Below are positions 1-64,000 of a stretch of DNA of 64,000 nucleotides, piece after piece. Positions within the stretch are counted from its first letter, which is position 1, and every line of letters begins with the position of its first letter. The DNA lies in the NCBI RefSeq assembly GCF_900109365.1, contig NZ_FNZR01000005.1, forward strand, positions 124,001-188,000, in the 5' to 3' direction. The notes beneath the pieces were generated by a model that had not been told where the DNA came from, ran no database searches, and was given only the letters and a program-made list of their open reading frames with translations. Origin of the DNA: Parapedobacter koreensis (lineage in GTDB: Bacteria; Bacteroidota; Bacteroidia; Sphingobacteriales; Sphingobacteriaceae). The position numbers and the translations under genes are program-made.

Positions 1-92
1 CACTTTCGTCCTACAACGCGCAATTGGAAGAGGCAGGGTTATTCATAGAAGAGAGTGTCAAAGCCCTCGATTTCTTTGTGTTATCAAACTAA
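1..92 (+). CDS. C-terminal end of an unidentified protein (partial)
   Basis: Reading frame 3 is open from the window edge to a TAA at 90-92 and encodes about 29 residues ending in ALDFFVLSN. The acidic helix-like composition and the position 20 bases before a SusC gene suggest the tail of a real upstream gene, possibly in the same transcript. Too little is present to name a family. Confidence 0.45.
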   Translation, partial: LSSYNAQLEEAGLFIEESVKALDFFVLSN

Positions 93-112
93 ACCAAAAT
101 CATAAATAACTA

Positions 113-3100
113 ATGAAAACAATTCTAAAACTTATAATCATTACAATCCTCCTGCCCGCGATAACCGAAGCGCAACCCGTCTTACAGGGTGTGGTAAAAG
201 ATGCCGATGGCAACCCTTTAACCGGGGCGTCCATCAGAAACAGTGCAAATGATGACATCGAGCATACCAATGAATTCGGCACCTTTCAGCTGAACATCGC
301 CACGATCCCTATTTCCATATTCGTATCTCATGTTGGTTTTCACCGTGCAGACATTGACATAAATAGTTATGATACGCTACACATCACGTTGTTCCCGCTC
401 ACGAACGTGCTTCAGGAAGTAGAAATATCCACTGGATATCAATCAATACCGAAGGAACGGGCGGTTGGCTCTTTCGATTTTATAGACAGCGAAACGCTCA
501 ATGAACAGGTAAGCACCGATGTATTGAGCAGGCTTGAAGCGGTTGCAAACGGATTGAATATCGAACGGCGGGCAACGTCCGGTACAGACATGGGTATACG
601 GATCAGAGGGCTGAGCACACTCAGCGCGGGAGCAATCCGCGACCCATTGATCATTCTGGATGGTTTTCCTTATGAGGGCGATATCAACAACATCAATCCC
701 AATGATGTAAAGGACATCACATTGCTCAAAGACGCCGCCGCGGCGTCCATTTGGGGTTCGAGGGCAGGCAATGGCGTTATCGTCATCACCACCAAAATGG
801 GCGCCAATCGGCAACCCACCAGTTTTAATTTCAATGCGAATACCACTGTGGGGAAAATACCGGACTTAACTAAATATCCACTGATGACCGGCGCAGATTT
901 CATCGAGGCCGAAAAGTTCCTATTTGAAAACAGGCATCGGTTTTCCGATACGGCCGCCAGGTCCCGACCGGTGTTTACACCCGTCTATGAGCTGTTGTTT
1001 CTTCAACGGAATAATATAATAGCTGCGCAGGAAGTCGACAGGCAGTTAAGCAATATCGCTGAAGGAAATCTGCTGAAACAGTATCAGCAGTACATGTATG
1101 ACGCATCGTTGAATCAGCAATATGCTGCAAATATCCAAGGCGGCAGTGACAACAATGCGTGGTATGTTTCTGCCGGTTATGACCGGAACAAAAGCGCACT
1201 GGCCGCAACTTACGATCGATGGAACTTAAGTTTCAAAAACACGTATACGCCACATCGTGCGCTGCGCTTCGATGTCTCCATGCTGTACACGCTCAGTGAA
1301 TCGGTAAGTGGGAAGACGGCGTACTCGCCGTCGATGGGGTTGCCTCCCTATACACGTATCATGGACGAATCCGGTAATCCTTTAGCGGTAATGCGCACTT
1401 ACCGTCAATCGTTCTTGGATACCTTGGGAGATGGCAGGCTTCTGGACTGGAACTATTATCCTTTAGTGGAAGACCACTATTCGAAAACAACAGCCTCATT
1501 GAACAACGCCGTTGTCAATACGGGTGCAAGCTATACGCCACTTCCTTGGATTGCCCTCCATATCAAATATCAATATCAGCAGCAGAAAACGGAAAACAAC
1601 ACACTGTATGAAGAACAAAGCTATATCGCACGCGACCTTGTGAATCAATTTACCGTGCTTGATGCATCGGGTGGAATAACACACAACGTTCCAAAGGGCG
1701 GTGTCCTCGATGTCGGCTACAGCTCCCTGCGTATTCATAATTTGCGCGGGCAGCTGAATACAGACAACCAATGGGGCAGCCATAACCTCGTCTCATTGCT
1801 CGGTGCTGAATTCAGGAGCGGTACAACGTCCGGCAAAAACAGCCGAGCCTTTGGCTACGATCCGACAAACCTGACATATGGGACAATTGACCTGAAAAAC
1901 CGATTCCCCCATCTGATCACAAACAGCAATATCTTCATCCCGTCAAACCAAGATTTCACCGGTTTGGTAAACCGATTCGTTTCTGGCTTTGTGAATGTAG
2001 CCTATACCTATGATGATCGGTATTTGCTGACCCTAAGCGGAAGGCGAGATGCATCGAATCTTTTTGGCGTAAACGTAAACGATAAATGGAACCTGCTTTG
2101 GTCGGTAGGCTTGGGTTGGAACATTCATAACGAGTCTTTTTTTACTTCCGTGTTTTTGGACAAACTAAAAGTGAGGGCAACACACGGGTACAGCGGGAAT
2201 GTAGACATAAGCAAAAGTGCGGTCACGACATTGATGTACAATTCGGCTCAATCGCCGTACACCAATACCCCGATGGCCTTGATTACGCAACATGCAAATC
2301 CAGAGCTGACATGGGAGCGGGTTAACATGTCAAATGTCGCAGTGGATTTTGCTCTCAAAGACTCGCGTTTGCATGGAAGCGTTGAATTTTTCCTGAAAAA
2401 AGGGCTGGATTTATTTGGGCCTGCCCCGATGGATCCCACCACTGGCCTAACCGGATCCATTACACGGAATGTCGCTTCGTTGAAAGGTAAGGGATTTGAT
2501 GTGGAGCTAACTACAGATTATACATTTCCACGCAACATAAAATGGAGTGGAACCCTCAATCTGAGTTATTACAATGACAAGGTACTGTCTTATTATCGCG
2601 ATTCGGACGCCACGGGCAGCGTGTTTGTAACGGGTGGTTCGCCATCCATGATTCGTGTTGAGGGCAAACCGATTTTCTCGATGTTTTCGTATAAATGGGG
2701 CGGGTTGGATCCGGCAACGGGTGATCCAATCGGCTATCTCGGAGGCTTTCCATCCATGGATTACAATGCGATAACGGGGCTTGGAACCACCATCGATGAT
2801 ATTGTCTACCACGGGTCGGCGATACCAACTTATTTTGGTTCGTTTCGCAATGCCATAAGCTACCGGAATTTCTCCATTTCATTCAGTGTATTATACAAGC
2901 TTGGGTATTATTTCCGAAACGAGGGCATTGACTATGCAAGTGTAATGCGCGCGAACCCTACAGGCTATCATCAGGAATTCAATGAACGATGGCAAAACCC
3001 CGGCGACCAACGCTTTACCAATGTGCCGTCCATGGTCTATCCGAACCATTCCGACCGTGACGATTTTTACCTCAACTCCGAAGTAAAAGTCAAGAAGGCC

Positions 3101-3313
3101 GATCATATCAGGCTGCAATATGTAAACTTCAGCTACAACTTCAATACCGACAAGGGCTTTTTGAAATCGTTAAGAAATGCAAAAGCTTACCTGAACTTAA
3201 CGAATGTCGGTATGCTTTGGAAAGCAAACGATGTCGGGGTCGACCCAGAGTATGGGGCTTATGGGTTACCCCCGGTTATGACCGGTTCCCTCGGTGTCCA
3301 ACTCACATTTTGA
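113..3313 (+). CDS. SusC/RagA-family TonB-linked outer membrane protein
   Basis: A 1066-residue outer-membrane TonB-dependent transporter that would import an oligomeric nutrient across the outer membrane together with the SusD lipoprotein encoded next. Seen in sequence: a signal peptide (about residues 1-20), a carboxypeptidase-D-like regulatory domain (about 24-105), then a plug domain with the SusC hallmark region around WGSRAGNGVIVITTK, and a long beta-barrel ending in an aromatic residue (VQLTF). There is no STN signalling domain, so it is not expected to talk to an anti-sigma factor. Assignment to the family is firm; the substrate cannot be read, because no enzyme gene accompanies the pair within the window. 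Confidence 0.95.
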   Translation: MKTILKLIIITILLPAITEAQPVLQGVVKDADGNPLTGASIRNSANDDIEHTNEFGTFQLNIATIPISIFVSHVGFHRADIDINSYDTLHITLFPLTNVLQEVEISTGYQSIPKERAVGSFDFIDSETLNEQVSTDVLSRLEAVANGLNIERRATSGTDMGIRIRGLSTLSAGAIRDPLIILDGFPYEGDINNINPNDVKDITLLKDAAAASIWGSRAGNGVIVITTKMGANRQPTSFNFNANTTVGKIPDLTKYPLMTGADFIEAEKFLFENRHRFSDTAARSRPVFTPVYELLFLQRNNIIAAQEVDRQLSNIAEGNLLKQYQQYMYDASLNQQYAANIQGGSDNNAWYVSAGYDRNKSALAATYDRWNLSFKNTYTPHRALRFDVSMLYTLSESVSGKTAYSPSMGLPPYTRIMDESGNPLAVMRTYRQSFLDTLGDGRLLDWNYYPLVEDHYSKTTASLNNAVVNTGASYTPLPWIALHIKYQYQQQKTENNTLYEEQSYIARDLVNQFTVLDASGGITHNVPKGGVLDVGYSSLRIHNLRGQLNTDNQWGSHNLVSLLGAEFRSGTTSGKNSRAFGYDPTNLTYGTIDLKNRFPHLITNSNIFIPSNQDFTGLVNRFVSGFVNVAYTYDDRYLLTLSGRRDASNLFGVNVNDKWNLLWSVGLGWNIHNESFFTSVFLDKLKVRATHGYSGNVDISKSAVTTLMYNSAQSPYTNTPMALITQHANPELTWERVNMSNVAVDFALKDSRLHGSVEFFLKKGLDLFGPAPMDPTTGLTGSITRNVASLKGKGFDVELTTDYTFPRNIKWSGTLNLSYYNDKVLSYYRDSDATGSVFVTGGSPSMIRVEGKPIFSMFSYKWGGLDPATGDPIGYLGGFPSMDYNAITGLGTTIDDIVYHGSAIPTYFGSFRNAISYRNFSISFSVLYKLGYYFRNEGIDYASVMRANPTGYHQEFNERWQNPGDQRFTNVPSMVYPNHSDRDDFYLNSEVKVKKADHIRLQYVNFSYNFNTDKGFLKSLRNAKAYLNLTNVGMLWKANDVGVDPEYGAYGLPPVMTGSLGVQLTF

Positions 3314-3333
3314 CAAAACATATAAAAAAGATA

Positions 3334-4683
3334 ATGAAAAAGACCATCAACAGGCTAATCCTATTGGCAATGACACTTGCTTTTTGTAATTATGGCTGCG
3401 ATCCATTCCTTGACGTAAAGCCAAACAAGAAATTGGTCATCCCTCAATCACTGGATGATCTGCAAGCTCTATTGGATTACTACCCGAATATTCAATTTGA
3501 CCCGGCAATTGGAGAGGTTTCGGCAGATGACTATTACCTTACCACAGAAATATGGAATGGCTTATTCAGTGAAAATGATAGGCAGCTTTATATTTGGGCC
3601 GATCATGGCATCTACTCCACGGCTCCCCTCGATTGGATTTATCCGTATCGAAACATCTATCAAGCCAATGTTGTGATTGAAAACCTTTCTGCATTAACCT
3701 CAGATTTGGACGACTTAGAACGCTGGAACAGTATCATGGGGCAAGCCTTGTTTTTGCGGGCACGAGCTTTCTTGTCTGTCGCGCTGATCTGGTCAAAACC
3801 ATACAACGCCAACACAGCCGACACGGATCTTGGAATACCGATTCGGCTTTCGTCAGATTTCAACTTGATATCGAATCGATCGACCCTCAGAGAGTCATAT
3901 AATCAAATATTAAAGGATCTACAAGCCGCAGTTGAATACCTCCCATCAACGGCTATCCATCCCTATAGGGCATCCAAACCTGCGGCCCTCGCTTTACTGG
4001 CGCGCACGTACCTGTATATGGGAGATTATGCAAACTGCCTACTTCATGCCGAGGCTTGCTTGGCGCTAAGGGATGATTTGCTTGACTACAATACATTAGA
4101 AAAAAGCGCTACGTACCCCATTCCTGAATTCAATCAGGAAATTCTTTACCAGTCCACTCAGTCTTCACCGCCAATAGCACCGAGTCGGGCGAAAATAGAT
4201 TCGACGTTATACAATAGTTATAATGATAACGACTTAAGGAAAACGCTTTTCTTCCGCGAAAACAGCGATAGTTCACACTCCTTTAAGGGTAGTTACAATT
4301 CGGGCAATACGTTGTTTTCCGGCCTTGCAACGGATGAGGTGTATTTGATGCGCGCTGAGTGTCTCGCGAGATTGGGTGAATACGAGAAAGCATTGGCTAA
4401 TTTGAACGCTTTATTGGAAAAGCGAATGGTCACCGAAACTTTCCAGCCGATCGGTATACCAGACGGATCCCTTTTAGACTTGATTTTGGAGCATCGCAGA
4501 AAGGAACTTCTTATGCGGGGTTTACGGTGGCCGGATATAAAGAGGTTTAACCAAGAAGGACTTAACATAGGATTAACCAGGGTCATTGACCAAAACACAT
4601 ATGAATTGCTACCAAACAGCCCCCGGTTCATTTTGCCGATTCCCGACATCGTATTAACGTTATCAGATGTGCAACAGAATTAA
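3334..4683 (+). CDS. SusD/RagB-family nutrient-binding outer membrane lipoprotein
   Basis: Partner of the preceding SusC; the surface lid that binds the substrate. The open frame extends back into susC (to 3217), but the ATG at 3334 is chosen because it gives a lipoprotein signal peptide ending at YGC followed by DPFLDVKP, the usual SusD N-terminus, and lies 20 bases after the susC stop. The product is 449 residues, on the short side for SusD. The C-terminal region carries the typical ERRKELLMRG-like element (seen as EHRRKELLMRGLRWPD) and ends near LPIPDIV. TPR-like helices in the middle fit the family. Confidence 0.93.
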   Translation: MKKTINRLILLAMTLAFCNYGCDPFLDVKPNKKLVIPQSLDDLQALLDYYPNIQFDPAIGEVSADDYYLTTEIWNGLFSENDRQLYIWADHGIYSTAPLDWIYPYRNIYQANVVIENLSALTSDLDDLERWNSIMGQALFLRARAFLSVALIWSKPYNANTADTDLGIPIRLSSDFNLISNRSTLRESYNQILKDLQAAVEYLPSTAIHPYRASKPAALALLARTYLYMGDYANCLLHAEACLALRDDLLDYNTLEKSATYPIPEFNQEILYQSTQSSPPIAPSRAKIDSTLYNSYNDNDLRKTLFFRENSDSSHSFKGSYNSGNTLFSGLATDEVYLMRAECLARLGEYEKALANLNALLEKRMVTETFQPIGIPDGSLLDLILEHRRKELLMRGLRWPDIKRFNQEGLNIGLTRVIDQNTYELLPNSPRFILPIPDIVLTLSDVQQN

Positions 4684-4685
4684 AG

Positions 4686-4732
4686 GCAGCCCCCCTGTGC
4701 TCATAGTGAGTATAGGGGGATCTGCTTTTCTC
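4686..4732 (+). terminator. Hairpin terminator after the SusC/SusD pair
   Basis: GCAG at 4686-4689 pairs with CTGC at 4722-4725, the CCCCCT tract pairs with AGGGGG, and an inner CTCA/TGAG stem closes a 3-base loop. A T-rich stretch (ttttctccttt) follows. It starts two bases after the susD stop and sits between convergent genes, so it may act in both directions. Confidence 0.8.
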
Positions 4733-4734
4733 CT

Positions 4735-5067
4735 TTAAGGCTGCGCACTTTTACCGGTAACGCCCGGACGTGACATAAACTGGGTTAGCTCGTTTTCTTC
4801 ATACTCTTCCAAAAGATCCTCGATAGAACTCGCCCCTGCTATATCAAGATCCACTTGGCATGGAATCTCGTTGTCATTGCAAGACTCCGTTGATCCGCCT
4901 TCTTCCCACCGTTCCGGATTATTCCAGTCGCTAAGGTCAGCGTGAGGATAATGGTAGACAGTGCTTCTGGGTGCTTTGCCTTTATTATTTGCGGGAAGTC
5001 CAAACAAAAATGTAATGGAACAAACTATTGCCGCTATACCTGCGGCTATCATCAAAAAACGTTTCAT
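4735..5067 (-). CDS. Small exported protein with a Cys pair (DUF6520-like)
   Basis: A 110-residue protein with an N-terminal hydrophobic segment (about residues 4-24, signal peptide or anchor) and a short acidic mature part containing two cysteines in the pattern C-x5-C (CNDNEIPC). The overall plan, short secreted peptide with an N-terminal hydrophobic helix and a central Cys pair, resembles the small Bacteroidota proteins grouped as DUF6520; that likeness is from memory of the family and is not certain. It is the last gene of a possible minus-strand operon with the next two genes. No function is known. Confidence 0.6.
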   Translation of the reverse strand: MKRFLMIAAGIAAIVCSITFLFGLPANNKGKAPRSTVYHYPHADLSDWNNPERWEEGGSTESCNDNEIPCQVDLDIAGASSIEDLLEEYEENELTQFMSRPGVTGKSAQP

Positions 5068-5132
5068 AATCTATTTTTTTTAATTTTCAATAGGTTTTTA
5101 CCTGTTAATACTTCGACTTTTGAATCTGAAAA

Positions 5133-5486
5133 CTAAGGATCCATAACGCTACCCCCTTCCTGTTTAGCCGGAAGAAATTCCACTTCTTCTTCCAGTGTGA
5201 AATCTATTGGCGTATCGTAATAAAACCAGTCCGCGCCCGTGGTGTCTATAATCATTTCTACTTTGCACGAGCATATGCTGGTGTCGCTTTCCTTGACCGC
5301 GACAGCGGGCAGATCGATGAAGAAGGCGACCAGTGCGCCCACCAGTGCGCAGCCGAATGCTAATGCAGTGAAAAGCTTGGCGACCCCCGACTGCCGGGGC
5401 CTGTTATTGCGTGTGTTTGTGTAATCGCTGGCCATCGTGCTGCTGTTTTGTGCTATGATTGCGCTATCGGAAGATGTCCCTTCCAC
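5133..5486 (-). CDS. Small membrane-anchored or exported protein with CxC motif
   Basis: A 117-residue open frame with a hydrophobic segment at about 38-60 and a short external part containing C-S-C. An internal ATG at 5435 would give a 100-residue protein with a more normal N-terminal anchor and may be the true start. It is co-oriented with and 65 bases upstream of the 4735-5067 gene and resembles it in layout (anchor, Cys pair, acidic tail), so the two may be divergent paralogues. Family not recognised. Confidence 0.55.
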   Translation of the reverse strand: MEGTSSDSAIIAQNSSTMASDYTNTRNNRPRQSGVAKLFTALAFGCALVGALVAFFIDLPAVAVKESDTSICSCKVEMIIDTTGADWFYYDTPIDFTLEEEVEFLPAKQEGGSVMDP

Positions 5487-5559
5487 ACTTACAAAACTAT
5501 ATCATCCGCGCTCCTATCGACCTCCGATAAAGCATGAGTGCAGATGCTTTAAAGCATGT

Positions 5560-6102
5560 CTACTTCGTACGGCTGAAGTAGCTGGGGCTCATGGCGAGAT
5601 AGGCCATCACATCTTTATCCAAAAGGCGGGCGGCCAAGCCGGGATACGTTTGCCGGAAAGCAGCGTAGCGCTGGCGCTTGGAAATGAACAATAGTCGGAT
5701 GCGGCTGATGAGCTGCTGCTGTATGGCTGCGATGATGCCCTCGTATATGGATGCCAGCTCGGGATGCTCGCGGTTGAGTTCGTATAGGTCTTGCTGTGCA
5801 AGGGCCAAGGCCGTTGCCGCTTCTATAGCGACAAGCTGCCCGCCGCTGCCAGGCGCAGGCGCAGTGAAAAAATCGCCTGAGCAGACAAACTGCTGGATAT
5901 ATACCTCCCGGCCGTCGTCTATCTCTTCTTTGAGGAGGCCTTCCACCAGGAAAAATACACGGCCTCTCCCCAGTAGCATGCCGCGATCCCGACGGCAGCG
6001 AACGACTTGAAGCCGCTGGGCGACGGCCTCCCACGCCACGAGCGGCACGGGGCCAAAAGTAAGCAGCGCTTGCTGCAAGGGTTGGTAATAGGAGGAGTAC
6101 AT
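5560..6102 (-). CDS. Crp/Fnr-family transcriptional regulator (cyclic-nucleotide-binding fold)
   Basis: A 180-residue regulator: N-terminal cupin-like effector domain (about 15-120, with GRGRVFFLVEGLLKEE resembling the beta-roll), a dimerisation helix, and a short C-terminal part with RYAAFRQTYPGLAAR and YLAMSPSYFSR that matches the Bacteroidota Crp-like helix-turn-helix (AxYLGIxPETLSR). The open frame runs back to 6183, but the ATG at 6102 gives the usual length and start. It lies upstream of the two small exported-protein genes on the same strand and could control or be co-transcribed with them. Effector unknown. Confidence 0.85.
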   Translation of the reverse strand: MYSSYYQPLQQALLTFGPVPLVAWEAVAQRLQVVRCRRDRGMLLGRGRVFFLVEGLLKEEIDDGREVYIQQFVCSGDFFTAPAPGSGGQLVAIEAATALALAQQDLYELNREHPELASIYEGIIAAIQQQLISRIRLLFISKRQRYAAFRQTYPGLAARLLDKDVMAYLAMSPSYFSRTK

Positions 6103-6127
6103 GGTTTGTTTTGATCGGATTGACAAT

Positions 6128-6152
6128 GCCCCCGCCCATACGGGCGAGGGGC
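6128..6152 (-). terminator. GC-rich hairpin between two minus-strand genes
   Basis: GCCCC-type arms surrounding a four-base loop (the core GCCC-ATAC-GGGC is perfect) lie between the stop of the 6206-6586 gene and the start of the Crp-like gene. There is no clear U-run, so it could be a weak terminator or a mRNA 3-prime stabiliser. Confidence 0.4.
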
Positions 6153-6205
6153 GATTTAGATACGGCATCCGGTCGGGGGGCACCTACCGAGGCTGCCGAA
6201 GGACA

Positions 6206-6586
6206 TCAATCGATAATCTCAAAAGTGAGCACGCCGGAGGCCGTGACCGTGCCGCTACCCGTGGATGTCTCCTCCAAATTGCTTTCACGCCGGATAAGCT
6301 TATCGGTCTGCGGACGTACGGCAGCCGACTCCGGCTTGATGAGATTAATAGGCAGCCGATGCCGGAGTACCACAGCAGTATCCACGCCCGAAGCCACGAT
6401 AAATTGAGGATTGAGCGACTGCAGGAATGCGACTTGCGATGGGCTGAGCTCGAAATAATTGAGTACCCAGCCCGTAAAATCGGTAGCGGCCGAATCAGCC
6501 ACCACTTCCAGTTCGCTGTCGGATAATGCATACAGTTGCATGAGTAGTTCTTGTAGCCCTGCCTGGCTAAATTCAAATTTTCCCAT
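6206..6586 (-). CDS. Conserved hypothetical protein of Sphingobacteriaceae type
   Basis: A 126-residue soluble protein starting MGKFEFSQAGLQELL, with an alpha-helical N-terminal half (about 1-65) and a Ser/Thr-rich beta-like C-terminus ending in a hydrophobic strand (VLTFEIID). I recall similar short proteins in Sphingobacteriaceae, often in several copies, but know of no function. No signal peptide or membrane segment is visible. It heads the minus-strand group that continues with the Crp-like regulator, and is divergent from the LytTR gene. Confidence 0.6.
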   Translation of the reverse strand: MGKFEFSQAGLQELLMQLYALSDSELEVVADSAATDFTGWVLNYFELSPSQVAFLQSLNPQFIVASGVDTAVVLRHRLPINLIKPESAAVRPQTDKLIRRESNLEETSTGSGTVTASGVLTFEIID

Positions 6587-6801
6587 AGATTACGTAGATT
6601 AAATTATTATCATTACGACGATTTTGTGAAACCTTCCGGTGCTGGGCTCCTACCAACATCGGAGTTCGAATATAGGCGCTAAACCCGCTAAACATCAGCA
6701 TACGCGCGCAGATTGGGAATAATCCAGCATGTTTTTGGGTATAGTCTATCCGCCTAAACGAAGGTCGTTGGGGGTTTGACACATATGGAAACATCTTGCT
6801 T

Positions 6802-7626
6802 ATGAAAAAAATCTACCGGATTATAGACTTAACCCTTAAGGTAGCCCTGGCTATATGGGCGGGCTATCTTGCGCTGGCATTCGGAGAGCCTGAAGGGTTT
6901 CGGCAATTGCAGGCCTTGGAGGGATTTTATCCGCTATGGGCTGTCAACACCATAATCTGCCTCGTGCTGTTGCTTGTTATCCAGCTTGGCGAATCACGCA
7001 TTGGAGCCAGGGTACCGAGGAAAAGGTGGGCGCTACGCATACTGCTGCAAGCAGTGGCATGCCTGCTATGTCCAATAGCACTGGCCTACCTGGCAGCTCG
7101 GTGGTACTTTAGTTTCTTCGCCATAGCTATGGAGGACACCTCGTATTTCGACGATGTATTCATCCTCTCCATTATCTTCATCATCTTCGGCAATGCATAC
7201 CAGCTGATCTGGCGGCTGCTTGTCGTTAACCATGCACAGCGGCTTATGCTGGCAGACAAGGAAGAAAATGGAAAGCCAAGCGAAAAAATGAAAATCCATG
7301 CGCGCCTAGCCAAACAGCACGTGTCATTGCATGAGGAAGACTGTGCCTACTTCAGGCGGGACGGCAAAGACCTCATCGTCGTCACCATGGACAATCGAAA
7401 GTACTATATACACGATGACCCGGCGATAAAGGATTGGGAGCCTAAACTTAGCGGCGAACTATTTTGCAGAATCAATGCGGGGTGCATCGTAAACCGGAAT
7501 GCCATAGACAAAAGCGTCAAGCACGGCGCGCGCTCGTACCACCTGCAGCTCAAACCGCCGCTTGAAGAAACGCTGACCGTAAGCCAAGGCTACTTCAATG
7601 CCTACAAAACCTGGATGGGGCTGTGA
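6802..7626 (+). CDS. Membrane-anchored LytTR-type DNA-binding regulator
   Basis: A 274-residue protein with four predicted membrane helices in the N-terminal half (about 12-30, 47-65, 78-100, 115-140) and a C-terminal LytTR DNA-binding domain (about 170-274), recognisable from the pattern VSLHEEDCAYFRRDG, FCRINAGCIVNRNAI and the final SQGYFNAYKTWM. An in-frame TTG six bases upstream could also start it, but ATG at 6802 is preferred. The membrane half presumably senses a signal. It stands alone on the plus strand, divergent from the 6206-6586 gene. Confidence 0.88.
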   Translation: MKKIYRIIDLTLKVALAIWAGYLALAFGEPEGFRQLQALEGFYPLWAVNTIICLVLLLVIQLGESRIGARVPRKRWALRILLQAVACLLCPIALAYLAARWYFSFFAIAMEDTSYFDDVFILSIIFIIFGNAYQLIWRLLVVNHAQRLMLADKEENGKPSEKMKIHARLAKQHVSLHEEDCAYFRRDGKDLIVVTMDNRKYYIHDDPAIKDWEPKLSGELFCRINAGCIVNRNAIDKSVKHGARSYHLQLKPPLEETLTVSQGYFNAYKTWMGL

Positions 7627-7636
7627 ATGACAGATG

Positions 7637-7671
7637 GAATAAACCGCCCCCGATTTGGGAGCGGTTTATTC
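7637..7671. terminator. Hairpin between convergent genes
   Basis: An 11-base perfect inverted repeat, GAATAAACCGC at 7637-7647 and its complement at 7661-7671, lies between the LytTR stop and the stop of the minus-strand operon. The right arm overlaps the latter stop codon. The T-run is poor on either strand, so it is a plausible bidirectional terminator without proof. Confidence 0.6.
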
Positions 7672-7840
7672 AGCGCCGGCGACATCGGCGCAGCCGACGC
7701 AGCAACATGCTCACAGCAAAGCTGACCGTAGCGCCAATCGCGGCAAGGACGGCTGTCTTGAATAGCTCATCGGTACCGATGGAGGGCAGGGTACTCAGCA
7801 AGGTGCCCACAGCAGTGCCCAGCTTTAGCTCATGGTGCAT
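7670..7840 (-). CDS. Small holin-like membrane protein
   Basis: The chosen start (ATG at 7840) gives a 56-residue protein with one hydrophobic segment (about residues 28-47, FKTAVLAAIGATVSFAVSML) and a strongly cationic C-terminal tail (RRLRRCRRR). The open frame runs on to 7906, but 7840 overlaps the end of the upstream gene by 11 bases, as expected for translational coupling. One membrane span plus a basic tail is the plan of many phage holins and small lysis proteins; this is an inference from shape only. Last gene of the four-gene operon with the DUF5675 protein. Confidence 0.55.
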   Translation of the reverse strand: MHHELKLGTAVGTLLSTLPSIGTDELFKTAVLAAIGATVSFAVSMLLRRLRRCRRR

Positions 7841-8108
7841 CGTGGCGCTCCTCGGCCGGTGTGGATGGTGTATCCTGCCTACCTGCCATGCCATCCCAGA
7901 TACCAAGCGCCAAGCTCACGTACTTGGCCGCCGTCACCACCTTAGCCGGGAGCTTCACCGGCGAGGCGATGACCAGCTGGCTCGCCAACTGCAACCCCTG
8001 CCGAATCGCTACCCACCAAGAGTTGGCGGTTTGTCCATGTGACGCCTGGACGGGCGTGGCTCCCTCCTCTCCCCGAGAGGGGGAAGCCGATTGGTTCTTG
8101 TTTTTCAT
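7830..8108 (-). CDS. Small protein of unknown function in the DUF5675 operon
   Basis: A 92-residue protein with a polar, low-complexity N-terminus, a central hydrophobic/amphipathic stretch (about 30-75, with LVIASPVKLPAKVV and YVSLALGIWDGM) and a charged tail. It starts 13 bases after the DUF5675 stop and overlaps the next gene, so it is in the operon. The polar N-terminal coding part coincides with a short G/C palindrome (8066-8083), which may be an inserted hairpin repeat. Family not recognised; it could associate with the membrane. Confidence 0.5.
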   Translation of the reverse strand: MKNKNQSASPSRGEEGATPVQASHGQTANSWWVAIRQGLQLASQLVIASPVKLPAKVVTAAKYVSLALGIWDGMAGRQDTPSTPAEERHDAP

Positions 8109-8121
8109 TACAGATTACATA

Positions 8122-8541
8122 TCACCGATCACTCACCACCGTCCCTTCCACCACAACCAGCCACACTTCCTCCCCCCGCTCCATCGCGGGGTAAACGAGC
8201 GCTTTTAGCCGCTCAAGTGCTGCTCGGCTGCTAATACCGGTGCCCGGGCCCGTAAGCGTGGTCACCGGAGCAATGCAGCCCCGCAGATCTTGCCGGGCAT
8301 CGTTGCCCGGATGGATGAGGATGCCCGCACGGCCAGGTACATGGGCCACACCCAACTGGTCGCCATGCTTCGGAAAGGTGTGTCGGTACAGGCGGTAGCG
8401 CCCTTCCGGGATGCAGCTGACCATTTGCCGGTTGCCCCGCCAGGGCAATTCGATGGTACCGCAGACCGGCTGCCCCTGAAGGGACAGCTGGCCGTTGGTA
8501 CCGGCAGCGTGATAGGTACGCCGCAGTTGGATGGTCATCAT
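8122..8541 (-). CDS. DUF5675-family protein
   Basis: A 139-residue protein matching my recollection of DUF5675 (short N-terminal beta strands, CIPEGRY, and near the middle ILIHPGN followed by LRGCIAP). DUF5675 members occur in phages and Bacteroidota chromosomes and have no established function. The His of IHPGN and the Cys of RGC are 12 residues apart, reminiscent of the L,D-transpeptidase (YkuD) active-site order of His then GC; that relation is inference. No signal peptide is seen. Its ATG overlaps the TGA of the upstream 250-residue gene (ATGA), showing operon structure and fixing the strand despite long antisense open frames. Confidence 0.75.
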   Translation of the reverse strand: MMTIQLRRTYHAAGTNGQLSLQGQPVCGTIELPWRGNRQMVSCIPEGRYRLYRHTFPKHGDQLGVAHVPGRAGILIHPGNDARQDLRGCIAPVTTLTGPGTGISSRAALERLKALVYPAMERGEEVWLVVVEGTVVSDR

Positions 8542-9290
8542 GTAGTATGCACCTCCATGATAGACAGGGCGTTGAACGCACCGTTTTGCAGGGCATACCC
8601 CTCGCCGTTGACCTGCTGGAAGAAGCCCACGCCCAGCAACACGAGGATGGGTAGATCGGTCTCCGCGGGCAGGGAGGCCTCAAGCTCCTGTGCGGGGGTC
8701 GCCTGCAAATCCAGCTGCTCCGTCTGCGACCGTACGACCACCGTACCCTCACCGCCAAAATCTGCCGCCACGGCTGCCAGCGTAAGCCGGTAATGCGTAG
8801 CTTCGGGTGGTACAGCCATGGCCACACGCGGATCTGTCCAAGGCTGGGTGGTGGCGGTCACCGCTCCGCTGGCGCGGTCTACGGTAAAGACCACGTCTTC
8901 AAACAGCGTGTTGGACATGGACGAACCCTCGTTGAACTCGAAGCCGCGGAGCAGATGGAGGTTGCCCTCGGCCACCGTGCGTTCGCCACGCCGGTTTGCC
9001 GGATCGGTCTTGAGCACCCGCAGCAATCGGCTGCTGAGCCGGCCCGATACGTTGCGGTCGCTGTACTGCACGAGAAGTGCCCGCAAGGCGTTGCGCAGTT
9101 GCTTGGAGGCCGAGCCTGCGCGGCCAAACTCGGCCATGTTTTCGCGGGTACGTGCATAGTTTGGATCCGTAGCGATCCGCGATGCGCTGACACCGCCCTT
9201 GGTGCGGGCTTGATACCCGCTTCGATTTTGATAAAAGGACAGATCCCCGATCTTCCCTTTAAATTTGATAAAACTTGCCTGTTGTGCCAT
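8538..9290 (-). CDS. Conserved Bacteroidota protein of unknown function (250 residues)
   Basis: First gene of the DUF5675 operon. The N-terminus FIKFKGKIGDLSFYQ...GYQARTKGG, the segment TRENMAEFGRAG, and the C-terminal FFQQVNGEGYALQNGAFNALSIMEV match a family I recall as widespread hypothetical proteins in Bacteroidota, usually placed directly before a DUF5675 gene. The N-terminal third is basic and helical (Arg-rich, about 35-110); the rest is beta-rich. No signal peptide, membrane span or catalytic motif is seen. The basic N-terminal region would fit nucleic-acid or particle assembly roles, but nothing in the sequence decides this. Confidence 0.75.
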   Translation of the reverse strand: MAQQASFIKFKGKIGDLSFYQNRSGYQARTKGGVSASRIATDPNYARTRENMAEFGRAGSASKQLRNALRALLVQYSDRNVSGRLSSRLLRVLKTDPANRRGERTVAEGNLHLLRGFEFNEGSSMSNTLFEDVVFTVDRASGAVTATTQPWTDPRVAMAVPPEATHYRLTLAAVAADFGGEGTVVVRSQTEQLDLQATPAQELEASLPAETDLPILVLLGVGFFQQVNGEGYALQNGAFNALSIMEVHTT

Positions 9291-9370
9291 TTGATATGGA
9301 TTTGTTACAACGCTGCAAAGATGGGGTGCGATGGCTGGGAAGCTGTCTCATTTGGCTGTATATGAACTAT

Positions 9371-9470
9371 TTATGCCTTTTCATGCCTTTTTGCTCCAAA
9401 CAGGCCTGAATGCACCATCTGTACCCATATGCGCCATCTATACCTTTTTGTACCTTTTTGTGCCTTGCTT
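9371..9470. repeat. Helically phased array of about ten short CC-containing repeats
   Basis: Ten degenerate units of 9-10 bases follow one another, each with a CC: their first C lies at 9376, 9386, 9396, 9405, 9415, 9424, 9434, 9443, 9453 and 9463. The clearest units read TGCCTTTT (twice) and TACCTTTTTG (twice in tandem). The array lies in the 440-base non-coding gap between the divergent 250-residue gene and the small helix-turn-helix gene. A minus-strand open frame crosses it but looks like an accident of the repeats. Confidence 0.65.
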
Positions 9471-9495
9471 CGTGTGGAGCTGAACGTTATTTTTG
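9464..9495 (+). promoter_or_regulatory. Putative Bacteroidota promoter for the small HTH gene
   Basis: CTTG at 9464-9467, a 20-base spacer, and TATTTTTG at 9488-9495 fit the TTTG-N20-TAnnTTTG pattern. It overlaps the end of the repeat array and points toward the gene at 9734, leaving a 5-prime leader of over 200 bases in which I see no confident feature. Confidence 0.45.
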
Positions 9496-9733
9496 TTATG
9501 AAAATCCGTTGGCCTACGGTCATGGTCGGCAGCGTGGGATTGCGCATTGCGGTTTCCTTGGGGGATGCTTGGGGTATGCGTCGGGTATATCCGCGGTAAT
9601 GCGATCGCAGTGTAATGCTTATAAAGGCGGGGTATCCCGCCCGCTTACAGGAGACAACCGACCATGGGGGCATCACCACAGGACAAGCGGAATAGGGCTA
9701 TTTTACTATCCGTTTAACTGTATTTAACTAACT

Positions 9734-9934
9734 ATGAAACAACCGAAACGCATATGTATCTATCCGAAAGACGTGAGTGAAATTCTGGGAAAAAGCATCA
9801 AGCATGCAGAGCGCCTGCTCCGCACCATCCGCGATGCCCTGGGCAAAGAAAGCCACCAATATGTCTCTTTCAAGGAGTTTGCAGACTACACGGGGCTGGA
9901 TGAGGGGGAGATAAGGGAGCGATGTGGGTGGTGA
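9734..9934 (+). CDS. Small helix-turn-helix-like protein
   Basis: A 66-residue protein with the pattern KRICIYPKDVSEILGKSIKHAERLLRTIRDALGKE then YVSFKEFADYTGL. I recall this short family as common in Bacteroidota, usually annotated hypothetical; the central part looks like an excisionase/MerR-style helix-turn-helix with a following wing. It probably binds DNA. It is divergent from the DUF5675 operon across the phased repeat array and is a reasonable candidate to bind there. It has no partner on its own strand. Confidence 0.7.
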   Translation: MKQPKRICIYPKDVSEILGKSIKHAERLLRTIRDALGKESHQYVSFKEFADYTGLDEGEIRERCGW

Positions 9935-10121
9935 GGATGGTTGGTATGTAATCAGATCCGGCTGCGCCGTATTCAACATCATCGGCGGCAACATAACCAT
10001 CGGCGACGCCTTTGAGTTGTCGCCCCACGCCGCATGCGACGATATTGGCGTTATTGACGCGATAAAACGAAATTGTCGCTTTCGTATCCGCAATCATGCA
10101 AAAGTTTATATTACTAATGCA

Positions 10122-10129
10122 TAATTTTG
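10122..10129 (+). promoter_or_regulatory. Minus-7 element before a decayed gene
   Basis: TAATTTTG matches the Bacteroidota TAnnTTTG box, 25 bases before the ATG of the ATPase-like fragment. No clear TTTG is found at the expected upstream distance. The intervening stretch 9935-10154 otherwise holds nothing I can support. Confidence 0.3.
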
Positions 10130-10154
10130 TGCATTTGCACTGCAAAGTTTAAGC

Positions 10155-10283
10155 ATGGTAACACAGGAAACACTCGTTCAGGTGATCGCGGCCCAAAAAA
10201 ACAACCTCTTAGCACGGGGCACAGGGTTGAAAAGGGCAGCGCTCGATACATTGCCAGACCTTTCTGCGCTGGCACAACGATAG
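10155..10283 (+). pseudogene. N-terminal remnant of an AAA-type ATPase gene
   Basis: ATG at 10155 opens a 42-codon frame ending at TAG 10281-10283. The product start (MVTQETLVQVIAAQ, then GTGLKRAALDTLPDLSA) resembles the first 40 residues of Bacteroidota AAA ATPases of the ATPase-plus-DUF4143 type, which continue with a strand and the Walker A loop. Here the frame stops before any Walker motif. The gene is therefore a truncated remnant. Family assignment rests on recall of the N-terminus only. Confidence 0.45.
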
Positions 10284-10464
10284 CGTGGAAGACTGCGAAG
10301 GCGTAGGCAGCAAAGGCGTTAGACTGCTTCTCAAGCAGGGCATCGTGGTAGCCGATGAAAAGCAGGTATTGCGGGTATCCAGTAATGGGCAGCCGTGCAC
10401 GTACCTCGTCTTCCATAAAAATATCGCCAAGGAGGTGCGGGAATGGTTTGATGGGATGCGCTAG
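10261..10464 (+). pseudogene. C-terminal remnant of an unidentified gene
   Basis: In the +1 frame relative to the ATPase-like fragment, codons from about 10261 to the TAG at 10462-10464 encode a coherent 67-residue segment (containing SVEDCEGVGSKGVRLLLKQG and ending VREWFDGMR). It has no start codon of its own and is fused within the end of the preceding fragment. It looks like the tail of a separate or internally deleted gene. I do not recognise the family. Confidence 0.45.
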
Positions 10465-10472
10465 AAAGCTGA

Positions 10473-10910
10473 TCAATAGATCTCTTCGTCAAACACCCAA
10501 TCTCCCGTAGCGATCAATTTGTCCCGGACTGGCAAAGCCTGGCGCAGGGCATCAGCCTCATCGGTGGCCAATACGTAGACATACAACGATTCGTCTTTTG
10601 TTATCCTATAACCCAATTGAAGCAGTTTGTCAACCGGCTCACCGTCATTTGGGGTCATCAACGAGACGTAGGTTTGATAATCTGATTCGAATTTTATCAA
10701 ATAGGGCGACCGTGCTTTATCCGACAGATACGTTGGCATCACCAATAGCGGCGCAATCTTATAGGTGGGATTCACCTTGAAACGCTGGGTATACTCCCGT
10801 GCTTCTTCCGCTGAAAAAAAGACTGCTTCGGGGGTCTCAGGTGGTGAAATGACCGAATAGACCATATAAACCTTTTGTTCTTCCTTAGTAGTTGGTTTTT
10901 TGTTGCTCAT
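10473..10910 (-). CDS. Hypothetical protein
   Basis: A 145-residue soluble protein without signal peptide or membrane segments, of mixed alpha/beta character, beginning MSNKKPTTKEEQKVYMVYSV and ending in an acidic tail (WVFDEEIY). Codon use looks genuine and the frame is complete. I do not recognise a family. It is a single gene lying between remnants of other genes, on the opposite strand. Confidence 0.55.
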   Translation of the reverse strand: MSNKKPTTKEEQKVYMVYSVISPPETPEAVFFSAEEAREYTQRFKVNPTYKIAPLLVMPTYLSDKARSPYLIKFESDYQTYVSLMTPNDGEPVDKLLQLGYRITKDESLYVYVLATDEADALRQALPVRDKLIATGDWVFDEEIY

Positions 10911-11050
10911 AATAGATAAAAGAGTTGATTTCGGTGCCTAAATATAGGCAATATATTTTTAAGAACGCAAAATGAAGACCTATGAATTTTACGGGAAAGT
11001 GGGAAGACTCATTAAAATCTGTATGTTTGTTAGCCTCATATGATACTATC

Positions 11051-11119
11051 ATGTACGAAAAACCGCCATATCAGATAACTGGCCAGCTTTTAACCCTGCT
11101 TACGCAAATTGGTGAATAA
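11051..11119 (+). pseudogene. N-terminal remnant of a Fic-family gene
   Basis: ATG at 11051 opens 22 codons (MYEKPPYQITGQLLTLLTQIGE) that look like the start of Fic/DOC proteins, which typically begin with a PPYxIT motif followed by a helix with an Ile-Gly. The frame ends at TAA 11117-11119 and the sequence then changes to the YCII-like remnant. No Fic catalytic motif (HPFxxGNG) is nearby. Confidence 0.4.
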
Positions 11120-11124
11120 ATACG

Positions 11125-11268
11125 CTGAGTGAGGAGCAGATTACGGCGTTCGCATACTGGAAAGCCACGGGGGCGCGTATGTGGAAAGCTTCGCCTTTCC
11201 GGCAAAGGGAAGGAATGATTACCTCGGGCGGGCAGAAAGTGGTGAGCATTGTCATTTGCTGGTATTAC
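11125..11268 (+). pseudogene. Degenerate partial copy of the YCII-like gene at 13794-14183
   Basis: Bases 11150-11175 are identical to 13948-13973, followed by a two-base insertion (11176-11177), a further near-identical stretch, a deletion of about 35 bases, and a diverged match that runs to about 11268. The insertion and deletion destroy the frame. It is therefore a broken duplicate of the gene 2.8 kb downstream, and it stops next to the operator-like repeats of the hip module. Confidence 0.85.
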
Positions 11269-11270
11269 TC

Positions 11271-11373
11271 AACTATATCCAAAAGCATATAATAATAATT
11301 ATATCGCCAAAGTTATATGCAAAAACATATATTTTTTATATTTTTGCCTGAACTATACGTAAAAGCATATAAT
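11271..11373 (+). promoter_or_regulatory. Operator-like repeats and promoter of the hip module
   Basis: A 23-base sequence (AACTATA-nnn-AAAAGCATATAAT) occurs at 11271-11293 and again at 11351-11373, the second copy running into the start codon; only the three middle bases differ. Between them, TTATATGC at 11313-11320 is the inverse of GCATATAA and is followed by AAAAACATATA. A TATTTTTG minus-7 box is at 11339-11346. The layout fits autoregulation by the HipB-like protein binding several sites. Confidence 0.65.
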
Positions 11374-11581
11374 GAAGACGTTAAGTGATTTCGTAAAGCT
11401 CCGCCGGAAAGCCGCGAACCTTACGCAACAGGAATTCGCTGATCGGGCTGGCGTGGCACTCACCGTGATTCGGAAAATCGAGCAGGGAAAATCCAACATG
11501 AACGTGGATAAGGTAAATAGGGTCCTACAAATGTTTGGCCATGAGTTAGCTCCTGTAAATAGTAAAGAGCTTGAAAAATGA
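11372..11581 (+). CDS. hipB: HipB-like helix-turn-helix antitoxin
   Basis: A 69-residue XRE-type repressor: FVKLRRKAANLTQQEFADRAGV, LTVIRKIEQGK and the tail VNRVLQMFGHEL match the HipB (Y4mF-type) family. It would bind the repeats in its own promoter and, with the next protein, keep the kinase in check. Its stop overlaps the start of the hipS-like gene (ATGA), giving tight coupling. It is first in a three-gene operon of the order B-S-T. Confidence 0.9.
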   Translation: MKTLSDFVKLRRKAANLTQQEFADRAGVALTVIRKIEQGKSNMNVDKVNRVLQMFGHELAPVNSKELEK

Positions 11582-11913
11582 GAAAAGCCGCAATATATTA
11601 TAAAGAAGAAAAAGCGGGTGTATTGTCAGAAACCAACGACGGCGAATATGTATTCGAATACGACGAGCACTATGTCCGTGCATTTCCGGAACAATTTATC
11701 ACCTTTACGATGCCTGTAAACGACAAACCTTATGTCTCTAACAGGCTATTCCCCTTTTTTGAGGGATTGATACCGGAAGGATGGCTGTTGGACATTGCGT
11801 CCAAAAACTGGAAAATCAACCGCAACGACCGGATGGGCCTGCTATTGGCCTGCTGCAGGAATTGCATCGGTGCAGTCAGTGTCATACCGATACCACAGCA
11901 TGATGGAGAATAA
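11578..11913 (+). CDS. hipS: HipS-like protein (HipA N-terminal domain alone)
   Basis: A 111-residue protein equal to the HipA N-terminal subdomain: YYKEEKAGVLSE at the start, then TFTMPV, NRLFPFFEGLIPEGWLL and a final GAVSVIP. In one-piece HipA this part is fused to the kinase; here it is a separate gene, as in the HipBST systems described in enteropathogenic E. coli, where HipS is the neutralising antitoxin. It overlaps both neighbours by a few bases. The name is given by architecture; activity has not been shown for this lineage in anything visible here. Confidence 0.85.
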   Translation: MRKAAIYYKEEKAGVLSETNDGEYVFEYDEHYVRAFPEQFITFTMPVNDKPYVSNRLFPFFEGLIPEGWLLDIASKNWKINRNDRMGLLLACCRNCIGAVSVIPIPQHDGE

Positions 11914-12847
11914 ATGCCTATATTGTTATAAAGTCTTGGCAGGGGACCAAGACTTTCACCCAACATGTAGCCGCCGCTTCTTCGGCTCGTCTATCGCCCC
12001 TATTATCCCTTACGCCATGAATCAAATGGCTGAGCTGGCCAAAAATGTGGTGGAACGGAGCATTGCGGTGCCCGGAGTACAGCCCAAATTATCGATGACA
12101 CTGATCAAAAAAGTGCAGAAAGAACCCAATGGCCGACTGACCGTCGTGGGCGAACTTGGAGGCAACTACATTTTTAAGCCTCCGTCTGACACGTATAGGG
12201 AAATGCCGGAAAACGAACACCTAACCATGCGGATAGCCGAAGCGTTTGGTATTCCCGTAGTCCAATCAAGCTTGGTGCGCTTGCAATCCGGCGAGCTATC
12301 GTATATTACCAAACGTATAGACCGCGCCGCCAATGGAGAGAAAATACATATGCTGGATATGTTTCAAATCACAGAGGCTTTTGATAAATACAGAAGCTCA
12401 ATGGAGAAGGTGGGCAAAGCACTGATGACCTTTTCAGACAATACACTGCTGGATATGGTGCGTTTATTCGAGTTGACCTGTTTCTGTTTTATAACAGGCA
12501 ACAACGACATGCACCTGAAAAATTTTTCGATGATTGCTTCATCCACCGGTTGGATGTTAGCGCCGGCTTATGACCTGTTGAACGTCGCAATCGTCAACCC
12601 GGAAGACCAGGAAGAACTGGCATTGACCCTTGAAGGCAAAAAGCGTAAACTCAATGCAGGACACTTTGAGCGTTTCGGGAAAGAGCTGGGGCTCTCCAAC
12701 CGGCAAATCGACAACATATTTGCCCGTTTTTCAAAAAACAGGGTGCGGGCGGACGAGTGGATCGAAAAATCCTTCCTATCAGATGAAATGAAAGCCGCTT
12801 ACAGCAAAGTACTGAATCAGCGATACCGCCAAATGGGTTTGTCGTAA
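11900..12847 (+). CDS. hipT: HipT-like serine/threonine kinase toxin with N-terminal Cys/His cluster
   Basis: A 315-residue HipA-type kinase. Start ATG 11900 (or 11903) overlaps the end of hipS. Motifs: a Cys-x2-Cys ... His-x2-Cys cluster at about residues 6-24 (CLYC ... HPTC) that looks like a small zinc site; the glycine-rich loop SIAVPGVQPKLS; YIFKPPS with the ATP-binding Lys; ENEH; the catalytic loop TGNNDMHLKNFS with its Asp; and LAPAYDLL with the metal-binding Asp. All key kinase residues are intact, so it should be active. Related toxins phosphorylate aminoacyl-tRNA synthetases; the target here is unknown. Confidence 0.88.
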   Translation: MMENKCLYCYKVLAGDQDFHPTCSRRFFGSSIAPIIPYAMNQMAELAKNVVERSIAVPGVQPKLSMTLIKKVQKEPNGRLTVVGELGGNYIFKPPSDTYREMPENEHLTMRIAEAFGIPVVQSSLVRLQSGELSYITKRIDRAANGEKIHMLDMFQITEAFDKYRSSMEKVGKALMTFSDNTLLDMVRLFELTCFCFITGNNDMHLKNFSMIASSTGWMLAPAYDLLNVAIVNPEDQEELALTLEGKKRKLNAGHFERFGKELGLSNRQIDNIFARFSKNRVRADEWIEKSFLSDEMKAAYSKVLNQRYRQMGLS

Positions 12848-12937
12848 GCGCCTATAGCCCCATGGATCCTGAAGCCCCCGCACACCGCTAGGCTATAACC
12901 ATTGTTGTGCCGTATAGGATATATCATCGCAATCGAT

Positions 12938-12945
12938 TAACTTTG
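12938..12945 (+). promoter_or_regulatory. Minus-7 promoter box before the AraC gene
   Basis: TAACTTTG matches the Bacteroidota TAnnTTTG box and lies 8 bases before the ATG at 12954. No good TTTG occurs at the expected distance upstream. The short leader would be almost leaderless. Confidence 0.4.
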
Positions 12946-12953
12946 GAAATACG

Positions 12954-13730
12954 ATGACGTTTGAAACGTACCAGCCCAGCGCCTCGTTGCAGCCTTACAT
13001 CAAGGCCTTTCATATCATTGAAAGCCACGGGCTGCCGCTTGAAAACCGGGTATTGCCCGGCACCTCCATCGCACTATCCTTCCGCTTCGGCGGGCAGATC
13101 GCCTACGGGTATGGCCAGCAAAGCACGCTGGTGCCTGCGGCATCGCTGGCAGGGCTGCGCCAATCGGCACGCCTCATCCACTACCTGCCCCACTCAGGCA
13201 CCATGGTAGCGCTTCTCAAAGAAGGGATGGCCCCGGCATTTTTCAGAAATCCGCTCCACGAAATGCGGGGGCTCACGCTGGAGCTGGATAGCTTCTTCGC
13301 GGCCTCAGAAATCGCCCGTGTGCAGGATCAGCTCGCCGGAGCGCCCGATCACCGGGCAAGGGTGGCTACGCTGGAGCGCTTCCTGCTGGCCAAGCTGCGG
13401 CCCCATGAGCCGGACGCTGCGACGCTCCATGCCGTGGCGGCCATCCACCAAGCCAAAGGCAGAATACCCATGGCTGACCTGGCCGAGCGGATACACCTCA
13501 GCCAGGATGCGTTCGAAAAGCGGTTTCGCAGGGCAGTAGGTATACTGCCCAAGCCGTTTGCAGATATCGTGCGGCTGCAAACGCTCATCGCCGGCAGCAA
13601 TCCGCAGCTGCCGGTGCAACGCTTGGCACTCGATGGCGATTACTTCGACCAAGCGCATTTCAACCATGCCTTCAAACGCTTTACCGGCCTACCGCCCCGT
13701 GCATTTTTCAAGCAGCGGCGCTTCTGGTAA
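12954..13730 (+). CDS. AraC-family transcriptional regulator
   Basis: A 258-residue regulator with an N-terminal DUF6597-like sensor region (begins YQPSASLQPYIKAFHIIES and contains VLPGTSIALSFRFGG) and a C-terminal AraC-type pair of helix-turn-helix motifs (ADLAERIHLSQDAFEKRFRRAVGILPKPFADIVRL and FDQAHFNHAFKRFTGLPPRAF). It is followed 63 bases downstream by the YCII-like gene on the same strand, which it probably controls. The signal is unknown. Confidence 0.9.
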   Translation: MTFETYQPSASLQPYIKAFHIIESHGLPLENRVLPGTSIALSFRFGGQIAYGYGQQSTLVPAASLAGLRQSARLIHYLPHSGTMVALLKEGMAPAFFRNPLHEMRGLTLELDSFFAASEIARVQDQLAGAPDHRARVATLERFLLAKLRPHEPDAATLHAVAAIHQAKGRIPMADLAERIHLSQDAFEKRFRRAVGILPKPFADIVRLQTLIAGSNPQLPVQRLALDGDYFDQAHFNHAFKRFTGLPPRAFFKQRRFW

Positions 13731-13793
13731 ATCAATGATTTTTTACAAGGATGCCGCCCTCGGCCAGCCGAACTTTGTAAAAAAACAGAGAAT

Positions 13794-14183
13794 ATGATGA
13801 CAGCGATTTTAATGGCCGCATTGGCCTTCACAACGGGCGCAGCAACAAAGCACGCCGAAATGAAAAAGTTTGTCCTGGTGGTGCGCGTACCTGAAACCTA
13901 TGGCCGCGAACAAGCCAAAGCCGTAAACCCTGAGTGGGACAAGACCATCGCATACTGGAAAGCCACGGGGGCGTATGTGGAAAGCTTTGCCTTTCCGGCA
14001 AAGGGCTATGTGATCTCCGGCGCGGACAAAAGGATTACGCAGGGAATGGTTGCCTCGGGCGGACAGATAGTGGTAAGTATCGTGGTATTACAGGCGGAAA
14101 GCCTGGCCCAAGCCACAGAGCTGGCCAAACGATGCCCTGTACTTAATCACGGTGGTGTCGTGGAAGTGCGTGAGCGGCCGTAG
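13794..14183 (+). CDS. YCII-related protein
   Basis: A 129-residue product whose core (about 23-129, starting MKKFVLVVRVPE) resembles the YCII/DGPF fold, a small ferredoxin-like family of unclear enzymology. The first 22 residues look like a weak signal peptide, so either ATG 13794 with export or an internal ATG at 13860 with a cytosolic product is possible. It follows the AraC gene closely. A broken partial copy of this gene lies at 11125-11268, upstream of the hip module. Confidence 0.75.
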   Translation: MMTAILMAALAFTTGAATKHAEMKKFVLVVRVPETYGREQAKAVNPEWDKTIAYWKATGAYVESFAFPAKGYVISGADKRITQGMVASGGQIVVSIVVLQAESLAQATELAKRCPVLNHGGVVEVRERP

Positions 14184-14334
14184 TAAGTTTCCACGAAGCG
14201 CGCGATCTTGCAGAAAATAATAGCTTAAGTTGATCAGAACGAGCTTAAATCATAGGTATGGTTATGCAATAAAACAAATTATGATTATTATTGCTTAACT
14301 TTTATCCCTGTATGTACTTGAGATCGACCAGCCG

Positions 14335-16965
14335 ATGATCCGCGCCGCTTTATCCTGCTGTCTGCTATACATGGCGCTATTTTCTGGCCACTCAGCGATG
14401 GCCCAGCTCAGCTTACACGTAGACGAGCAGTTTTTCGCAGGCAAAAAAATTCTGAAAGTGGAAACCACATGGGACGACTACGTGTGGGTATTGGGCGAAG
14501 ATAACTTTGTTGCCAGGGTATCGCCGGATGATGAAGTGGAAGACTTCACCGCGTTTTTTGCCGATTATTCCACCAAGCCGTTTACGGATATCAGCTCGCG
14601 TACGGCAAATACATTGATCTTAGGTACCGACGGGGACCATGCTTTTGTGTTTTCAAATGGTAATGTGACACATTACAAAGCATCGGATGGGCTTCGGGAG
14701 TCCAGCGTTCTATCGGTGGCTATGGAAAAACAATATTACATCCAGCACGGCTTTTTCCCCGGCGGCAGTGCGGCCAATTGGATCGCTACACCAACCTACC
14801 TGTATTCCGCCTATGGGTCACGCGTGACCGAGGTGGATCCTTGGAAGGGGAGATACCTGCCACATCTTTTTCGGCAAAACGATCGCAAAGCGTATGCAAC
14901 CACTTATTATTATGGGAATAGTGGACTGGGTAGCACCTGTGCCGGGCCAGGCCTGAGCAATTACGATCTGATAGTACGATACCTGGGCGGCGCAACCACA
15001 ACTATTCCCATTGATATCTATTCACCCAATGCAGATGCGATTAAAGCGATCTACGCCTCTTCAAGAACCTTCGATGTACGCACATCCGGAGAGTTCTCGG
15101 TATATTGGGCCAGCGAAATGGGCCTCAACTATTTATTCAACGCCCGCGATTGTCGTGCTCGCTCCAAACCGGTTCCTTCCTTCGCCAATAAGCATGTACA
15201 GACCATTAATGAACTTCACCTCCTCAGTGCCTCGGAAGACAACTACTTATCCTATATGCTGGTCGGAACTGATGACGGCTTGTATGTTTCTGATGACAAT
15301 CAAATGTTACGCATCGGGATGGGGTATTCGAAAGTCGATGCATTAGGCAACTTGGCAATCTACGATACCGAATCGATAAGCCAAGGTGTGCCAATTGATG
15401 CGGGTCGGAAAATCTCCTACTCTCCATTCCCTTTTTGCGAAAAATTTCTGTTCGTGGCCACATCCGATGGTTTATTCAAGATGGATTATTCCGTGAACCC
15501 GGCTTCATATGCTCATGTCGGCGAACAGTTGTTATTCAACGGCCATACCCTGCAAGACGCGGTAGTTAATACGTGTGGTGAAGGGAATGATGTACTTTCT
15601 ATAAAGTTTTTCCAAGACAACAACAACTTCATCCACTGGCAGCGCAACGGGGAGGACATCGTCGGCGCCGACACCAGCTTCGTGCACCTCACCGAGCCGG
15701 GCGTGTACCGCGCCGTGATGTGGTTTGGCTGCGAAGACATTGAAATCTATTCCAAAGAAATCACGGTGACGATGACGGACGCGCCCACGTTTACCTTCAA
15801 CTACCCAGATACGGTGAATAGCTGCGAGGGGGAGGTGTTTGCACTGGAAGTAACGGATGTCCAGCCTGGCTACCGCTACCAATGGTACCGCGATGGGGAG
15901 ATCATCGCCGACGAGACCATGGCCGTACTCAACGTTACGGAGGCGGGCACGTACCACGTGGGCGTAAGCGCCTGCGGTGACAATTTTGTTTTCTCAGATT
16001 CGGTAACGGTTCGTTTTCAACGGCTGGAAAATCCGATTACCTCAGATACGGAGATACTCCTATGCGAGGGCCAGCCAGGCACCATCACCGTGGTGGGCTA
16101 TGCGCCCGAGGTGATCAAGCGCTGGTACAAAGACGGGGCGCTGCTGCCGAATGAATCCGACACGGTATTGCATGTAAGCGAGCCGGGCGCATACCACTTG
16201 GAGCTCTCGCTCGGTGCCTGCACCGTGGTGTCCGAGCTGCTCTTCATCGACTTCGTAGCCCCACCGGTGGCACGGATACAAGCGGCGCATGAGGGGCCGC
16301 TGTGCTACGGGACATCCACCACGCTGACGGCCGACCATCCGATCGGCGAGGCGTATACTTATGAGTGGTCTACCGGTGAGACCACCCGCAGCATCGACGT
16401 GAGTACCCCCGGTATGTATACGCTGGTACTCACCAATGCGACCGGCTGTACGGACACGGCAACATTCGAAGTGCTGGCGCATGCGCCTCTACCAATGCCA
16501 CAGCTGCGCGATACCGTCATCTGTGTAGCCAAGGGCGAAATCGTACGCATGGAGGCTCCTACTGGCTTCATGGTCTATCGCTGGAATGGCGGCACCAGCA
16601 GCGATCGCTACTTGGACATCGCTGCGCCCGGCACGTATTCGCTGCAAGTGGAAGATGAAAACGGCTGTACGGCCACCACGACGTTTGAAGTGCGTGCATA
16701 CTGCGAAGAGATCACCATCCCGAATACCTTCTCGCCCAACGGCGACGGTATCAACGACGTATGGGTCATCGGCGGCATAGAAGATGGCTCGGCCGTGGTG
16801 ACGATTTTCGACCGCAATGGACAGGAAGTATTCCACTCGCGTGGATACGCCGTCCCATGGGATGGCTCTTATAAGGGGCGGCTGGTGCCCGTGGGCGCTT
16901 ATTATTATACGATCATCACGGCACTGGGTGAGCGCTATCGGGGATCGTTGACGGTGTTGTATTGA
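14335..16965 (+). CDS. Large secreted protein with Ig-like repeats and T9SS type B sorting domain
   Basis: An 876-residue exported protein: signal peptide (about 1-23, ending AMAQ), an N-terminal propeller-like region of roughly 370 residues (repeated VWVLG-, LILGTDG-, VGTDDGLYVSDD-like strands), about five Ig/PKD-like repeats of 75-90 residues (each with a Cys near its start and a GxY near its end, e.g. EPGVYRA, EAGTYHV, EPGAYHL, TPGMYTL, APGTYSL), and a C-terminal gliding-motility-associated (CHU_C, type B) sorting domain with TFSPNGDGINDVW, IFDRNGQEVF and GAYYYTI. It should be exported by the type IX system and held at or released from the cell surface. Likely adhesin or surface-structural role; unproven. 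Confidence 0.9.
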   Translation: MIRAALSCCLLYMALFSGHSAMAQLSLHVDEQFFAGKKILKVETTWDDYVWVLGEDNFVARVSPDDEVEDFTAFFADYSTKPFTDISSRTANTLILGTDGDHAFVFSNGNVTHYKASDGLRESSVLSVAMEKQYYIQHGFFPGGSAANWIATPTYLYSAYGSRVTEVDPWKGRYLPHLFRQNDRKAYATTYYYGNSGLGSTCAGPGLSNYDLIVRYLGGATTTIPIDIYSPNADAIKAIYASSRTFDVRTSGEFSVYWASEMGLNYLFNARDCRARSKPVPSFANKHVQTINELHLLSASEDNYLSYMLVGTDDGLYVSDDNQMLRIGMGYSKVDALGNLAIYDTESISQGVPIDAGRKISYSPFPFCEKFLFVATSDGLFKMDYSVNPASYAHVGEQLLFNGHTLQDAVVNTCGEGNDVLSIKFFQDNNNFIHWQRNGEDIVGADTSFVHLTEPGVYRAVMWFGCEDIEIYSKEITVTMTDAPTFTFNYPDTVNSCEGEVFALEVTDVQPGYRYQWYRDGEIIADETMAVLNVTEAGTYHVGVSACGDNFVFSDSVTVRFQRLENPITSDTEILLCEGQPGTITVVGYAPEVIKRWYKDGALLPNESDTVLHVSEPGAYHLELSLGACTVVSELLFIDFVAPPVARIQAAHEGPLCYGTSTTLTADHPIGEAYTYEWSTGETTRSIDVSTPGMYTLVLTNATGCTDTATFEVLAHAPLPMPQLRDTVICVAKGEIVRMEAPTGFMVYRWNGGTSSDRYLDIAAPGTYSLQVEDENGCTATTTFEVRAYCEEITIPNTFSPNGDGINDVWVIGGIEDGSAVVTIFDRNGQEVFHSRGYAVPWDGSYKGRLVPVGAYYYTIITALGERYRGSLTVLY

Positions 16966-16993
16966 TCCCAATGGTACCCGTGCCATTACATCG

Positions 16994-17025
16994 TTTGCCC
17001 CGCACACCCAAAAAACGTACCTTTG
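16994..17025 (+). promoter_or_regulatory. Bacteroidota promoter for the TlpA-like gene
   Basis: TTTG at 16994-16997, exactly 20 bases, then TACCTTTG at 17018-17025: a full match to the TTTG-N20-TAnnTTTG consensus. The ATG at 17030 is only four bases beyond the box, so the mRNA is nearly leaderless. Confidence 0.7.
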
Positions 17026-17029
17026 CTTG

Positions 17030-17542
17030 ATGAAATTTGTCCAAATCCTCATATTCAGCGCATTCTTCATGCAGCTTGCCCTGGGGCAGGAGGCCCCCGC
17101 TGTTTCCAAAACGGAATTTTCCGAAGCCGCGCTCCATCAGCCGCTATTCGGGCTGGACGGGCAGCAGGCAACCGCGGGCTCCATATTGGAAGCCAGCAAG
17201 GGCAAGACGGTGCTGCTGTACATCTGGGCCACATGGTGCCCGGATTGCCTCAAAGGGTTTCCGGAACTATATGCATTCCAGAAGGCCAATCCCGATGTCC
17301 GGGTCGTCTATTTTTCGCTGGACCGCGAGGAGCAGCGATGGCAGGAAGGCATTCGGAAGTTTAAGCTGGAAGGCGAACATTATTGGTTCAAGACCGATTG
17401 GAAAAACGATTTTACGGATGCCATCGACCTGAATTGGATTCCGCGTTACCTGATCATCAGCCCTGATGGAAAAATCGCGAAATATTATGCGGTGAAAGCG
17501 GACGACCCGGAATTGCAGCAAGCCGTGGATGCCCTGCGATAG
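17030..17542 (+). CDS. TlpA-like periplasmic thioredoxin-fold protein
   Basis: A 170-residue protein with a signal peptide (about 1-19) and a thioredoxin-like domain carrying the redox motif W-C-P-D-C (IWATWCPDC), followed by VVYFSLDREEQRW and the cis-proline loop NWIPRYLIISPDGKI. Such proteins reduce or oxidise disulphides of exported proteins. A TTG three bases upstream is an alternative start. It has its own promoter and ends convergently to the mscS gene. Confidence 0.9.
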   Translation: MKFVQILIFSAFFMQLALGQEAPAVSKTEFSEAALHQPLFGLDGQQATAGSILEASKGKTVLLYIWATWCPDCLKGFPELYAFQKANPDVRVVYFSLDREEQRWQEGIRKFKLEGEHYWFKTDWKNDFTDAIDLNWIPRYLIISPDGKIAKYYAVKADDPELQQAVDALR

Positions 17543-17660
17543 CGAAAACAACGGTATTCAGTAATATACTTTAAACTTTTGTCAAAAATAAAAAAGTTAT
17601 AAGTATGACTATAATTTTATGAATAGTTGGGCGAAAAGCAGCTGGCCGCTAAATCAAATC

Positions 17661-18728
17661 CTATTCACTGGCTAAACTGAGCCGCGTTTTTGATAAGCTA
17701 TCCGGATAATGCTCCTGGATGAAAGCGATCATGTTTTCGCGCACGTAACACCTTAAATCGAAAGCGTCTCCCGAATTCCGGCAGCTCATGAGGCACCTGA
17801 TTTCCATGGTCCGCTCCCTCAGATCGGTTACCTGCAATACATTTACCTTGCCATCCCACAAGCGGTTTGTATGCAGGAGTTCGGTCAGTTTCTGCCGTAA
17901 ACGTTCAACAGGAATAGTGAAATCAGTATAGATAAAGACGGTGCCCAGAATTTCCGCAGTTGTCCGGGTCCAGTTCTGAAAAGGCTTTTCTATAAAATAA
18001 TTGATCGGCAGGACGAGCCGCCGCTTATCCCAGATGGCGACCACCACATAGGTCAGGTTGATCTCTTCGACCTTTCCCCATTCGCCTTCCACGATCAACA
18101 CGTCATCCATCCGGATAGGCTGCGTAAACGCAATCTGAAAACCGGCAAGCAGGTTTCCCAGTGACCGCTGGGCTGCGAAGCCGATGATGATACCGCCGAT
18201 ACCGACACCCGTCAGTAGCCCAGCGCCGATTTTACGCATGCTTTCGAAGCTCAGGAGAATGATTGACGTGGTGATCAGTATAATCAACGTGATCAACAGT
18301 TTCCGGATAAACACAATCTGCGTGCGGATCTTCCGTTCGCGGAGATTGTTCGCTTTGGTCACATCGAAGCGGTGGTAAAGGTAATCTTCAAACACGTACA
18401 ATAAGCGTATGATGACAACCGCAAAGCAAACACTGATGAGTATTTCGGTGATTTTCGAAAACAAGGCATGCGTATCCGGATTAAATTTCATCAATGGAAG
18501 CATGGAGCTGAAAACCAACAAAGGGATGAAAAAGGTAAAAATCCTGTTGAAGTTCGTGATGATGGATCTCATTACCGAATAGGAGTACTCTTTTTGCGAC
18601 TGGCGCCTCACGATGGGGACCAAAATCGACTTAATAATCATACCGATGCCGATCGAAAACAGTATAATAAATGTGTTCCATGCCCAATGGGGCATTTTTT
18701 CGGATAAGTTTGCCAGCCGTTCAACCAT
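17661..18728 (-). CDS. MscS-family mechanosensitive ion channel
   Basis: A 355-residue inner-membrane channel with about four or five membrane helices (for example 20-40, 63-85, 95-112, 140-165, 170-190), the pore-helix and beta-domain region (GIGGIIIGFAAQRSLGNLLAGFQIAFTQPIRMDDVLIVEG, spoken of here by its key elements GFAAQ and PIRMDDV) and a C-terminal cytoplasmic vestibule. It would release solutes on hypo-osmotic shock. Monocistronic. Confidence 0.92.
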   Translation of the reverse strand: MVERLANLSEKMPHWAWNTFIILFSIGIGMIIKSILVPIVRRQSQKEYSYSVMRSIITNFNRIFTFFIPLLVFSSMLPLMKFNPDTHALFSKITEILISVCFAVVIIRLLYVFEDYLYHRFDVTKANNLRERKIRTQIVFIRKLLITLIILITTSIILLSFESMRKIGAGLLTGVGIGGIIIGFAAQRSLGNLLAGFQIAFTQPIRMDDVLIVEGEWGKVEEINLTYVVVAIWDKRRLVLPINYFIEKPFQNWTRTTAEILGTVFIYTDFTIPVERLRQKLTELLHTNRLWDGKVNVLQVTDLRERTMEIRCLMSCRNSGDAFDLRCYVRENMIAFIQEHYPDSLSKTRLSLASE

Positions 18729-18866
18729 AAGCTATCCTTTTAATGGGTTTTACGTTTAATAAACACCAAGAATAAAAAGGTGTTTGCCGCTTCACGGACT
18801 GAAGGCAGGATACACTACCGGAGGGAAAAGCACCAGCCTATGCTATTACCTATAGAACCTACAGGA

Positions 18867-18918
18867 CTATCCCCAATAACCACGGAGCATGCCATTGCTC
18901 CGTGGTTATTGGGGATAG
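18867..18918. terminator. Perfect 23-base-pair hairpin after the SusD gene
   Basis: Bases 18867-18889 are the exact reverse complement of 18896-18918, with a six-base loop. It begins seven bases beyond the stop of the minus-strand susD (18925) and lies between that gene and mscS. No T-run follows on the minus strand, so it is either an unusual terminator or an mRNA 3-prime stabiliser. Confidence 0.7.
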
Positions 18919-18924
18919 GGATGC

Positions 18925-20520
18925 TTAATACCCCGGATTCTGCCGTAAATCGGGTTCTACACGCAACACCGTCTGGTGGAAAGGCCACAGGTAGTTGAAC
19001 GGCAAAAACGACCGATCCTCGATTTTCAACGATACTTTCTGCCCGTTGACGATACGGGTATGGCCCAATGCAGGCTGATTGAGTACCTCCTCTGCTATCC
19101 GCCAACGCAAGATATCCTCGTACCGCAGCCCTTCGCCAGCAAACTCGATACGCCGCTCATTGCGGAGGAGATCAATCCATTGCTGCTGGGTATAGCTGCT
19201 GTACGCCGGAAGCGTGATGTCAGCCACGGTCATATCCAGCCCTGCACGGCGACGGATCTGATTGATGCAGTCTTTGGCCAAGTCGTCAAAATCATTGAGC
19301 ATGAGCTTGGCTTCCGCATAAGTGAGCAACACTTCGGCATACCGGATGAGACCGTAGGTAAGCGTGCCGCTACGGAACGCATCGGCATCGGATACAAACT
19401 TCCTGAACCAGAAGCCGGACTTGCTGGCGCGCTGGTTTTCATAGTACATGGGATTGTTCGCGTTGTAAATGTCGATTTCCTCGCCATAGAAGGTATCTCC
19501 GTGTCCCATGATGCTCGCCGAATAACGGGGATCACGGTTGAGGCCGGGGTTGAGCTCGTACTCCTCTTTGGTATGCAGCGGACAATCGGCTATGGGCCTG
19601 CCCTGGAGCGTCCAGTAAGTGTCTATAAGTGATTTCAAGGGCACCAATTGCGACTCGCCACCCCCCGTCCGGAAATGCGGGCCCAAATCCCTGAACGAGG
19701 TCGTGTTATTGTTGCCCACGCTCTCGCGCTCCATGTGGATGATGAACTCCCTATTTCGGGCGTCGCCCTCGTATTGGAACAGATCGCGGTAGCTGTGGTA
19801 AAGCTCGTACTGCTGACTATCCATGATTTCCTTGGCAAGCTGAGCAGCCAATTCGAACCGCTCATTGAACAATGCATAGCGCATGATTAAGGCCTTGAAC
19901 GAATTGCGGTTGAACATGTATTTGTCTGTCGTGTACTCGCCTTCCGGCAAACGGGAGGCGATTTCTGTGGCCATGCCGAACAAACTGTCCAAAACTTGCG
20001 CTTTGGGCAATGGCTCGGCTTTGGCTTCTTCGATCGTAGCAGGTTCTAACACGAAGGGAATATTCTCCCAACGCATCACCGCTTCGAAATAGTGCCAAAT
20101 GCGAAGACCTTCGAGAATGGATTTATAGCGCTGCCGGACGGCTTCGTCCTCCACATAGGGTACGTCGATATTGGCAATATAGGTATTCAACCGGCCGATA
20201 TGCTTCATGTGGATGGTCCAATAATACTCAAAGGCACGGGTGTTGCTGTTCATCGTGCCGTTGGCAATGCGCTGGTGATGGTCGCCCTCCGACCGTGCGT
20301 AGGCGTTGTCCGTGCGTCCGTCTTTCATGTAGAAAAGGAGCCTTCGGTCGTCACGGTTGGTAAATACGTCGAGATAGGTGCTGTACACCACGCGGCGTAA
20401 ATCGTCTTCATCCACGAAAAACTCCTGGAAGGTGGTAGCCGTTGGATCGGTCTTGTCGAGGAAGGATTCACAGCTCGACAAGGCAATTATCATAAGGAAT
20501 AGAATAAGATACTTTTTCAT
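18925..20520 (-). CDS. SusD/RagB-family outer membrane lipoprotein
   Basis: A 531-residue substrate-binding lipoprotein. Signal peptide with lipobox LSSC (Cys about residue 17) followed by ESFLDKTDPT, the standard SusD start; a central helical region; and near the C-terminus the QIRRRAGL and LLRNERRIEFAGEGLRYEDILRW-type elements (key residues RNERRIEFA). It begins 18 bases after the SusC stop and is the last gene of the sigma/FecR/SusC/SusD cluster. Confidence 0.95.
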   Translation of the reverse strand: MKKYLILFLMIIALSSCESFLDKTDPTATTFQEFFVDEDDLRRVVYSTYLDVFTNRDDRRLLFYMKDGRTDNAYARSEGDHHQRIANGTMNSNTRAFEYYWTIHMKHIGRLNTYIANIDVPYVEDEAVRQRYKSILEGLRIWHYFEAVMRWENIPFVLEPATIEEAKAEPLPKAQVLDSLFGMATEIASRLPEGEYTTDKYMFNRNSFKALIMRYALFNERFELAAQLAKEIMDSQQYELYHSYRDLFQYEGDARNREFIIHMERESVGNNNTTSFRDLGPHFRTGGGESQLVPLKSLIDTYWTLQGRPIADCPLHTKEEYELNPGLNRDPRYSASIMGHGDTFYGEEIDIYNANNPMYYENQRASKSGFWFRKFVSDADAFRSGTLTYGLIRYAEVLLTYAEAKLMLNDFDDLAKDCINQIRRRAGLDMTVADITLPAYSSYTQQQWIDLLRNERRIEFAGEGLRYEDILRWRIAEEVLNQPALGHTRIVNGQKVSLKIEDRSFLPFNYLWPFHQTVLRVEPDLRQNPGY

Positions 20521-20538
20521 GGTCTTCTTGTTTAAAAC

Positions 20539-23500
20539 CTACAATATGGTGGCCTTGATGCCTACACTGTACATGGCCATGCGCGGATACGAGCCGTTGC
20601 CGCCATCACGCTCGGGCTCAAGCCCCTCCCATTTTGTAAAGGTGAAGGCATCTTGTGCATTGAGGTAAATGCGCAGGTTTTCGATGCCACGTACCACGCG
20701 TGGAATGGTATAGCCCAATTGGATGGTTTTGATCCGGAAAAACGCCGCCCGGCTAAGCCATACATCACTCAGCACGGCATTGGCACTGGCCCCTGTCCAC
20801 ACGCGGGGAAACCTGCTGTTGGGGGTTTCGGGCGTCCAGCGGTTGTCCATGTAATATTGCCGCGGGGTCCCAAAGCTGTTGTTGTTGCCGTCCATCAGTA
20901 CCGGGTAGCCTTCCAGACCTTGTACCCATCCCGTGCGGCGGCCTACGCCCTGCCCGAGCACGCTCAGGTCCCAGCGCTTGTAGCTGAGGTCCAGCGTAAC
21001 CGCATAGTTGAGGTGCGGGAAGGGGTCGCCCAGGTCTACCCGATCCGCTTCATTGATCACCCCGTCGCCATTCTGATCGACATACCGGATGTCGCCCACG
21101 CGTGTATTCGGGAGTTTGGCGGTGGTGGCATCTACCTCAGCCTGGGTCTGGAAGTAGCCGTTGCTTTGGTAACCGTAATAGTTATCCAACGCGATGCCAG
21201 GATACCAGATCTTGTTTTCGTTGTCTTTGAAAATCAGTGTGTCACCAGCGCTGTAGCCGGCTTTGAGCACCTTGTTGCGGTTGTCAAACAGCATGCCGCC
21301 TACACTATAGGAGAAGTCGTCGACTTGATCGGACCAGCGCGCATTGATCTCCCAGCCCTTGTTTTCCACTTCGCCGATGTTGACCGCCGATTCCAGCCCA
21401 TTGGAGCCAGTGAGCGGTGGTACCGGAAAGCGGTCGTATATGAGGTCAAAGGAATGTTTGTTGTAGGTCTCCGCGGTGATGTTCAACCGGTTGTCCAGCG
21501 CCGTGAGGTCTAAGCCAATGTTCCACTGCCGCTGTTTCTCCCAGCTGAATTCGGGATTGGGTACCCGAGCGGTCCACCCCCAGTCGTCCACGTCTTCCTG
21601 CCACAGATATGGTGCGACGTTTTCGTTGCCGATAAGTCCGTAGGAAAAGCGGAACTTCAGATTGGTGATGGCACCCGACTCCCGGAGCGAGCTAAAGAAG
21701 CGTTCGCTATGGGCGTTCCATGCGATTGCAGCAGAAGGGAAAGCGCCCCAACGGTGTCCGGGAGCAAATTTGCTGCTGCCATCGGCACGCGCGGTGATTT
21801 CAAGGAGGTACCGGTTGTCCCACGCGTAGTTGGCCTTTGCAAAAAACGAGGCTTTGCTCACTTCCCGGTAGTCGGTATAGTTGTAGCTCATGATTTCCGA
21901 ACCGGCGATGAGGTAGAGCTTGTCCTTCTTGTTGCGCAAGTCCTGCTCGTAGTTGAGGTTGGCCCTTGCCGTGAACTGGCTGACGCTGACGCCCTGTTTG
22001 GCACCCACTGCGTTGTTCCACGTCATTGCGGGCTTGCCGTCGCCATCATAGAACATAAAGGTCTGCTGCTTGAGCTTGCTCGCCGATTTGTCGATGGTGT
22101 AGGATACGTTCCCTTCGATGGAGAGGTTGGGCTGGATGAAGTACCGCGGCCGGAGGTTGATGGTACTCACATCATACATGTTGTTGCGCCGGCCGCCGTG
22201 GCTGATGGAGGCCAGCGGGTTTAAATTGTTGTACAAGACGTAATGGTATGGCCTCTCCGCCCCGTAAAAGACATCCTGCGTAGGATTCATCTTCCAGGCA
22301 TCCTGGTAAAGCCAGAAATCGTTGGGATCATCATTGATGTTGCCACCGAGCTGCAACCGGTCTACCTGCAGCCGGTGCGCATAGAAGTCTGCCAGCAGCA
22401 CGAATTTGTCGGCAACGTTGATGTTGGTGTTGAACCGTGCACTGAATTTTTCCGTTCCTTCGGCTGCGTTGAGGCCGAGCTCATTGATATAACCGAGCAT
22501 CAGGTTGAACGTGCCAACGCCGCCGCCGCCAGAAATGCTGGCTGTGGTGTTGTGGGCTTGCGCCCGGCGCTGCATAATGCGGTCTATCCAATCGGTTTGC
22601 GTAAACTGGCCTTGGTCTGCCAGGGCAATTTGCTCACTGGTAAATAGCGGATCCTGTTGCTGGCTAATGCGGGCCTCATTGTTTAGCCGCATGTAATCGG
22701 CCGAATTGACCAGATCCGGCAGGTCTATGGGCTCATTGAAGGCAGACCACGCATGGAGGTCTACCTTGAATTGGCCGGTAGCGCCACGCTTGGTCTCGAT
22801 AATGATAACCCCATTGGCTCCCCTTGATCCGTATAAGGAGGCCGAAGCCGCGTCTTTGAGCACACTGATACTCTTAATCTGATTGGGATCCAGATCGGTA
22901 AGGCTTTGCTCCATACCGTCTACAATCACTAACGGATCGGCGCCCTGCAACGTGCTGATGCCACGGATCGATATCGAACCGGGAACCCGTCCGGGCATGT
23001 TGCTGCCCTGCATCAGGGTCACTCCCGGCAGGGTGCCGCTAAAGGCTTCCTGCAATTTGAATATTGGCCTGTTGGTGGCGCGCTCCATGTTCAGTTCAAC
23101 CACGGATGAAGCGACGTGCCGGCGTTCGATGGTGCTGTAGCCGGTAACAACCACTTCGTCAATCTGCTGACTTTCTTCCTTCAGGACGACATCGACCTTG
23201 GTGCGTTCTGCCACATTGATTTCCGTATCTGCAAAACCTACGGCGCTGTAGATTAAGGTGACGCTGCCCGTCACCTGGATACGGTAGCGCCCCTCGTCAT
23301 CCGTCTGCGCTCCGATGTTGGTCCCTTTGACCAATACCGTCACACCTGCCAGGGGCACCCCCTTGTTGTCCCGAACCACGCCCTCAACCGTGCGTTGTTG
23401 CCTGGCGCCCATGGCCTTGATCGTCACTTGCCTGCCGGAAACATTGAAATCCAGCTGTTGCTCACGCAGTACCTGCCGGAGGAGTTGCCGAAACTCGGCG

Positions 23501-23772
23501 CCTTGGGCACTGATGCTAATCGTTTTGCCTTTAACTAATCCGTCATTGTAAAAAAACACATAATCCGTTTGTTTTTGAAGATCGTGGAATAATTCTGCTA
23601 AGGGCCTGTTGTCGAGCGACACGGAAACCGTTTGAGAATAGGTGGTTGCATGTGCCGAAACGAGTCCGGCGAAAAAAAGAATGGCCCCTGTCCTAGTCAT
23701 GTCGCATATTACTTTAATCTTCGCTCCCGGGAGGCCCATTATCCTCCAATCCCATATTTTTTTTCGTATCAT
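20539..23772 (-). CDS. SusC-family TonB-dependent transporter with STN signalling domain
   Basis: A 1077-residue outer-membrane transporter. After a signal peptide (about 20-45) it has an STN domain (about 50-115, VSLDNRPLAELFHDLQKQT ... FNVSGRQVTIK), a carboxypeptidase-like domain (about 128-205), a plug with DEVVVTGY and SLYGSRGANGVIIIETK, and a barrel. The STN domain is the part that contacts a FecR-type anti-sigma factor, encoded directly upstream, so substrate binding should switch on the sigma factor gene product at 25075-25713. Substrate unknown; no enzyme genes are adjacent. Confidence 0.95.
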   Translation of the reverse strand: MIRKKIWDWRIMGLPGAKIKVICDMTRTGAILFFAGLVSAHATTYSQTVSVSLDNRPLAELFHDLQKQTDYVFFYNDGLVKGKTISISAQGAEFRQLLRQVLREQQLDFNVSGRQVTIKAMGARQQRTVEGVVRDNKGVPLAGVTVLVKGTNIGAQTDDEGRYRIQVTGSVTLIYSAVGFADTEINVAERTKVDVVLKEESQQIDEVVVTGYSTIERRHVASSVVELNMERATNRPIFKLQEAFSGTLPGVTLMQGSNMPGRVPGSISIRGISTLQGADPLVIVDGMEQSLTDLDPNQIKSISVLKDAASASLYGSRGANGVIIIETKRGATGQFKVDLHAWSAFNEPIDLPDLVNSADYMRLNNEARISQQQDPLFTSEQIALADQGQFTQTDWIDRIMQRRAQAHNTTASISGGGGVGTFNLMLGYINELGLNAAEGTEKFSARFNTNINVADKFVLLADFYAHRLQVDRLQLGGNINDDPNDFWLYQDAWKMNPTQDVFYGAERPYHYVLYNNLNPLASISHGGRRNNMYDVSTINLRPRYFIQPNLSIEGNVSYTIDKSASKLKQQTFMFYDGDGKPAMTWNNAVGAKQGVSVSQFTARANLNYEQDLRNKKDKLYLIAGSEIMSYNYTDYREVSKASFFAKANYAWDNRYLLEITARADGSSKFAPGHRWGAFPSAAIAWNAHSERFFSSLRESGAITNLKFRFSYGLIGNENVAPYLWQEDVDDWGWTARVPNPEFSWEKQRQWNIGLDLTALDNRLNITAETYNKHSFDLIYDRFPVPPLTGSNGLESAVNIGEVENKGWEINARWSDQVDDFSYSVGGMLFDNRNKVLKAGYSAGDTLIFKDNENKIWYPGIALDNYYGYQSNGYFQTQAEVDATTAKLPNTRVGDIRYVDQNGDGVINEADRVDLGDPFPHLNYAVTLDLSYKRWDLSVLGQGVGRRTGWVQGLEGYPVLMDGNNNSFGTPRQYYMDNRWTPETPNSRFPRVWTGASANAVLSDVWLSRAAFFRIKTIQLGYTIPRVVRGIENLRIYLNAQDAFTFTKWEGLEPERDGGNGSYPRMAMYSVGIKATIL

Positions 23773-23815
23773 TGTATATAGGTTATTTAATTATTGATAG
23801 CGTTAAATAATCGCG

Positions 23816-23843
23816 GCGGGTAAGTGCTGGAACACTTGCCCGC
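23816..23843. other. Hairpin between the FecR and SusC genes
   Basis: GCGGGTAAGTG (23816-23826) pairs with CACTTGCCCGC (23833-23843) with one mismatch-type pair. A run of seven T follows on the plus strand, which is the wrong side for the minus-strand fecR-to-susC transcript. It may attenuate or process the mRNA, or terminate antisense transcription. Confidence 0.5.
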
Positions 23844-23869
23844 ATTTTTTTGGTTATAAATGGTTACTG

Positions 23870-25012
23870 TTATTCGATGATGATCCTCCTTCCTTTTTGT
23901 TTGATTTTGGGTGTTTCATCACTCATGATGTCACGCAATACGGCTTGTATGGGGCGTTGTAAATCTAAAACGCCCGAAAATTGGTCGTCTTTGTTCTTCG
24001 CTGCGGCCAATTCGATTTCGACGTTATAGCAGCGCTCGAGCTTGCGCAGGATGTTAGCCAGCGGCACACTCTGCAAAACCAGGCGCTTTTGTGTCCAGGC
24101 GATGTGATTTTCGACATCCTGATTCGCAAGGGCCAGGCGACCTTGACGTTTGTTGAACGTGGCGAAATTGCCTTTTTTGAGTATGCGTTTTTCGAAGCGG
24201 TTATGAGCCAGCGGAGCCAGCTCGATCTGCCCTTCAACCAGGTAGGTTCCTAATTCGTTTTCGTCCGGATAGGCGCTCACATTGAATGATGTGCCCAGCA
24301 CTTTGATTTGAATGTCGTCCGTATACACGTAAAACGGATGGTCCGGACGGGGAGTTACTTCAAAAAATCCTTCGCCACGGAGCGAGACCTCCCGCTTATC
24401 TTCAGAAAAGGTGGAGGGAAACGTCAGCACCGAGCCCGAATTCAGGGTTACCTGCGTGCCGTCCGGCAATTCTACCAGGGTACGCTGGCCGTAAGGGACG
24501 CTGATGGAGCTATATGCGTCTGTTTTCCCTGCGGTTAGTTGGTTTTTGTTTCCCGCCTCATCGATGGTCTCCAGGGTGCCGTTGCCGAACCGGATAGAGG
24601 AGATGTTGGCCAAGGAGATGGCCGAGTCTGAGCCGATGCGGAGCGCAGGGGCACCGCCTTGGGCAAGCGTTTCCAACGGAATACGCTCGCTGGAGGCCAA
24701 TAAGGCGTGGGAAGTGTCCTTGTGGTATCGATAGAACAGCATACCGGCGGCAAGCACCACGGAAGCTGCTGCACTCCAGGCAACGAGGCGCAGTAGACGA
24801 CGATGGCGCTGCAAACGTGTTTCCCGCTGCCATTGATGCTGGATGTCATGCCAAAGCTGGCTCTTCTCCTCTATACCAAGCTGGCGATACTTGAGTGTAC
24901 GTACCAACTCGACGATGGCGCGTGCTATCCGCCATTGACGGCTGGCCAATGGCTTATTGGGCATATCTTCTTGCGATGCCTCGTCAATATAGTCTTCTGC
25001 ATGCTTATCCAT
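23870..25012 (-). CDS. FecR-family anti-sigma factor
   Basis: A 380-residue inner-membrane protein: cytoplasmic N-terminus (about 1-75) that should hold the sigma factor, one membrane helix (about 76-94), a FecR domain (about 170-265, with VPYGQRTLVELPDGTQVTLNSGS and VKVLGTSFNV-like elements) and a DUF4974-type C-terminal domain (about 310-380). It would relay the state of the STN-bearing SusC to the adjacent ECF sigma factor. It starts 62 bases after the sigma factor gene. Confidence 0.95.
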   Translation of the reverse strand: MDKHAEDYIDEASQEDMPNKPLASRQWRIARAIVELVRTLKYRQLGIEEKSQLWHDIQHQWQRETRLQRHRRLLRLVAWSAAASVVLAAGMLFYRYHKDTSHALLASSERIPLETLAQGGAPALRIGSDSAISLANISSIRFGNGTLETIDEAGNKNQLTAGKTDAYSSISVPYGQRTLVELPDGTQVTLNSGSVLTFPSTFSEDKREVSLRGEGFFEVTPRPDHPFYVYTDDIQIKVLGTSFNVSAYPDENELGTYLVEGQIELAPLAHNRFEKRILKKGNFATFNKRQGRLALANQDVENHIAWTQKRLVLQSVPLANILRKLERCYNVEIELAAAKNKDDQFSGVLDLQRPIQAVLRDIMSDETPKIKQKGRRIIIE

Positions 25013-25074
25013 AGATCATAATCGGTCTTCAATAGGATAAGAGCAGGTATAGGCCGATATATAGACAAAAAAAT

Positions 25075-25713
25075 TTATTTTTTTTCTCCTGGATGCGAGG
25101 AGGGGGGAGCTGGTTGGCCAATGAGCAGCCAAAGGAAGGAGGAGGCCGTAGTTTTGGAGTGATCCAGCTTGCTCCGCAACTGCTTGACCGTGCGGTAGAT
25201 CAGCGTGCGGCACGATGCAACGGAGATGCCCAGTACGGTAGCGGACTCTTCATAGCTAAGGCCCGCACGGAAACGCAGATAGAGCGCCTCACGCTGATGC
25301 GCTGATAGGATAGCTAACTCCTGCTGGAGCTTCGTGTAGAGCAGCCGCTCTTCTTCGTTGCGGATGAACGTAGACTCTGCATCCCATTCAAAAGCAAAGC
25401 CTTCATCGCCAAGCTGTTCGCGTATTTCCTCCCGGCCTTGACGTTGTTTAATCGCCTGCATAAGCTTGCGACGGAACGAACTGAACAGGTAGGAAAGCAC
25501 GTTTACTTGGGGATTGAGGTTCGAGCGGTAACGCAAAAGGTCGACAAACAAATCCTGAATAGTGTCCTTGACCAACGAGTCATCTGCGATGATCTGACAA
25601 CCAAATGTGTGCAATTTTTGCACAACGGCGTCATATACCGTACTTAACGCATGGTCATCACCACTGATAAACGACTGCCATTCAGGCAAATATGTTTCTT
25701 CCCGTTGCCGCAT
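25075..25713 (-). CDS. FecI-like ECF RNA polymerase sigma factor
   Basis: A 212-residue ECF sigma factor: region 2 (about 25-95, with VKDTIQDLFVDLLRYR and LSYLFSSFRRKLM) and region 4 (about 125-185, LSAHQREALYLRFRAGLSYEESATVLGIS by its key residues QREALYLRF and YEESA). The C-terminus is extended by about 30 residues beyond region 4 with a short hydrophobic stretch, which is uncommon. First gene of the signalling cluster with FecR, SusC and SusD. Confidence 0.93.
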   Translation of the reverse strand: MRQREETYLPEWQSFISGDDHALSTVYDAVVQKLHTFGCQIIADDSLVKDTIQDLFVDLLRYRSNLNPQVNVLSYLFSSFRRKLMQAIKQRQGREEIREQLGDEGFAFEWDAESTFIRNEEERLLYTKLQQELAILSAHQREALYLRFRAGLSYEESATVLGISVASCRTLIYRTVKQLRSKLDHSKTTASSFLWLLIGQPAPPSSHPGEKK

Positions 25714-25904
25714 TGGCTGTCATGTACGACGCATACAAAGTGTTCTAAGTTCGAAAAACAAATTGGATTTCACAAATCAGACGCGACTGTAACGCTCGCG
25801 CTGCTCTTCGAAACTTGATAAGTTTGACACTTTGGATACGCGACGGAACCATACCGCTCCCTACGGTGCGCGCCCGGATACAGACGTGGAGCTGCGGCGC
25901 AAAA

Positions 25905-26606
25905 TCAACCGCAATATAACTGCTCCACTTCCATCCGCTCCACCAGCGCCTGCGCAGTCATTACGGCTGAGGCCGGGTTTTGTCCAGTGATGAAGATACC
26001 ATCTGTCTCGACATGCGGCGTAAACGGGATGATGGCGTGGGTAAACTGAGCGCCTAATTCCTTGAGGCGGTCTTTGAGGCTAAACGGCAGGTAAGCGTGC
26101 CGCTTCAGCAGGGCTTCCTCCGTATCGGTAAAGGCCGTCACGTGCATACCCTGCAACACCGCCGGACGAAGCTTGGCCAATGAAAACAATGCTGCTACAC
26201 CGTGGCCTACCATCGCAACGGGCGTATTATTCAGCAGACCGCTGTATAGTAGCTGGCCCAGCTTTGCGTTGGCTGCCATATCCCACAAGCCACCATGCCC
26301 ATCGGCGATGTAGATCGCATCGTAGGCCAGCGAGCCAACTTCTTCCAAGCTCCACGTATTGCCAAAATCCATCTTGGCCATGAAATCTTCACGGTAGGTT
26401 TTTATGCCCTCCGTGATGTGGGCATTTTCTTCGCTCAGCGGATCGATTGGCGACTGGCCTCCTCGCGGACTAGCAACGGTCACTTCAAACCCGGCTTGAA
26501 TAAACGCATAGTATGCATCAGCAAATGTGCTCAGCCATACACCGGTCTGGCCGTTCTCCATAGCCAAATCGGCGTGGGAGGTGAGGATCATCAGTAGCTT
26601 CTTCAT
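25905..26606 (-). CDS. DJ-1/PfpI-family protein lacking the nucleophile Cys
   Basis: A 233-residue class-I glutamine-amidotransferase-like protein of the Hsp31/YajL-like branch: FIQAGFEVTVASPRGG, DAIYIADGHGGLWDM, and a C-terminal FITGQNPASA. In active members the nucleophile elbow reads C-H-G; here the equivalent site is VGHGVAAL, with Gly in place of Cys. The glutamate and histidine neighbours are still recognisable. It may be a catalytically dead or binding-only member. Single gene, separated by about 220 bases from the dehydrogenase gene. Confidence 0.85.
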   Translation of the reverse strand: MKKLLMILTSHADLAMENGQTGVWLSTFADAYYAFIQAGFEVTVASPRGGQSPIDPLSEENAHITEGIKTYREDFMAKMDFGNTWSLEEVGSLAYDAIYIADGHGGLWDMAANAKLGQLLYSGLLNNTPVAMVGHGVAALFSLAKLRPAVLQGMHVTAFTDTEEALLKRHAYLPFSLKDRLKELGAQFTHAIIPFTPHVETDGIFITGQNPASAVMTAQALVERMEVEQLYCG

Positions 26607-26785
26607 ATATCGCTATAACGGCAAATTCGGTGCAGTGTTGATACGAAGGCTTGCGTTTTAGCATTTTTTAACAATTTCGTGAAACTGGCTTGACCATCCC
26701 GAAAAAATGGCAGGGAAGCTGCCGACAGTTTTACGGGATAGCTGCCAAAAACAGCCAAGTTGTTCATTTCGCGCAGGCAAGGAAT

Positions 26786-26811
26786 AAAACGTTCTCGATG
26801 ATGAACGTTTT
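26786..26811 (-). terminator. Hairpin terminator of the aldehyde dehydrogenase gene
   Basis: AAAACGTTC (26786-26794) and GAACGTTTT (26803-26811) form a perfect nine-base stem with an eight-base loop, 20 bases downstream of the dehydrogenase stop on the minus strand, followed by TATTCC. Flanking T and A tracts make it usable in either direction. Confidence 0.6.
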
Positions 26812-26830
26812 TAATTAAAAATCACCGATA

Positions 26831-28378
<1,548 letters not shown>

Positions 28379-28469
28379 GTGCGTTGGTTTTTTGTGGATA
28401 GCCAAAGGTACGGTTTTCATGGCGTTATAGCCAAACCGTTAAAATAGCCAACCCATTAAACCCATTGGC

Positions 28470-29897
28470 CTACCGGTCTGCCCGGCGGCTCCGCCAACCA
28501 TGAGGAAGCAGCAAAAAGAGGCATATATAGGCGGCCCATGCGATGGCACCCCAAGCAAAAAGCTGCTGGTGGCGGCGATAGGGCACTGGCTCAAACCGGG
28601 GAAAGGTTTGAAAATCATCCGGCACCAATGACGTACCGGTAAGCTGAAAGCGATAGATAAACCGCCGCCATGTACGCTGAAATGCGGCCGCCTGCTCCTC
28701 AAAAAACTCCTGCTGCCGCAGGGACGTGCCTGCCAGCTCGGTGTAGAGCGCCTGCACGAGGGTCACCGGATTGTACCGTACCAGCTGCTGGCTGGCTGCC
28801 GTGCGGCGCTCCAACGGTTGCAGTGCAGTGTCCGCATAGGCGGTGACCTGCCGATCCAACAGATCGTAATAGGCGGCGATGGCCCAGTCTCCCCAGGGCC
28901 GCTCATCCAATTCGGGGCGGTAATACGGGCGAAATTCGACATTGTTGTCCAAAAACTGGCGTACCAGGGTGTCTTGATCCGTAGCCCAGATGGTTTCGCT
29001 GGCGTGGCGCTTATACGATGCGATATCGGCCTTCAACGGCACGGGGTGCCGGACGTCAAGCGCGGTATTGCTCAATGCCGGCATCACCACGACGAAGGCG
29101 ACCCACGCAGCGAGCATGGCCAATGCCGTGGCCATGGCTTCGTTGGCCAAACATACGATGGCATAAAAGGCGGCCATCCAAAACAACAGGTACAACAGCG
29201 ATAGGCCCAAAAATGAGCCCACTGCGACGATGGCCCCGAGCCCGGCCATGGACAAGGCCAAGAGATGCAGGATCACCAGCATCGCGGCGGCAAAGCTATA
29301 CCGTGCCAAAAGCTTGAACCTGGCGAGCTGCGCATCGCCCAAGCCATACAACCGGAGCAAGGAGTGGGTGCCTGCGGTCTTTTCCTGGGCCAGGGCGTTG
29401 TAGCACATGCCGATACACAGCAAGGGGAGCAGGTAAGTGATCACGAAAGCAAAATCAAGGTGCCCGGCCAATTGTTTCACCGGATTGGCGAGCTGCGCAT
29501 TGGATGCATCCAGGTAATCTACCGAACTGCGTACCTGCACGAAATAGGGATAAACATCGCGCTGGCCCACGGCCATGAAGGCAACGGCCGAGGGCGTGTT
29601 CGCGGCGACCTGCGGCAGCCAGTAATTCACCATGACGGCCATGCCTGCATACGTGGAGTCGCGCTTGGCTGCCGCTGATGTATCTGCCGGATGGAACCTG
29701 GCCAGCACACGCTCGTATTTATGCTGATAATCCGCATGGAGGCTATCGATGGCCGCCTGCTGCCGTTTGATAGTGGCGCTTCCGCTGAAAAGTGCATAAC
29801 AACCGATCAGCGTAAACACCAGCAACGAAACGAGCATGGCAGGTGTCCGGAGCAACAGCCTGCCTTCAAACCGGAAAATGATGAGAAATCGATTCAT
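28470..29897 (-). CDS. ABC transporter permease, DUF3526 family
   Basis: A 475-residue inner-membrane protein with about six membrane helices, beginning MNRFLIIFRFEGRLLLR. The chosen start overlaps the previous permease gene (ATGA at 29894-29897); the open frame further upstream is antisense-like. A large extracytoplasmic loop after the first helix and a second long loop between the last helices match the DUF3526 family. It pairs with the 29894-31306 permease and the ATPase at 33667-34362. Last gene of the operon. Confidence 0.88.
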   Translation of the reverse strand: MNRFLIIFRFEGRLLLRTPAMLVSLLVFTLIGCYALFSGSATIKRQQAAIDSLHADYQHKYERVLARFHPADTSAAAKRDSTYAGMAVMVNYWLPQVAANTPSAVAFMAVGQRDVYPYFVQVRSSVDYLDASNAQLANPVKQLAGHLDFAFVITYLLPLLCIGMCYNALAQEKTAGTHSLLRLYGLGDAQLARFKLLARYSFAAAMLVILHLLALSMAGLGAIVAVGSFLGLSLLYLLFWMAAFYAIVCLANEAMATALAMLAAWVAFVVVMPALSNTALDVRHPVPLKADIASYKRHASETIWATDQDTLVRQFLDNNVEFRPYYRPELDERPWGDWAIAAYYDLLDRQVTAYADTALQPLERRTAASQQLVRYNPVTLVQALYTELAGTSLRQQEFFEEQAAAFQRTWRRFIYRFQLTGTSLVPDDFQTFPRFEPVPYRRHQQLFAWGAIAWAAYICLFLLLPHGWRSRRADR

Positions 29898-31306
29898 TGC
29901 TTGCGTATTAGGCGTGATACGGGCTGGATGGACAACAGCGTCAAAACAAAGCACACGAGCAATGCGATAGCCGAAGTGCCGTGTCGTGCCAGCATCCATG
30001 CCACGCCGGGTTCACGGTACTGGAAGTCTTCCATCTGTTCGAAAAACCGTGGCCCTACCTCGTATTCGTAGCTCAGGTACGTAGCGTCTCCGTATGCGGT
30101 TTCCATGTTGAGGATACGGATGAATTCATCACGGTAGCGCTTCGCCTGGGCGTGGAAGCGCAGGTGCTGGTACAGGTCGGTACCGGCCAGTGCCATGGAC
30201 AATTGCTGCACGGCGATGAACGGATCCACCAGCGCTGCCGATTCCTGAAACCGCAGCTGCCGGGTAAGTATTCCCGTCAGCTGGCCATTGTACCGGTCGA
30301 AGACCTTGCTCTGGTAGTCCTCGCTTTGCTGCATGGCCAGCCCGTCGAAATTCATGGGTAGCTGCTGCACGCTGTCTTTTTCATAGTGCTGCAGCAGAGA
30401 GTCCAGGTAGTGGGTGTAGCGCTCGTCTCGGCTGCCGTCTTCATCCAACCCCTGCATAAAGCCTTGCTCAAGCAGCGTATTGAATTGATGCCGCGACGGC
30501 AAGGGGTAGCGTTCGTCTGCAAGCGCCGCCAAGGCCCGCGGCAATACCACGCAAAAGCACATCCACAGGCTAATGGAAATCAGCAGCGAGGATGCGCTGG
30601 ATCGGCATGCCGCCGACACCATGCACACCACGGCTGTAATGACAAAAAAGTATAGGCAATAGACCAGTAGCATTAATCCCAGCCGCACCAGCGCACCTGC
30701 GGCATCTGGCCCGGGCGACACCCCCAGTGCAAGGACGATAAACGCGGGGAATAGGACCAGCAGGAGCACGGTGAAGTTACCCGCGATCTTCCCCCACAAC
30801 AAGCTCGCCGGCTGCGCGCCCTGTGTCAACAGCATCTTCAGCGTCTGCGACTCGCGTTCGCCGCAGATGGCCGAAAAACAAAGGACGACGATGGCAAGGG
30901 GCACCAGCCACTGAAATACCAGCGCCACATGCAAATCGCCGAAGCGCGAGAGTATATCGCTCGCTGCCGCCGCAGCCCCGTCTACCTGATGCTGGTAGTG
31001 GCCTTCTACGCGATAGGTATTTCCGGTGTAGGAATTGATGCCGGGATCAAGCAACGACAGGAAATGGACGGGCTTGAACAGGTAGGTGCCAAAGTGCGCC
31101 GCCGAATGTGGATTGGCCTGCTGATGCGTCCACTCTTCGCGGAACAACGACCCTGCACGCCCGGCATCTTCGGAATAACTGCGATAACGCTGGTAGCCAC
31201 CGATAGCGGCAACGGCCAAAAGCGCCAGCAACACAAACCCAAGGAGATATGCGGTACGTTTCCTGAACGCGGTACTGATCTCCTTACCGGCAATGATCTT
31301 CCACAT
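29894..31306 (-). CDS. ABC transporter permease, DUF3526 family
   Basis: A 470-residue membrane protein (MWKIIAGKEISTAFRKRTAY) with a first helix at about 20-40, a large exported domain (about 45-125) containing FKPVHFLSLLDPGINSYTG, a group of helices around 135-250 (with CGERESQTLKMLLTQG in the cytoplasmic loop) and a final helix near 445-465. This is the ABC-2 permease type with DUF3526. It follows the receptor gene by six bases and overlaps the second permease, so all are co-transcribed. Confidence 0.88.
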   Translation of the reverse strand: MWKIIAGKEISTAFRKRTAYLLGFVLLALLAVAAIGGYQRYRSYSEDAGRAGSLFREEWTHQQANPHSAAHFGTYLFKPVHFLSLLDPGINSYTGNTYRVEGHYQHQVDGAAAAASDILSRFGDLHVALVFQWLVPLAIVVLCFSAICGERESQTLKMLLTQGAQPASLLWGKIAGNFTVLLLVLFPAFIVLALGVSPGPDAAGALVRLGLMLLVYCLYFFVITAVVCMVSAACRSSASSLLISISLWMCFCVVLPRALAALADERYPLPSRHQFNTLLEQGFMQGLDEDGSRDERYTHYLDSLLQHYEKDSVQQLPMNFDGLAMQQSEDYQSKVFDRYNGQLTGILTRQLRFQESAALVDPFIAVQQLSMALAGTDLYQHLRFHAQAKRYRDEFIRILNMETAYGDATYLSYEYEVGPRFFEQMEDFQYREPGVAWMLARHGTSAIALLVCFVLTLLSIQPVSRLIRKQ

Positions 31307-31312
31307 GGTACC

Positions 31313-33640
31313 TTACTTCAATGAATAGGACAGTGTGACCATGAAATTCCTGGGCGAGCCGGGCGTATAATCGGCATACCCGCCAGCATACACATAATTG
31401 CGGTCTGCCAGGTTATTCCCGTTGCATTGCAGGGTAAACTGCGCATAGCGGTAACCGATAGCGGCATCGAGCAGCGTATATCCCGGTGCTTCGCCGAAAT
31501 AAGCCGTGCGGTCACCTACGTAGTTGAACCCGACGCCGGCAAAAAGTCCCTTCAGCGCGGTTTTCCGCAAGGTGTAGCTCAGCCACGCCGAGGCCACGTC
31601 CGACGGGGCGTTGTAGAAGCCTGCGCCAATCTCGGCGGGATCGTCGCTCTTGTTGATGATCGTCTCGTTGTGGCTGTAGTTGGCAATGAGGTACAGTTCG
31701 TCTGTAATGCTTCCGCTGAGGCCCAGCTCGATGCCGCGGCTCCTGACCTGCTCAAGCGGGCGATAGCCGAACCCATTGGGCAGGGCCTCATCCTGGTAAT
31801 ACTTGAGCACGTTGCGCTTCGTGATCTGGTAAACCGCAATGCTGGGATGCAGGCGGTTGTGCAGGTAGCTGCCCTTATAGCCGAGCTCAAACTGGTGGGA
31901 GGTCTCCGGATCAAACGGCCCACCATACTTCCGCTCATTGCTGTACTGCGGGATAAAGCCGCGGTTATAGTCGATATAAATGCTTGTGCTCGCCCATGGC
32001 TGGTATACCAGCCCTGCACGGGGCGTAATCGACTCGGTCACCTCCGGCCGCTCATCGTTGGTCACCTCACCCGCATCGTTTACGGCCCTGTAGCGCATAA
32101 AGTAATTGGTATAGCGAAGTCCCAGCAGGGCCTTGAATTGATCGGTAATCGTAATATGGTCTTGTACGTACGCCGCCGCTGTATTGTAGGTAAATTTCTC
32201 CCAGGCGCTGCTCCACGAATTGGCCGTGCCTGCTGCTGCCGGATCGTAATCCGGGGCATTGATCAGAAACGGATCGGCCGCGTACGAGCGGATACCCCGC
32301 GGGTAGTTGCTCCTGTTGTAGGAAATATCGGCTCCCGCGGTAATGCGGTTGGCCACCCCAAACGTGCTCACGGTGCCTGTGACAAATGGGTTGATGGTGG
32401 TCGTCGGCGAATTGAGCTGCTGGCTGGCATACGTGCGGCCAAGCTCGGTTGTTGCTGGATCATAATCCCAGGAAAGCCGGTATTCGCGCCTGTCGGCGCG
32501 GCTCTGGCTCACACCCACCAGCAGCTGCGCATCCCAAGTGGGGCTCAGCCGATGCTTCACGATGCCTTGGAACTGGTAGGAATCTCCCTCGTAGCGGCCA
32601 TCCGAACCGTAGTACGTGAAATCGGTGGGCAGGGAAAATAGGTCAAGACCGGGCAGCACCGGAATGCCGGGCAGCCACGTGCCGGTACTGCGATCCCGGC
32701 TGTAATTGGCATTCAACTGGAAGGACGTACGCGCGGAGGCATCCCACTTCAGCGAACCGTACACTTGCAGGTTGTCGTTGTCAAAATGCTGGGTAAAACG
32801 ACCGCCATGCTGATAGGCGGTGCCCAGCAGGAAATATACCGTCTGCTGCTTATTGATGCTTCCCGTGACGTCTGCCAGGCCACGGAAGAGCGACTGGTTG
32901 CCGGCACCCAATGACACGTTGGCCGTCGTCTGGGGTTTGGGCTGCTTGGTCACCAGGTTGATATTGCCCCCTACCGATCCCTCGCCGTACAAGATGGCTG
33001 AAGCGCCGTGGATGACTTCCACGCGCTCTACATTGCCAAGCAGCGGCATCACCCCTTCGGGATATGGCGAACCTTTGATGCCATTGGTCAGGAACGCCCC
33101 GGCATTGGTGTTAAACCCGCGCATATTCACAGCGCCGTAGCTCGCGGATAAGTTTACGCCGGCCACATTTTTCAGTGCTTGGTCAATGGTAAAAAGCTGC
33201 TGCTCCTGTATGGTGGCTTGATCGACCACCTGAATACTCTGCGGAATATCCCGCAAGGCTGTGGCATCGCGCGTCACCGCTGATGATAGTACAGGCCTAC
33301 CACGCGTGCCGGAAACAACAACCTCCGTGAGCGTGCGGTTGGCCACGTCCAGCACCAAATCAAGCTCCAGCCGCCGGCCATCGACCCGGATATCTTTTTT
33401 CTGCAAGGTATACCCCACGCCGGATACCGTGAGCGTATGGTTGCCGGAAGGTACCTGGGCGATGTGATACTGGCCTTCTGCGTCTGTGGCCGTGCGGAGG
33501 GATAATGGGTCAATCGCGATGTTGATGCCCGGCAACGGATTGCCGTTGGCGTCCAAAATCGTTCCCGTAATGGTGCCGCCGGACTGGGCGGATACACCGA
33601 TAGCGATGAAAAACAGTAATGCGGTAAAAAATCGTTTCAT
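31313..33640 (-). CDS. TonB-dependent siderophore-type receptor
   Basis: A 775-residue outer-membrane receptor: signal peptide (about 1-19), a carboxypeptidase-like domain (about 24-105), a plug (about 120-235, with RDIPQSIQVVD and LYGEGSVGGNINLVTK) and a beta-barrel ending LSYSLK. The plug wording is that of ferric-siderophore receptors of the FhuA/FoxA kind rather than of SusC. It is embedded between an ABC ATPase and two permeases, so ligand uptake or export across both membranes by one operon is likely. Ligand unknown. Confidence 0.92.
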   Translation of the reverse strand: MKRFFTALLFFIAIGVSAQSGGTITGTILDANGNPLPGINIAIDPLSLRTATDAEGQYHIAQVPSGNHTLTVSGVGYTLQKKDIRVDGRRLELDLVLDVANRTLTEVVVSGTRGRPVLSSAVTRDATALRDIPQSIQVVDQATIQEQQLFTIDQALKNVAGVNLSASYGAVNMRGFNTNAGAFLTNGIKGSPYPEGVMPLLGNVERVEVIHGASAILYGEGSVGGNINLVTKQPKPQTTANVSLGAGNQSLFRGLADVTGSINKQQTVYFLLGTAYQHGGRFTQHFDNDNLQVYGSLKWDASARTSFQLNANYSRDRSTGTWLPGIPVLPGLDLFSLPTDFTYYGSDGRYEGDSYQFQGIVKHRLSPTWDAQLLVGVSQSRADRREYRLSWDYDPATTELGRTYASQQLNSPTTTINPFVTGTVSTFGVANRITAGADISYNRSNYPRGIRSYAADPFLINAPDYDPAAAGTANSWSSAWEKFTYNTAAAYVQDHITITDQFKALLGLRYTNYFMRYRAVNDAGEVTNDERPEVTESITPRAGLVYQPWASTSIYIDYNRGFIPQYSNERKYGGPFDPETSHQFELGYKGSYLHNRLHPSIAVYQITKRNVLKYYQDEALPNGFGYRPLEQVRSRGIELGLSGSITDELYLIANYSHNETIINKSDDPAEIGAGFYNAPSDVASAWLSYTLRKTALKGLFAGVGFNYVGDRTAYFGEAPGYTLLDAAIGYRYAQFTLQCNGNNLADRNYVYAGGYADYTPGSPRNFMVTLSYSLK

Positions 33641-33666
33641 GGTTAAATTTGGAATATTGAAGTAAG

Positions 33667-34362
33667 TTAAATGGTCGCTAAGTATAATTGCTGAAGCTCA
33701 GCCGCCGAGACACTCGATGCGACCAAGCGGTGTATCAGGCGGCCCTGCTTCATAATGCCGATGGTATGGCCCACATGCACGGCATTGAAGATATCGTGCG
33801 TGGCCATCAGTATGGTCCGCTGGTCGGCGGCAAGCTGTTTGCAGATTGCCGAAAACTCTTCGGTAGCCCGGGGGTCCAGGCCGCTGGTGGGCTCATCCAT
33901 AAGGATGGCTTGGGCGTCTTTGGCAATGGCGATGGCAATGCCTACCTTCTGTCGCATGCCTTTGGAAAAACCGCCCAAACGCCGTTCAAAGGCTTCCGGC
34001 TGCAACCCGGCCCGTTCTAAAAACTCCTGCTGGCGAACCACACTGTAACGGAAACCCGCCAGCCGACTGAAAAAATCAAGATTTTCCAGTGCACTCATGT
34101 GTGCATAGAGATGCACCACCTCGGGGATATAGGCGAGATGCCGGAGGTAGTCGCGGCTTCCGGAAACGACGGGCAGACCAGCTACGCTCGCCTCCCCCGC
34201 ACTGGGCTGGATAAAGCCCAAAAACAGGTTGATCGTGGTCGTCTTGCCCGCGCCGTTCTGGCCGAGCAGGCAGCAGATCTCGCCTTGCTGCACGTCAAGA
34301 TTGAGATCGATAAGAGCTTGGTTGCCCTGATATACCTTGGATAAGTGGGTAGCCTTTAGCAT
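33667..34362 (-). CDS. ABC transporter ATP-binding protein
   Basis: A 231-residue ATPase with all key motifs: Walker A GQNGAGKTT, Q-loop region, signature GGFSKGMRQK, Walker B ILMDEPTSGLDP, and the H-loop ATHD. The form is that of CcmA/NosF-like ATPases that pair with ABC-2 permeases. First gene of the four-gene operon: ATPase, receptor, permease, permease. Confidence 0.95.
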   Translation of the reverse strand: MLKATHLSKVYQGNQALIDLNLDVQQGEICCLLGQNGAGKTTTINLFLGFIQPSAGEASVAGLPVVSGSRDYLRHLAYIPEVVHLYAHMSALENLDFFSRLAGFRYSVVRQQEFLERAGLQPEAFERRLGGFSKGMRQKVGIAIAIAKDAQAILMDEPTSGLDPRATEEFSAICKQLAADQRTILMATHDIFNAVHVGHTIGIMKQGRLIHRLVASSVSAAELQQLYLATI

Positions 34363-34509
34363 AATGTAACAATGGAGATAAAAAGCTCGTTACAAACGCA
34401 TCTTAGTTGCTTTTGTAATTGCCACAAAGATGCATTTAATTTTAAATCGCCAAAGGGATTTTTTTACTTTTTTTGCGAATGGTGATGGGATGGTCTCGGT
34501 AGGTGGCTA

Positions 34510-35625
34510 TTACAGCTTGAAAAAGATCCGCTTGCGGTACAACCAGTAGCACAATAGCCCCTCCAGAAATAGGGCAGCCAGCGCTACTACGATAGCAATG
34601 GCACTTGCGGGCACGGCCAATAATTCCAATGTACCGCCCACGAAGATGCCGACCGTGCCATTGAACCACTGCTTGCCCACGGTCTCGAAAAATAGGTAAA
34701 TAAAAATGGGATTCATGCCCACCACGGTAAACACCCACGCATGGCGGTCGTACTGCCGCACATCGACCAGCCACCTCAAGAGCGCCATAAAAAGCAGGAT
34801 GTAGCCGCCGGATACCAGCACAAAGGACGAGGTGCTGATGCGTTTGATGATGGGCGTCACGGATGTCCAATCCAGCAGGTAACCGGCCGCGAGGCCAACG
34901 ATACCCGCTATCAACAGTTTCCTAAGCTGGATCGCTACAGGCTGGCTGCTGGCCAGCAGCTTGCCCACCAGCACACCCCAAATAGTGTGGGCGGCCGTGG
35001 GAAGGAAGTTGATGGCAGCCCAACCGCCGGAATTGTGCTTGCCCATGGCCAGGTGGTCGACATAGGTGCCGAAGTTTTCGCCCTTGACGAACGGCTGGTC
35101 ATAGCCCGGTACGGCCACCAGGCGATACAGGCACTCGGTAAGCAGGAGCAACCCCAGGCTAAACAGCAGCTGTCCTACCGCTGGCCAACGGATGATTAGG
35201 TAGGCGATCAGCGTGGTGGCGGCAAGCTGGGTAAGCACATTCCAGAGCTCCCAAACCAACCTGCCGGAATACACGCAATGCAGGGCCACCCCGCAGCCAA
35301 ATAGCTTCAGCGACCGCCAGGCTACGCTCCTGAAATTGGCCGACCAGCTGACGCCGTGCAGGGATTTGCGCAGCCAAGAAAAGTAGAGGGAAGTGCCCGC
35401 AATAAGCATAAAGCCGGGCTGCACGAGGTCCCAGGCGTAGAGCCCATGCCACTCGTGGTGGAAAAACTGGCCCACCACGGCATGTGCTACACCGCCGGGA
35501 AAGGCATGGGCGAGGGCTTCGTAGAGCCCGCAGGCTTCGGCGGCCAGCAAGATCATGATCAATCCCCGCATGACATCCAGCGAAAGGACGCGCGCGGGTA
35601 ATGGTATTGCGTTGGTCTGATCCAT
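34510..35625 (-). CDS. Multi-pass membrane protein related to HGSNAT/DUF5009 acyltransferases
   Basis: A 371-residue protein with about ten membrane helices. The N-terminal SLDVMRGLIMILLAAEACGLYEA and QPGFMLIAGTSLYFSW resemble the DUF5009 and heparan-alpha-glucosaminide acetyltransferase-like family (typical motif LDxxRG), which transfers acetyl groups across the membrane onto sugars. The conserved lumenal His is not resolved by eye. Single gene, about 150 bases from the ABC operon. Confidence 0.75.
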   Translation of the reverse strand: MDQTNAIPLPARVLSLDVMRGLIMILLAAEACGLYEALAHAFPGGVAHAVVGQFFHHEWHGLYAWDLVQPGFMLIAGTSLYFSWLRKSLHGVSWSANFRSVAWRSLKLFGCGVALHCVYSGRLVWELWNVLTQLAATTLIAYLIIRWPAVGQLLFSLGLLLLTECLYRLVAVPGYDQPFVKGENFGTYVDHLAMGKHNSGGWAAINFLPTAAHTIWGVLVGKLLASSQPVAIQLRKLLIAGIVGLAAGYLLDWTSVTPIIKRISTSSFVLVSGGYILLFMALLRWLVDVRQYDRHAWVFTVVGMNPIFIYLFFETVGKQWFNGTVGIFVGGTLELLAVPASAIAIVVALAALFLEGLLCYWLYRKRIFFKL

Positions 35626-35719
35626 CTATCACAATACTAAGAAAAGAAATTCAATAGGGCAAGGGTGTGCGGTACGCAAACGGTTGCTCAATGACAAACG
35701 GCTGCTGGGGCCACTGGCC

Positions 35720-36139
35720 TCAGTGCACCAACGCTATAAAATCTGTGGGGGAAATCACCGGTAACGAAGGAAGTGCCGCCTGTTGGAATGCACGGTCTTG
35801 ACTGATGACATAGTCGATACCGTGGTGCAAAGCGGTGTAATAAAGTAGCGCATCTTCAATATCATCCATGGAAGAGTGAAGCGCTGCAAGTACGGTTTCA
35901 TGCGGGGTATCGACCGCGTGGGTGAATGTCAGCAAGGTCGCCATGATTTCCTTTGCTTTTTTGATTCCGTAAGCTTTTGCCGTCCAATAAGAACAGATTT
36001 GTACCACGGTAGGCGAAACAAAGCCGATAAGCTTTCCCTGCTCAGCCCAGGATACGATGGTTTTGCCTTGCTCATACTGCGCTCGCCGAAGGGCAAAATC
36101 AAGTATAATATTGGCGTCCAAAAATACCTTAAAAGCCAT
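35720..36139 (-). CDS. PIN-domain toxin
   Basis: A 139-residue PIN-fold protein, probably a ribonuclease toxin: FLDANIILDFALRR with the first catalytic Asp, a central helical part, MDDIEDALLYYTALH with two acidic residues, and YVISQDRAFQQA. ATG 36139 overlaps the end of the antitoxin gene by 11 bases; an ATG at 36151 is less likely. Second gene of a toxin-antitoxin pair. Confidence 0.88.
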   Translation of the reverse strand: MAFKVFLDANIILDFALRRAQYEQGKTIVSWAEQGKLIGFVSPTVVQICSYWTAKAYGIKKAKEIMATLLTFTHAVDTPHETVLAALHSSMDDIEDALLYYTALHHGIDYVISQDRAFQQAALPSLPVISPTDFIALVH

Positions 36140-36371
36140 ACTTGCCTGCATTTTCTTCCATATATTGTTTTTTTAAATCGCCTTCGGCAGGCAAATCAGG
36201 TTTGGGAAGTTCCTCGATGATAGCAACGATGCTTTTGTGCGGAGGCGCTTGGACAAACGTCCTGAAATAATTTTCTACCAGTTCGGAGACACTGCTTTTC
36301 CTGCTTGCTGCGTAGCTTTTTACTTTTTCCAGTAAGCCTTCCTCGATGGTTAAATTTACTCTCGCCTTCAT
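36129..36371 (-). CDS. DUF6364-like ribbon-helix-helix antitoxin
   Basis: An 80-residue protein beginning MKARVNLTIEEGLLEKVKSYAASRKSSVSELVENYF, the ribbon-helix-helix plan of DUF6364 antitoxins. The start at 36371 is chosen over the longer frame (36404) because MKARVNLTI is the normal beginning. It overlaps and precedes the PIN gene and should bind both the toxin and its own promoter. Confidence 0.85.
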   Translation of the reverse strand: MKARVNLTIEEGLLEKVKSYAASRKSSVSELVENYFRTFVQAPPHKSIVAIIEELPKPDLPAEGDLKKQYMEENAGKYGF

Positions 36372-36445
36372 CGTTTTATTTTCTACAGCCACAAATATAC
36401 GCATAAAATTTTAAGATGCGCATTCATAGCCTGTTTCCTTACCAT

Positions 36446-36479
36446 AAAAAATCCCCGGAGCGACTTCTCGCCCCGGGGA
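36446..36479 (-). terminator. Terminator of the polysaccharide utilization operon
   Basis: On the minus strand TCCCCGG pairs with CCGGGGA around a 14-base loop (36452-36479) and is followed by six T (A at 36446-36451 on the plus strand). It lies 25 bases after the stop of the surface lipoprotein gene. Confidence 0.85.
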
Positions 36480-36503
36480 ATTCGATATCAGCAGCACAAA
36501 TAA

Positions 36504-37346
36504 TTAATCCACCGCTTTGAACATCCAAAACCACGCCTCGCCCCAAGCTCCGGTGCCGGGAGCGGAGTAGCTCAGCACCATATGGTCGTCATCCAGCATC
36601 AAGATGCTGTACTCGTAGACCGGCGCGTTGCCTTCATTGGGCGAAATGCCGCATAACACGGTGACGCCCCGCGTGGTGAGCTTGCCCTTGGCCCATACGT
36701 TGCCATTGTCCAGCGTAATGATCTGGCTCATATCGAATGCGAAGGAGCCGGTCTGGCTCTCGCCGCTGGACTTAACTTTGGTGAGGCGCGAGCCGCTCAG
36801 CGAAAAGACCATCTCGGCCCCGGCACCTTCGCCGGCGGCCTGCCCGTCGATATCGCTAATCGGCAGGGCCCACCAAGCGGGTGCACTATCGCCCATGTAG
36901 CCACCATTGCCCCATACGGCGGGCCGGGTATCGTCCCACACCCAGGTCTTCTCGGATCCGCCGGTGAGGTAGCCCCACTCCAACGGGACCTCAAAGGTGA
37001 GCTCATCGACATTCACCGTGAGCGTCTTGGTGATCTTCGTGCCGTCGGCATTGAGTCCGGTGAAGCGGATTTCGTTTTCGCCGGTGGCAACCAGCAGGAC
37101 GGTATCGGTCTTCCGCTGCGTAACACCCGAACCGTAATCCCACGAGGAAAGTACCGGACTTTTATTGTCCAGCACCACTTTGTTGGAGTTTTTGCCATCG
37201 ACCTGCAAGAGGGTGGCCGTGATATCCAATTGCTCGGCGGTGATCGCTCCGCTCATCTCCATGCGGTCTTCGATGGGTTCGCAGGCCGAAAATGCCGCTA
37301 TCAGTAGCAGTACAAACCACAAACTGTATTTGCTATATGTCTTCAT
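36504..37346 (-). CDS. Surface lipoprotein of the polysaccharide utilization locus
   Basis: A 280-residue lipoprotein with a signal peptide and lipobox FSAC (Cys about 22), a PKD-like domain (about 45-112), and a C-terminal part rich in Trp (GYLTGGSEKTWVWD, WWALP, AWFWMFKAVD). Position immediately after SusD marks it as the SusE/F or surface glycan-binding partner. The C-terminal part may be a carbohydrate-binding lobe; the family is not otherwise recognised. Confidence 0.8.
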   Translation of the reverse strand: MKTYSKYSLWFVLLLIAAFSACEPIEDRMEMSGAITAEQLDITATLLQVDGKNSNKVVLDNKSPVLSSWDYGSGVTQRKTDTVLLVATGENEIRFTGLNADGTKITKTLTVNVDELTFEVPLEWGYLTGGSEKTWVWDDTRPAVWGNGGYMGDSAPAWWALPISDIDGQAAGEGAGAEMVFSLSGSRLTKVKSSGESQTGSFAFDMSQIITLDNGNVWAKGKLTTRGVTVLCGISPNEGNAPVYEYSILMLDDDHMVLSYSAPGTGAWGEAWFWMFKAVD

Positions 37347-37364
37347 TGTCTTCTTACATTAATA

Positions 37365-39056
37365 TTACCAGCCCGGAAATTCAGCTTCTGGGGTACCCCA
37401 TCCGGCATTTTGGGTCAATACTCCATCTGAAAGTGCGATTTCATTCTGCGGAATCGGCCAGAAGCCCCCCGTGGCTTCGTAGCGCGCACGGTATCCGCCA
37501 CCGAAGCCCCGCATCTGGGTGTCTATGCCCTTATTTTTGATGGCTGCGCCTTCCTGTGCAGCAAGGGCAGTCGCCGCATCATGCCAGCGCATGAGATCGA
37601 AATAACGGAGGCCTTCGAAGGCCAGTTCCCAACGGCGCTCGCGCTTCAAAGCGTCCAATGAATAGGCTACAGGGCCGAGATTTACCCGCGCACGCACACG
37701 GTTGAGCCCCGCGGCACTTTCGGTAAGCTCGGAATGCATCAGCAGGACGTCGGCAAAGCGGATCAGCACCAGATCCTGCGTATGGGCCAGCTGCATGTCC
37801 GTGGGCGCACCATCGGCCATAATCGCATACGAAGGCAGCAGCGTGCCATCGCGGTATGCAGTGATGGGTATGTATTTCTTTTGCCAGAAACCGGTTTCTT
37901 CCATCTGCGAATCGGCTCCGTAGATGTAGCTTTCCAGATCGGCATCCACATTGATGATGGATCCCGTGCGCCGGATGTCAGTAGGCTCGGCTTGGCGCCA
38001 CTGATCCCACAGCCGGCCATTGACCGGACCGGCACCCCAGCCTTGCCCGAAGGGGAAGGTGCCTGCTTGCCCATTGTTGGACCGCATGCCGAAGTGGAGG
38101 ACATACTGGTTTGAATAGCCGAGCGTATACTGGTCGCCCCAATCGACCAACGTGCCGAATTTGACGGCAAACACGGTCTCTTGGTTGCCATCACCGGCCC
38201 AATGCAATCCGTTTTCCCGCACGTAGTCATAATTTGCTGCGGTATACTCGTTGGTATACGGCCAGAGGTTGCGGAAGTCTCCCACCAGATCATGGCCACT
38301 GCTGGCGATGCACTCGTCCAGCCAGCTGACCACCTGTGCCTGTGTGATCTCACCGCCCCCGGCTACGGGCAATGCGTTTTGCTCATAATACCCGGTGTAA
38401 AACAGGAATACCCGTGCTGCCAACGCCTGGGCGGCCCAGCGGGTGGCATGGCCCACCGTGGTATTGGTGTAGGACGTGGCCGGCAGCAGCGATATCGCCT
38501 GCTGAAGGTCTGCACCGATCTGTGCGTAGGTGTCGGCGGCTGGTGATTTGGGCAGGTTTTCGGCCTCCGGTACGATGACCAGCGGCACTTCACCGAAGAG
38601 TTGGGAAAGCTCGAAGTAAAACAGCGCCCGCAGGAAATATACTTCGCCCAGCAGTTGGTTGCGCTGCGATTCGTTGTCCCAGCCGGTCACATTGTCCATC
38701 GTGGCAATGGCCGTATTGGCACGGAAGATGCCCTGATAGCGGGCCCGCCAGAAGGGCAAAAAGCGGTTGGGCTGGGTATTCATCAGGTGATCAAGTCCGT
38801 GCATGTCGCGATCGTTTTCGCCGCCGCCGCCAAAGCGGTCGTCCGAGGCAAGCTCTGCGGCATAGAAATGCGTGTGCGCCGCATCGGAAATGGCCCGGCT
38901 GAAGGTGGAATAGATGCCGGTGACCATCTGCTCGGCATCAGCGACGTTAATCGGGAAATTGCCCGTATTTTTTTTGTCATAACTCTCCGTATCCAGGAAG
39001 CTTTCGCAGCTGGATAGCGTGATGACGCATAGTGTAATAGCGAAAATCCGTTTCAT
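37365..39056 (-). CDS. SusD/RagB-family outer membrane lipoprotein
   Basis: A 563-residue substrate-binding lipoprotein: LSSC lipobox (Cys about 17), ESFLDTESYDKK, a helical core, and KRERRWELAFEGLRYFDLMRWHD near the C-terminus (key residues ERRWELAFEG), typical of the family. Starts 12 bases after susC. Works with SusC and the GH31 enzyme of the same locus. Confidence 0.95.
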   Translation of the reverse strand: MKRIFAITLCVITLSSCESFLDTESYDKKNTGNFPINVADAEQMVTGIYSTFSRAISDAAHTHFYAAELASDDRFGGGGENDRDMHGLDHLMNTQPNRFLPFWRARYQGIFRANTAIATMDNVTGWDNESQRNQLLGEVYFLRALFYFELSQLFGEVPLVIVPEAENLPKSPAADTYAQIGADLQQAISLLPATSYTNTTVGHATRWAAQALAARVFLFYTGYYEQNALPVAGGGEITQAQVVSWLDECIASSGHDLVGDFRNLWPYTNEYTAANYDYVRENGLHWAGDGNQETVFAVKFGTLVDWGDQYTLGYSNQYVLHFGMRSNNGQAGTFPFGQGWGAGPVNGRLWDQWRQAEPTDIRRTGSIINVDADLESYIYGADSQMEETGFWQKKYIPITAYRDGTLLPSYAIMADGAPTDMQLAHTQDLVLIRFADVLLMHSELTESAAGLNRVRARVNLGPVAYSLDALKRERRWELAFEGLRYFDLMRWHDAATALAAQEGAAIKNKGIDTQMRGFGGGYRARYEATGGFWPIPQNEIALSDGVLTQNAGWGTPEAEFPGW

Positions 39057-39068
39057 GTTCTTTCAGTA

Positions 39069-42000
39069 TTAGAAGTTGACATTTAATCCAACGATGATGT
39101 TCCGGGGGCTGGGATAGAAGCCCAGGTCGATACCGGACACCCAGCCCTGCTCGTCGCCGTATCCGATCTCGGGATCCATACCCGAGTAGCCTGTAAACGT
39201 ATACAGGTTTTGCGCCGATACGTAGATGCGGGCTTGGCCAAGCGGCCATTTTGGAAACAGGGACTTGAAATTATAACCCAACGTGACGTTTTGGATCTTG
39301 ACAAAATCGGCATCTTCGATATAAATGTCGGAAACGTACTGGTAATTGGTATGGCTACCATTAGTCAGCCGCGGATAGCGGTTGGACGTGCCCTCGCCAT
39401 GCCAGCGCTGGAACACCTCCGTGGTGTAATTTTGCAGCGGGCTGTCTGCAAAGGAGCGGTACGACTTGGCAATCTGATGCCCGAATGCACCAAAGGCGGT
39501 GACGCTCAGATCGATTCCCTTGTAGCCGAGCGACAGGTTGAAGCCTGCGGTAAAATCGGGATGCGGATTGCCAATCTGCACCTTGTCTGCATCGGTGATG
39601 GCACCATCGCCATTGGTATCTACGAAGATGACATCGCCGGGCTGCGCCGTGGATAGTACGCCATGACCTTGGGCACGGTAATCGGCAATTTGTGCTTCGG
39701 TCTGGAAAATGCCGTCCGTCCTGTAGCCGTAGAAGTAGCCTATCGGAAAGCCCACTTGTGCGCGGTACATGGGCAGCGTGCCCTGGCTCAATACGTTGGC
39801 CTGCCCTTCGATGAGCTGCTCGGTATTGGCGATCCGCACGACGCGGTTGCGGTTGTAAGCGCCATTGAGATTGATACCGTAGCGGAAGTCGCCCCGGGTT
39901 TCATTCCAGTTCAAGCCGAGCTCCACCCCGCGGTTATCTACGTCGCCCCCGTTGATAAACGGAGCCGAAGTGCCATAGATGGCCAGTACAGGGGCTTGGA
40001 GCAACCAATCGATGGTAGACTTGCGGTACCAATCGAAGACCACGCCCAGGCGGTCTTGTGCGAAGCGCGCATCAAACCCGATGTTGAGCTGCTCGGACGT
40101 TTCCCAGGAGACCGCCGGATTGGGCAGGATATCCGGATAGGCACCGTTGCGCAAGGTGTTTTTGTCGTTGCCGAAATAATAGCCGTTTTGGCTATCGATG
40201 GCGATGGTGGCCAGGTACTGGAAGGGATCGATGCTGGCATTCCCATTCTGGCCCCAGCTGCCGCGCAATTTCAAGAAATTGAGCCCGTCGACGGATTCCA
40301 GAAACGATTCGTTGGTGACAATCCAGCCTGCGGATACCGATGGGAAATAACCCCAGCGATTGCCCCGGGCAAAGTTGGACGACCCATCTGCCCGCAGGAT
40401 GAGCGTGGCCATGTAGGTTTCGTTGTAGTTGTAATTGACGCGTCCGAAAAATGCGGCAAAATTATTTTCAAGGTCATGCCCGCCGCCGATGGTGGGCGTA
40501 AACCCGGGGAAGGCCATCCAATTGCCCACGTAGGCTTGCTTCCAGCTGCCGGGGAAGGAGGAGTTGGAGGTGGTGACGCTCAGGTTCTCGCCGATACCCC
40601 AGCGCTCTATGGATTGGCCGATGACGGCATCCAGGTGGTGCCCGCCGCCGAAGGTACGCTGGTAGGCCAGCGTGTTTTCCAGCGTCCAAGCATAGTTGAG
40701 GCTCTGGTTTTGCGAAATATCGTCAATGTCGTTGATCGACGTGGTAGACAAATGGAAAGCGGGTGTATACGACCGGTATGACGATGCATTGAGCCGATAG
40801 CCGAAATTGCTGCGGAAACGCAGGTCTTTGATGGGCTGCAGCTCCATGAAGGCATTGGCCATCACGGAGTGGTTTTTGCTCGTATTCTGCCCCCGCCGGT
40901 ATACCATGTCTGCAATGGGATTGACCGTGGCACCGTCAAATGCCCAGCCATCGGCTACTTTGCTCGGCTGATCATAATAGTCGCCGTCGCTGTTGTAGAC
41001 CGGCATCAGCGGATTGCCCTTCAGCATGTTGTTGATGTCGTTCCAATAGATATTGCCGATGCCGATACCGCCGGTGGTGCGATAGGTATAGGTGAGATTT
41101 TCGCCAAATTTGAGGATATCAAAATCATCGTTTTTCAGGATGACGTGGTTTGAATTGATCCGGACGGTATGCCGGTTGAAATGGGGTGCTACGGGCTTGC
41201 CGAAGATACCGTCTTGCGAAGCGACGGAGTAGCCCAGGGCAAACGTAGACCGATCCGTACCGCCCGTGAGGTTGATGGCGTGGTTTTGCGTGAGCGCATT
41301 GTCCTGATGGATTTCCTTCAGCCAGTTGGTGCCGTTCCATGTCCCATCCTGGATCTGCTGGTACTGGTTGGGAATCAAACTGGCCCAATCGTAGGGAGCC
41401 AACCCTTCGTTGAACATGCGCTCATCCTGGATGGCCATGTATTCTTTGGCATTGAGCAAGGGCGGCAACTTATAGGCATTCTGCCAGCCGACGAAAGCAT
41501 CGTAGTTGAGCGTTACCTTGCCGGATTTGCCCTGCTTGGTGGTGACCAGCACGACACCGTTGGCGGCCCGGGCACCGTAGATGGCTGCCGAAGCGGCATC
41601 TTTCAGGATGTCGATGGATTCGATATCCGACGGGTTCAGGCTGTTGATGTCGCCGCCGATGACATTGTCAATGACGTAGAGCGGCTGCGAATTGCCGATG
41701 GTACCGATACCGCGGATATTGACCTTGAATCCTTGCCCGGGCATGCCGGAGCCTTGCGTGATCTGCACACCGGGCGACTGGCTCTGGAGGGCATTGACCA
41801 CGTTGGTGGTGCTGAGCTTGGCAATGTCTTCTCCGCTCACCTGTACCGTGGCACCCGTGGTGAGCTTCTTTTTCTGCGTGCCGTACCCGACGACCACCAG
41901 CTCTTCAAGGAGATTGACCTCGGCTTCCAGCGCCACATTGATGGTCTGCCGACCGCCGACGGCGATTTCCTGCGGGGCGAAACCTATCGATGAAAAGACG

Positions 42001-42287
42001 AGGATGGCATCGCCCGAGGATACGGTGAGCTGGAAGTTGCCGTCGGCATCGGTCGTCGTGGATGTGGCCGTACCTTTTTCGCTGACGGTGACGCCCATCA
42101 GCGGCGCACCGGTATCATCGACGACCGTGCCGCTGACCGCTTCCTGCGGCGCATAGGCCCGTGATGAAAGCGCAGCGTGCTCGTATGCAAAAGCGGTACC
42201 GGGAGGTACCGAAATAGGTAAGGCCAGGCAGCCTATGGTGAGCTGCAGCAGCCTTCGCGTGTACTGTTTGTAAAAAATAGATCGCAT
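39069..42287 (-). CDS. SusC/RagA-family TonB-linked outer membrane protein
   Basis: A 1072-residue transporter: signal peptide, carboxypeptidase-like domain (about 50-125), plug (VVVGYGTQKKKL ... IYGARAANGVVLVTTKQG), barrel ending VGLNVNF. No STN domain, fitting control by a hybrid two-component system rather than by sigma/FecR. It follows the GH31 gene by 53 bases on the minus strand. Confidence 0.95.
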   Translation of the reverse strand: MRSIFYKQYTRRLLQLTIGCLALPISVPPGTAFAYEHAALSSRAYAPQEAVSGTVVDDTGAPLMGVTVSEKGTATSTTTDADGNFQLTVSSGDAILVFSSIGFAPQEIAVGGRQTINVALEAEVNLLEELVVVGYGTQKKKLTTGATVQVSGEDIAKLSTTNVVNALQSQSPGVQITQGSGMPGQGFKVNIRGIGTIGNSQPLYVIDNVIGGDINSLNPSDIESIDILKDAASAAIYGARAANGVVLVTTKQGKSGKVTLNYDAFVGWQNAYKLPPLLNAKEYMAIQDERMFNEGLAPYDWASLIPNQYQQIQDGTWNGTNWLKEIHQDNALTQNHAINLTGGTDRSTFALGYSVASQDGIFGKPVAPHFNRHTVRINSNHVILKNDDFDILKFGENLTYTYRTTGGIGIGNIYWNDINNMLKGNPLMPVYNSDGDYYDQPSKVADGWAFDGATVNPIADMVYRRGQNTSKNHSVMANAFMELQPIKDLRFRSNFGYRLNASSYRSYTPAFHLSTTSINDIDDISQNQSLNYAWTLENTLAYQRTFGGGHHLDAVIGQSIERWGIGENLSVTTSNSSFPGSWKQAYVGNWMAFPGFTPTIGGGHDLENNFAAFFGRVNYNYNETYMATLILRADGSSNFARGNRWGYFPSVSAGWIVTNESFLESVDGLNFLKLRGSWGQNGNASIDPFQYLATIAIDSQNGYYFGNDKNTLRNGAYPDILPNPAVSWETSEQLNIGFDARFAQDRLGVVFDWYRKSTIDWLLQAPVLAIYGTSAPFINGGDVDNRGVELGLNWNETRGDFRYGINLNGAYNRNRVVRIANTEQLIEGQANVLSQGTLPMYRAQVGFPIGYFYGYRTDGIFQTEAQIADYRAQGHGVLSTAQPGDVIFVDTNGDGAITDADKVQIGNPHPDFTAGFNLSLGYKGIDLSVTAFGAFGHQIAKSYRSFADSPLQNYTTEVFQRWHGEGTSNRYPRLTNGSHTNYQYVSDIYIEDADFVKIQNVTLGYNFKSLFPKWPLGQARIYVSAQNLYTFTGYSGMDPEIGYGDEQGWVSGIDLGFYPSPRNIIVGLNVNF

Positions 42288-42340
42288 GGTTTTTTGTTTA
42301 TAATTGAAGAATTTTAACTACACTCTTTTATTTCTATGGC

Positions 42341-45241
42341 TTATTTACTCAAGATAATTCGTTCCTCCTTTCCCGTATAGGTTGCCGTCTTCGTGATGCG
42401 GAATGTGGTGGCGACGCCCTGTGGCGCATCGGGATGTACGTAGACGACATGGAATTTCCGGCGCGCCAACATCCCCTCGAAGGTGCCTTTGCGGCTGCCG
42501 ATATGCAGCGTCTTGGTACTATCGTAATAAGTAAAGGTGATCGTGCTGAATTTTCCTTGTTCATAATTATAATTGGTTCCTTCGTCTTCATAAAGTGTAA
42601 AGGTGGCATCTGCCCCGCCGTACACCCAAAGCGTAATTTCGTCGGCAGGCTTTTCGTCGGTATACTGCACCGCCGGGCCGATTGGTACCATGCTGCCTGC
42701 CTTGGCAAACAGGGGCAAACGCTCATAGGGCGCTGCCGCTTCCAGCATTTGCCCGCCGCGATGGTACTCTCCGCTGTAAAAATCATACCAACCTGCCCCT
42801 TGGGGCAAATAAAGGGGGCGTGAGGTCGCACCCGGCTGGGTCACGGGGCTCACCAGCAGCGATGGTCCGAAGAGAAACTGATCGTTGATGTCCAATGCCC
42901 GTGTATCGCGGGGAAAGTCCATGGCCAGGCCCCTGAGCATCGTATCGTGGTGCAGGTAGGTGTTTCCGGCCAGGGAATAGGTGTAGGGCAATAGCCGGTA
43001 GCGCAGCTCAATGTAATAGCGCATACTGCTGTATGCAGGATGCCCGTCTGGCGCAATGTGGAACGGCTCGCGGTATGGAAACTGCCCGTGCGCCCGGAAT
43101 AGGGGAAGAAATGCCCCATACTGGTACCAACGGGCATTGAGCTCACGCCAAGCCTCCAAATCATCGGCATTGGGCTGGTGAAACCGCCGTTCGACCAAGA
43201 AGCCCCCGGCATCCATCGTCCAATAGGGTGTACCAGACATGGAAAAATTGACGCCTGCGGCAATTTGGTCTTTCATATCGTGCCAGCGCGCCGAGATATC
43301 GCCACTCCATGCTGCTGCGGCATAACGTTGCTGACCAGCGAAAAACGAACGGGTGAGGATAAACACCCGGTTTTCGGGATCGGTATGGCGCTGCCCCTCG
43401 TAAATGCCGCGTGCATTTTCCAGGGGGAAGGCGTTGTAGTACCGGGCCGATGATCCAATGGCGGGCTGCATCACCGACTTGCGCTCATCGATGTTGAGGT
43501 TCGAATGGATATCGGGTTCGCTGGCATCCATCCACCAGGCGTCTACGCCTTTCTGGTAGAGCTGCTTGTCCAGCAACGTCCAGAATCCCTGCCGCGCGCC
43601 GGCATTGAAGGGGTCGTAAAAGGTGGACGTATAGCCCTTGCCAATCCAGTCGCGCCGACCATCGTAGATGTTGCGCATGTACAGCCAGCCATTGTCCCGG
43701 AAATGGGGGTAAACGCTGGACGCCTCGTTGATCTTCGGCCATACGGAGATCATCAGCCGGAAATGCTGGCCGTGAAGCCGCTTGATCATCCCCTCGGGAT
43801 CGGGAAAACGCGCGGAATCGAAGGTGTGGCTCCCCCAGTCGTGCTCGGGCCAATATGACCAGTCCTGCACGAGGTTGTCAATGGGTATGCGGCGGCGGCG
43901 GAATTCCCGGGCGACCTCCTCCAGCTCCTGCTGGGTCTTGTACCGCTCACGGCTCTGCCAGTAGCCGAAGGCCCAGCGCGGCATGATGGGGGCACGGCCG
44001 GTGAGGTGGCGGTACCCGCCGATGACGGCATCCATGTCGTCGCCAGCGACGAAATAGTAATCCACGCCAGCGCCTGCCTCGGAATCAAACGAAAAGAGCG
44101 CCTGGTCGGATGCCGGTATGGGGCGCTGCCACTGGATACCGAGATACGACTGCCCGCCATCGGGCAGCCACTCCAGCCGGATGGCATGGCGCTCGCCCGC
44201 CTGCATGTCCAGTGGGATCTCAAAAGACCCGGCGTTCCACGATTCGCGCCAGCGATCTTCCTGCAACTGGCCGTCTATCCAGACCTTGACATAGCCGGAA
44301 TAATTGAAGTGCAGGCGGTGCAGCCCGCTATAGGGTGATTCCAGCTCCCCTTCGTAGGTAACCTGGCTGCGGGCCAAATCGACCGAGTCCGGAAACCGGG
44401 ATTGATCATCAAGGTACAGGTACGCGATGTCCGACTCGGGACGGGATGCCCATACCGTGCCGGGGTGATCTTTGTCGCGGTAGGTGGCTGTGAGCCATCC
44501 CGGCTGCCCTTCCTTGGAATATAGCCGAAAGGCGGAAAGCGGCAGCAGGGGCCGGATGTCACCCGCCTTCGTGATCGAATAGTTGTGCCAAAGGATGCCG
44601 TACTGATTGGTGGATAGCAGGAAGGGGACACCGATCATCGTGTTGTACTGCAACAGGGTCACCTGCCTGCCCCGGTAGTTCATCACGCCGTTTTGATGCT
44701 GGCCCAAGCCGTACAGCCCCTCGCCATCGGAAACGGTAAAATGCTGCCGCACGCGGTAAAAGGCATCGCCATCGTAAGCTGCTTCGGCAAACGTGGTGGC
44801 ATCGCGCTGCCGTTCGGCCAGCAGGGGCTGGCCCTGCTTATCAAGGAACGTGACGACCCCCGTGGCCTTGGTGACCTGCGCGGTCAGTGCCGTGGTTTTT
44901 AAGAGCACATGCTCCGCAGTCTCCTCCAGCTGCCATGGGCCGACCGTGCGGTGGAGGGAATCGACGATAACCAATGATGCGCTCGGCCGGACGGTGCTGC
45001 CCAGCGGGCGCGCAACCACGTGGATAATCCGATCGGTGATAACATCCAGCGCCAATTCCTGATCTACTGCCGTGGCCATGCCCTGGTAGGCAAGGGATAT
45101 GCCGCTTTCGTGGCGCGTGATGGTGGGCTGGCCGGATTGGAAAGCCATCGTTGGCATGACAGCGCCGACAAACAACACTGCAACTAAAGATAAACGTAAA
45201 TCGATGGTAAGTAAACGTCCAAATATTATCATAAAAGGCAC
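42341..45241 (-). CDS. GH31 alpha-glycosidase (alpha-xylosidase type) with inserted PA14 domain
   Basis: A 966-residue exported enzyme. Order: signal peptide (about 10-33), N-terminal GH31 beta domain (about 50-250), an inserted PA14-like domain (about 255-375, LHFNYSGYVKVWIDGQ), the (beta/alpha)8 barrel with nucleophile Asp572 in WWMDASEPD and likely acid/base Asp648 in WSGDIS, then the C-terminal beta domains. A PA14 insert at this place is known from alpha-xylosidases acting on xyloglucan oligosaccharides, so xyloglucan fragments or isoprimeverose-like sugars are plausible substrates. First gene of the SusC/SusD operon. Confidence 0.9.
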   Translation of the reverse strand: MPFMIIFGRLLTIDLRLSLVAVLFVGAVMPTMAFQSGQPTITRHESGISLAYQGMATAVDQELALDVITDRIIHVVARPLGSTVRPSASLVIVDSLHRTVGPWQLEETAEHVLLKTTALTAQVTKATGVVTFLDKQGQPLLAERQRDATTFAEAAYDGDAFYRVRQHFTVSDGEGLYGLGQHQNGVMNYRGRQVTLLQYNTMIGVPFLLSTNQYGILWHNYSITKAGDIRPLLPLSAFRLYSKEGQPGWLTATYRDKDHPGTVWASRPESDIAYLYLDDQSRFPDSVDLARSQVTYEGELESPYSGLHRLHFNYSGYVKVWIDGQLQEDRWRESWNAGSFEIPLDMQAGERHAIRLEWLPDGGQSYLGIQWQRPIPASDQALFSFDSEAGAGVDYYFVAGDDMDAVIGGYRHLTGRAPIMPRWAFGYWQSRERYKTQQELEEVAREFRRRRIPIDNLVQDWSYWPEHDWGSHTFDSARFPDPEGMIKRLHGQHFRLMISVWPKINEASSVYPHFRDNGWLYMRNIYDGRRDWIGKGYTSTFYDPFNAGARQGFWTLLDKQLYQKGVDAWWMDASEPDIHSNLNIDERKSVMQPAIGSSARYYNAFPLENARGIYEGQRHTDPENRVFILTRSFFAGQQRYAAAAWSGDISARWHDMKDQIAAGVNFSMSGTPYWTMDAGGFLVERRFHQPNADDLEAWRELNARWYQYGAFLPLFRAHGQFPYREPFHIAPDGHPAYSSMRYYIELRYRLLPYTYSLAGNTYLHHDTMLRGLAMDFPRDTRALDINDQFLFGPSLLVSPVTQPGATSRPLYLPQGAGWYDFYSGEYHRGGQMLEAAAPYERLPLFAKAGSMVPIGPAVQYTDEKPADEITLWVYGGADATFTLYEDEGTNYNYEQGKFSTITFTYYDSTKTLHIGSRKGTFEGMLARRKFHVVYVHPDAPQGVATTFRITKTATYTGKEERIILSK

Positions 45242-45275
45242 TAATGGTAACGGATTACTGCATTGGTTATCGGGT

Positions 45276-45283
45276 CAAAGATA
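45276..45283 (-). promoter_or_regulatory. Minus-7 promoter box of the GH31 operon
   Basis: On the minus strand the sequence reads TATCTTTG, an exact TAnnTTTG box, 35 bases upstream of the GH31 start. The minus-33 box is weak (ATTG at 45301-45304 at a short spacing), as expected for a promoter that needs an activator. Confidence 0.6.
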
Positions 45284-45302
45284 CACCAGCGGGAAATAGG
45301 CA

Positions 45303-45352
45303 ATGGGGGTCTTATGTTAATAAATGGGGGTAGTTTGGTTAACTGATGGGGG
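45303..45352. promoter_or_regulatory. Three direct repeats, probable HTCS binding site
   Basis: ATGGGGG occurs at 45303-45309, 45324-45330 and 45346-45352, 21 and 22 bases apart (two helical turns). The first two copies share a longer body, ATGGGGGT followed about six bases later by TTAA. They sit just upstream of the minus-strand promoter of the GH31 operon and end eight bases from the stop codon of the regulator gene, an ideal place for the regulator's AraC-type domain to bind. Confidence 0.65.
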
Positions 45353-45359
45353 CAGCAGG

Positions 45360-48300
45360 CTATTTCCGGTAGGCTGATGGAGCCACGCCATACAGTGCTT
45401 TGAAATACTTGCTGAATTGCTTGGGGTTGCTGAAGCCGACCTTATAGGCCACTTCGGCTACCGTAATGCCCGACTGCTCCAGCAACTGGGCAGCACGCCT
45501 GAGCCGGGTATTGCGGATAAACTCGGAGGGGGTATGTCCCGTAAGCGTCAGTATCCGCTTGTACAATCCCACCCGGCTCAGATTCATCGCACCGGCCAGG
45601 GTCTCTACCGAAAAACCGGCTTTGTCGATATGCCGCTCGACGGTCTCAAAGGCTTTCCGCAAAAACAGCTCATCGGCGGATGCTTCTTTCGTATCGGCGG
45701 GCTGGACATCGATTCGCTTCTTATAGGTCTGCTCCATGGAGTCTTTCTGCCGGAGGATGCTGCTGAGCTTGGAACGCAGCAACTCAAAATTGAAAGGCTT
45801 GGTGATGTAATCCGTAGCTCCGGATTCGATGCCGGCCAGCTGCATGGCCTCGTCATCCATCGCCGTGAGCAGGATGACAGGGATATGCCGGGTCCGTGGA
45901 TCGCTCTTCAGGCGGCGGCACAGTGCGAGGCCGTCTTCGCCGGGCATGGCGACGTCAGATACGATGATGTCCGGATGTACAGCCAATGCCTTCGTCCAGC
46001 CCGAGACCGCATCACCAGCCTCATAAACCGTCAGGCTGCTGTGCAGGTTGTCTTTTAGGTAAAACCGGAAATCGGCATCATCCTCGACCAACAGGATACG
46101 CTTCATCACCTTGCCCTCCCCTTCATCCGGATCCGGCTGGCTCTTAGGGGGCTGGCCGGAAGGGGATGTAAGCGGCAAGACGACCGTAAAAACACTTCCC
46201 TGCTCCGGCGTACTCTCCACGTGGATATGCCCGCCAAGCAATTGGATATATTCTTTGGTGATGGCTAAGCCGATGCCGCTGCCTTGATTGAGCATGTCGG
46301 CGGGCGTGTCGTGCTGGAAGTAACGGTCAAAAATCCGTTCCCTCGATGCTTCTGGTATGCCAATACCGGTATCGCGCACCTCCAGCCTCATGGTGTCTTT
46401 AAAAATGGCTTCTACCGTCACCTGGCCGCCCGCAGGCGTAAACTTGAAGGCGTTTGACAGCAGGTTAAACAGCATGCGCTCTACCTTGTCGTGATCGAAC
46501 CAAGCCTCGTACCGCGTATCGCTGAGCGAATAACGATAGGTTATCTTTTTGTTTTCGGCAAGGTCGTTGAACGATTCAAGGTGCTGGCGGACGGCTTTGG
46601 CCAAATCGCCCTGTTCCAGATGAGGCTTCAGCTCATGCGTATCGGCCTTCCTGAAATCAAGCAGCTGATTGACCAAGTGGAGCAAACGGCGGGCATTTCG
46701 CTGGACGACGGCCAGGTGGCGGCCAATGGCTTCTGAATGTGTCTCACGGTGCAGCTTGTCCAACGCAGCCAGAATCACGTTGATCGGGCTCCGGAATTCG
46801 TGGCTCACGTTGGTAAAAAAAAGTGTCTTCAGGTTGTCCAGCTCAGCAAGCTGACGGGCTTGTTGGCGTTCTTGCTGGAGAGCAAACCGCGTTTTTTCGC
46901 GTGTGCGCTCAATATAGCGGATCAGCAGCATGCCTGCAATGAAGAGCAAGGCATAGGCCATGTAAGCCCACCCCGTACGCCAGAAAGGTGGCAGGATGGT
47001 AATTGCTGCCAAGTTGTAGGGCTTGCTCCACGTCTCACCATCGCCGGAGACCATTACCTGGAAATGGTAGTCTCCGGGATCCAGGTTGGTGAAGGTGACC
47101 TTGCGTGTACGGGGATCCATCGCTGACCAATCTTGGTCGAATCCCTCCAATTTGTACCGGAAATAGACCCGATCCTTATTGAGGAAATACAACGAGGCGA
47201 CGACAAACCCCAAAACGTTTTGATCATGGGAAAGTTGCATCCGCCCGCGATCCAGCCATTGCGACGCTTCCACACTGCGGTTGAACAATTGGAAATCGGT
47301 GAGGAGGGGCTGTGCCGGGGGCGATGGGGGCTGCTGTACATGCGCGGGGTCTATGATGTTAAATCCCGATGGGCCGCCGAAAAACAACTCCCCCGTGGAT
47401 AACAAGCTAACGGCATCTTCGTTGAACGCGTTGCCCTGTAAGCCGTCCCGGCGGTCATAATTCGTGAAACGCCACTGCCCCGGACTGCCCTCCACTTCCC
47501 TGCCTGCTGAAATCCCACGCGTGGTGCTCGCCCAAATCGTTCCCTCCCGATCTTCAACAACCCCTACTACGGTATTGTCCGGCAGGCCGTCTTCCGTGTG
47601 GAAGGCCCTGAATGTGCCGCTGGATGCCTCATAGAGGTTGAGGCCATCCCGCGTGGCCACCCAGATGCGGTGGCTACTGTCTTCAATAATTGCATTTACG
47701 TGGTCATGGCTGATCGCCCCGGGCTTATTTTCTGCATAGGAAAACCGCTTGAATGTACCATCCCGCGTCAGCAATTCGATGCCGGAAGCGGTACCGAACC
47801 ACAACGCTCCCTCGCGATCTTCGGCGATGGCCGAAATGTAAGCCGACCGGGTAAACCCCTGCTCACCGAACCCCAGCCGGGTGAAAAGACCCGTCTCCCT
47901 ATCAAACCGGGCCAACCCGGCGCTGAGCGTGCCTACCCAAAAGCGGCCCTGGCTGTCTTCATAAATCTCCCACACGCTATTGTCGGGGATGGACGCCGGG
48001 TCATGGGGGTCATGCATGTAGCGCACAAACCGGTTTCCATCGAAGCGGTTGAGCCCGCCGTAGTAGGTGCCTATCCAAAGCTCGCCGCGGCGATCCGTAT
48101 ACAGGTTTACAATCACATCACTGCCCAGGCTATGCGGATCCTTGGGGTCATGCCGATATTGCGTAAACCGATTCGCCCGCCGATCAAAATAAATCAACCC
48201 GCCACCATTGGTGCCGATCCACACATTGCCGCGCTGGTCTTCTATAAATTGGTTGATATCGTCAAAAGGAAGCGCCGCATCGCCCACGCCCCGCTGACGC

Positions 48301-49364
48301 TGGTGCAGCGCAAATTGGATTTGGCTGGAGTGGTAATAGCTGACACCGCGCTTGAAGGTGCCCGCCCACATGATCCCGTCCCGATCGCAATAAAGCGACA
48401 TGATGCTGTTCTGGCCAATGGTGCGGTCGTCATACGCGTCATGTAGCAAATATGAAACGTGCCGGTTTTTGGGATCTACCACGTTTATTCCCCCATGATC
48501 TGTGGCCACCCAAACATGCCCATCAGGATCTTCGGCCATCCCGAAGATGATTGGGTTGCTCAGCCACATGCCGGTGGAAGCCGTCGTGAGGTGCATCGGG
48601 GAAGCCTGCTTTTCCGGCCACCAATAGACACCCTGGGGACGACCGGATGCGTATACCCAGGGCTGGCCGTTGCGATCCATGAACAACCGAAAATCGGCAC
48701 CTCCTTGATCGGCCACGGTTTTGTCCTGCAAATGAAAGCTTACCGATGGCGTGCCCTCCACTTGGCGGACCGTCCCTTTTTGATCGACCGTCCATGCGTG
48801 GCCCGACTGATCCAGCGCAATGCCGGTGACGGGAACCCCCGGATCTGGCCAAGGGTGTGAAAAGACGGCTCCAGCCCGCTCCTCGTAGCTGGATACCAAG
48901 CCACCGACCTGCAGAAACCAGCTGCGGCCACGGGTGGTACGGCGAATGTCCAGTACTTCCGCGACAGGCAGTCCCATTGATCGCAGCACACTATCCACAT
49001 TGCGGATAAATTGTTCGCGTCGATCATCATAAATGGTCATACCCAGCTTCGTCTTTACCCACAACTGTTCGCGCGGGCCGAGGAATAACCCCAATATATC
49101 ATTGTCTGCAATGCTGTGGGGCTGATTGGCGATGTGCCGAAAGACCTTGACCTCGTGGCCGTCATAGCGGTTAAGTCCGGCGGGTGTGCCAAACCATAGG
49201 AAACCTCGCTCATCTTTCAGGATGGCCGTAACGTGGTTGTGGGATAGCCCATCTTCGACATTCAGCTGCTGGAACTGAATGGTTTGCGCCATGCCCCGGA
49301 AGGGCAAGGAATATCCAACAACCAACAACACGTATATCAGTATGCGCAACAAGGGCTTATGCAT
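45360..49364 (-). CDS. Hybrid two-component system regulator (HTCS)
   Basis: A 1334-residue one-protein sensor/regulator. Signal peptide (about 1-26), about fourteen beta-propeller repeats (35-670, e.g. GFLWFGTPAGLNRYDG), a Y_Y_Y domain (about 715-785), one membrane helix (about 798-817), HisKA with phospho-accepting His855 in NVSHEFRSP, an ATPase domain (about 955-1066, N-box NLLSNAFKF and GSGIGLAI), a receiver with Asp1137 (VSDVAMPG), and a C-terminal AraC-type DNA-binding domain (about 1240-1334). It should sense an oligosaccharide in the periplasm and activate the GH31/SusC/SusD operon downstream. Confidence 0.96.
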   Translation of the reverse strand: MHKPLLRILIYVLLVVGYSLPFRGMAQTIQFQQLNVEDGLSHNHVTAILKDERGFLWFGTPAGLNRYDGHEVKVFRHIANQPHSIADNDILGLFLGPREQLWVKTKLGMTIYDDRREQFIRNVDSVLRSMGLPVAEVLDIRRTTRGRSWFLQVGGLVSSYEERAGAVFSHPWPDPGVPVTGIALDQSGHAWTVDQKGTVRQVEGTPSVSFHLQDKTVADQGGADFRLFMDRNGQPWVYASGRPQGVYWWPEKQASPMHLTTASTGMWLSNPIIFGMAEDPDGHVWVATDHGGINVVDPKNRHVSYLLHDAYDDRTIGQNSIMSLYCDRDGIMWAGTFKRGVSYYHSSQIQFALHQRQRGVGDAALPFDDINQFIEDQRGNVWIGTNGGGLIYFDRRANRFTQYRHDPKDPHSLGSDVIVNLYTDRRGELWIGTYYGGLNRFDGNRFVRYMHDPHDPASIPDNSVWEIYEDSQGRFWVGTLSAGLARFDRETGLFTRLGFGEQGFTRSAYISAIAEDREGALWFGTASGIELLTRDGTFKRFSYAENKPGAISHDHVNAIIEDSSHRIWVATRDGLNLYEASSGTFRAFHTEDGLPDNTVVGVVEDREGTIWASTTRGISAGREVEGSPGQWRFTNYDRRDGLQGNAFNEDAVSLLSTGELFFGGPSGFNIIDPAHVQQPPSPPAQPLLTDFQLFNRSVEASQWLDRGRMQLSHDQNVLGFVVASLYFLNKDRVYFRYKLEGFDQDWSAMDPRTRKVTFTNLDPGDYHFQVMVSGDGETWSKPYNLAAITILPPFWRTGWAYMAYALLFIAGMLLIRYIERTREKTRFALQQERQQARQLAELDNLKTLFFTNVSHEFRSPINVILAALDKLHRETHSEAIGRHLAVVQRNARRLLHLVNQLLDFRKADTHELKPHLEQGDLAKAVRQHLESFNDLAENKKITYRYSLSDTRYEAWFDHDKVERMLFNLLSNAFKFTPAGGQVTVEAIFKDTMRLEVRDTGIGIPEASRERIFDRYFQHDTPADMLNQGSGIGLAITKEYIQLLGGHIHVESTPEQGSVFTVVLPLTSPSGQPPKSQPDPDEGEGKVMKRILLVEDDADFRFYLKDNLHSSLTVYEAGDAVSGWTKALAVHPDIIVSDVAMPGEDGLALCRRLKSDPRTRHIPVILLTAMDDEAMQLAGIESGATDYITKPFNFELLRSKLSSILRQKDSMEQTYKKRIDVQPADTKEASADELFLRKAFETVERHIDKAGFSVETLAGAMNLSRVGLYKRILTLTGHTPSEFIRNTRLRRAAQLLEQSGITVAEVAYKVGFSNPKQFSKYFKALYGVAPSAYRK

Positions 49365-49806
49365 TCAGCCAAACTTAGCTAAATTCGCCTTTATATGCAA
49401 TATAATCGTGCAGCATATAAAGCAATTTATCGATCTCTCCGCAGCCATTGAGAACTTTTTTATAGCGGAAATCTACGAATTTTTGGACTTACATGCTCCA
49501 ACGCAACAACCATGTTTCATTGCTGTATTTTTCGCTTCTTTATGTGTATCTTTGTATTATTATTTGACGCAGACATGGTGGGAAATGAACAAAAGAGGAA
49601 TGACCGCAGCTTAAACCCCAATCAGGTTATTGACAACTATCAACCGGATAATTAAATGATTTTGTGTGGTTTAGATATTGTGCTGCTAAATTGTTGAAAA
49701 CTTGTGTTGACAACATCAGCCAACAAATTCCTATTTTGTTATCATCAAACTGTGACTGACATAAGAGGGTGAAACCTCGTATTAGTTCTTAAAATTAGGA
49801 GAATAG
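49365..49806. other. 440-base intergenic region between divergent genes
   Basis: Separates the HTCS gene (minus) from the TPR gene (plus). A minus-7 box TATCTTTG lies at 49547-49554 on the plus strand and an AGGAG ribosome-binding site lies at about 49796-49801 before the TPR start. A 9-codon frame (49585 onward, MNKRGMTAA) is visible but unsupported. The stretch is AT-rich; I see no RNA gene or strong hairpin. Confidence 0.5.
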
Positions 49807-51210
49807 ATGGAAGAAGATTTCGAATATGGGCCTGCCGAAGATCCGAAGTTTTCGGTAGCACGTTATGAAGAAATGATTCGCAATAAGGATCAGTACTTTT
49901 TTGATACACAGGCCTTTGAGGGGATTATCGACTATTACATGGACAAGAATGATCCCATCAAAGCGCTACAAGTGGTGGAATATGCTGTAAGCCAACACCC
50001 CTTTGTCGCTATTTTCTTCCTCAAACAGGCCCAGTTATTTGCCGTGACCAACCAGTTTGCCCGCGCACTGGAATCCTTGGAAAAAGCGGAAACGCTGGAG
50101 CCTTCGGAAGGCGACATTTACCTCATAAAGGGGGGTATCCTGGGCAACATGGAGCGCTATGACGAAGCATTCCATAGCTTGGATAAAGCCTTGGATCTTG
50201 CTGAAAATACCGACGACATTTATTTGCAGATAGCGCTTTTGTACCAGAATAAGGGCGACTATGAAAAGGCTATCCATTACCTCAAACGCAGCTTGCAGCA
50301 AAACATGGAAAACCAGGATGCGCTGTATGAGCTGGCATTCTGCTACGATGTGCTGGATAGGCAGGAGGAGAGCATCGGCTTTTATAAACAGTATATAGAC
50401 AACGACCCGTACTCGTACGCGGGGTGGTACAACCTGGGCAATGCCTACCATAAGCTGGGCCGGTATGACGAGGCCATCGATGCATATGACTATGCCATCC
50501 TCATCAAGGACAACTTTGCCTCGGCTTATTTCAACAAGGGGAATGCGCTGGTAAACATGGATAAATACAGTGAAGCCATTGAAGTGTACAAGCAGACTTT
50601 CGAATACGAACCACCCGGTGCCGAAACGTATTGTGCCATCGGCGAATGCTACGAGAAGCTGGAACAAATGGACGAGGCACGGTCTTATTATAAAAAGGCC
50701 GTAAAGATTGATGCCAACCTGGCCGACGCCTGGTTTGGAATCGGCGTGACGCTCGATTATGAAGAGCGGTATTTTGAGTCGTTGCACTTTTACAAAAAAG
50801 CGCTCGATATCGAACAGGATAATCCGGACTATTGGTTTGCCATCGCTGATGCACGGTATAAGTTGAAACAACTGGACGAGGCCGAGCTGGCTTATGAGAA
50901 AGTGGTGGAGCTTAACCCGGTGGATATAGAGGCCTGGCTGGATTTTTCATCCATTTTGTACGAACGGAATAAGCTGGATCGGGCCATCGAGACCATTGCA
51001 GAGGCCATTAAGAACAATCCAGACGCTGCAGAACTATACTACCGCATGGTGGCGTACCTGATTGCCGTGGGCCGGTACAATGAAGCCCTGAATTACCTCG
51101 AACTGGGCCTCGCCGCAGATCCCCAAAAACATGTGGTGTTATTTGAATATCTGCCCCAACTAAGGGATAATAAAGCAATAGCCGAAGTCATTAAAAAATA
51201 CATGCAGTAA
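49807..51210 (+). CDS. Tetratricopeptide repeat protein
   Basis: A 467-residue protein built almost wholly of TPR helices (about ten to eleven repeats with the pattern W/Y-x2-L/I-G-x2-Y, e.g. AGWYNLGNAYHKLGRYDEAI and DAWFGIGVTLDYEERYFESL). There is no signal peptide, so it is probably cytosolic and scaffolding. Start is fixed by a good AGGAG ribosome-binding site. It leads a plus-strand run with the phosphosulfolactate synthase-like gene and aroE; its role is unknown. Confidence 0.93.
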   Translation: MEEDFEYGPAEDPKFSVARYEEMIRNKDQYFFDTQAFEGIIDYYMDKNDPIKALQVVEYAVSQHPFVAIFFLKQAQLFAVTNQFARALESLEKAETLEPSEGDIYLIKGGILGNMERYDEAFHSLDKALDLAENTDDIYLQIALLYQNKGDYEKAIHYLKRSLQQNMENQDALYELAFCYDVLDRQEESIGFYKQYIDNDPYSYAGWYNLGNAYHKLGRYDEAIDAYDYAILIKDNFASAYFNKGNALVNMDKYSEAIEVYKQTFEYEPPGAETYCAIGECYEKLEQMDEARSYYKKAVKIDANLADAWFGIGVTLDYEERYFESLHFYKKALDIEQDNPDYWFAIADARYKLKQLDEAELAYEKVVELNPVDIEAWLDFSSILYERNKLDRAIETIAEAIKNNPDAAELYYRMVAYLIAVGRYNEALNYLELGLAADPQKHVVLFEYLPQLRDNKAIAEVIKKYMQ

Positions 51211-51221
51211 CGTTCTGGCGT

Positions 51222-51998
51222 ATGCAGGATTATAGCACTTTCATGAATTTTCAGCTGAATAATGTCCCCTTACGGACGCACAAACCCCGGGAAAACGGAT
51301 TGACCATGGTCATGGATAAGGGCCTGAGCGTCCGGCAAGCGGAAGACCTCGTGGCCGTAGGTGCCCCCTACATTGACTTTGTGAAACTGGGGTGGACGAC
51401 GGCCTACATCACGCCCGGCCTGGAAGATAAGCTGGCGGTTTACCGCGATGCGGGGATCGAAACGTATTTTGGCGGTACCTTGTTTGAAGCATTCATCGTG
51501 CGCAACCAGTTTGACGATTTCCTCCGCCTGCTGGAAAAATACCAGCTGGGCTACGCCGAAGTATCCGATGGCTCCATTACCATGGCCCATGAAGAAAAAT
51601 GTGCGTATATCGCTAAGGTAGCACAACACGTGACCGTGATCTCGGAAGTGGGATCGAAAGACGGCACTAAAATCATGGCCCCGTATAAATGGATTTCATT
51701 GATGAAAGCCGAGCTCGAAGCGGGCACTTGGCGCCTGATAGCGGAATCGCGCGAAAGCGGCAACGTGGGATTGTATCGTGAATCCGGCGAAGTAAGGCAA
51801 GGCTTGGTAGATGAAATCCTGGTGGAGATACCAAACGAAAAAATCATCTGGGAAGCCCCGCTCAAATCGCAGCAGGTTTATTTTATCCAGCTTCTTGGTC
51901 CCAATGTCAATCTCGGCAACATCAGTACCAATGAAATCATTGCATTGGAGACCACCCGATTGGGCCTCCGCGGCGATACGTTCCATAATTTTATCTGA
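51222..51998 (+). CDS. comA: Phosphosulfolactate synthase (ComA) family protein
   Basis: A 258-residue TIM-barrel protein with MVMDKGLS, YIDFVKLGWTTAYI, TYFGGTLFEAF, EVSDGSITM, VISEVGSKDG and AESRESGNVGLY, the wording of ComA, which adds sulphite to phosphoenolpyruvate to give phosphosulfolactate. In archaea this starts coenzyme M synthesis. In Bacteroidota it may supply sulphonates such as cysteate for sulfonolipids; that link is an inference. The stop overlaps the aroE start. Confidence 0.85.
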   Translation: MQDYSTFMNFQLNNVPLRTHKPRENGLTMVMDKGLSVRQAEDLVAVGAPYIDFVKLGWTTAYITPGLEDKLAVYRDAGIETYFGGTLFEAFIVRNQFDDFLRLLEKYQLGYAEVSDGSITMAHEEKCAYIAKVAQHVTVISEVGSKDGTKIMAPYKWISLMKAELEAGTWRLIAESRESGNVGLYRESGEVRQGLVDEILVEIPNEKIIWEAPLKSQQVYFIQLLGPNVNLGNISTNEIIALETTRLGLRGDTFHNFI

Positions 51999-52747
51999 TG
52001 AAGAAGTTTGGATTGATTGGTTTCCCGCTGTCTCACTCGTTTTCAAAAAAATACTATGATGCCAAGATAGCGCGGGAGCAACTGACGGGGGTAGGCTATG
52101 AGCTGTATGCCATTCCATCCATCGAGGCATTTCCGCTCCTGCTGGCCAATGAGCCGCTCCTCATGGGGGTCAACGTGACCATCCCCTATAAAATAGCGGT
52201 GATGGACTATGTAGATCGGCTATCTGCAGAGGCGGAGGCCATCGCGGCGGTCAATTGCATCCGCATCGAACGGCCGGATGGTGGTAAGCCACGGCTGACG
52301 GGCTATAACACGGATGTCTACGGCTTCATGGAATCGCTGAGACCCTTGCTCCAGAGCGGGCACAAGCGGGCATTGGTGCTGGGCAACGGCGGGGCGGCGA
52401 AGGCGGTCGTCTACGCGCTCAACCAATTGGGAATAGGTTTTTCGCTGGTATCCCGCTCCCCTTTATCCGGACAGTATACGTATGCGCAACTGAATGCCGA
52501 TATCATCGCAGCTCATCCGCTGATCATCAATACCACGCCGCTGGGTACTTATCCGGCTACGGCCGATTGCCCGGAGATCCCTTATGCACACATCGGCCCC
52601 CAACACCTCCTGTATGACCTCATCTACAACCCCAGCGAAACGGAATTTCTGAAACGGGGAAAAGCACAGGGGGCCGCTACAAAAAACGGGCTCGAAATGC
52701 TGGAATTACAGGCGGAGCGCAATTGGGAGATTTGGAACATTACCTGA
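51998..52747 (+). CDS. aroE: Shikimate dehydrogenase
   Basis: A 249-residue enzyme that reduces 3-dehydroshikimate with NADPH in aromatic amino acid synthesis. Motifs: GFPLSHSFSKKYYD (shikimate binding), GVNVTIPYK with the catalytic Lys, AVNCI, NTDVYGF, and LGNGGAAKAVVYAL (nucleotide binding). Its ATG overlaps the previous stop (TGATG) and its stop overlaps gldD. Confidence 0.95.
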   Translation: MKKFGLIGFPLSHSFSKKYYDAKIAREQLTGVGYELYAIPSIEAFPLLLANEPLLMGVNVTIPYKIAVMDYVDRLSAEAEAIAAVNCIRIERPDGGKPRLTGYNTDVYGFMESLRPLLQSGHKRALVLGNGGAAKAVVYALNQLGIGFSLVSRSPLSGQYTYAQLNADIIAAHPLIINTTPLGTYPATADCPEIPYAHIGPQHLLYDLIYNPSETEFLKRGKAQGAATKNGLEMLELQAERNWEIWNIT

Positions 52748-53337
52748 TGCTGAAATACGTGGGCTACTTATTGGTTTTGGGCACTGCCGCTTCCGGGGTA
52801 TGGGCAGGCTGCACATCGGAGGATTATTCGCCCAAACCCCGCGGTTATTTCCGCATCACATTTCCAGAAAAGACGTATCAACGTTTTTCCGGGGATTGCC
52901 CATATACATTTGACTTCCCCGCCTATGCAGCCATCGAGCCTGACCAGACGGCTGATGCCCAGCCGTGCTGGGTGGATGTCTGGTTTCCGCAATTCAATGC
53001 CCGGATACACCTAAGCTACATGCCGGTGCACAACCGGGAGATCTTCAATGAATTGGTCGAAGACGCACGGACATTTGCGTTCAACCATACCGTCAAAGCG
53101 ACGGCCATCGACCAGCACCGCATCGACCGACCGGATGACGGGGTATACGGCTTGAAATACGACATCAAAGGGAATACCGCATCAAGCGTCCAGTTTTTTG
53201 TGACGGACAGTACCCGGCATTACCTGCGCGGCGCGCTGTATTTCAATGAAAAACCCCGCCTGGACTCCATACAGCCGGTATTGGATTTTATCCGGGCGGA
53301 TATTGATACGCTCATCCAGTCGCTGCGCTGGAAGTGA
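52747..53337 (+). CDS. gldD: Gliding motility lipoprotein GldD
   Basis: A 196-residue lipoprotein (signal peptide, lipobox WAGC with Cys about 22) whose mature start DYSPKPRGYFRITFPEKTYQRF is the typical GldD beginning, and which ends DTLIQSLRWK. GldD belongs to the gliding/type IX secretion set and fits the T9SS substrate encoded at 14335-16965. ATG 52747 overlaps the aroE stop; a longer frame from 52723 lacks a lipoprotein signal. Confidence 0.92.
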   Translation: MLKYVGYLLVLGTAASGVWAGCTSEDYSPKPRGYFRITFPEKTYQRFSGDCPYTFDFPAYAAIEPDQTADAQPCWVDVWFPQFNARIHLSYMPVHNREIFNELVEDARTFAFNHTVKATAIDQHRIDRPDDGVYGLKYDIKGNTASSVQFFVTDSTRHYLRGALYFNEKPRLDSIQPVLDFIRADIDTLIQSLRWK

Positions 53338-53351
53338 GTCAAAAAAACACT

Positions 53352-53359
53352 TACCTTTG
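53352..53359 (+). promoter_or_regulatory. Minus-7 box before the MBL-fold gene
   Basis: TACCTTTG matches TAnnTTTG and lies just downstream of the gldD stop, four bases before the ATG at 53364. No good TTTG is seen 20 bases upstream. Confidence 0.45.
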
Positions 53360-53363
53360 CGAT

Positions 53364-54005
53364 ATGATTCATATCAAGTCTTTCGTGTGCAACCCGTACC
53401 AGGAAAACACTTACCTCTTGTATGACGATACAGGGGCAACGGCCATCATCGATCCGGGGATGTATGGCAGTAAGGAGGAGCAGCTGGTGAAGGACTTCAT
53501 CGAAGTCGAAGGGCTCCGGCCGGAGTTGCTGCTCAATACACATTGCCATATCGACCATGTATTGGGCAACCGATATGTCCATGAAACGTATGGCCTGCTC
53601 CCGCAATTTCATGAAGGGGAGCTCCCGCTGCTGGTGGAAGTGCAAAACTATGCCCCCCAAATGGGTATCCGCTATGAGCTATCGCCCATTGCGGAGACAT
53701 TTCTCCCTGCCTCGGGCAGCGTGGCCTTCGGCGAGAGCGAACTGGAGCTTATCTTCGCTCCGGGCCATTCTCCGGCTCACCTGTGCTTCTATGCTGCAAA
53801 AGATGGCTTCCTCATCGGGGGCGACGTGCTTTTTAAAAACAGCATCGGCCGCACAGACCTCCCCGGCGGCAATCACCAGCTGCTGCTGGACAACATCGCC
53901 AACAAACTGTACACGCTGCCTGACGACACGGTCGTATATCCCGGCCACGGGTCGGAAACAACCATTGGCTACGAGAAGAAAACCAATCCATTCATCCGGG
54001 GATAG
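53364..54005 (+). CDS. MBL-fold metallo-hydrolase (glyoxalase II-like)
   Basis: A 213-residue hydrolase with the zinc-binding motif THCHIDHVLG, further ligands in APGHSPAHLC, IGGDVLF and YPGHGSET. The wording is that of small glyoxalase-II-like YcbL-type thioesterases. The frame opens at 53334, but ATG 53364 (MIHIKSFVCNPYQENTYL) is the standard start. Confidence 0.93.
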   Translation: MIHIKSFVCNPYQENTYLLYDDTGATAIIDPGMYGSKEEQLVKDFIEVEGLRPELLLNTHCHIDHVLGNRYVHETYGLLPQFHEGELPLLVEVQNYAPQMGIRYELSPIAETFLPASGSVAFGESELELIFAPGHSPAHLCFYAAKDGFLIGGDVLFKNSIGRTDLPGGNHQLLLDNIANKLYTLPDDTVVYPGHGSETTIGYEKKTNPFIRG

Positions 54006-54011
54006 GCTGCC

Positions 54012-55229
54012 ATGAACATCGCACTGTACTTTGCCAAGCGCTACCTGTTTTCCAAGAAATCGGTCAATGCCATCAACATCATCTCGGGTATCAGTGTGGT
54101 AGGCGTGCTGGTAAGCAGTGCGTCACTCATCGTCATTCTCTCGTTTTACAACGGGCTGGAAAACCTGATCTTTTCCATGTACAGCTCCTTCACACCAGAC
54201 CTGCGCATCGAAGCGGTACAAGGGAAGGGATTTGCCATGGATTCGCTCACCGCAAACACGATAAAGAGACAACCCGGTGTAGCGACATACCGCGAGATCC
54301 TGCAAGAGCGTGTGCTGCTCCGCTACGGGGAAGCTCAATACATCGCCACGATAAAAGGAATGACCGTGGACAATGCCCTGCTGGCCATGGACACGCTGCT
54401 GGATGACGGCCATTTTGTACTGAAACAGGGTGACGAGCAATATGCCGTAATGGGCGCAAGGGTACAGGGTACACTGGGTGTTTCCTTGCAGGATGATGCA
54501 CGCCGTATCGAAGTCTTCTCCCCACGTAAAGGCGTGGTGAATAGCCTTAATCCGGCGGAGGAATTCACGATGCGGACCATCCGTCCGGCGGGTGTATTGC
54601 AATACCAGCAGGAATTTGATGACTTGCTGATTGTACCCATGGATTTTGCGCGGGAGGTGCTGGGTGAATTTGAGCAGGTATCGGCCATCGAAATCAACGT
54701 GGGACAGGGATTGGACATTGCCATCGTGCAGCGGGCACTTGGGGCCTCTCTGGGCGAAAGCTTTGTGGTAAAAAACCGCGAGCAGCAAAACCCAACGTTG
54801 TATAAAATCGTCCGCACGGAAAAGTGGGCCGTCTTCCTCATCATCGCCTTCACGGGAATGATTGCTATTTTCAACATCGTGGGATCACTCACCATGCTCG
54901 TCATCGACAAAAAGAAGGATATTTCCGTATTGATGGGCATGGGTGCAAATCATTCGCTCATCCGGCGCATCTTCTTCTACGAAGGTCTACTCATCTCATT
55001 GATAGGCTGTGTAGCGGGGCTGGTATTGGGATTGCTATTCTGCTTTTCGCAGCAGGTTTTTGGATGGATTCGATTCGGCGAAGGGGAAAACTTAGTCACC
55101 GATGTATATCCCGTAGCGATACGGATAGGAGACTTCCTGCTGGTCTTCCTCACTGTTTTGGCCTTCTCGGCCTTGATCTCTTCGGTATCTTCACGATTGA
55201 GCGTCAAACAGACGGTACGGCTGTCGTAG
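54012..55229 (+). CDS. FtsX-type ABC permease (LolC/LolE-like)
   Basis: A 405-residue inner-membrane protein: helix at about 20-45 (INIISGISVVGVLVSSASLIVILSF by its core GISVVGV), a large periplasmic MacB-like domain (about 50-265), and three C-terminal helices (about 275-300, 320-350, 370-395). This is the LolC/LolE lipoprotein-releasing plan. No ATPase is adjacent. Its stop lies one base from the stop of the convergent next gene. Confidence 0.88.
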   Translation: MNIALYFAKRYLFSKKSVNAINIISGISVVGVLVSSASLIVILSFYNGLENLIFSMYSSFTPDLRIEAVQGKGFAMDSLTANTIKRQPGVATYREILQERVLLRYGEAQYIATIKGMTVDNALLAMDTLLDDGHFVLKQGDEQYAVMGARVQGTLGVSLQDDARRIEVFSPRKGVVNSLNPAEEFTMRTIRPAGVLQYQQEFDDLLIVPMDFAREVLGEFEQVSAIEINVGQGLDIAIVQRALGASLGESFVVKNREQQNPTLYKIVRTEKWAVFLIIAFTGMIAIFNIVGSLTMLVIDKKKDISVLMGMGANHSLIRRIFFYEGLLISLIGCVAGLVLGLLFCFSQQVFGWIRFGEGENLVTDVYPVAIRIGDFLLVFLTVLAFSALISSVSSRLSVKQTVRLS

Positions 55230-55230
55230 A

Positions 55231-55881
55231 TCACCGATTGCTGCTCCGGTTCCGGCTCTTATTTCCTTCTGTTATTTGGCGAATCAGGTTTCCCCAAGCA
55301 AAGGGGCTCAGCAATGGATTGGCCATGCGCTGGTTGACCGCTTGGTTGGAAAGCTGGATGTGGTTTTGCATAGCGCTGAAATTCTGGATCTCTTCCGCGC
55401 TACGTGGCGTCACCGCCGCCAAGGCGGCAATGGACTCGGGAGAAAGGTTTTTCTTGGCCACAATGATGTCATCATCCGCAATTTCAAGTGACATGAAAGC
55501 CATATTGAACTCATCTATACTGGCCCATGGATAGGGGGTCACCATGGGCAGTTCCTTAATCTCTGCCGTCATGTTGACCATTGCCGTGTACTTGTCTTCC
55601 CGCACGTTCGGGATGACTACCCGCGCGGCGCGATAACCTACTGAACGGAAAATAATCGTATCGCCTGCGTGGGCAACGAATGAAAAATAGCCTTGATGGT
55701 TTGCCGTAAATGTCTGGTCTTTGTAGGATTGATTGACAACCGTAACATACGGTACAACTACATTGGTATCCGCATTGTGGATAACACCGCTAAACTGCAC
55801 CAGCTTTTTCTGCTGGGCAAAGGATGAACCTGCCAATCCTATGACAAACAAAATCACGAATATATGATGGAAAAACCTCAT
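55231..55881 (-). CDS. Exported protein with carboxypeptidase-like regulatory domain
   Basis: A 216-residue secreted protein: signal peptide (about 1-22), a CarboxypepD_reg-like beta-sandwich (about 30-110, SGVIHNADTNVVVPYVTVVNQ and TIIFRSVGYRAARV), then a helical tail (about 125-205) ending in a basic stretch. Such stand-alone domains are common in Bacteroidota envelopes; function unknown. Confidence 0.85.
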   Translation of the reverse strand: MRFFHHIFVILFVIGLAGSSFAQQKKLVQFSGVIHNADTNVVVPYVTVVNQSYKDQTFTANHQGYFSFVAHAGDTIIFRSVGYRAARVVIPNVREDKYTAMVNMTAEIKELPMVTPYPWASIDEFNMAFMSLEIADDDIIVAKKNLSPESIAALAAVTPRSAEEIQNFSAMQNHIQLSNQAVNQRMANPLLSPFAWGNLIRQITEGNKSRNRSSNR

Positions 55882-55952
55882 AATTAGCTAACAAAGCTAC
55901 ACATTCGTAAGTTTTAATTTCCGTTAAATAATGTTAAATCCCCCCTAAATGT

Positions 55953-56237
55953 CTATCCACCCACTCTTGGAATCGGCATGGTTGCATTCGGATCATCCAT
56001 CTCGGTGATATTGACTGCCTCAACGGCAGTGATCTCCGGAACGGCTTTCTTGATGGCTTGCTCCAAGCCGGCCTTAAACGTCATGATGCTCATCGCACAG
56101 GACGCACAGGAACCCAAAAGCTTCAATTTGACCACCTTATCTGCCGTAATCTCATCAATACTCACATTCCCCCCGTCCGTTTCAAGATATGGCCGGATGG
56201 AGTCCAGGGCCTGTTCTACTCTTTCCCTTAGTTCCAT
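55953..56237 (-). CDS. NifU-like Fe-S scaffold protein
   Basis: A 94-residue protein with IRPYLETDGGNV and the cysteine pair GSCASCAMSIMT of the NifU C-terminal (Nfu) domain, which carries and hands on iron-sulphur clusters. Length is normal for the free-standing domain. Monocistronic, after the M14 peptidase gene. Confidence 0.93.
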   Translation of the reverse strand: MELRERVEQALDSIRPYLETDGGNVSIDEITADKVVKLKLLGSCASCAMSIMTFKAGLEQAIKKAVPEITAVEAVNITEMDDPNATMPIPRVGG

Positions 56238-56328
56238 AACCTTTATGATTTTCAGAGTGTAAAGGTACGGATATTTTCTTAATTATTGCATATGCAGTAA
56301 TGTTGCAAGCAGAGACCCTCCGCACCCA

Positions 56329-58887
56329 TCACTGCCCTACCATAAACAATGCGTTACTGAAGATGAGCTTTCCATTTTCCCAGAAACCACGGAATAGCGG
56401 ATTGTCCACGAGGTAAATCACCTGGCCCCGTCCGACGTGCTCCACACCGAACACCAACGATTCGCCCACGGCTTCCTTCACTTTCGCACCCACAAACCCC
56501 GTGCGGTAATAGTTCAGATCCGGTATGATACCCACATTGATGCCCTCTTTCAGGTAGGCATACCGCCTGCCGTTATTCTTGAGGGTATAGTATTTCCCTT
56601 CGGTACCGAAACCCAACGGGTAAGTGGCATCGACCTTCACTTCAAATACAGCTCCCGATACGGAATGGGCAATCTCTGCTCGCTCACGCGCCTGGAAGTC
56701 TGCGATACGCTCTTCCGCAGCTTCCTGCTCACGCTTTTTCTCAGCGGCTTTCCGTTCATCTTCATTCAAATAGGCGGAAAGGCCAAAACCATCCCTGCCG
56801 GAAAAGAAGCCAACGGCTCCTTCTATCGCAATCACCTTGCCTCCTGCTCTTATCCAAGCTTCCAGCTTTTTAGTGGCAGCATCACCCCACGCGCCGTAGT
56901 TGCCAGACGGCAGGATAATGGTATTGTACGCACTGAGATCTGCTGAACTAAGCTGCTGTGGCTCCAGGATGGAAAGCGGATAGTCAAGCTCTTGCTCGAA
57001 GAAATGCCATACTTCGCCCACGCTCAAGGAGGAAGTGCCGTCGCCGGCAATCAATGCTACCTTGGGTGCCTGTATGGGCCTTACCGCTCCGGAACCGAAA
57101 TCTTTACCGGTGTCTACATAGCCCGTCGTCACGCCTTCGATATGTATTTGGTGATCATTGGCCAGTTGGATGACCTTGTCGGCAAAATCTGATCGTTTTT
57201 CGTTGCCCGTACGGGGAATGATCAGTGAACCGGAAGGGAAGTTTTTCCCGCCAAGCGTGAAGGCGTGGTCTGCATAGCGGATACGGATGCCTGCATTGAG
57301 CAGGGCAGCAGCAAACCGCGCATGGGCTACCGACGTCCAAGGAGCAATATACGCCAGTGGTTTTCCTGTAGGGTGATTGGGTTCGAAAGCGGCGATTGGC
57401 GTCGCTGCCGTCACATCCAACCGGGTTTCCAGCGCATAGGCTTGTAGTCCGTAAGCATAAGGAAGCGCCCAGCTGGTAATGTCATAGGTGACGCTGTCAG
57501 AAAGTGCAGGGTTGGGCTCGAAAAGGGTCTGCGCCAACACAGATTTGGGCTGGTAGGCACTTACCACCACATCGCCGGATTCAAGCGCAAAAGAAGCTGT
57601 TTTCCCTGAAAAGTAGTCAAACCCCTTCAGGCCGGATCGGCTGGATGCCTCGCCGTATTGGATGCCATTGCGGTCAAGCAGTTTTTTCAGCGCCAACAGG
57701 CGCTCAGGACTATTACCGGCTTTGATGACATAGGCTTTGTATTGGCCCTTGGGATTTGAGCGACTTTCGTTGAAATAGTTTGCATATTCATCAATGAGTT
57801 TTCCGGCATTGTTCGAAACGGTTTCAATGGTGGCCATCCCGGAGGTGTAATGGTGCGATATCCGCTCAGCAAGCGTCAGCGTATCGCCAAGGGCGGTAAG
57901 GACACCCAGGCCGGCACGTCCGGATCCGCCCTGTTCGTAGGTCATGCCGATGGCACCGTTGAACATCGGCCAGCTGTCGCCGTAGCTGGGATAAAATAAA
58001 TCAAATACTTCGCGGGTGAAATACAACCAGGCATTTTCATCGAAGTACCGGGCATTATTGCGGCCTACCGTCTCCTGAAAAGATCGCTGGAAGTCGGATA
58101 CAAAAGCGTGTACCGGCTCTGCGGCGGGAGCAAAGTAGTAGGGCGCATTGATGCCCTGTTCGTGAAAATCGACGTGCACCTGCGGCATCCATTGATTGTA
58201 TAGGCTGATGCGGGCCTGTGTCTCCCGTTGCACTTGCCACGCCCAATCGCGATTGAGATCGAACAGGTAGTGGTTGGGCCTTCCACCGGGCCACGGCTCA
58301 GCATGCTCCAGGGACTGCGGATCGGGCTGTAGCCTGCGGTTGACTTTTTGGTTGTACCAATTGACGTAACGCTCCTGTCCATCGGGATTGAGACAGGGAT
58401 CGATGACCACCACCGTATTTTCCAGCCACTTCTTCGTCTCGGTATTTGCCGGATTTACCAACTCCCAAAGCGTTTTCATCGCTGTCTCGCAGGATACCGC
58501 TTCATTGCCATGGACATTGTAGCTTAGCCAAGTAATTGGTACGCGGGTCGTCGCTTCTCCGGATTCAAGGCCAGCACGCTTGAGGTTGTCTTTCCGGATG
58601 GTCTCCAGGTTGGCCATGTTTGCCGATGACGAAACGAAGGCCGCAATGAGCGGACGCCATTCATTGGATGTGCCATAGCTAACGAGTTTGACATCCTTGT
58701 TCGTAGCGGCTACATGCTCGAAATAAGCGACTACTCGATGGTGGGGCGTAAACCGGGCACCAATTTCATAACCCAAGAATTCCCTGGGCGATTGGGTCTG
58801 GGCAACAACGGTAGTCATGCAAAGGCAATAGAGGCCCAGCGCAATCAAAAAGACACGGCTAAGCGGGCGTGGTAATTGTTTTTTCAT
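56329..58887 (-). CDS. M14-family zinc metallopeptidase
   Basis: An 852-residue exported peptidase: signal peptide (about 5-28), M14 domain (about 35-330) with the zinc ligands in VHGNEAVSCE (His and Glu) and HVDFHEQG (third ligand), substrate residues in NLDRDW-like FDLNRDW, and a large C-terminal region including a glutamine-amidotransferase-like fold (LPSGNYGAW). Start ATG 58887 gives MKKQLPRPLSRV; the frame extends to 58911. Confidence 0.92.
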   Translation of the reverse strand: MKKQLPRPLSRVFLIALGLYCLCMTTVVAQTQSPREFLGYEIGARFTPHHRVVAYFEHVAATNKDVKLVSYGTSNEWRPLIAAFVSSSANMANLETIRKDNLKRAGLESGEATTRVPITWLSYNVHGNEAVSCETAMKTLWELVNPANTETKKWLENTVVVIDPCLNPDGQERYVNWYNQKVNRRLQPDPQSLEHAEPWPGGRPNHYLFDLNRDWAWQVQRETQARISLYNQWMPQVHVDFHEQGINAPYYFAPAAEPVHAFVSDFQRSFQETVGRNNARYFDENAWLYFTREVFDLFYPSYGDSWPMFNGAIGMTYEQGGSGRAGLGVLTALGDTLTLAERISHHYTSGMATIETVSNNAGKLIDEYANYFNESRSNPKGQYKAYVIKAGNSPERLLALKKLLDRNGIQYGEASSRSGLKGFDYFSGKTASFALESGDVVVSAYQPKSVLAQTLFEPNPALSDSVTYDITSWALPYAYGLQAYALETRLDVTAATPIAAFEPNHPTGKPLAYIAPWTSVAHARFAAALLNAGIRIRYADHAFTLGGKNFPSGSLIIPRTGNEKRSDFADKVIQLANDHQIHIEGVTTGYVDTGKDFGSGAVRPIQAPKVALIAGDGTSSLSVGEVWHFFEQELDYPLSILEPQQLSSADLSAYNTIILPSGNYGAWGDAATKKLEAWIRAGGKVIAIEGAVGFFSGRDGFGLSAYLNEDERKAAEKKREQEAAEERIADFQARERAEIAHSVSGAVFEVKVDATYPLGFGTEGKYYTLKNNGRRYAYLKEGINVGIIPDLNYYRTGFVGAKVKEAVGESLVFGVEHVGRGQVIYLVDNPLFRGFWENGKLIFSNALFMVGQ

Positions 58888-59045
58888 GTTTGCGGAAATG
58901 ATTGCGGGCAAAATAGTTAAAATTACCCGATTGGCGAATGCTGTAACCGAAAAATTATTGTGCCGTGGGGTGACGCATCTGTTAAACTCTGTTAAACTGT
59001 TTGCCTATCCAGCGTTTTCCGCTTATCTTGCCCCATAAAAATTTA

Positions 59046-59077
59046 ATTGACAGGTATTTTAAATTCCCTTATCTTTG
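59046..59077 (+). promoter_or_regulatory. Promoter of the bamD operon
   Basis: ATTG at 59046-59049, a 20-base spacer and TATCTTTG at 59070-59077 fit the Bacteroidota consensus. The bamD ATG at 59082 follows directly. Confidence 0.6.
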
Positions 59078-59081
59078 CAGG

Positions 59082-60008
59082 ATGTTTATAAACAGGCGAA
59101 TAGTGGCGTGGGCTGCCATGGTATTTTTGATCGTGATGGCTGCCGGATGTAAGAGCAAATTCGAAAAACTACGTGCCAGCAACAACATCGCCCTGAAGTA
59201 TCAGGAGGCGATGAAATATTATACCAATAAGAAGTACACCAAGGCCCTTACCTTATTTGATGATCTGATGACGAAATACCGGGGTCAGGCAGAGGCGGAG
59301 GATCTGTATTATTATACGGCGTATACCAATTATAACCTCCGTGATTATACCTCGGCACGGTTCCATTTTAAGCAGTTTACCGATACATACCCCAATAGTG
59401 CGCGCGCTGAAGAATGCCGCTACATGGGTGCTTATTGCTATTTCCTCGAATCACCCAAAGTGGGTCTCGACCAAGAATACACGTACCGGGCCATTGAAGC
59501 GCTGCAACTGTTTATCAACTTGTATCCACAGAGTGAGCGGTCTAAAGAGGCCGGTGATCTCATCCAGCAATTGCGGGATAAACTCGAAACCAAGGCATTC
59601 AACAGCGCCAAGCTCTACCTCGATATGGGCCTCCAGGACGACTACCGGGCAGCGGTCATTGCCTTTGACAATGTGTTGCGTGAATTTCCGGACACAAAAT
59701 ATGCTGAAGAAATGGAGTTTCTGTCCATAAAGGCACAATACCTCTATGCCAACCAAAGTTCGCCAAGAAGACAGGAAGAACGTTTCGGAGAAGCGCTGGA
59801 CTTGTACGAGCGTTTCGTATCGGCGTATCCCGAAAGCAAATTCCGTAAGGATGCTGATCAACTCAAACAGGACTCGGAAAAAGGCTTGGAACAGGCGAAA
59901 AGCACAATGGCCCAAATTACGGCAGCCATGGAAGCGGCAGCAGTGAACAAGACGGCGACAGACGAAACGACGAGCAATACGCCCCCTACGGGCATTCCCC
60001 AGAATTAA
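59082..60008 (+). CDS. bamD: Outer membrane assembly lipoprotein BamD
   Basis: A 308-residue lipoprotein (lipobox AAGC, Cys about 23; then KSKFEKLRASNN) with five TPR-like repeats (YYTNKKYTKALTLFDDL, YTSARFHFKQFTDTYP, EALDLYERFVSAYP). It is part of the BAM complex that inserts beta-barrels into the outer membrane. ATG 59082 gives the lipoprotein signal; the frame from 59001 does not. Followed by the omega subunit and coaBC, a gene order common in Bacteroidota. Confidence 0.93.
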   Translation: MFINRRIVAWAAMVFLIVMAAGCKSKFEKLRASNNIALKYQEAMKYYTNKKYTKALTLFDDLMTKYRGQAEAEDLYYYTAYTNYNLRDYTSARFHFKQFTDTYPNSARAEECRYMGAYCYFLESPKVGLDQEYTYRAIEALQLFINLYPQSERSKEAGDLIQQLRDKLETKAFNSAKLYLDMGLQDDYRAAVIAFDNVLREFPDTKYAEEMEFLSIKAQYLYANQSSPRRQEERFGEALDLYERFVSAYPESKFRKDADQLKQDSEKGLEQAKSTMAQITAAMEAAAVNKTATDETTSNTPPTGIPQN

Positions 60009-60024
60009 TTTACACAGAAAAGAT

Positions 60025-60360
60025 ATGAGTATTCAAATAAGCAAAACCATCCCCAACTCCACCGTCACCCGTGACTTGAGGGATTTGGACAAAAAGACGG
60101 ACAACCTTTATGAATCCATCGTGGTCATCAGCAAACGCGCAAACCAGATTGCTGTAGACATGAAGGAAGAACTGAACGGAAAACTGGCTGAATTTGCAAC
60201 GACCAATGACAACCTCGAAGAGGTCTTTGAAAACCGTGAACAAATTGAAATCTCCAAACATTACGAACGCCTTCCAAAGCCCACGCTTGTGGCTATAGAC
60301 GAATTCCTGCACGATAAAGTATACTTCAGAAACCCGACAAGGGATAAAGAAGATGAGTAG
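60025..60360 (+). CDS. rpoZ: RNA polymerase omega-like subunit (Rpb6 domain)
   Basis: A 111-residue protein with LDKKTDNLYESIVVISKRANQIA, the Rpb6/omega signature (positively charged helix and NLYE), and a C-terminal part rich in acidic residues. It serves as the omega subunit of RNA polymerase in Bacteroidota. Its stop overlaps the GTG start of coaBC. Confidence 0.9.
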   Translation: MSIQISKTIPNSTVTRDLRDLDKKTDNLYESIVVISKRANQIAVDMKEELNGKLAEFATTNDNLEEVFENREQIEISKHYERLPKPTLVAIDEFLHDKVYFRNPTRDKEDE

Positions 60361-61565
60361 TGAGCGTGCGCGGAAAGCATATCCTCTTGGGCGTCTGCGG
60401 TAGTATCGCTGCATATAAAGCTGCTTTCCTCGTTCGTTTGTTGGTCAAAGACGGGGCACGCGTACAGGTGGTGATGACACCCGATGCTACGCAATTCATC
60501 ACGCCCCTTACGCTTTCTGCGCTCTCGGGCAATCCCGTCTTTGTGGATTATTTCGATGCCTCAACTGGCGAATGGAATAACCATGTGCACCTGGCGTTAG
60601 ATGCTGACGCCGTCGTGGTGGCTCCTGCAAGTGCCAATACGTTGGCCAAATTTGCGCACGGCTTGTGTGACAACCTCCTCTGTGCAATATACCTTTCGGC
60701 CAAAAGCCCAGTCTTTGTAGCCCCAGCCATGGATTTGGATATGTGGGCCCATGGCAGTACACAGGCTAATATCACCAGGCTTCAATCGTTTGGCAACCGG
60801 ATTATCCCGCCGGGACATGGCGAATTAGCCAGCGGACTGAAGGGAGAGGGGCGGCTTGCCGAACCGGAAGAAATACTGGCTGCCCTGAACGAATACTTCG
60901 ATGATAACCGGCCATTAGCGGGAAAAAAAGCACTGGTAACAGCGGGACCTACCTACGAAGCCATAGACCCGGTAAGGTTTATCGGCAACCATTCCAGTGG
61001 TAAAATGGGTTATGCACTTGCTGCCGAGCTGCTCCAGCTCGGGGCAGATGTAACGCTTGTAAGCGGACCAACCCACTTGGTACCCCCTGCGGGAGCAGCG
61101 CACATTGCCGTCACCTCTGCCGGCGAAATGCTGGATGCCTGCTTGGCACTTTTTCCCCAAACGACCATTACCATAATGAGCGCCGCCGTGGCCGATTATA
61201 CGCCCAAAACCGTAGCCGATAAAAAAATCAAGAAAGGGGAAGAAGAGGGCCTGACCATCGAGCTGACCAAAACGGCCGACATCTTGGCCACCCTGGGACA
61301 ACGGAAACAAAACGAACAGGTTTTGGTCGGTTTCGCGCTGGAGACACATGACGAACAGGCCCATGCCGTGGATAAACTCCATCGGAAAAACTTGGATTTT
61401 ATCGTGCTGAACACTATCCGCGATGAAGGTGCCGGGTTTGCCGGCGATACCAATAAAATCACCATTATCGATCGAAACGGCTCCGTTGAGGCATTTGATC
61501 TGAAACCCAAACGGGATGTAGCACGAGACATCTGCTCTCGTATTATACAGCTGCTTGAGCCTTAG
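60360..61565 (+). CDS. coaBC: Bifunctional phosphopantothenoylcysteine decarboxylase/synthase
   Basis: A 401-residue coenzyme A enzyme: the flavin-containing CoaC half (about 1-180; LLGVCGSIAAYKA, NNHVHLALDAD with the catalytic His, PASANTLAKFAHGLCDNLL, APAMDLDMW) and the CoaB half (about 190-400; TAGPTYEAIDPVRFIGNHSSGKMGYA by its key residues, and AAVADYTPK). It starts with GTG at 60360, overlapping the previous stop; an ATG at 60353 is in another frame. Confidence 0.95.
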   Translation: MSVRGKHILLGVCGSIAAYKAAFLVRLLVKDGARVQVVMTPDATQFITPLTLSALSGNPVFVDYFDASTGEWNNHVHLALDADAVVVAPASANTLAKFAHGLCDNLLCAIYLSAKSPVFVAPAMDLDMWAHGSTQANITRLQSFGNRIIPPGHGELASGLKGEGRLAEPEEILAALNEYFDDNRPLAGKKALVTAGPTYEAIDPVRFIGNHSSGKMGYALAAELLQLGADVTLVSGPTHLVPPAGAAHIAVTSAGEMLDACLALFPQTTITIMSAAVADYTPKTVADKKIKKGEEEGLTIELTKTADILATLGQRKQNEQVLVGFALETHDEQAHAVDKLHRKNLDFIVLNTIRDEGAGFAGDTNKITIIDRNGSVEAFDLKPKRDVARDICSRIIQLLEP

Positions 61566-62580
61566 GCCTGCTTGATTCCCGGAGATCCAGCCGGACAGGG
61601 AGTTTCACCGTTTCATAATCCGGAGACACATTTTTTCCGCTGATCTGCTTGATTAATTTTTCAGCGGCCAAGCGGCCGATTTCAAAAGCTGGCTGATACA
61701 CCGTGGAAAGTGATGGGGTAAGCATGTCGGCAAGCTCGGTGTTGCTGAAACCTATCAATGCCATCTCTTGGGGAATACGGAACCCTAACTGCCGGAGGGC
61801 GCTGAGACATTGCGTAGACAGCTGATCGGTAGCCGCAAACAGGGCCTCTGGTGGTTCGGCTAAGCCAACCAGTGCACGGATATGTGTGCGTACGCTGTCA
61901 TTCAATGTTTCCCGCCCGCTTGGATGGCACAGTCGTATAAGATCTCCACGATAGGGGATATGGTTATGTTTCAATGCACTGAGATAACCCGCGCTCCGCT
62001 CGGAAGCAAAGTGGATATCCGGGCCGAGATTAAGCAACGCTATGCGCCGATAACCATTGGCGATCAAATGCTGTGTTGCCTGAAAAGCACCTTGATAATT
62101 GTCTATCCCAACTTGATAGGATTCGAATTGTTCGCTAATCCGGTCAAACAGTACAATGGGCATACCGGTGTCTTTCAGGGCGGTAAGGTGGCCAAAATGA
62201 ACCGTCTCAGCCGACGGGGATATGAGAATGCCTTCTACACCTCGGGCTTCCAACTGTTTGAGGCAGGATTTTTCCTGGGCCAGGGATTCTTTGCTCTGCA
62301 TGATGATGATGTCGTAACCCGCTGCTGTGCAAGCCCCATCGATCCCATCCAACATGCGCGAGACAAAGCTATTGTCAATGGAACAGATAACTACACCAAT
62401 GGACCCGCTCTTGCCTTCTTTTAGGCTCTTGGCCATCCTGTTGGGCAAATAATGATTTGCCTGGGCGTAAGCAGCCACCCGGCTTTTGGTTGTTTCGCCG
62501 ATTTCATAACTGTCACGCAAGGCTTTGGAAACCGTGGAAACCGATAAATCCAATGCTTTGGCAATATCCCGTAAAGTCAT
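61543..62580 (-). CDS. LacI-family transcriptional regulator
   Basis: A 345-residue repressor-type regulator: N-terminal helix-turn-helix (MTLRDIAKALDLSVSTVSKALRD) and a periplasmic-binding-protein-like sensor (about 60-335, GVVICSIDNSFVSRMLDGI, FSNTELADMLTPSLSTV). The upstream ATGs at 62592 and 62589 are possible, but MTLRDIAK is the usual start. It likely senses a sugar. Its end overlaps the end of coaBC by 23 bases, convergent. Confidence 0.92.
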   Translation of the reverse strand: MTLRDIAKALDLSVSTVSKALRDSYEIGETTKSRVAAYAQANHYLPNRMAKSLKEGKSGSIGVVICSIDNSFVSRMLDGIDGACTAAGYDIIIMQSKESLAQEKSCLKQLEARGVEGILISPSAETVHFGHLTALKDTGMPIVLFDRISEQFESYQVGIDNYQGAFQATQHLIANGYRRIALLNLGPDIHFASERSAGYLSALKHNHIPYRGDLIRLCHPSGRETLNDSVRTHIRALVGLAEPPEALFAATDQLSTQCLSALRQLGFRIPQEMALIGFSNTELADMLTPSLSTVYQPAFEIGRLAAEKLIKQISGKNVSPDYETVKLPVRLDLRESSRPKAQAAV

Positions 62581-62649
62581 CGTGGCCATCACACAAAATA
62601 GAAGCTAAAGATAGGTATTCTCCATGTAATTACATCAAGAGGTAAACCT

Positions 62650-62657
62650 TATCTTTG
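62650..62657 (+). promoter_or_regulatory. Minus-7 promoter box before the small membrane protein
   Basis: TATCTTTG is an exact TAnnTTTG box, 31 bases before the ATG at 62689. A 12-base palindrome (ATGTAATTACAT, 62624-62635) lies just upstream, in the gap between this gene and lacI, and could be an operator. Confidence 0.5.
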
Positions 62658-62688
62658 TCTAATTGTCTTCGTTTTAAAAGCAAAAACT

Positions 62689-62919
62689 ATGAATAAATAT
62701 TTACGTAGGGGATTGTTATACACCATTGCCGGCCTGGTATTGGGTGCAGTGGGTTATTACCTCATGGCTTTGGAGATCAGGCTATATAAATGGGTGATGA
62801 TTATTGGCGTCATCCTATTTGGCATTGGTTTTCTAACCATTTTCTATAGCTTTATCCGGAAAATCGAACGACAAAGCATCCTCGAAGAACGCAAAGAACG
62901 GCAAAACGACAATGAGTAA
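62689..62919 (+). CDS. Small two-helix membrane protein
   Basis: A 76-residue protein with two membrane helices (about 8-27 and 32-54) and a charged C-terminal tail (RKIERQSILEERKERQN). Its stop overlaps the start of the diacylglycerol kinase gene by eight bases, so the two are co-translated. Family not recognised. Confidence 0.75.
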   Translation: MNKYLRRGLLYTIAGLVLGAVGYYLMALEIRLYKWVMIIGVILFGIGFLTIFYSFIRKIERQSILEERKERQNDNE

Positions 62920-63277
62920 AAAAAACTCAAATCCATTCGCCCATGCTTGGGTCGGCATCTCGGCGACTTTCCATACGGAGCGGAATTTTAAAATCCATGT
63001 GGCTTGTTCGCTGCTGGTGATCATCCTTGGAATATGGCTGCCACTGACTACTTCAGACTGGTACTGGATTGCACTGTGTATCGCGCTGGTACTCGTGACC
63101 GAATTGTTGAATACCGCCGTAGAATCGATAGTGGATTTGGTGTCGCCAACCTATCACCCGTTGGCCAAAAAAGCCAAAGATGCTGCCGCTGGAGCGGTAC
63201 TGATAGCTGCTATTTTTTCACTGATCATTGGCGGAATGATTTTTATTCCGAAATTGTGCTCCTATTTTGGGGGGTGA
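62912..63277 (+). CDS. dgkA: Diacylglycerol/undecaprenol kinase
   Basis: A 121-residue membrane kinase with three helices and the family motif ELLNTAVESIVDLVSP (catalytic Glu), plus AKDAAAGAV. In Gram-positive and Bacteroidota relatives the substrate is undecaprenol or diacylglycerol. ATG 62912 overlaps the previous gene. Confidence 0.93.
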   Translation: MSKKNSNPFAHAWVGISATFHTERNFKIHVACSLLVIILGIWLPLTTSDWYWIALCIALVLVTELLNTAVESIVDLVSPTYHPLAKKAKDAAAGAVLIAAIFSLIIGGMIFIPKLCSYFGG

Positions 63278-63298
63278 TTTAGAATCCCTGCTGTTGCT

Positions 63299-64000
63299 AT
63301 GTTGCACAAAACCAGAGGTATCGTATTAAAGGTGACCAACTATTCCGAAAGCAGTGTGGTGGTGCAGGTATTTACGGAAAAATTCGGGCTCCAGTCGTAC
63401 ATCATCAACGGAGCCCGCAAACCGAAAGCGAAAATCAGCATCACGCTCCTGCAAGCCTTGCACTTGCTTGATATGGTGGTCTATCATCGGGGGAACACGT
63501 CGCTGCAACGGATAGCCGAAGCCCGGCAAATGCCACATTTCCAAACGATTCCCTACGATATTGCCAAAAGCACCGTCGTACTTTTCTTAAATGAGATACT
63601 CTACAAATGCCTGCGCCAGCAATCACCGGATGAACCGCTGTTCGATTACCTGTTTAATGCCATTTCGTGGTTGGATACACTGGAGAAGATGCCTCCTAAT
63701 TTCCATCTTTTTTTTCTGTTGAAGCTCTCCCGTTACCTGGGGTTTAATCCGGCCCTGCCCAAAGCCGGACAAACTTTTTTTGATTTAAAAGATGGCGTTT
63801 TCTGCCATACACTCCCCGCACATAGCCTGGTACTGCAAGATCCGCATAGCGCCCAGCTGGCAACCTTGCTGGGCTGCTCTTTTGATGAGTTGGCCGCTGT
63901 GCGCATCCCGCTAGCCGATAGGCGGCTCCTACTCGATAAAATCATCGACTTCTACCGGCTCCATATCGACCACCTGGGTGAGATCAAGTCCCATGAAGTA
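63299..64000 (+). CDS. recO: DNA repair protein RecO (cut by window end)
   Basis: An open frame from ATG 63299 to the window edge, 234 codons without a stop, so the C-terminus is missing. The N-terminus MLHKTRGIVLKVTNYSESSVVVQVFTEKFGLQSY is the OB-fold of RecO, followed by the helical region (LFFLLKLSRYLGFNP) and FDLKDGVF; the C-terminal part is near complete (typical length about 240). RecO loads RecA in recombinational repair. Confidence 0.95.
   Translation, partial: MLHKTRGIVLKVTNYSESSVVVQVFTEKFGLQSYIINGARKPKAKISITLLQALHLLDMVVYHRGNTSLQRIAEARQMPHFQTIPYDIAKSTVVLFLNEILYKCLRQQSPDEPLFDYLFNAISWLDTLEKMPPNFHLFFLLKLSRYLGFNPALPKAGQTFFDLKDGVFCHTLPAHSLVLQDPHSAQLATLLGCSFDELAAVRIPLADRRLLLDKIIDFYRLHIDHLGEIKSHEV

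Follow-up and report, generated by a model that had tools for sequence, protein, structure and literature searches.

We consider it somewhat probable that the operon described here is a chromosomal lysis or release module that functions in the manner of type 10 secretion. It is located in the window, as we call the whole analysed stretch of 64,000 nucleotides, within the 5.5-Mb genome of Parapedobacter koreensis (Table 1). The computed support consists of the order and conservation of the genes, the predicted YkuD fold and the conserved cysteine and histidine of the DUF5675 protein, the exchange of the lysis cassette, and an array of repeats in relatives.

Table 1. Features of the operon and of its divergent control region; positions are those of the window.
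Feature	Position	Strand	Description
g1	8538-9290	-	250 aa; first gene of the operon; without Pfam family
DUF5675 gene	8122-8541	-	139 aa; predicted YkuD/L,D-transpeptidase fold with His77 and Cys89; endolysin-like
g3	7830-8108	-	92 aa; relatives have a PTPKFF-like motif followed by two adjacent hydrophobic segments
g4	7670-7840	-	56 aa from its ATG; one span and basic tail; resembles holins or disruptins in shape only
divergent HTH-like gene	9734-9934	+	66 aa; upstream of g1 in most of 80 loci
divergent control region	9291-9733		between g1 and the HTH-like gene; in relatives an 11-bp direct repeat array beside the HTH gene

An earlier note on this DNA had described the four genes as tightly packed on one strand with overlapping stops and starts. 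The single strand stands and two of the three junctions do overlap, g1/DUF5675 by 4 nt and g3/g4 by 11 nt, but the DUF5675 gene and g3 are 13 nt apart. The divergent gene, which is absent from that note, counts as the fifth member of the unit. That the set is not beside phage structural genes agrees with a Pfam scan of ten ORFs (four of the module and six surrounding ones, 5.5-12 kb), in which no phage structural family was found. The window also harbours a HipB-like HTH gene and split HipA genes (Couple_hipA, HipA_C) near the module (11372-12847), and the same combination is seen near the module in 5 of 80 related loci (L128, L130, L140, L152, L156). Read by eye, small secreted-looking proteins and mutually similar Crp-like regulators recur close to several of this genome's modules, within about 10 kb (window 4735-6586; L070, L071, L072).

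Scanning named genomes with g1 revealed at least 568 confirmed loci, and the best 80 of these 568 form our census, which therefore favours close relatives. Going by the record titles, we take all 80 loci to belong to Bacteroidota. Within these best 80 the full order HTH-g1-DUF5675-g3-g4 is present in 56 loci, and g1-DUF5675-g3-g4 is kept in 63, seven of which lack only a detected HTH gene. Two loci (L160, L147) were scored as DUF5675-positive though the gene is short or split. Minor variants of the same set are without g4 (three loci), without g3 (one) or consist of g1-g3-g4 without DUF5675 (three), and in ten loci g1 is found without DUF5675, g3 and g4. Two of these ten carry another lysis cassette (L141, L145), four have at most about 1.1 kb of contig left (L136, L163, L169, L188), and four have about 6 kb downstream with no module gene (L115, L135, L162, L165). 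Because the gene order recurs across Bacteroidota, the linkage is not due to chance. The survey of the neighbourhood of the 250-residue family, proposed in the earlier note, found the four genes strongly linked in other genomes.

In the family 47 of 101 genomes had a match in the g1 search, and the g1 profile matched 27 of 296 genomes sampled across the phylum. Counted by hand from coordinates, DUF5675 directly follows g1 in 15 of these 296 genomes, at 21 of the 37 places where DUF5675 occurs. Four further places of the 37, in the window's own genome, follow DUF6266 genes. A fusion of DUF5675 and g3 in one reading frame is found twice in one stretch of Marivirga arenosa (L127; 681-1154, 6771-7433), the first copy being short at its start, and g4 adjoins each copy.

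Among the recurring neighbours of the 80 loci are DUF6943, a SLOG-like family, HipA and integrase. No phage structural families were seen by eye among the commonest neighbour families, integrases being present in six loci. A single-linkage cluster from 31 of the 80 loci groups genes that follow the module downstream, usually on the strand opposite to it and usually 134-141 aa long; members include L110, L118, L129, L133, L152 and L172, and the gene of L129 is a DUF6943 gene (E 4.8e-43). SLOG-like genes occur in 11 of the 80 loci, the one in L128 being YAcAr.

The product of the second gene is assigned to DUF5675 (PF18925; E 9.9e-29, 100 bits with a cut-off of 26.7). The structure prediction and fold search that the earlier note had proposed recovered a YkuD core, and on this model the protein can confidently be predicted to have a YkuD/L,D-transpeptidase fold. 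The fold is common to all 50 proteins among the structural matches listed, and in the predicted structure the likeness spans nearly the whole protein. Nearest to it are Pgp2, Tlde1a, DpaA and YkuD, and L,D-carboxypeptidases are also among the best matches. The Foldseek E-values are weak (best 0.016), and the DUF5675 profile gave no match against PDB sequences at E <= 10. The His...Cys arrangement, likened earlier to that of L,D-transpeptidases, is well conserved (Cys89 50/50, His77 49/50). The outcome that the note had named as refuting, an unrelated fold together with missing linkage of the four genes, was not obtained. For the L,D-transpeptidase family the motif is given as HXX14-17-(S/T)HGCh (PMC9638812). 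DUF5675 shares with this family the predicted fold and the conserved histidine and cysteine; however, the motif is incomplete: the window's protein has 11 residues between His77 and Cys89, and the (S/T)H is missing ahead of the GC, these two positions being mostly L and Q/R/K/E. The protein has no hydrophobic leader.

DUF5675 proteins are also found in phages, with matches in 108 of 50,697 phage records and in 225 confirmed viral stretches, 80 of which were kept. In Vibrio phage martha the gene is located between the late activator and terminase genes, which is where the endolysin gene is situated in Mu. A Salinibacter phage has it at a distance of three genes from an annotated holin, and a Pfam phage holin adjoins it in the viral contig L229 and in the Bacteroidota genome L094. 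Among the 25 of 95 PHROG families listed, a holin family matches two of 111 viral DUF5675 neighbours (116 listed minus five near-duplicates). Because few lysis PHROGs matched beside viral DUF5675, we counted membrane spans instead, in genes on the same strand that encode up to 250 aa and come from 66 distinct viral loci among the 80. By this crude measure membrane proteins make up 63 of 159 genes within two genes of DUF5675 versus 27 of 189 further away (Fisher p 9e-8). The HMMs of g1, g3 and g4 found nothing within the stretches of these 80 of 225 viral loci. One of the eight genes of a 5-kb environmental microvirus (L034, MW202581.1) is DUF5675-like (40% identity, E 7e-17) and is a candidate lysis gene.

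DUF5675 is named, without a function, in gene lists of Vibrio phages. PhaLP lists ten YkuD entries among phage lytic proteins (PMC8310338), and a gut phage endolysin with YkuD has been named (PMC13284279). The YkuD row of PhaLP comprises PF10908, cd16913 and PF03734, whereas PF18925 is not in that row.

The hydrophobic span of g4 covers residues 31-47 and is followed by the basic tail. Both had been noticed before; the likeness to a holin, claimed at the same time, is one of shape, with no convincing holin family behind it. The window's g3, described earlier as an amphipathic protein of 92 residues, has a modest amphipathic moment and no clear span. Neither g3 nor g4 convincingly matched holin families, PHROG matches being scattered and weak. 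A simple lipobox scan, which recovered four of five controls, found no recurrent spanin in 64 DUF5675-type modules and two unrelated lipobox-like ORFs. An action of the cationic tail on the outer membrane is a guess.

The strongest functional hint is the exchange of the cassette. Downstream of g1, the Pedobacter loci L141 and L145 encode a membrane protein, a peptidase of the CHAP type and a lipoprotein whose C-terminal span gives it the form of a unimolecular spanin. For the peptidase of L145 there are PHROG endolysin matches (E 1.7e-17), its Pfam CHAP match being below the cut-off (19.4 vs 26 bits). The window's own genome possesses five DUF5675 modules: in addition to the operon in Table 1 there are four DUF5675-g3 units in which one or two DUF6266 genes replace g1, and g4 was found in three of them. 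DUF6266 also heads DUF5675-g3-g4 in L215 and L216, g3-DUF5675 in L222, a CHAP cassette in L223 (CHAP over the cut-off), and in L224 a cassette of Phage_holin_4_1, a small protein and a lipoprotein. Spanin-like lipoproteins are present in the exchanged cassettes of L145 and L224. We take the terminal ORFs of L224 to be cas1/cas2-like, and therefore this contig may not be viral. The exchange with recognisable lysis genes supports the earlier suggestion of a lysis or secretion module; lysis itself we infer.

For g1 no Pfam family was matched, and a direct profile comparison with DUF6266 (PF19781) was not significant (E 0.093). An orphan Bacteroidota family, often multi-copy, matches g1 (99.8%, E 5e-28) and, in the N-terminal half, DUF6266 (94.3%, E 1e-7). 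By these profiles g1 appears to be related to the orphan family and, via this family, linked to DUF6266, which heads the same cassettes. The N-terminus is the most conserved part of g1, with mean majority fractions of 0.80 (residues 1-35), 0.70 (36-125) and 0.60 (126-250). The model (pLDDT 88.0) consists of an N-terminal hairpin, helices and a C-terminal beta sandwich and found only generic structural matches. This architecture would fit a protein that is released or assembles and whose outer domain varies. Stand-alone DUF6266 and g1-like genes also occur. Four genomes (G066, G041, G020, G055) have 16-21 g1-like matches each. In twelve stretches of multi-copy g1-like genes (L196-L207) no DUF5675, g3 or g4 was found, and in six of them the neighbours look by eye like housekeeping genes. 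No mention of DUF6266 was found in the open-access library searched.

In the 70 bp beside the start of the HTH gene the lag-11 self-identity is 0.408 vs 0.282 in dinucleotide shuffles (z 15.6), calculated from 47 dereplicated sequences (67 before dereplication); 194 control windows gave 0.295. The signal echoes at 22 and 33, and the repeat consensus in the relatives is near CTTTATCTATR. The window's own region contains only weak repeats, in short degenerate 10-11-bp arrays (9373-9391, 9441-9466, 9557-9588); the 11-bp array proper belongs to the relatives. One repeat per helical turn would suit a protein polymerising along DNA, as phage excisionases do. Among 30 relatives of the divergent protein a few have weak matches to HTH families (HTH_17 in three, best E 0.0033), and the window's own protein had no HTH match. 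Three DUF6266 modules of the window's genome are near HTH_17 genes and response regulators; two of these regulators have a LytTR domain, and a recognised histidine kinase is present in two of the three modules. Upstream of DUF6266 in six loci (L213, L214, L071, L215, L219, L223) repetitive reading frames were seen by eye, and these suggest that the leaders of these loci also carry degenerate repeats of about 11 bp.

Taken as a lysis module, the operon would work as follows. The small HTH protein on helically phased repeats would hold the divergent promoters, and the operon would fire in a small number of cells or in response to a cue. g1 would fold in the cytoplasm, g3 and/or g4 would permeabilise the inner membrane, and the DUF5675 enzyme would reach the periplasm and cut peptidoglycan via its Cys-His site. 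The cell would then lyse and release g1 together with other contents. Enzymatic activity, membrane lesion, lysis, release and the part of g1 as cargo rather than trigger are what we infer here. Several observations argue against a lysis module: the lack of a convincing holin in g3 and g4 and of a recurrent spanin, the incomplete L,D-transpeptidase motif, the weak Foldseek values and missing PDB match, the few lysis PHROGs beside viral DUF5675, the loci among the best 80 of 568 in which DUF5675 (3/80) or all three partners of g1 (10/80) are missing, and the stand-alone g1-like genes beside what look by eye like housekeeping genes.

The earlier note had further supposed a domesticated phage or tailocin set. 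This origin is not supported, since g1 was matched neither in the 50,697 phage records nor in the viral contigs searched. A relative's g3 (L096) is likewise unmatched in the 50,697 phage records, g4 matched one viral contig, and DUF6266 matched one viral contig (L224) and, weakly, one phage record (E 0.002). Only DUF5675 is clearly common to module and phages. The same results bear on the idea that the operon is left over from a mobile element or a small prophage and has persisted by chance, an idea that we regard as very improbable. The phage records with DUF5675 and a Marivirga plasmid with a g1 match and a short annotated DUF5675 gene would fit such a remnant, but intact collinear five-gene units across many genera, the conserved phased repeats and the unmatched g1 do not.

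Lysis could also serve abortive infection, g1 or DUF6266 sensing phage attack and firing the cassette to kill the infected cell. The variable, multi-copy first genes on common cassettes, the five modules in one genome and the tyrosine integrases, HipA toxin-antitoxin genes or, as read by eye, restriction-type genes close to some loci are consistent with this. However, PADLOC found no match at E <= 0.01 for g1, DUF5675, g3, g4 or DUF6266, and such neighbours are a minority (raw counts: integrase cluster 6/80 loci, HipA-like 7/80), which makes this explanation unlikely. Outside the operon proteins PADLOC gave matches for the HTH gene (E 0.0021), for the HipA gene near the module (PDC-M03A, 4e-10) and for a DUF6943 protein (E 0.0028). 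An envelope function without lysis, in which DUF5675 trims or exchanges peptidoglycan stems as carboxypeptidase or transpeptidase, g3 and g4 serve as membrane anchors and at most a transient leak results, appears quite doubtful. L,D-carboxypeptidases and DpaA among the best fold matches, the missing recurrent spanin and the DUF5675-g3 fusion, which would tether the enzyme to the membrane, are in its favour; the exchange with CHAP endolysin, holin and spanin-like genes and the occurrence of DUF5675 in phages speak against it.

The lysis module might, as a more tentative extension, belong to a phylum-wide, often multi-copy form of non-phage programmed lysis. It would combine a payload superfamily (g1, the orphan family, DUF6266) with exchangeable cassettes (DUF5675 with g3 and g4, CHAP endolysin or phage holin each with a spanin-like lipoprotein) and with HTH proteins and 11-bp repeats choosing the lysing cells. 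If this is true, both DUF5675 and DUF6266 gain a function, one as a YkuD-fold lysin and the other as a protein travelling with the lysin. Bacteroidota, known mainly for type 9 secretion, would then have a further widespread release route, which would bear on the release of DNA, vesicles or antagonistic proteins.

Among the titles listed for holin/endolysin release systems in an open-access library, none describes such a module. ChiWXYZ of Serratia is a chromosomal lysis cassette of the type 10 secretion kind. The closest worked example is YenTc of Yersinia entomophaga, for which lysis cassettes outside phages are described, and lysis of a subpopulation releases the transcriptionally coupled cargo (PMC10847048). 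The putative module presented here differs from type 10 secretion in its predicted YkuD-fold DUF5675 lysin, in having no clear holin match and no spanin seen, in its first gene (g1 or DUF6266) and in its Bacteroidota hosts. What it has in common with type 10 secretion are lysis-type genes outside phages which are apparently co-transcribed with a cytoplasmic protein.
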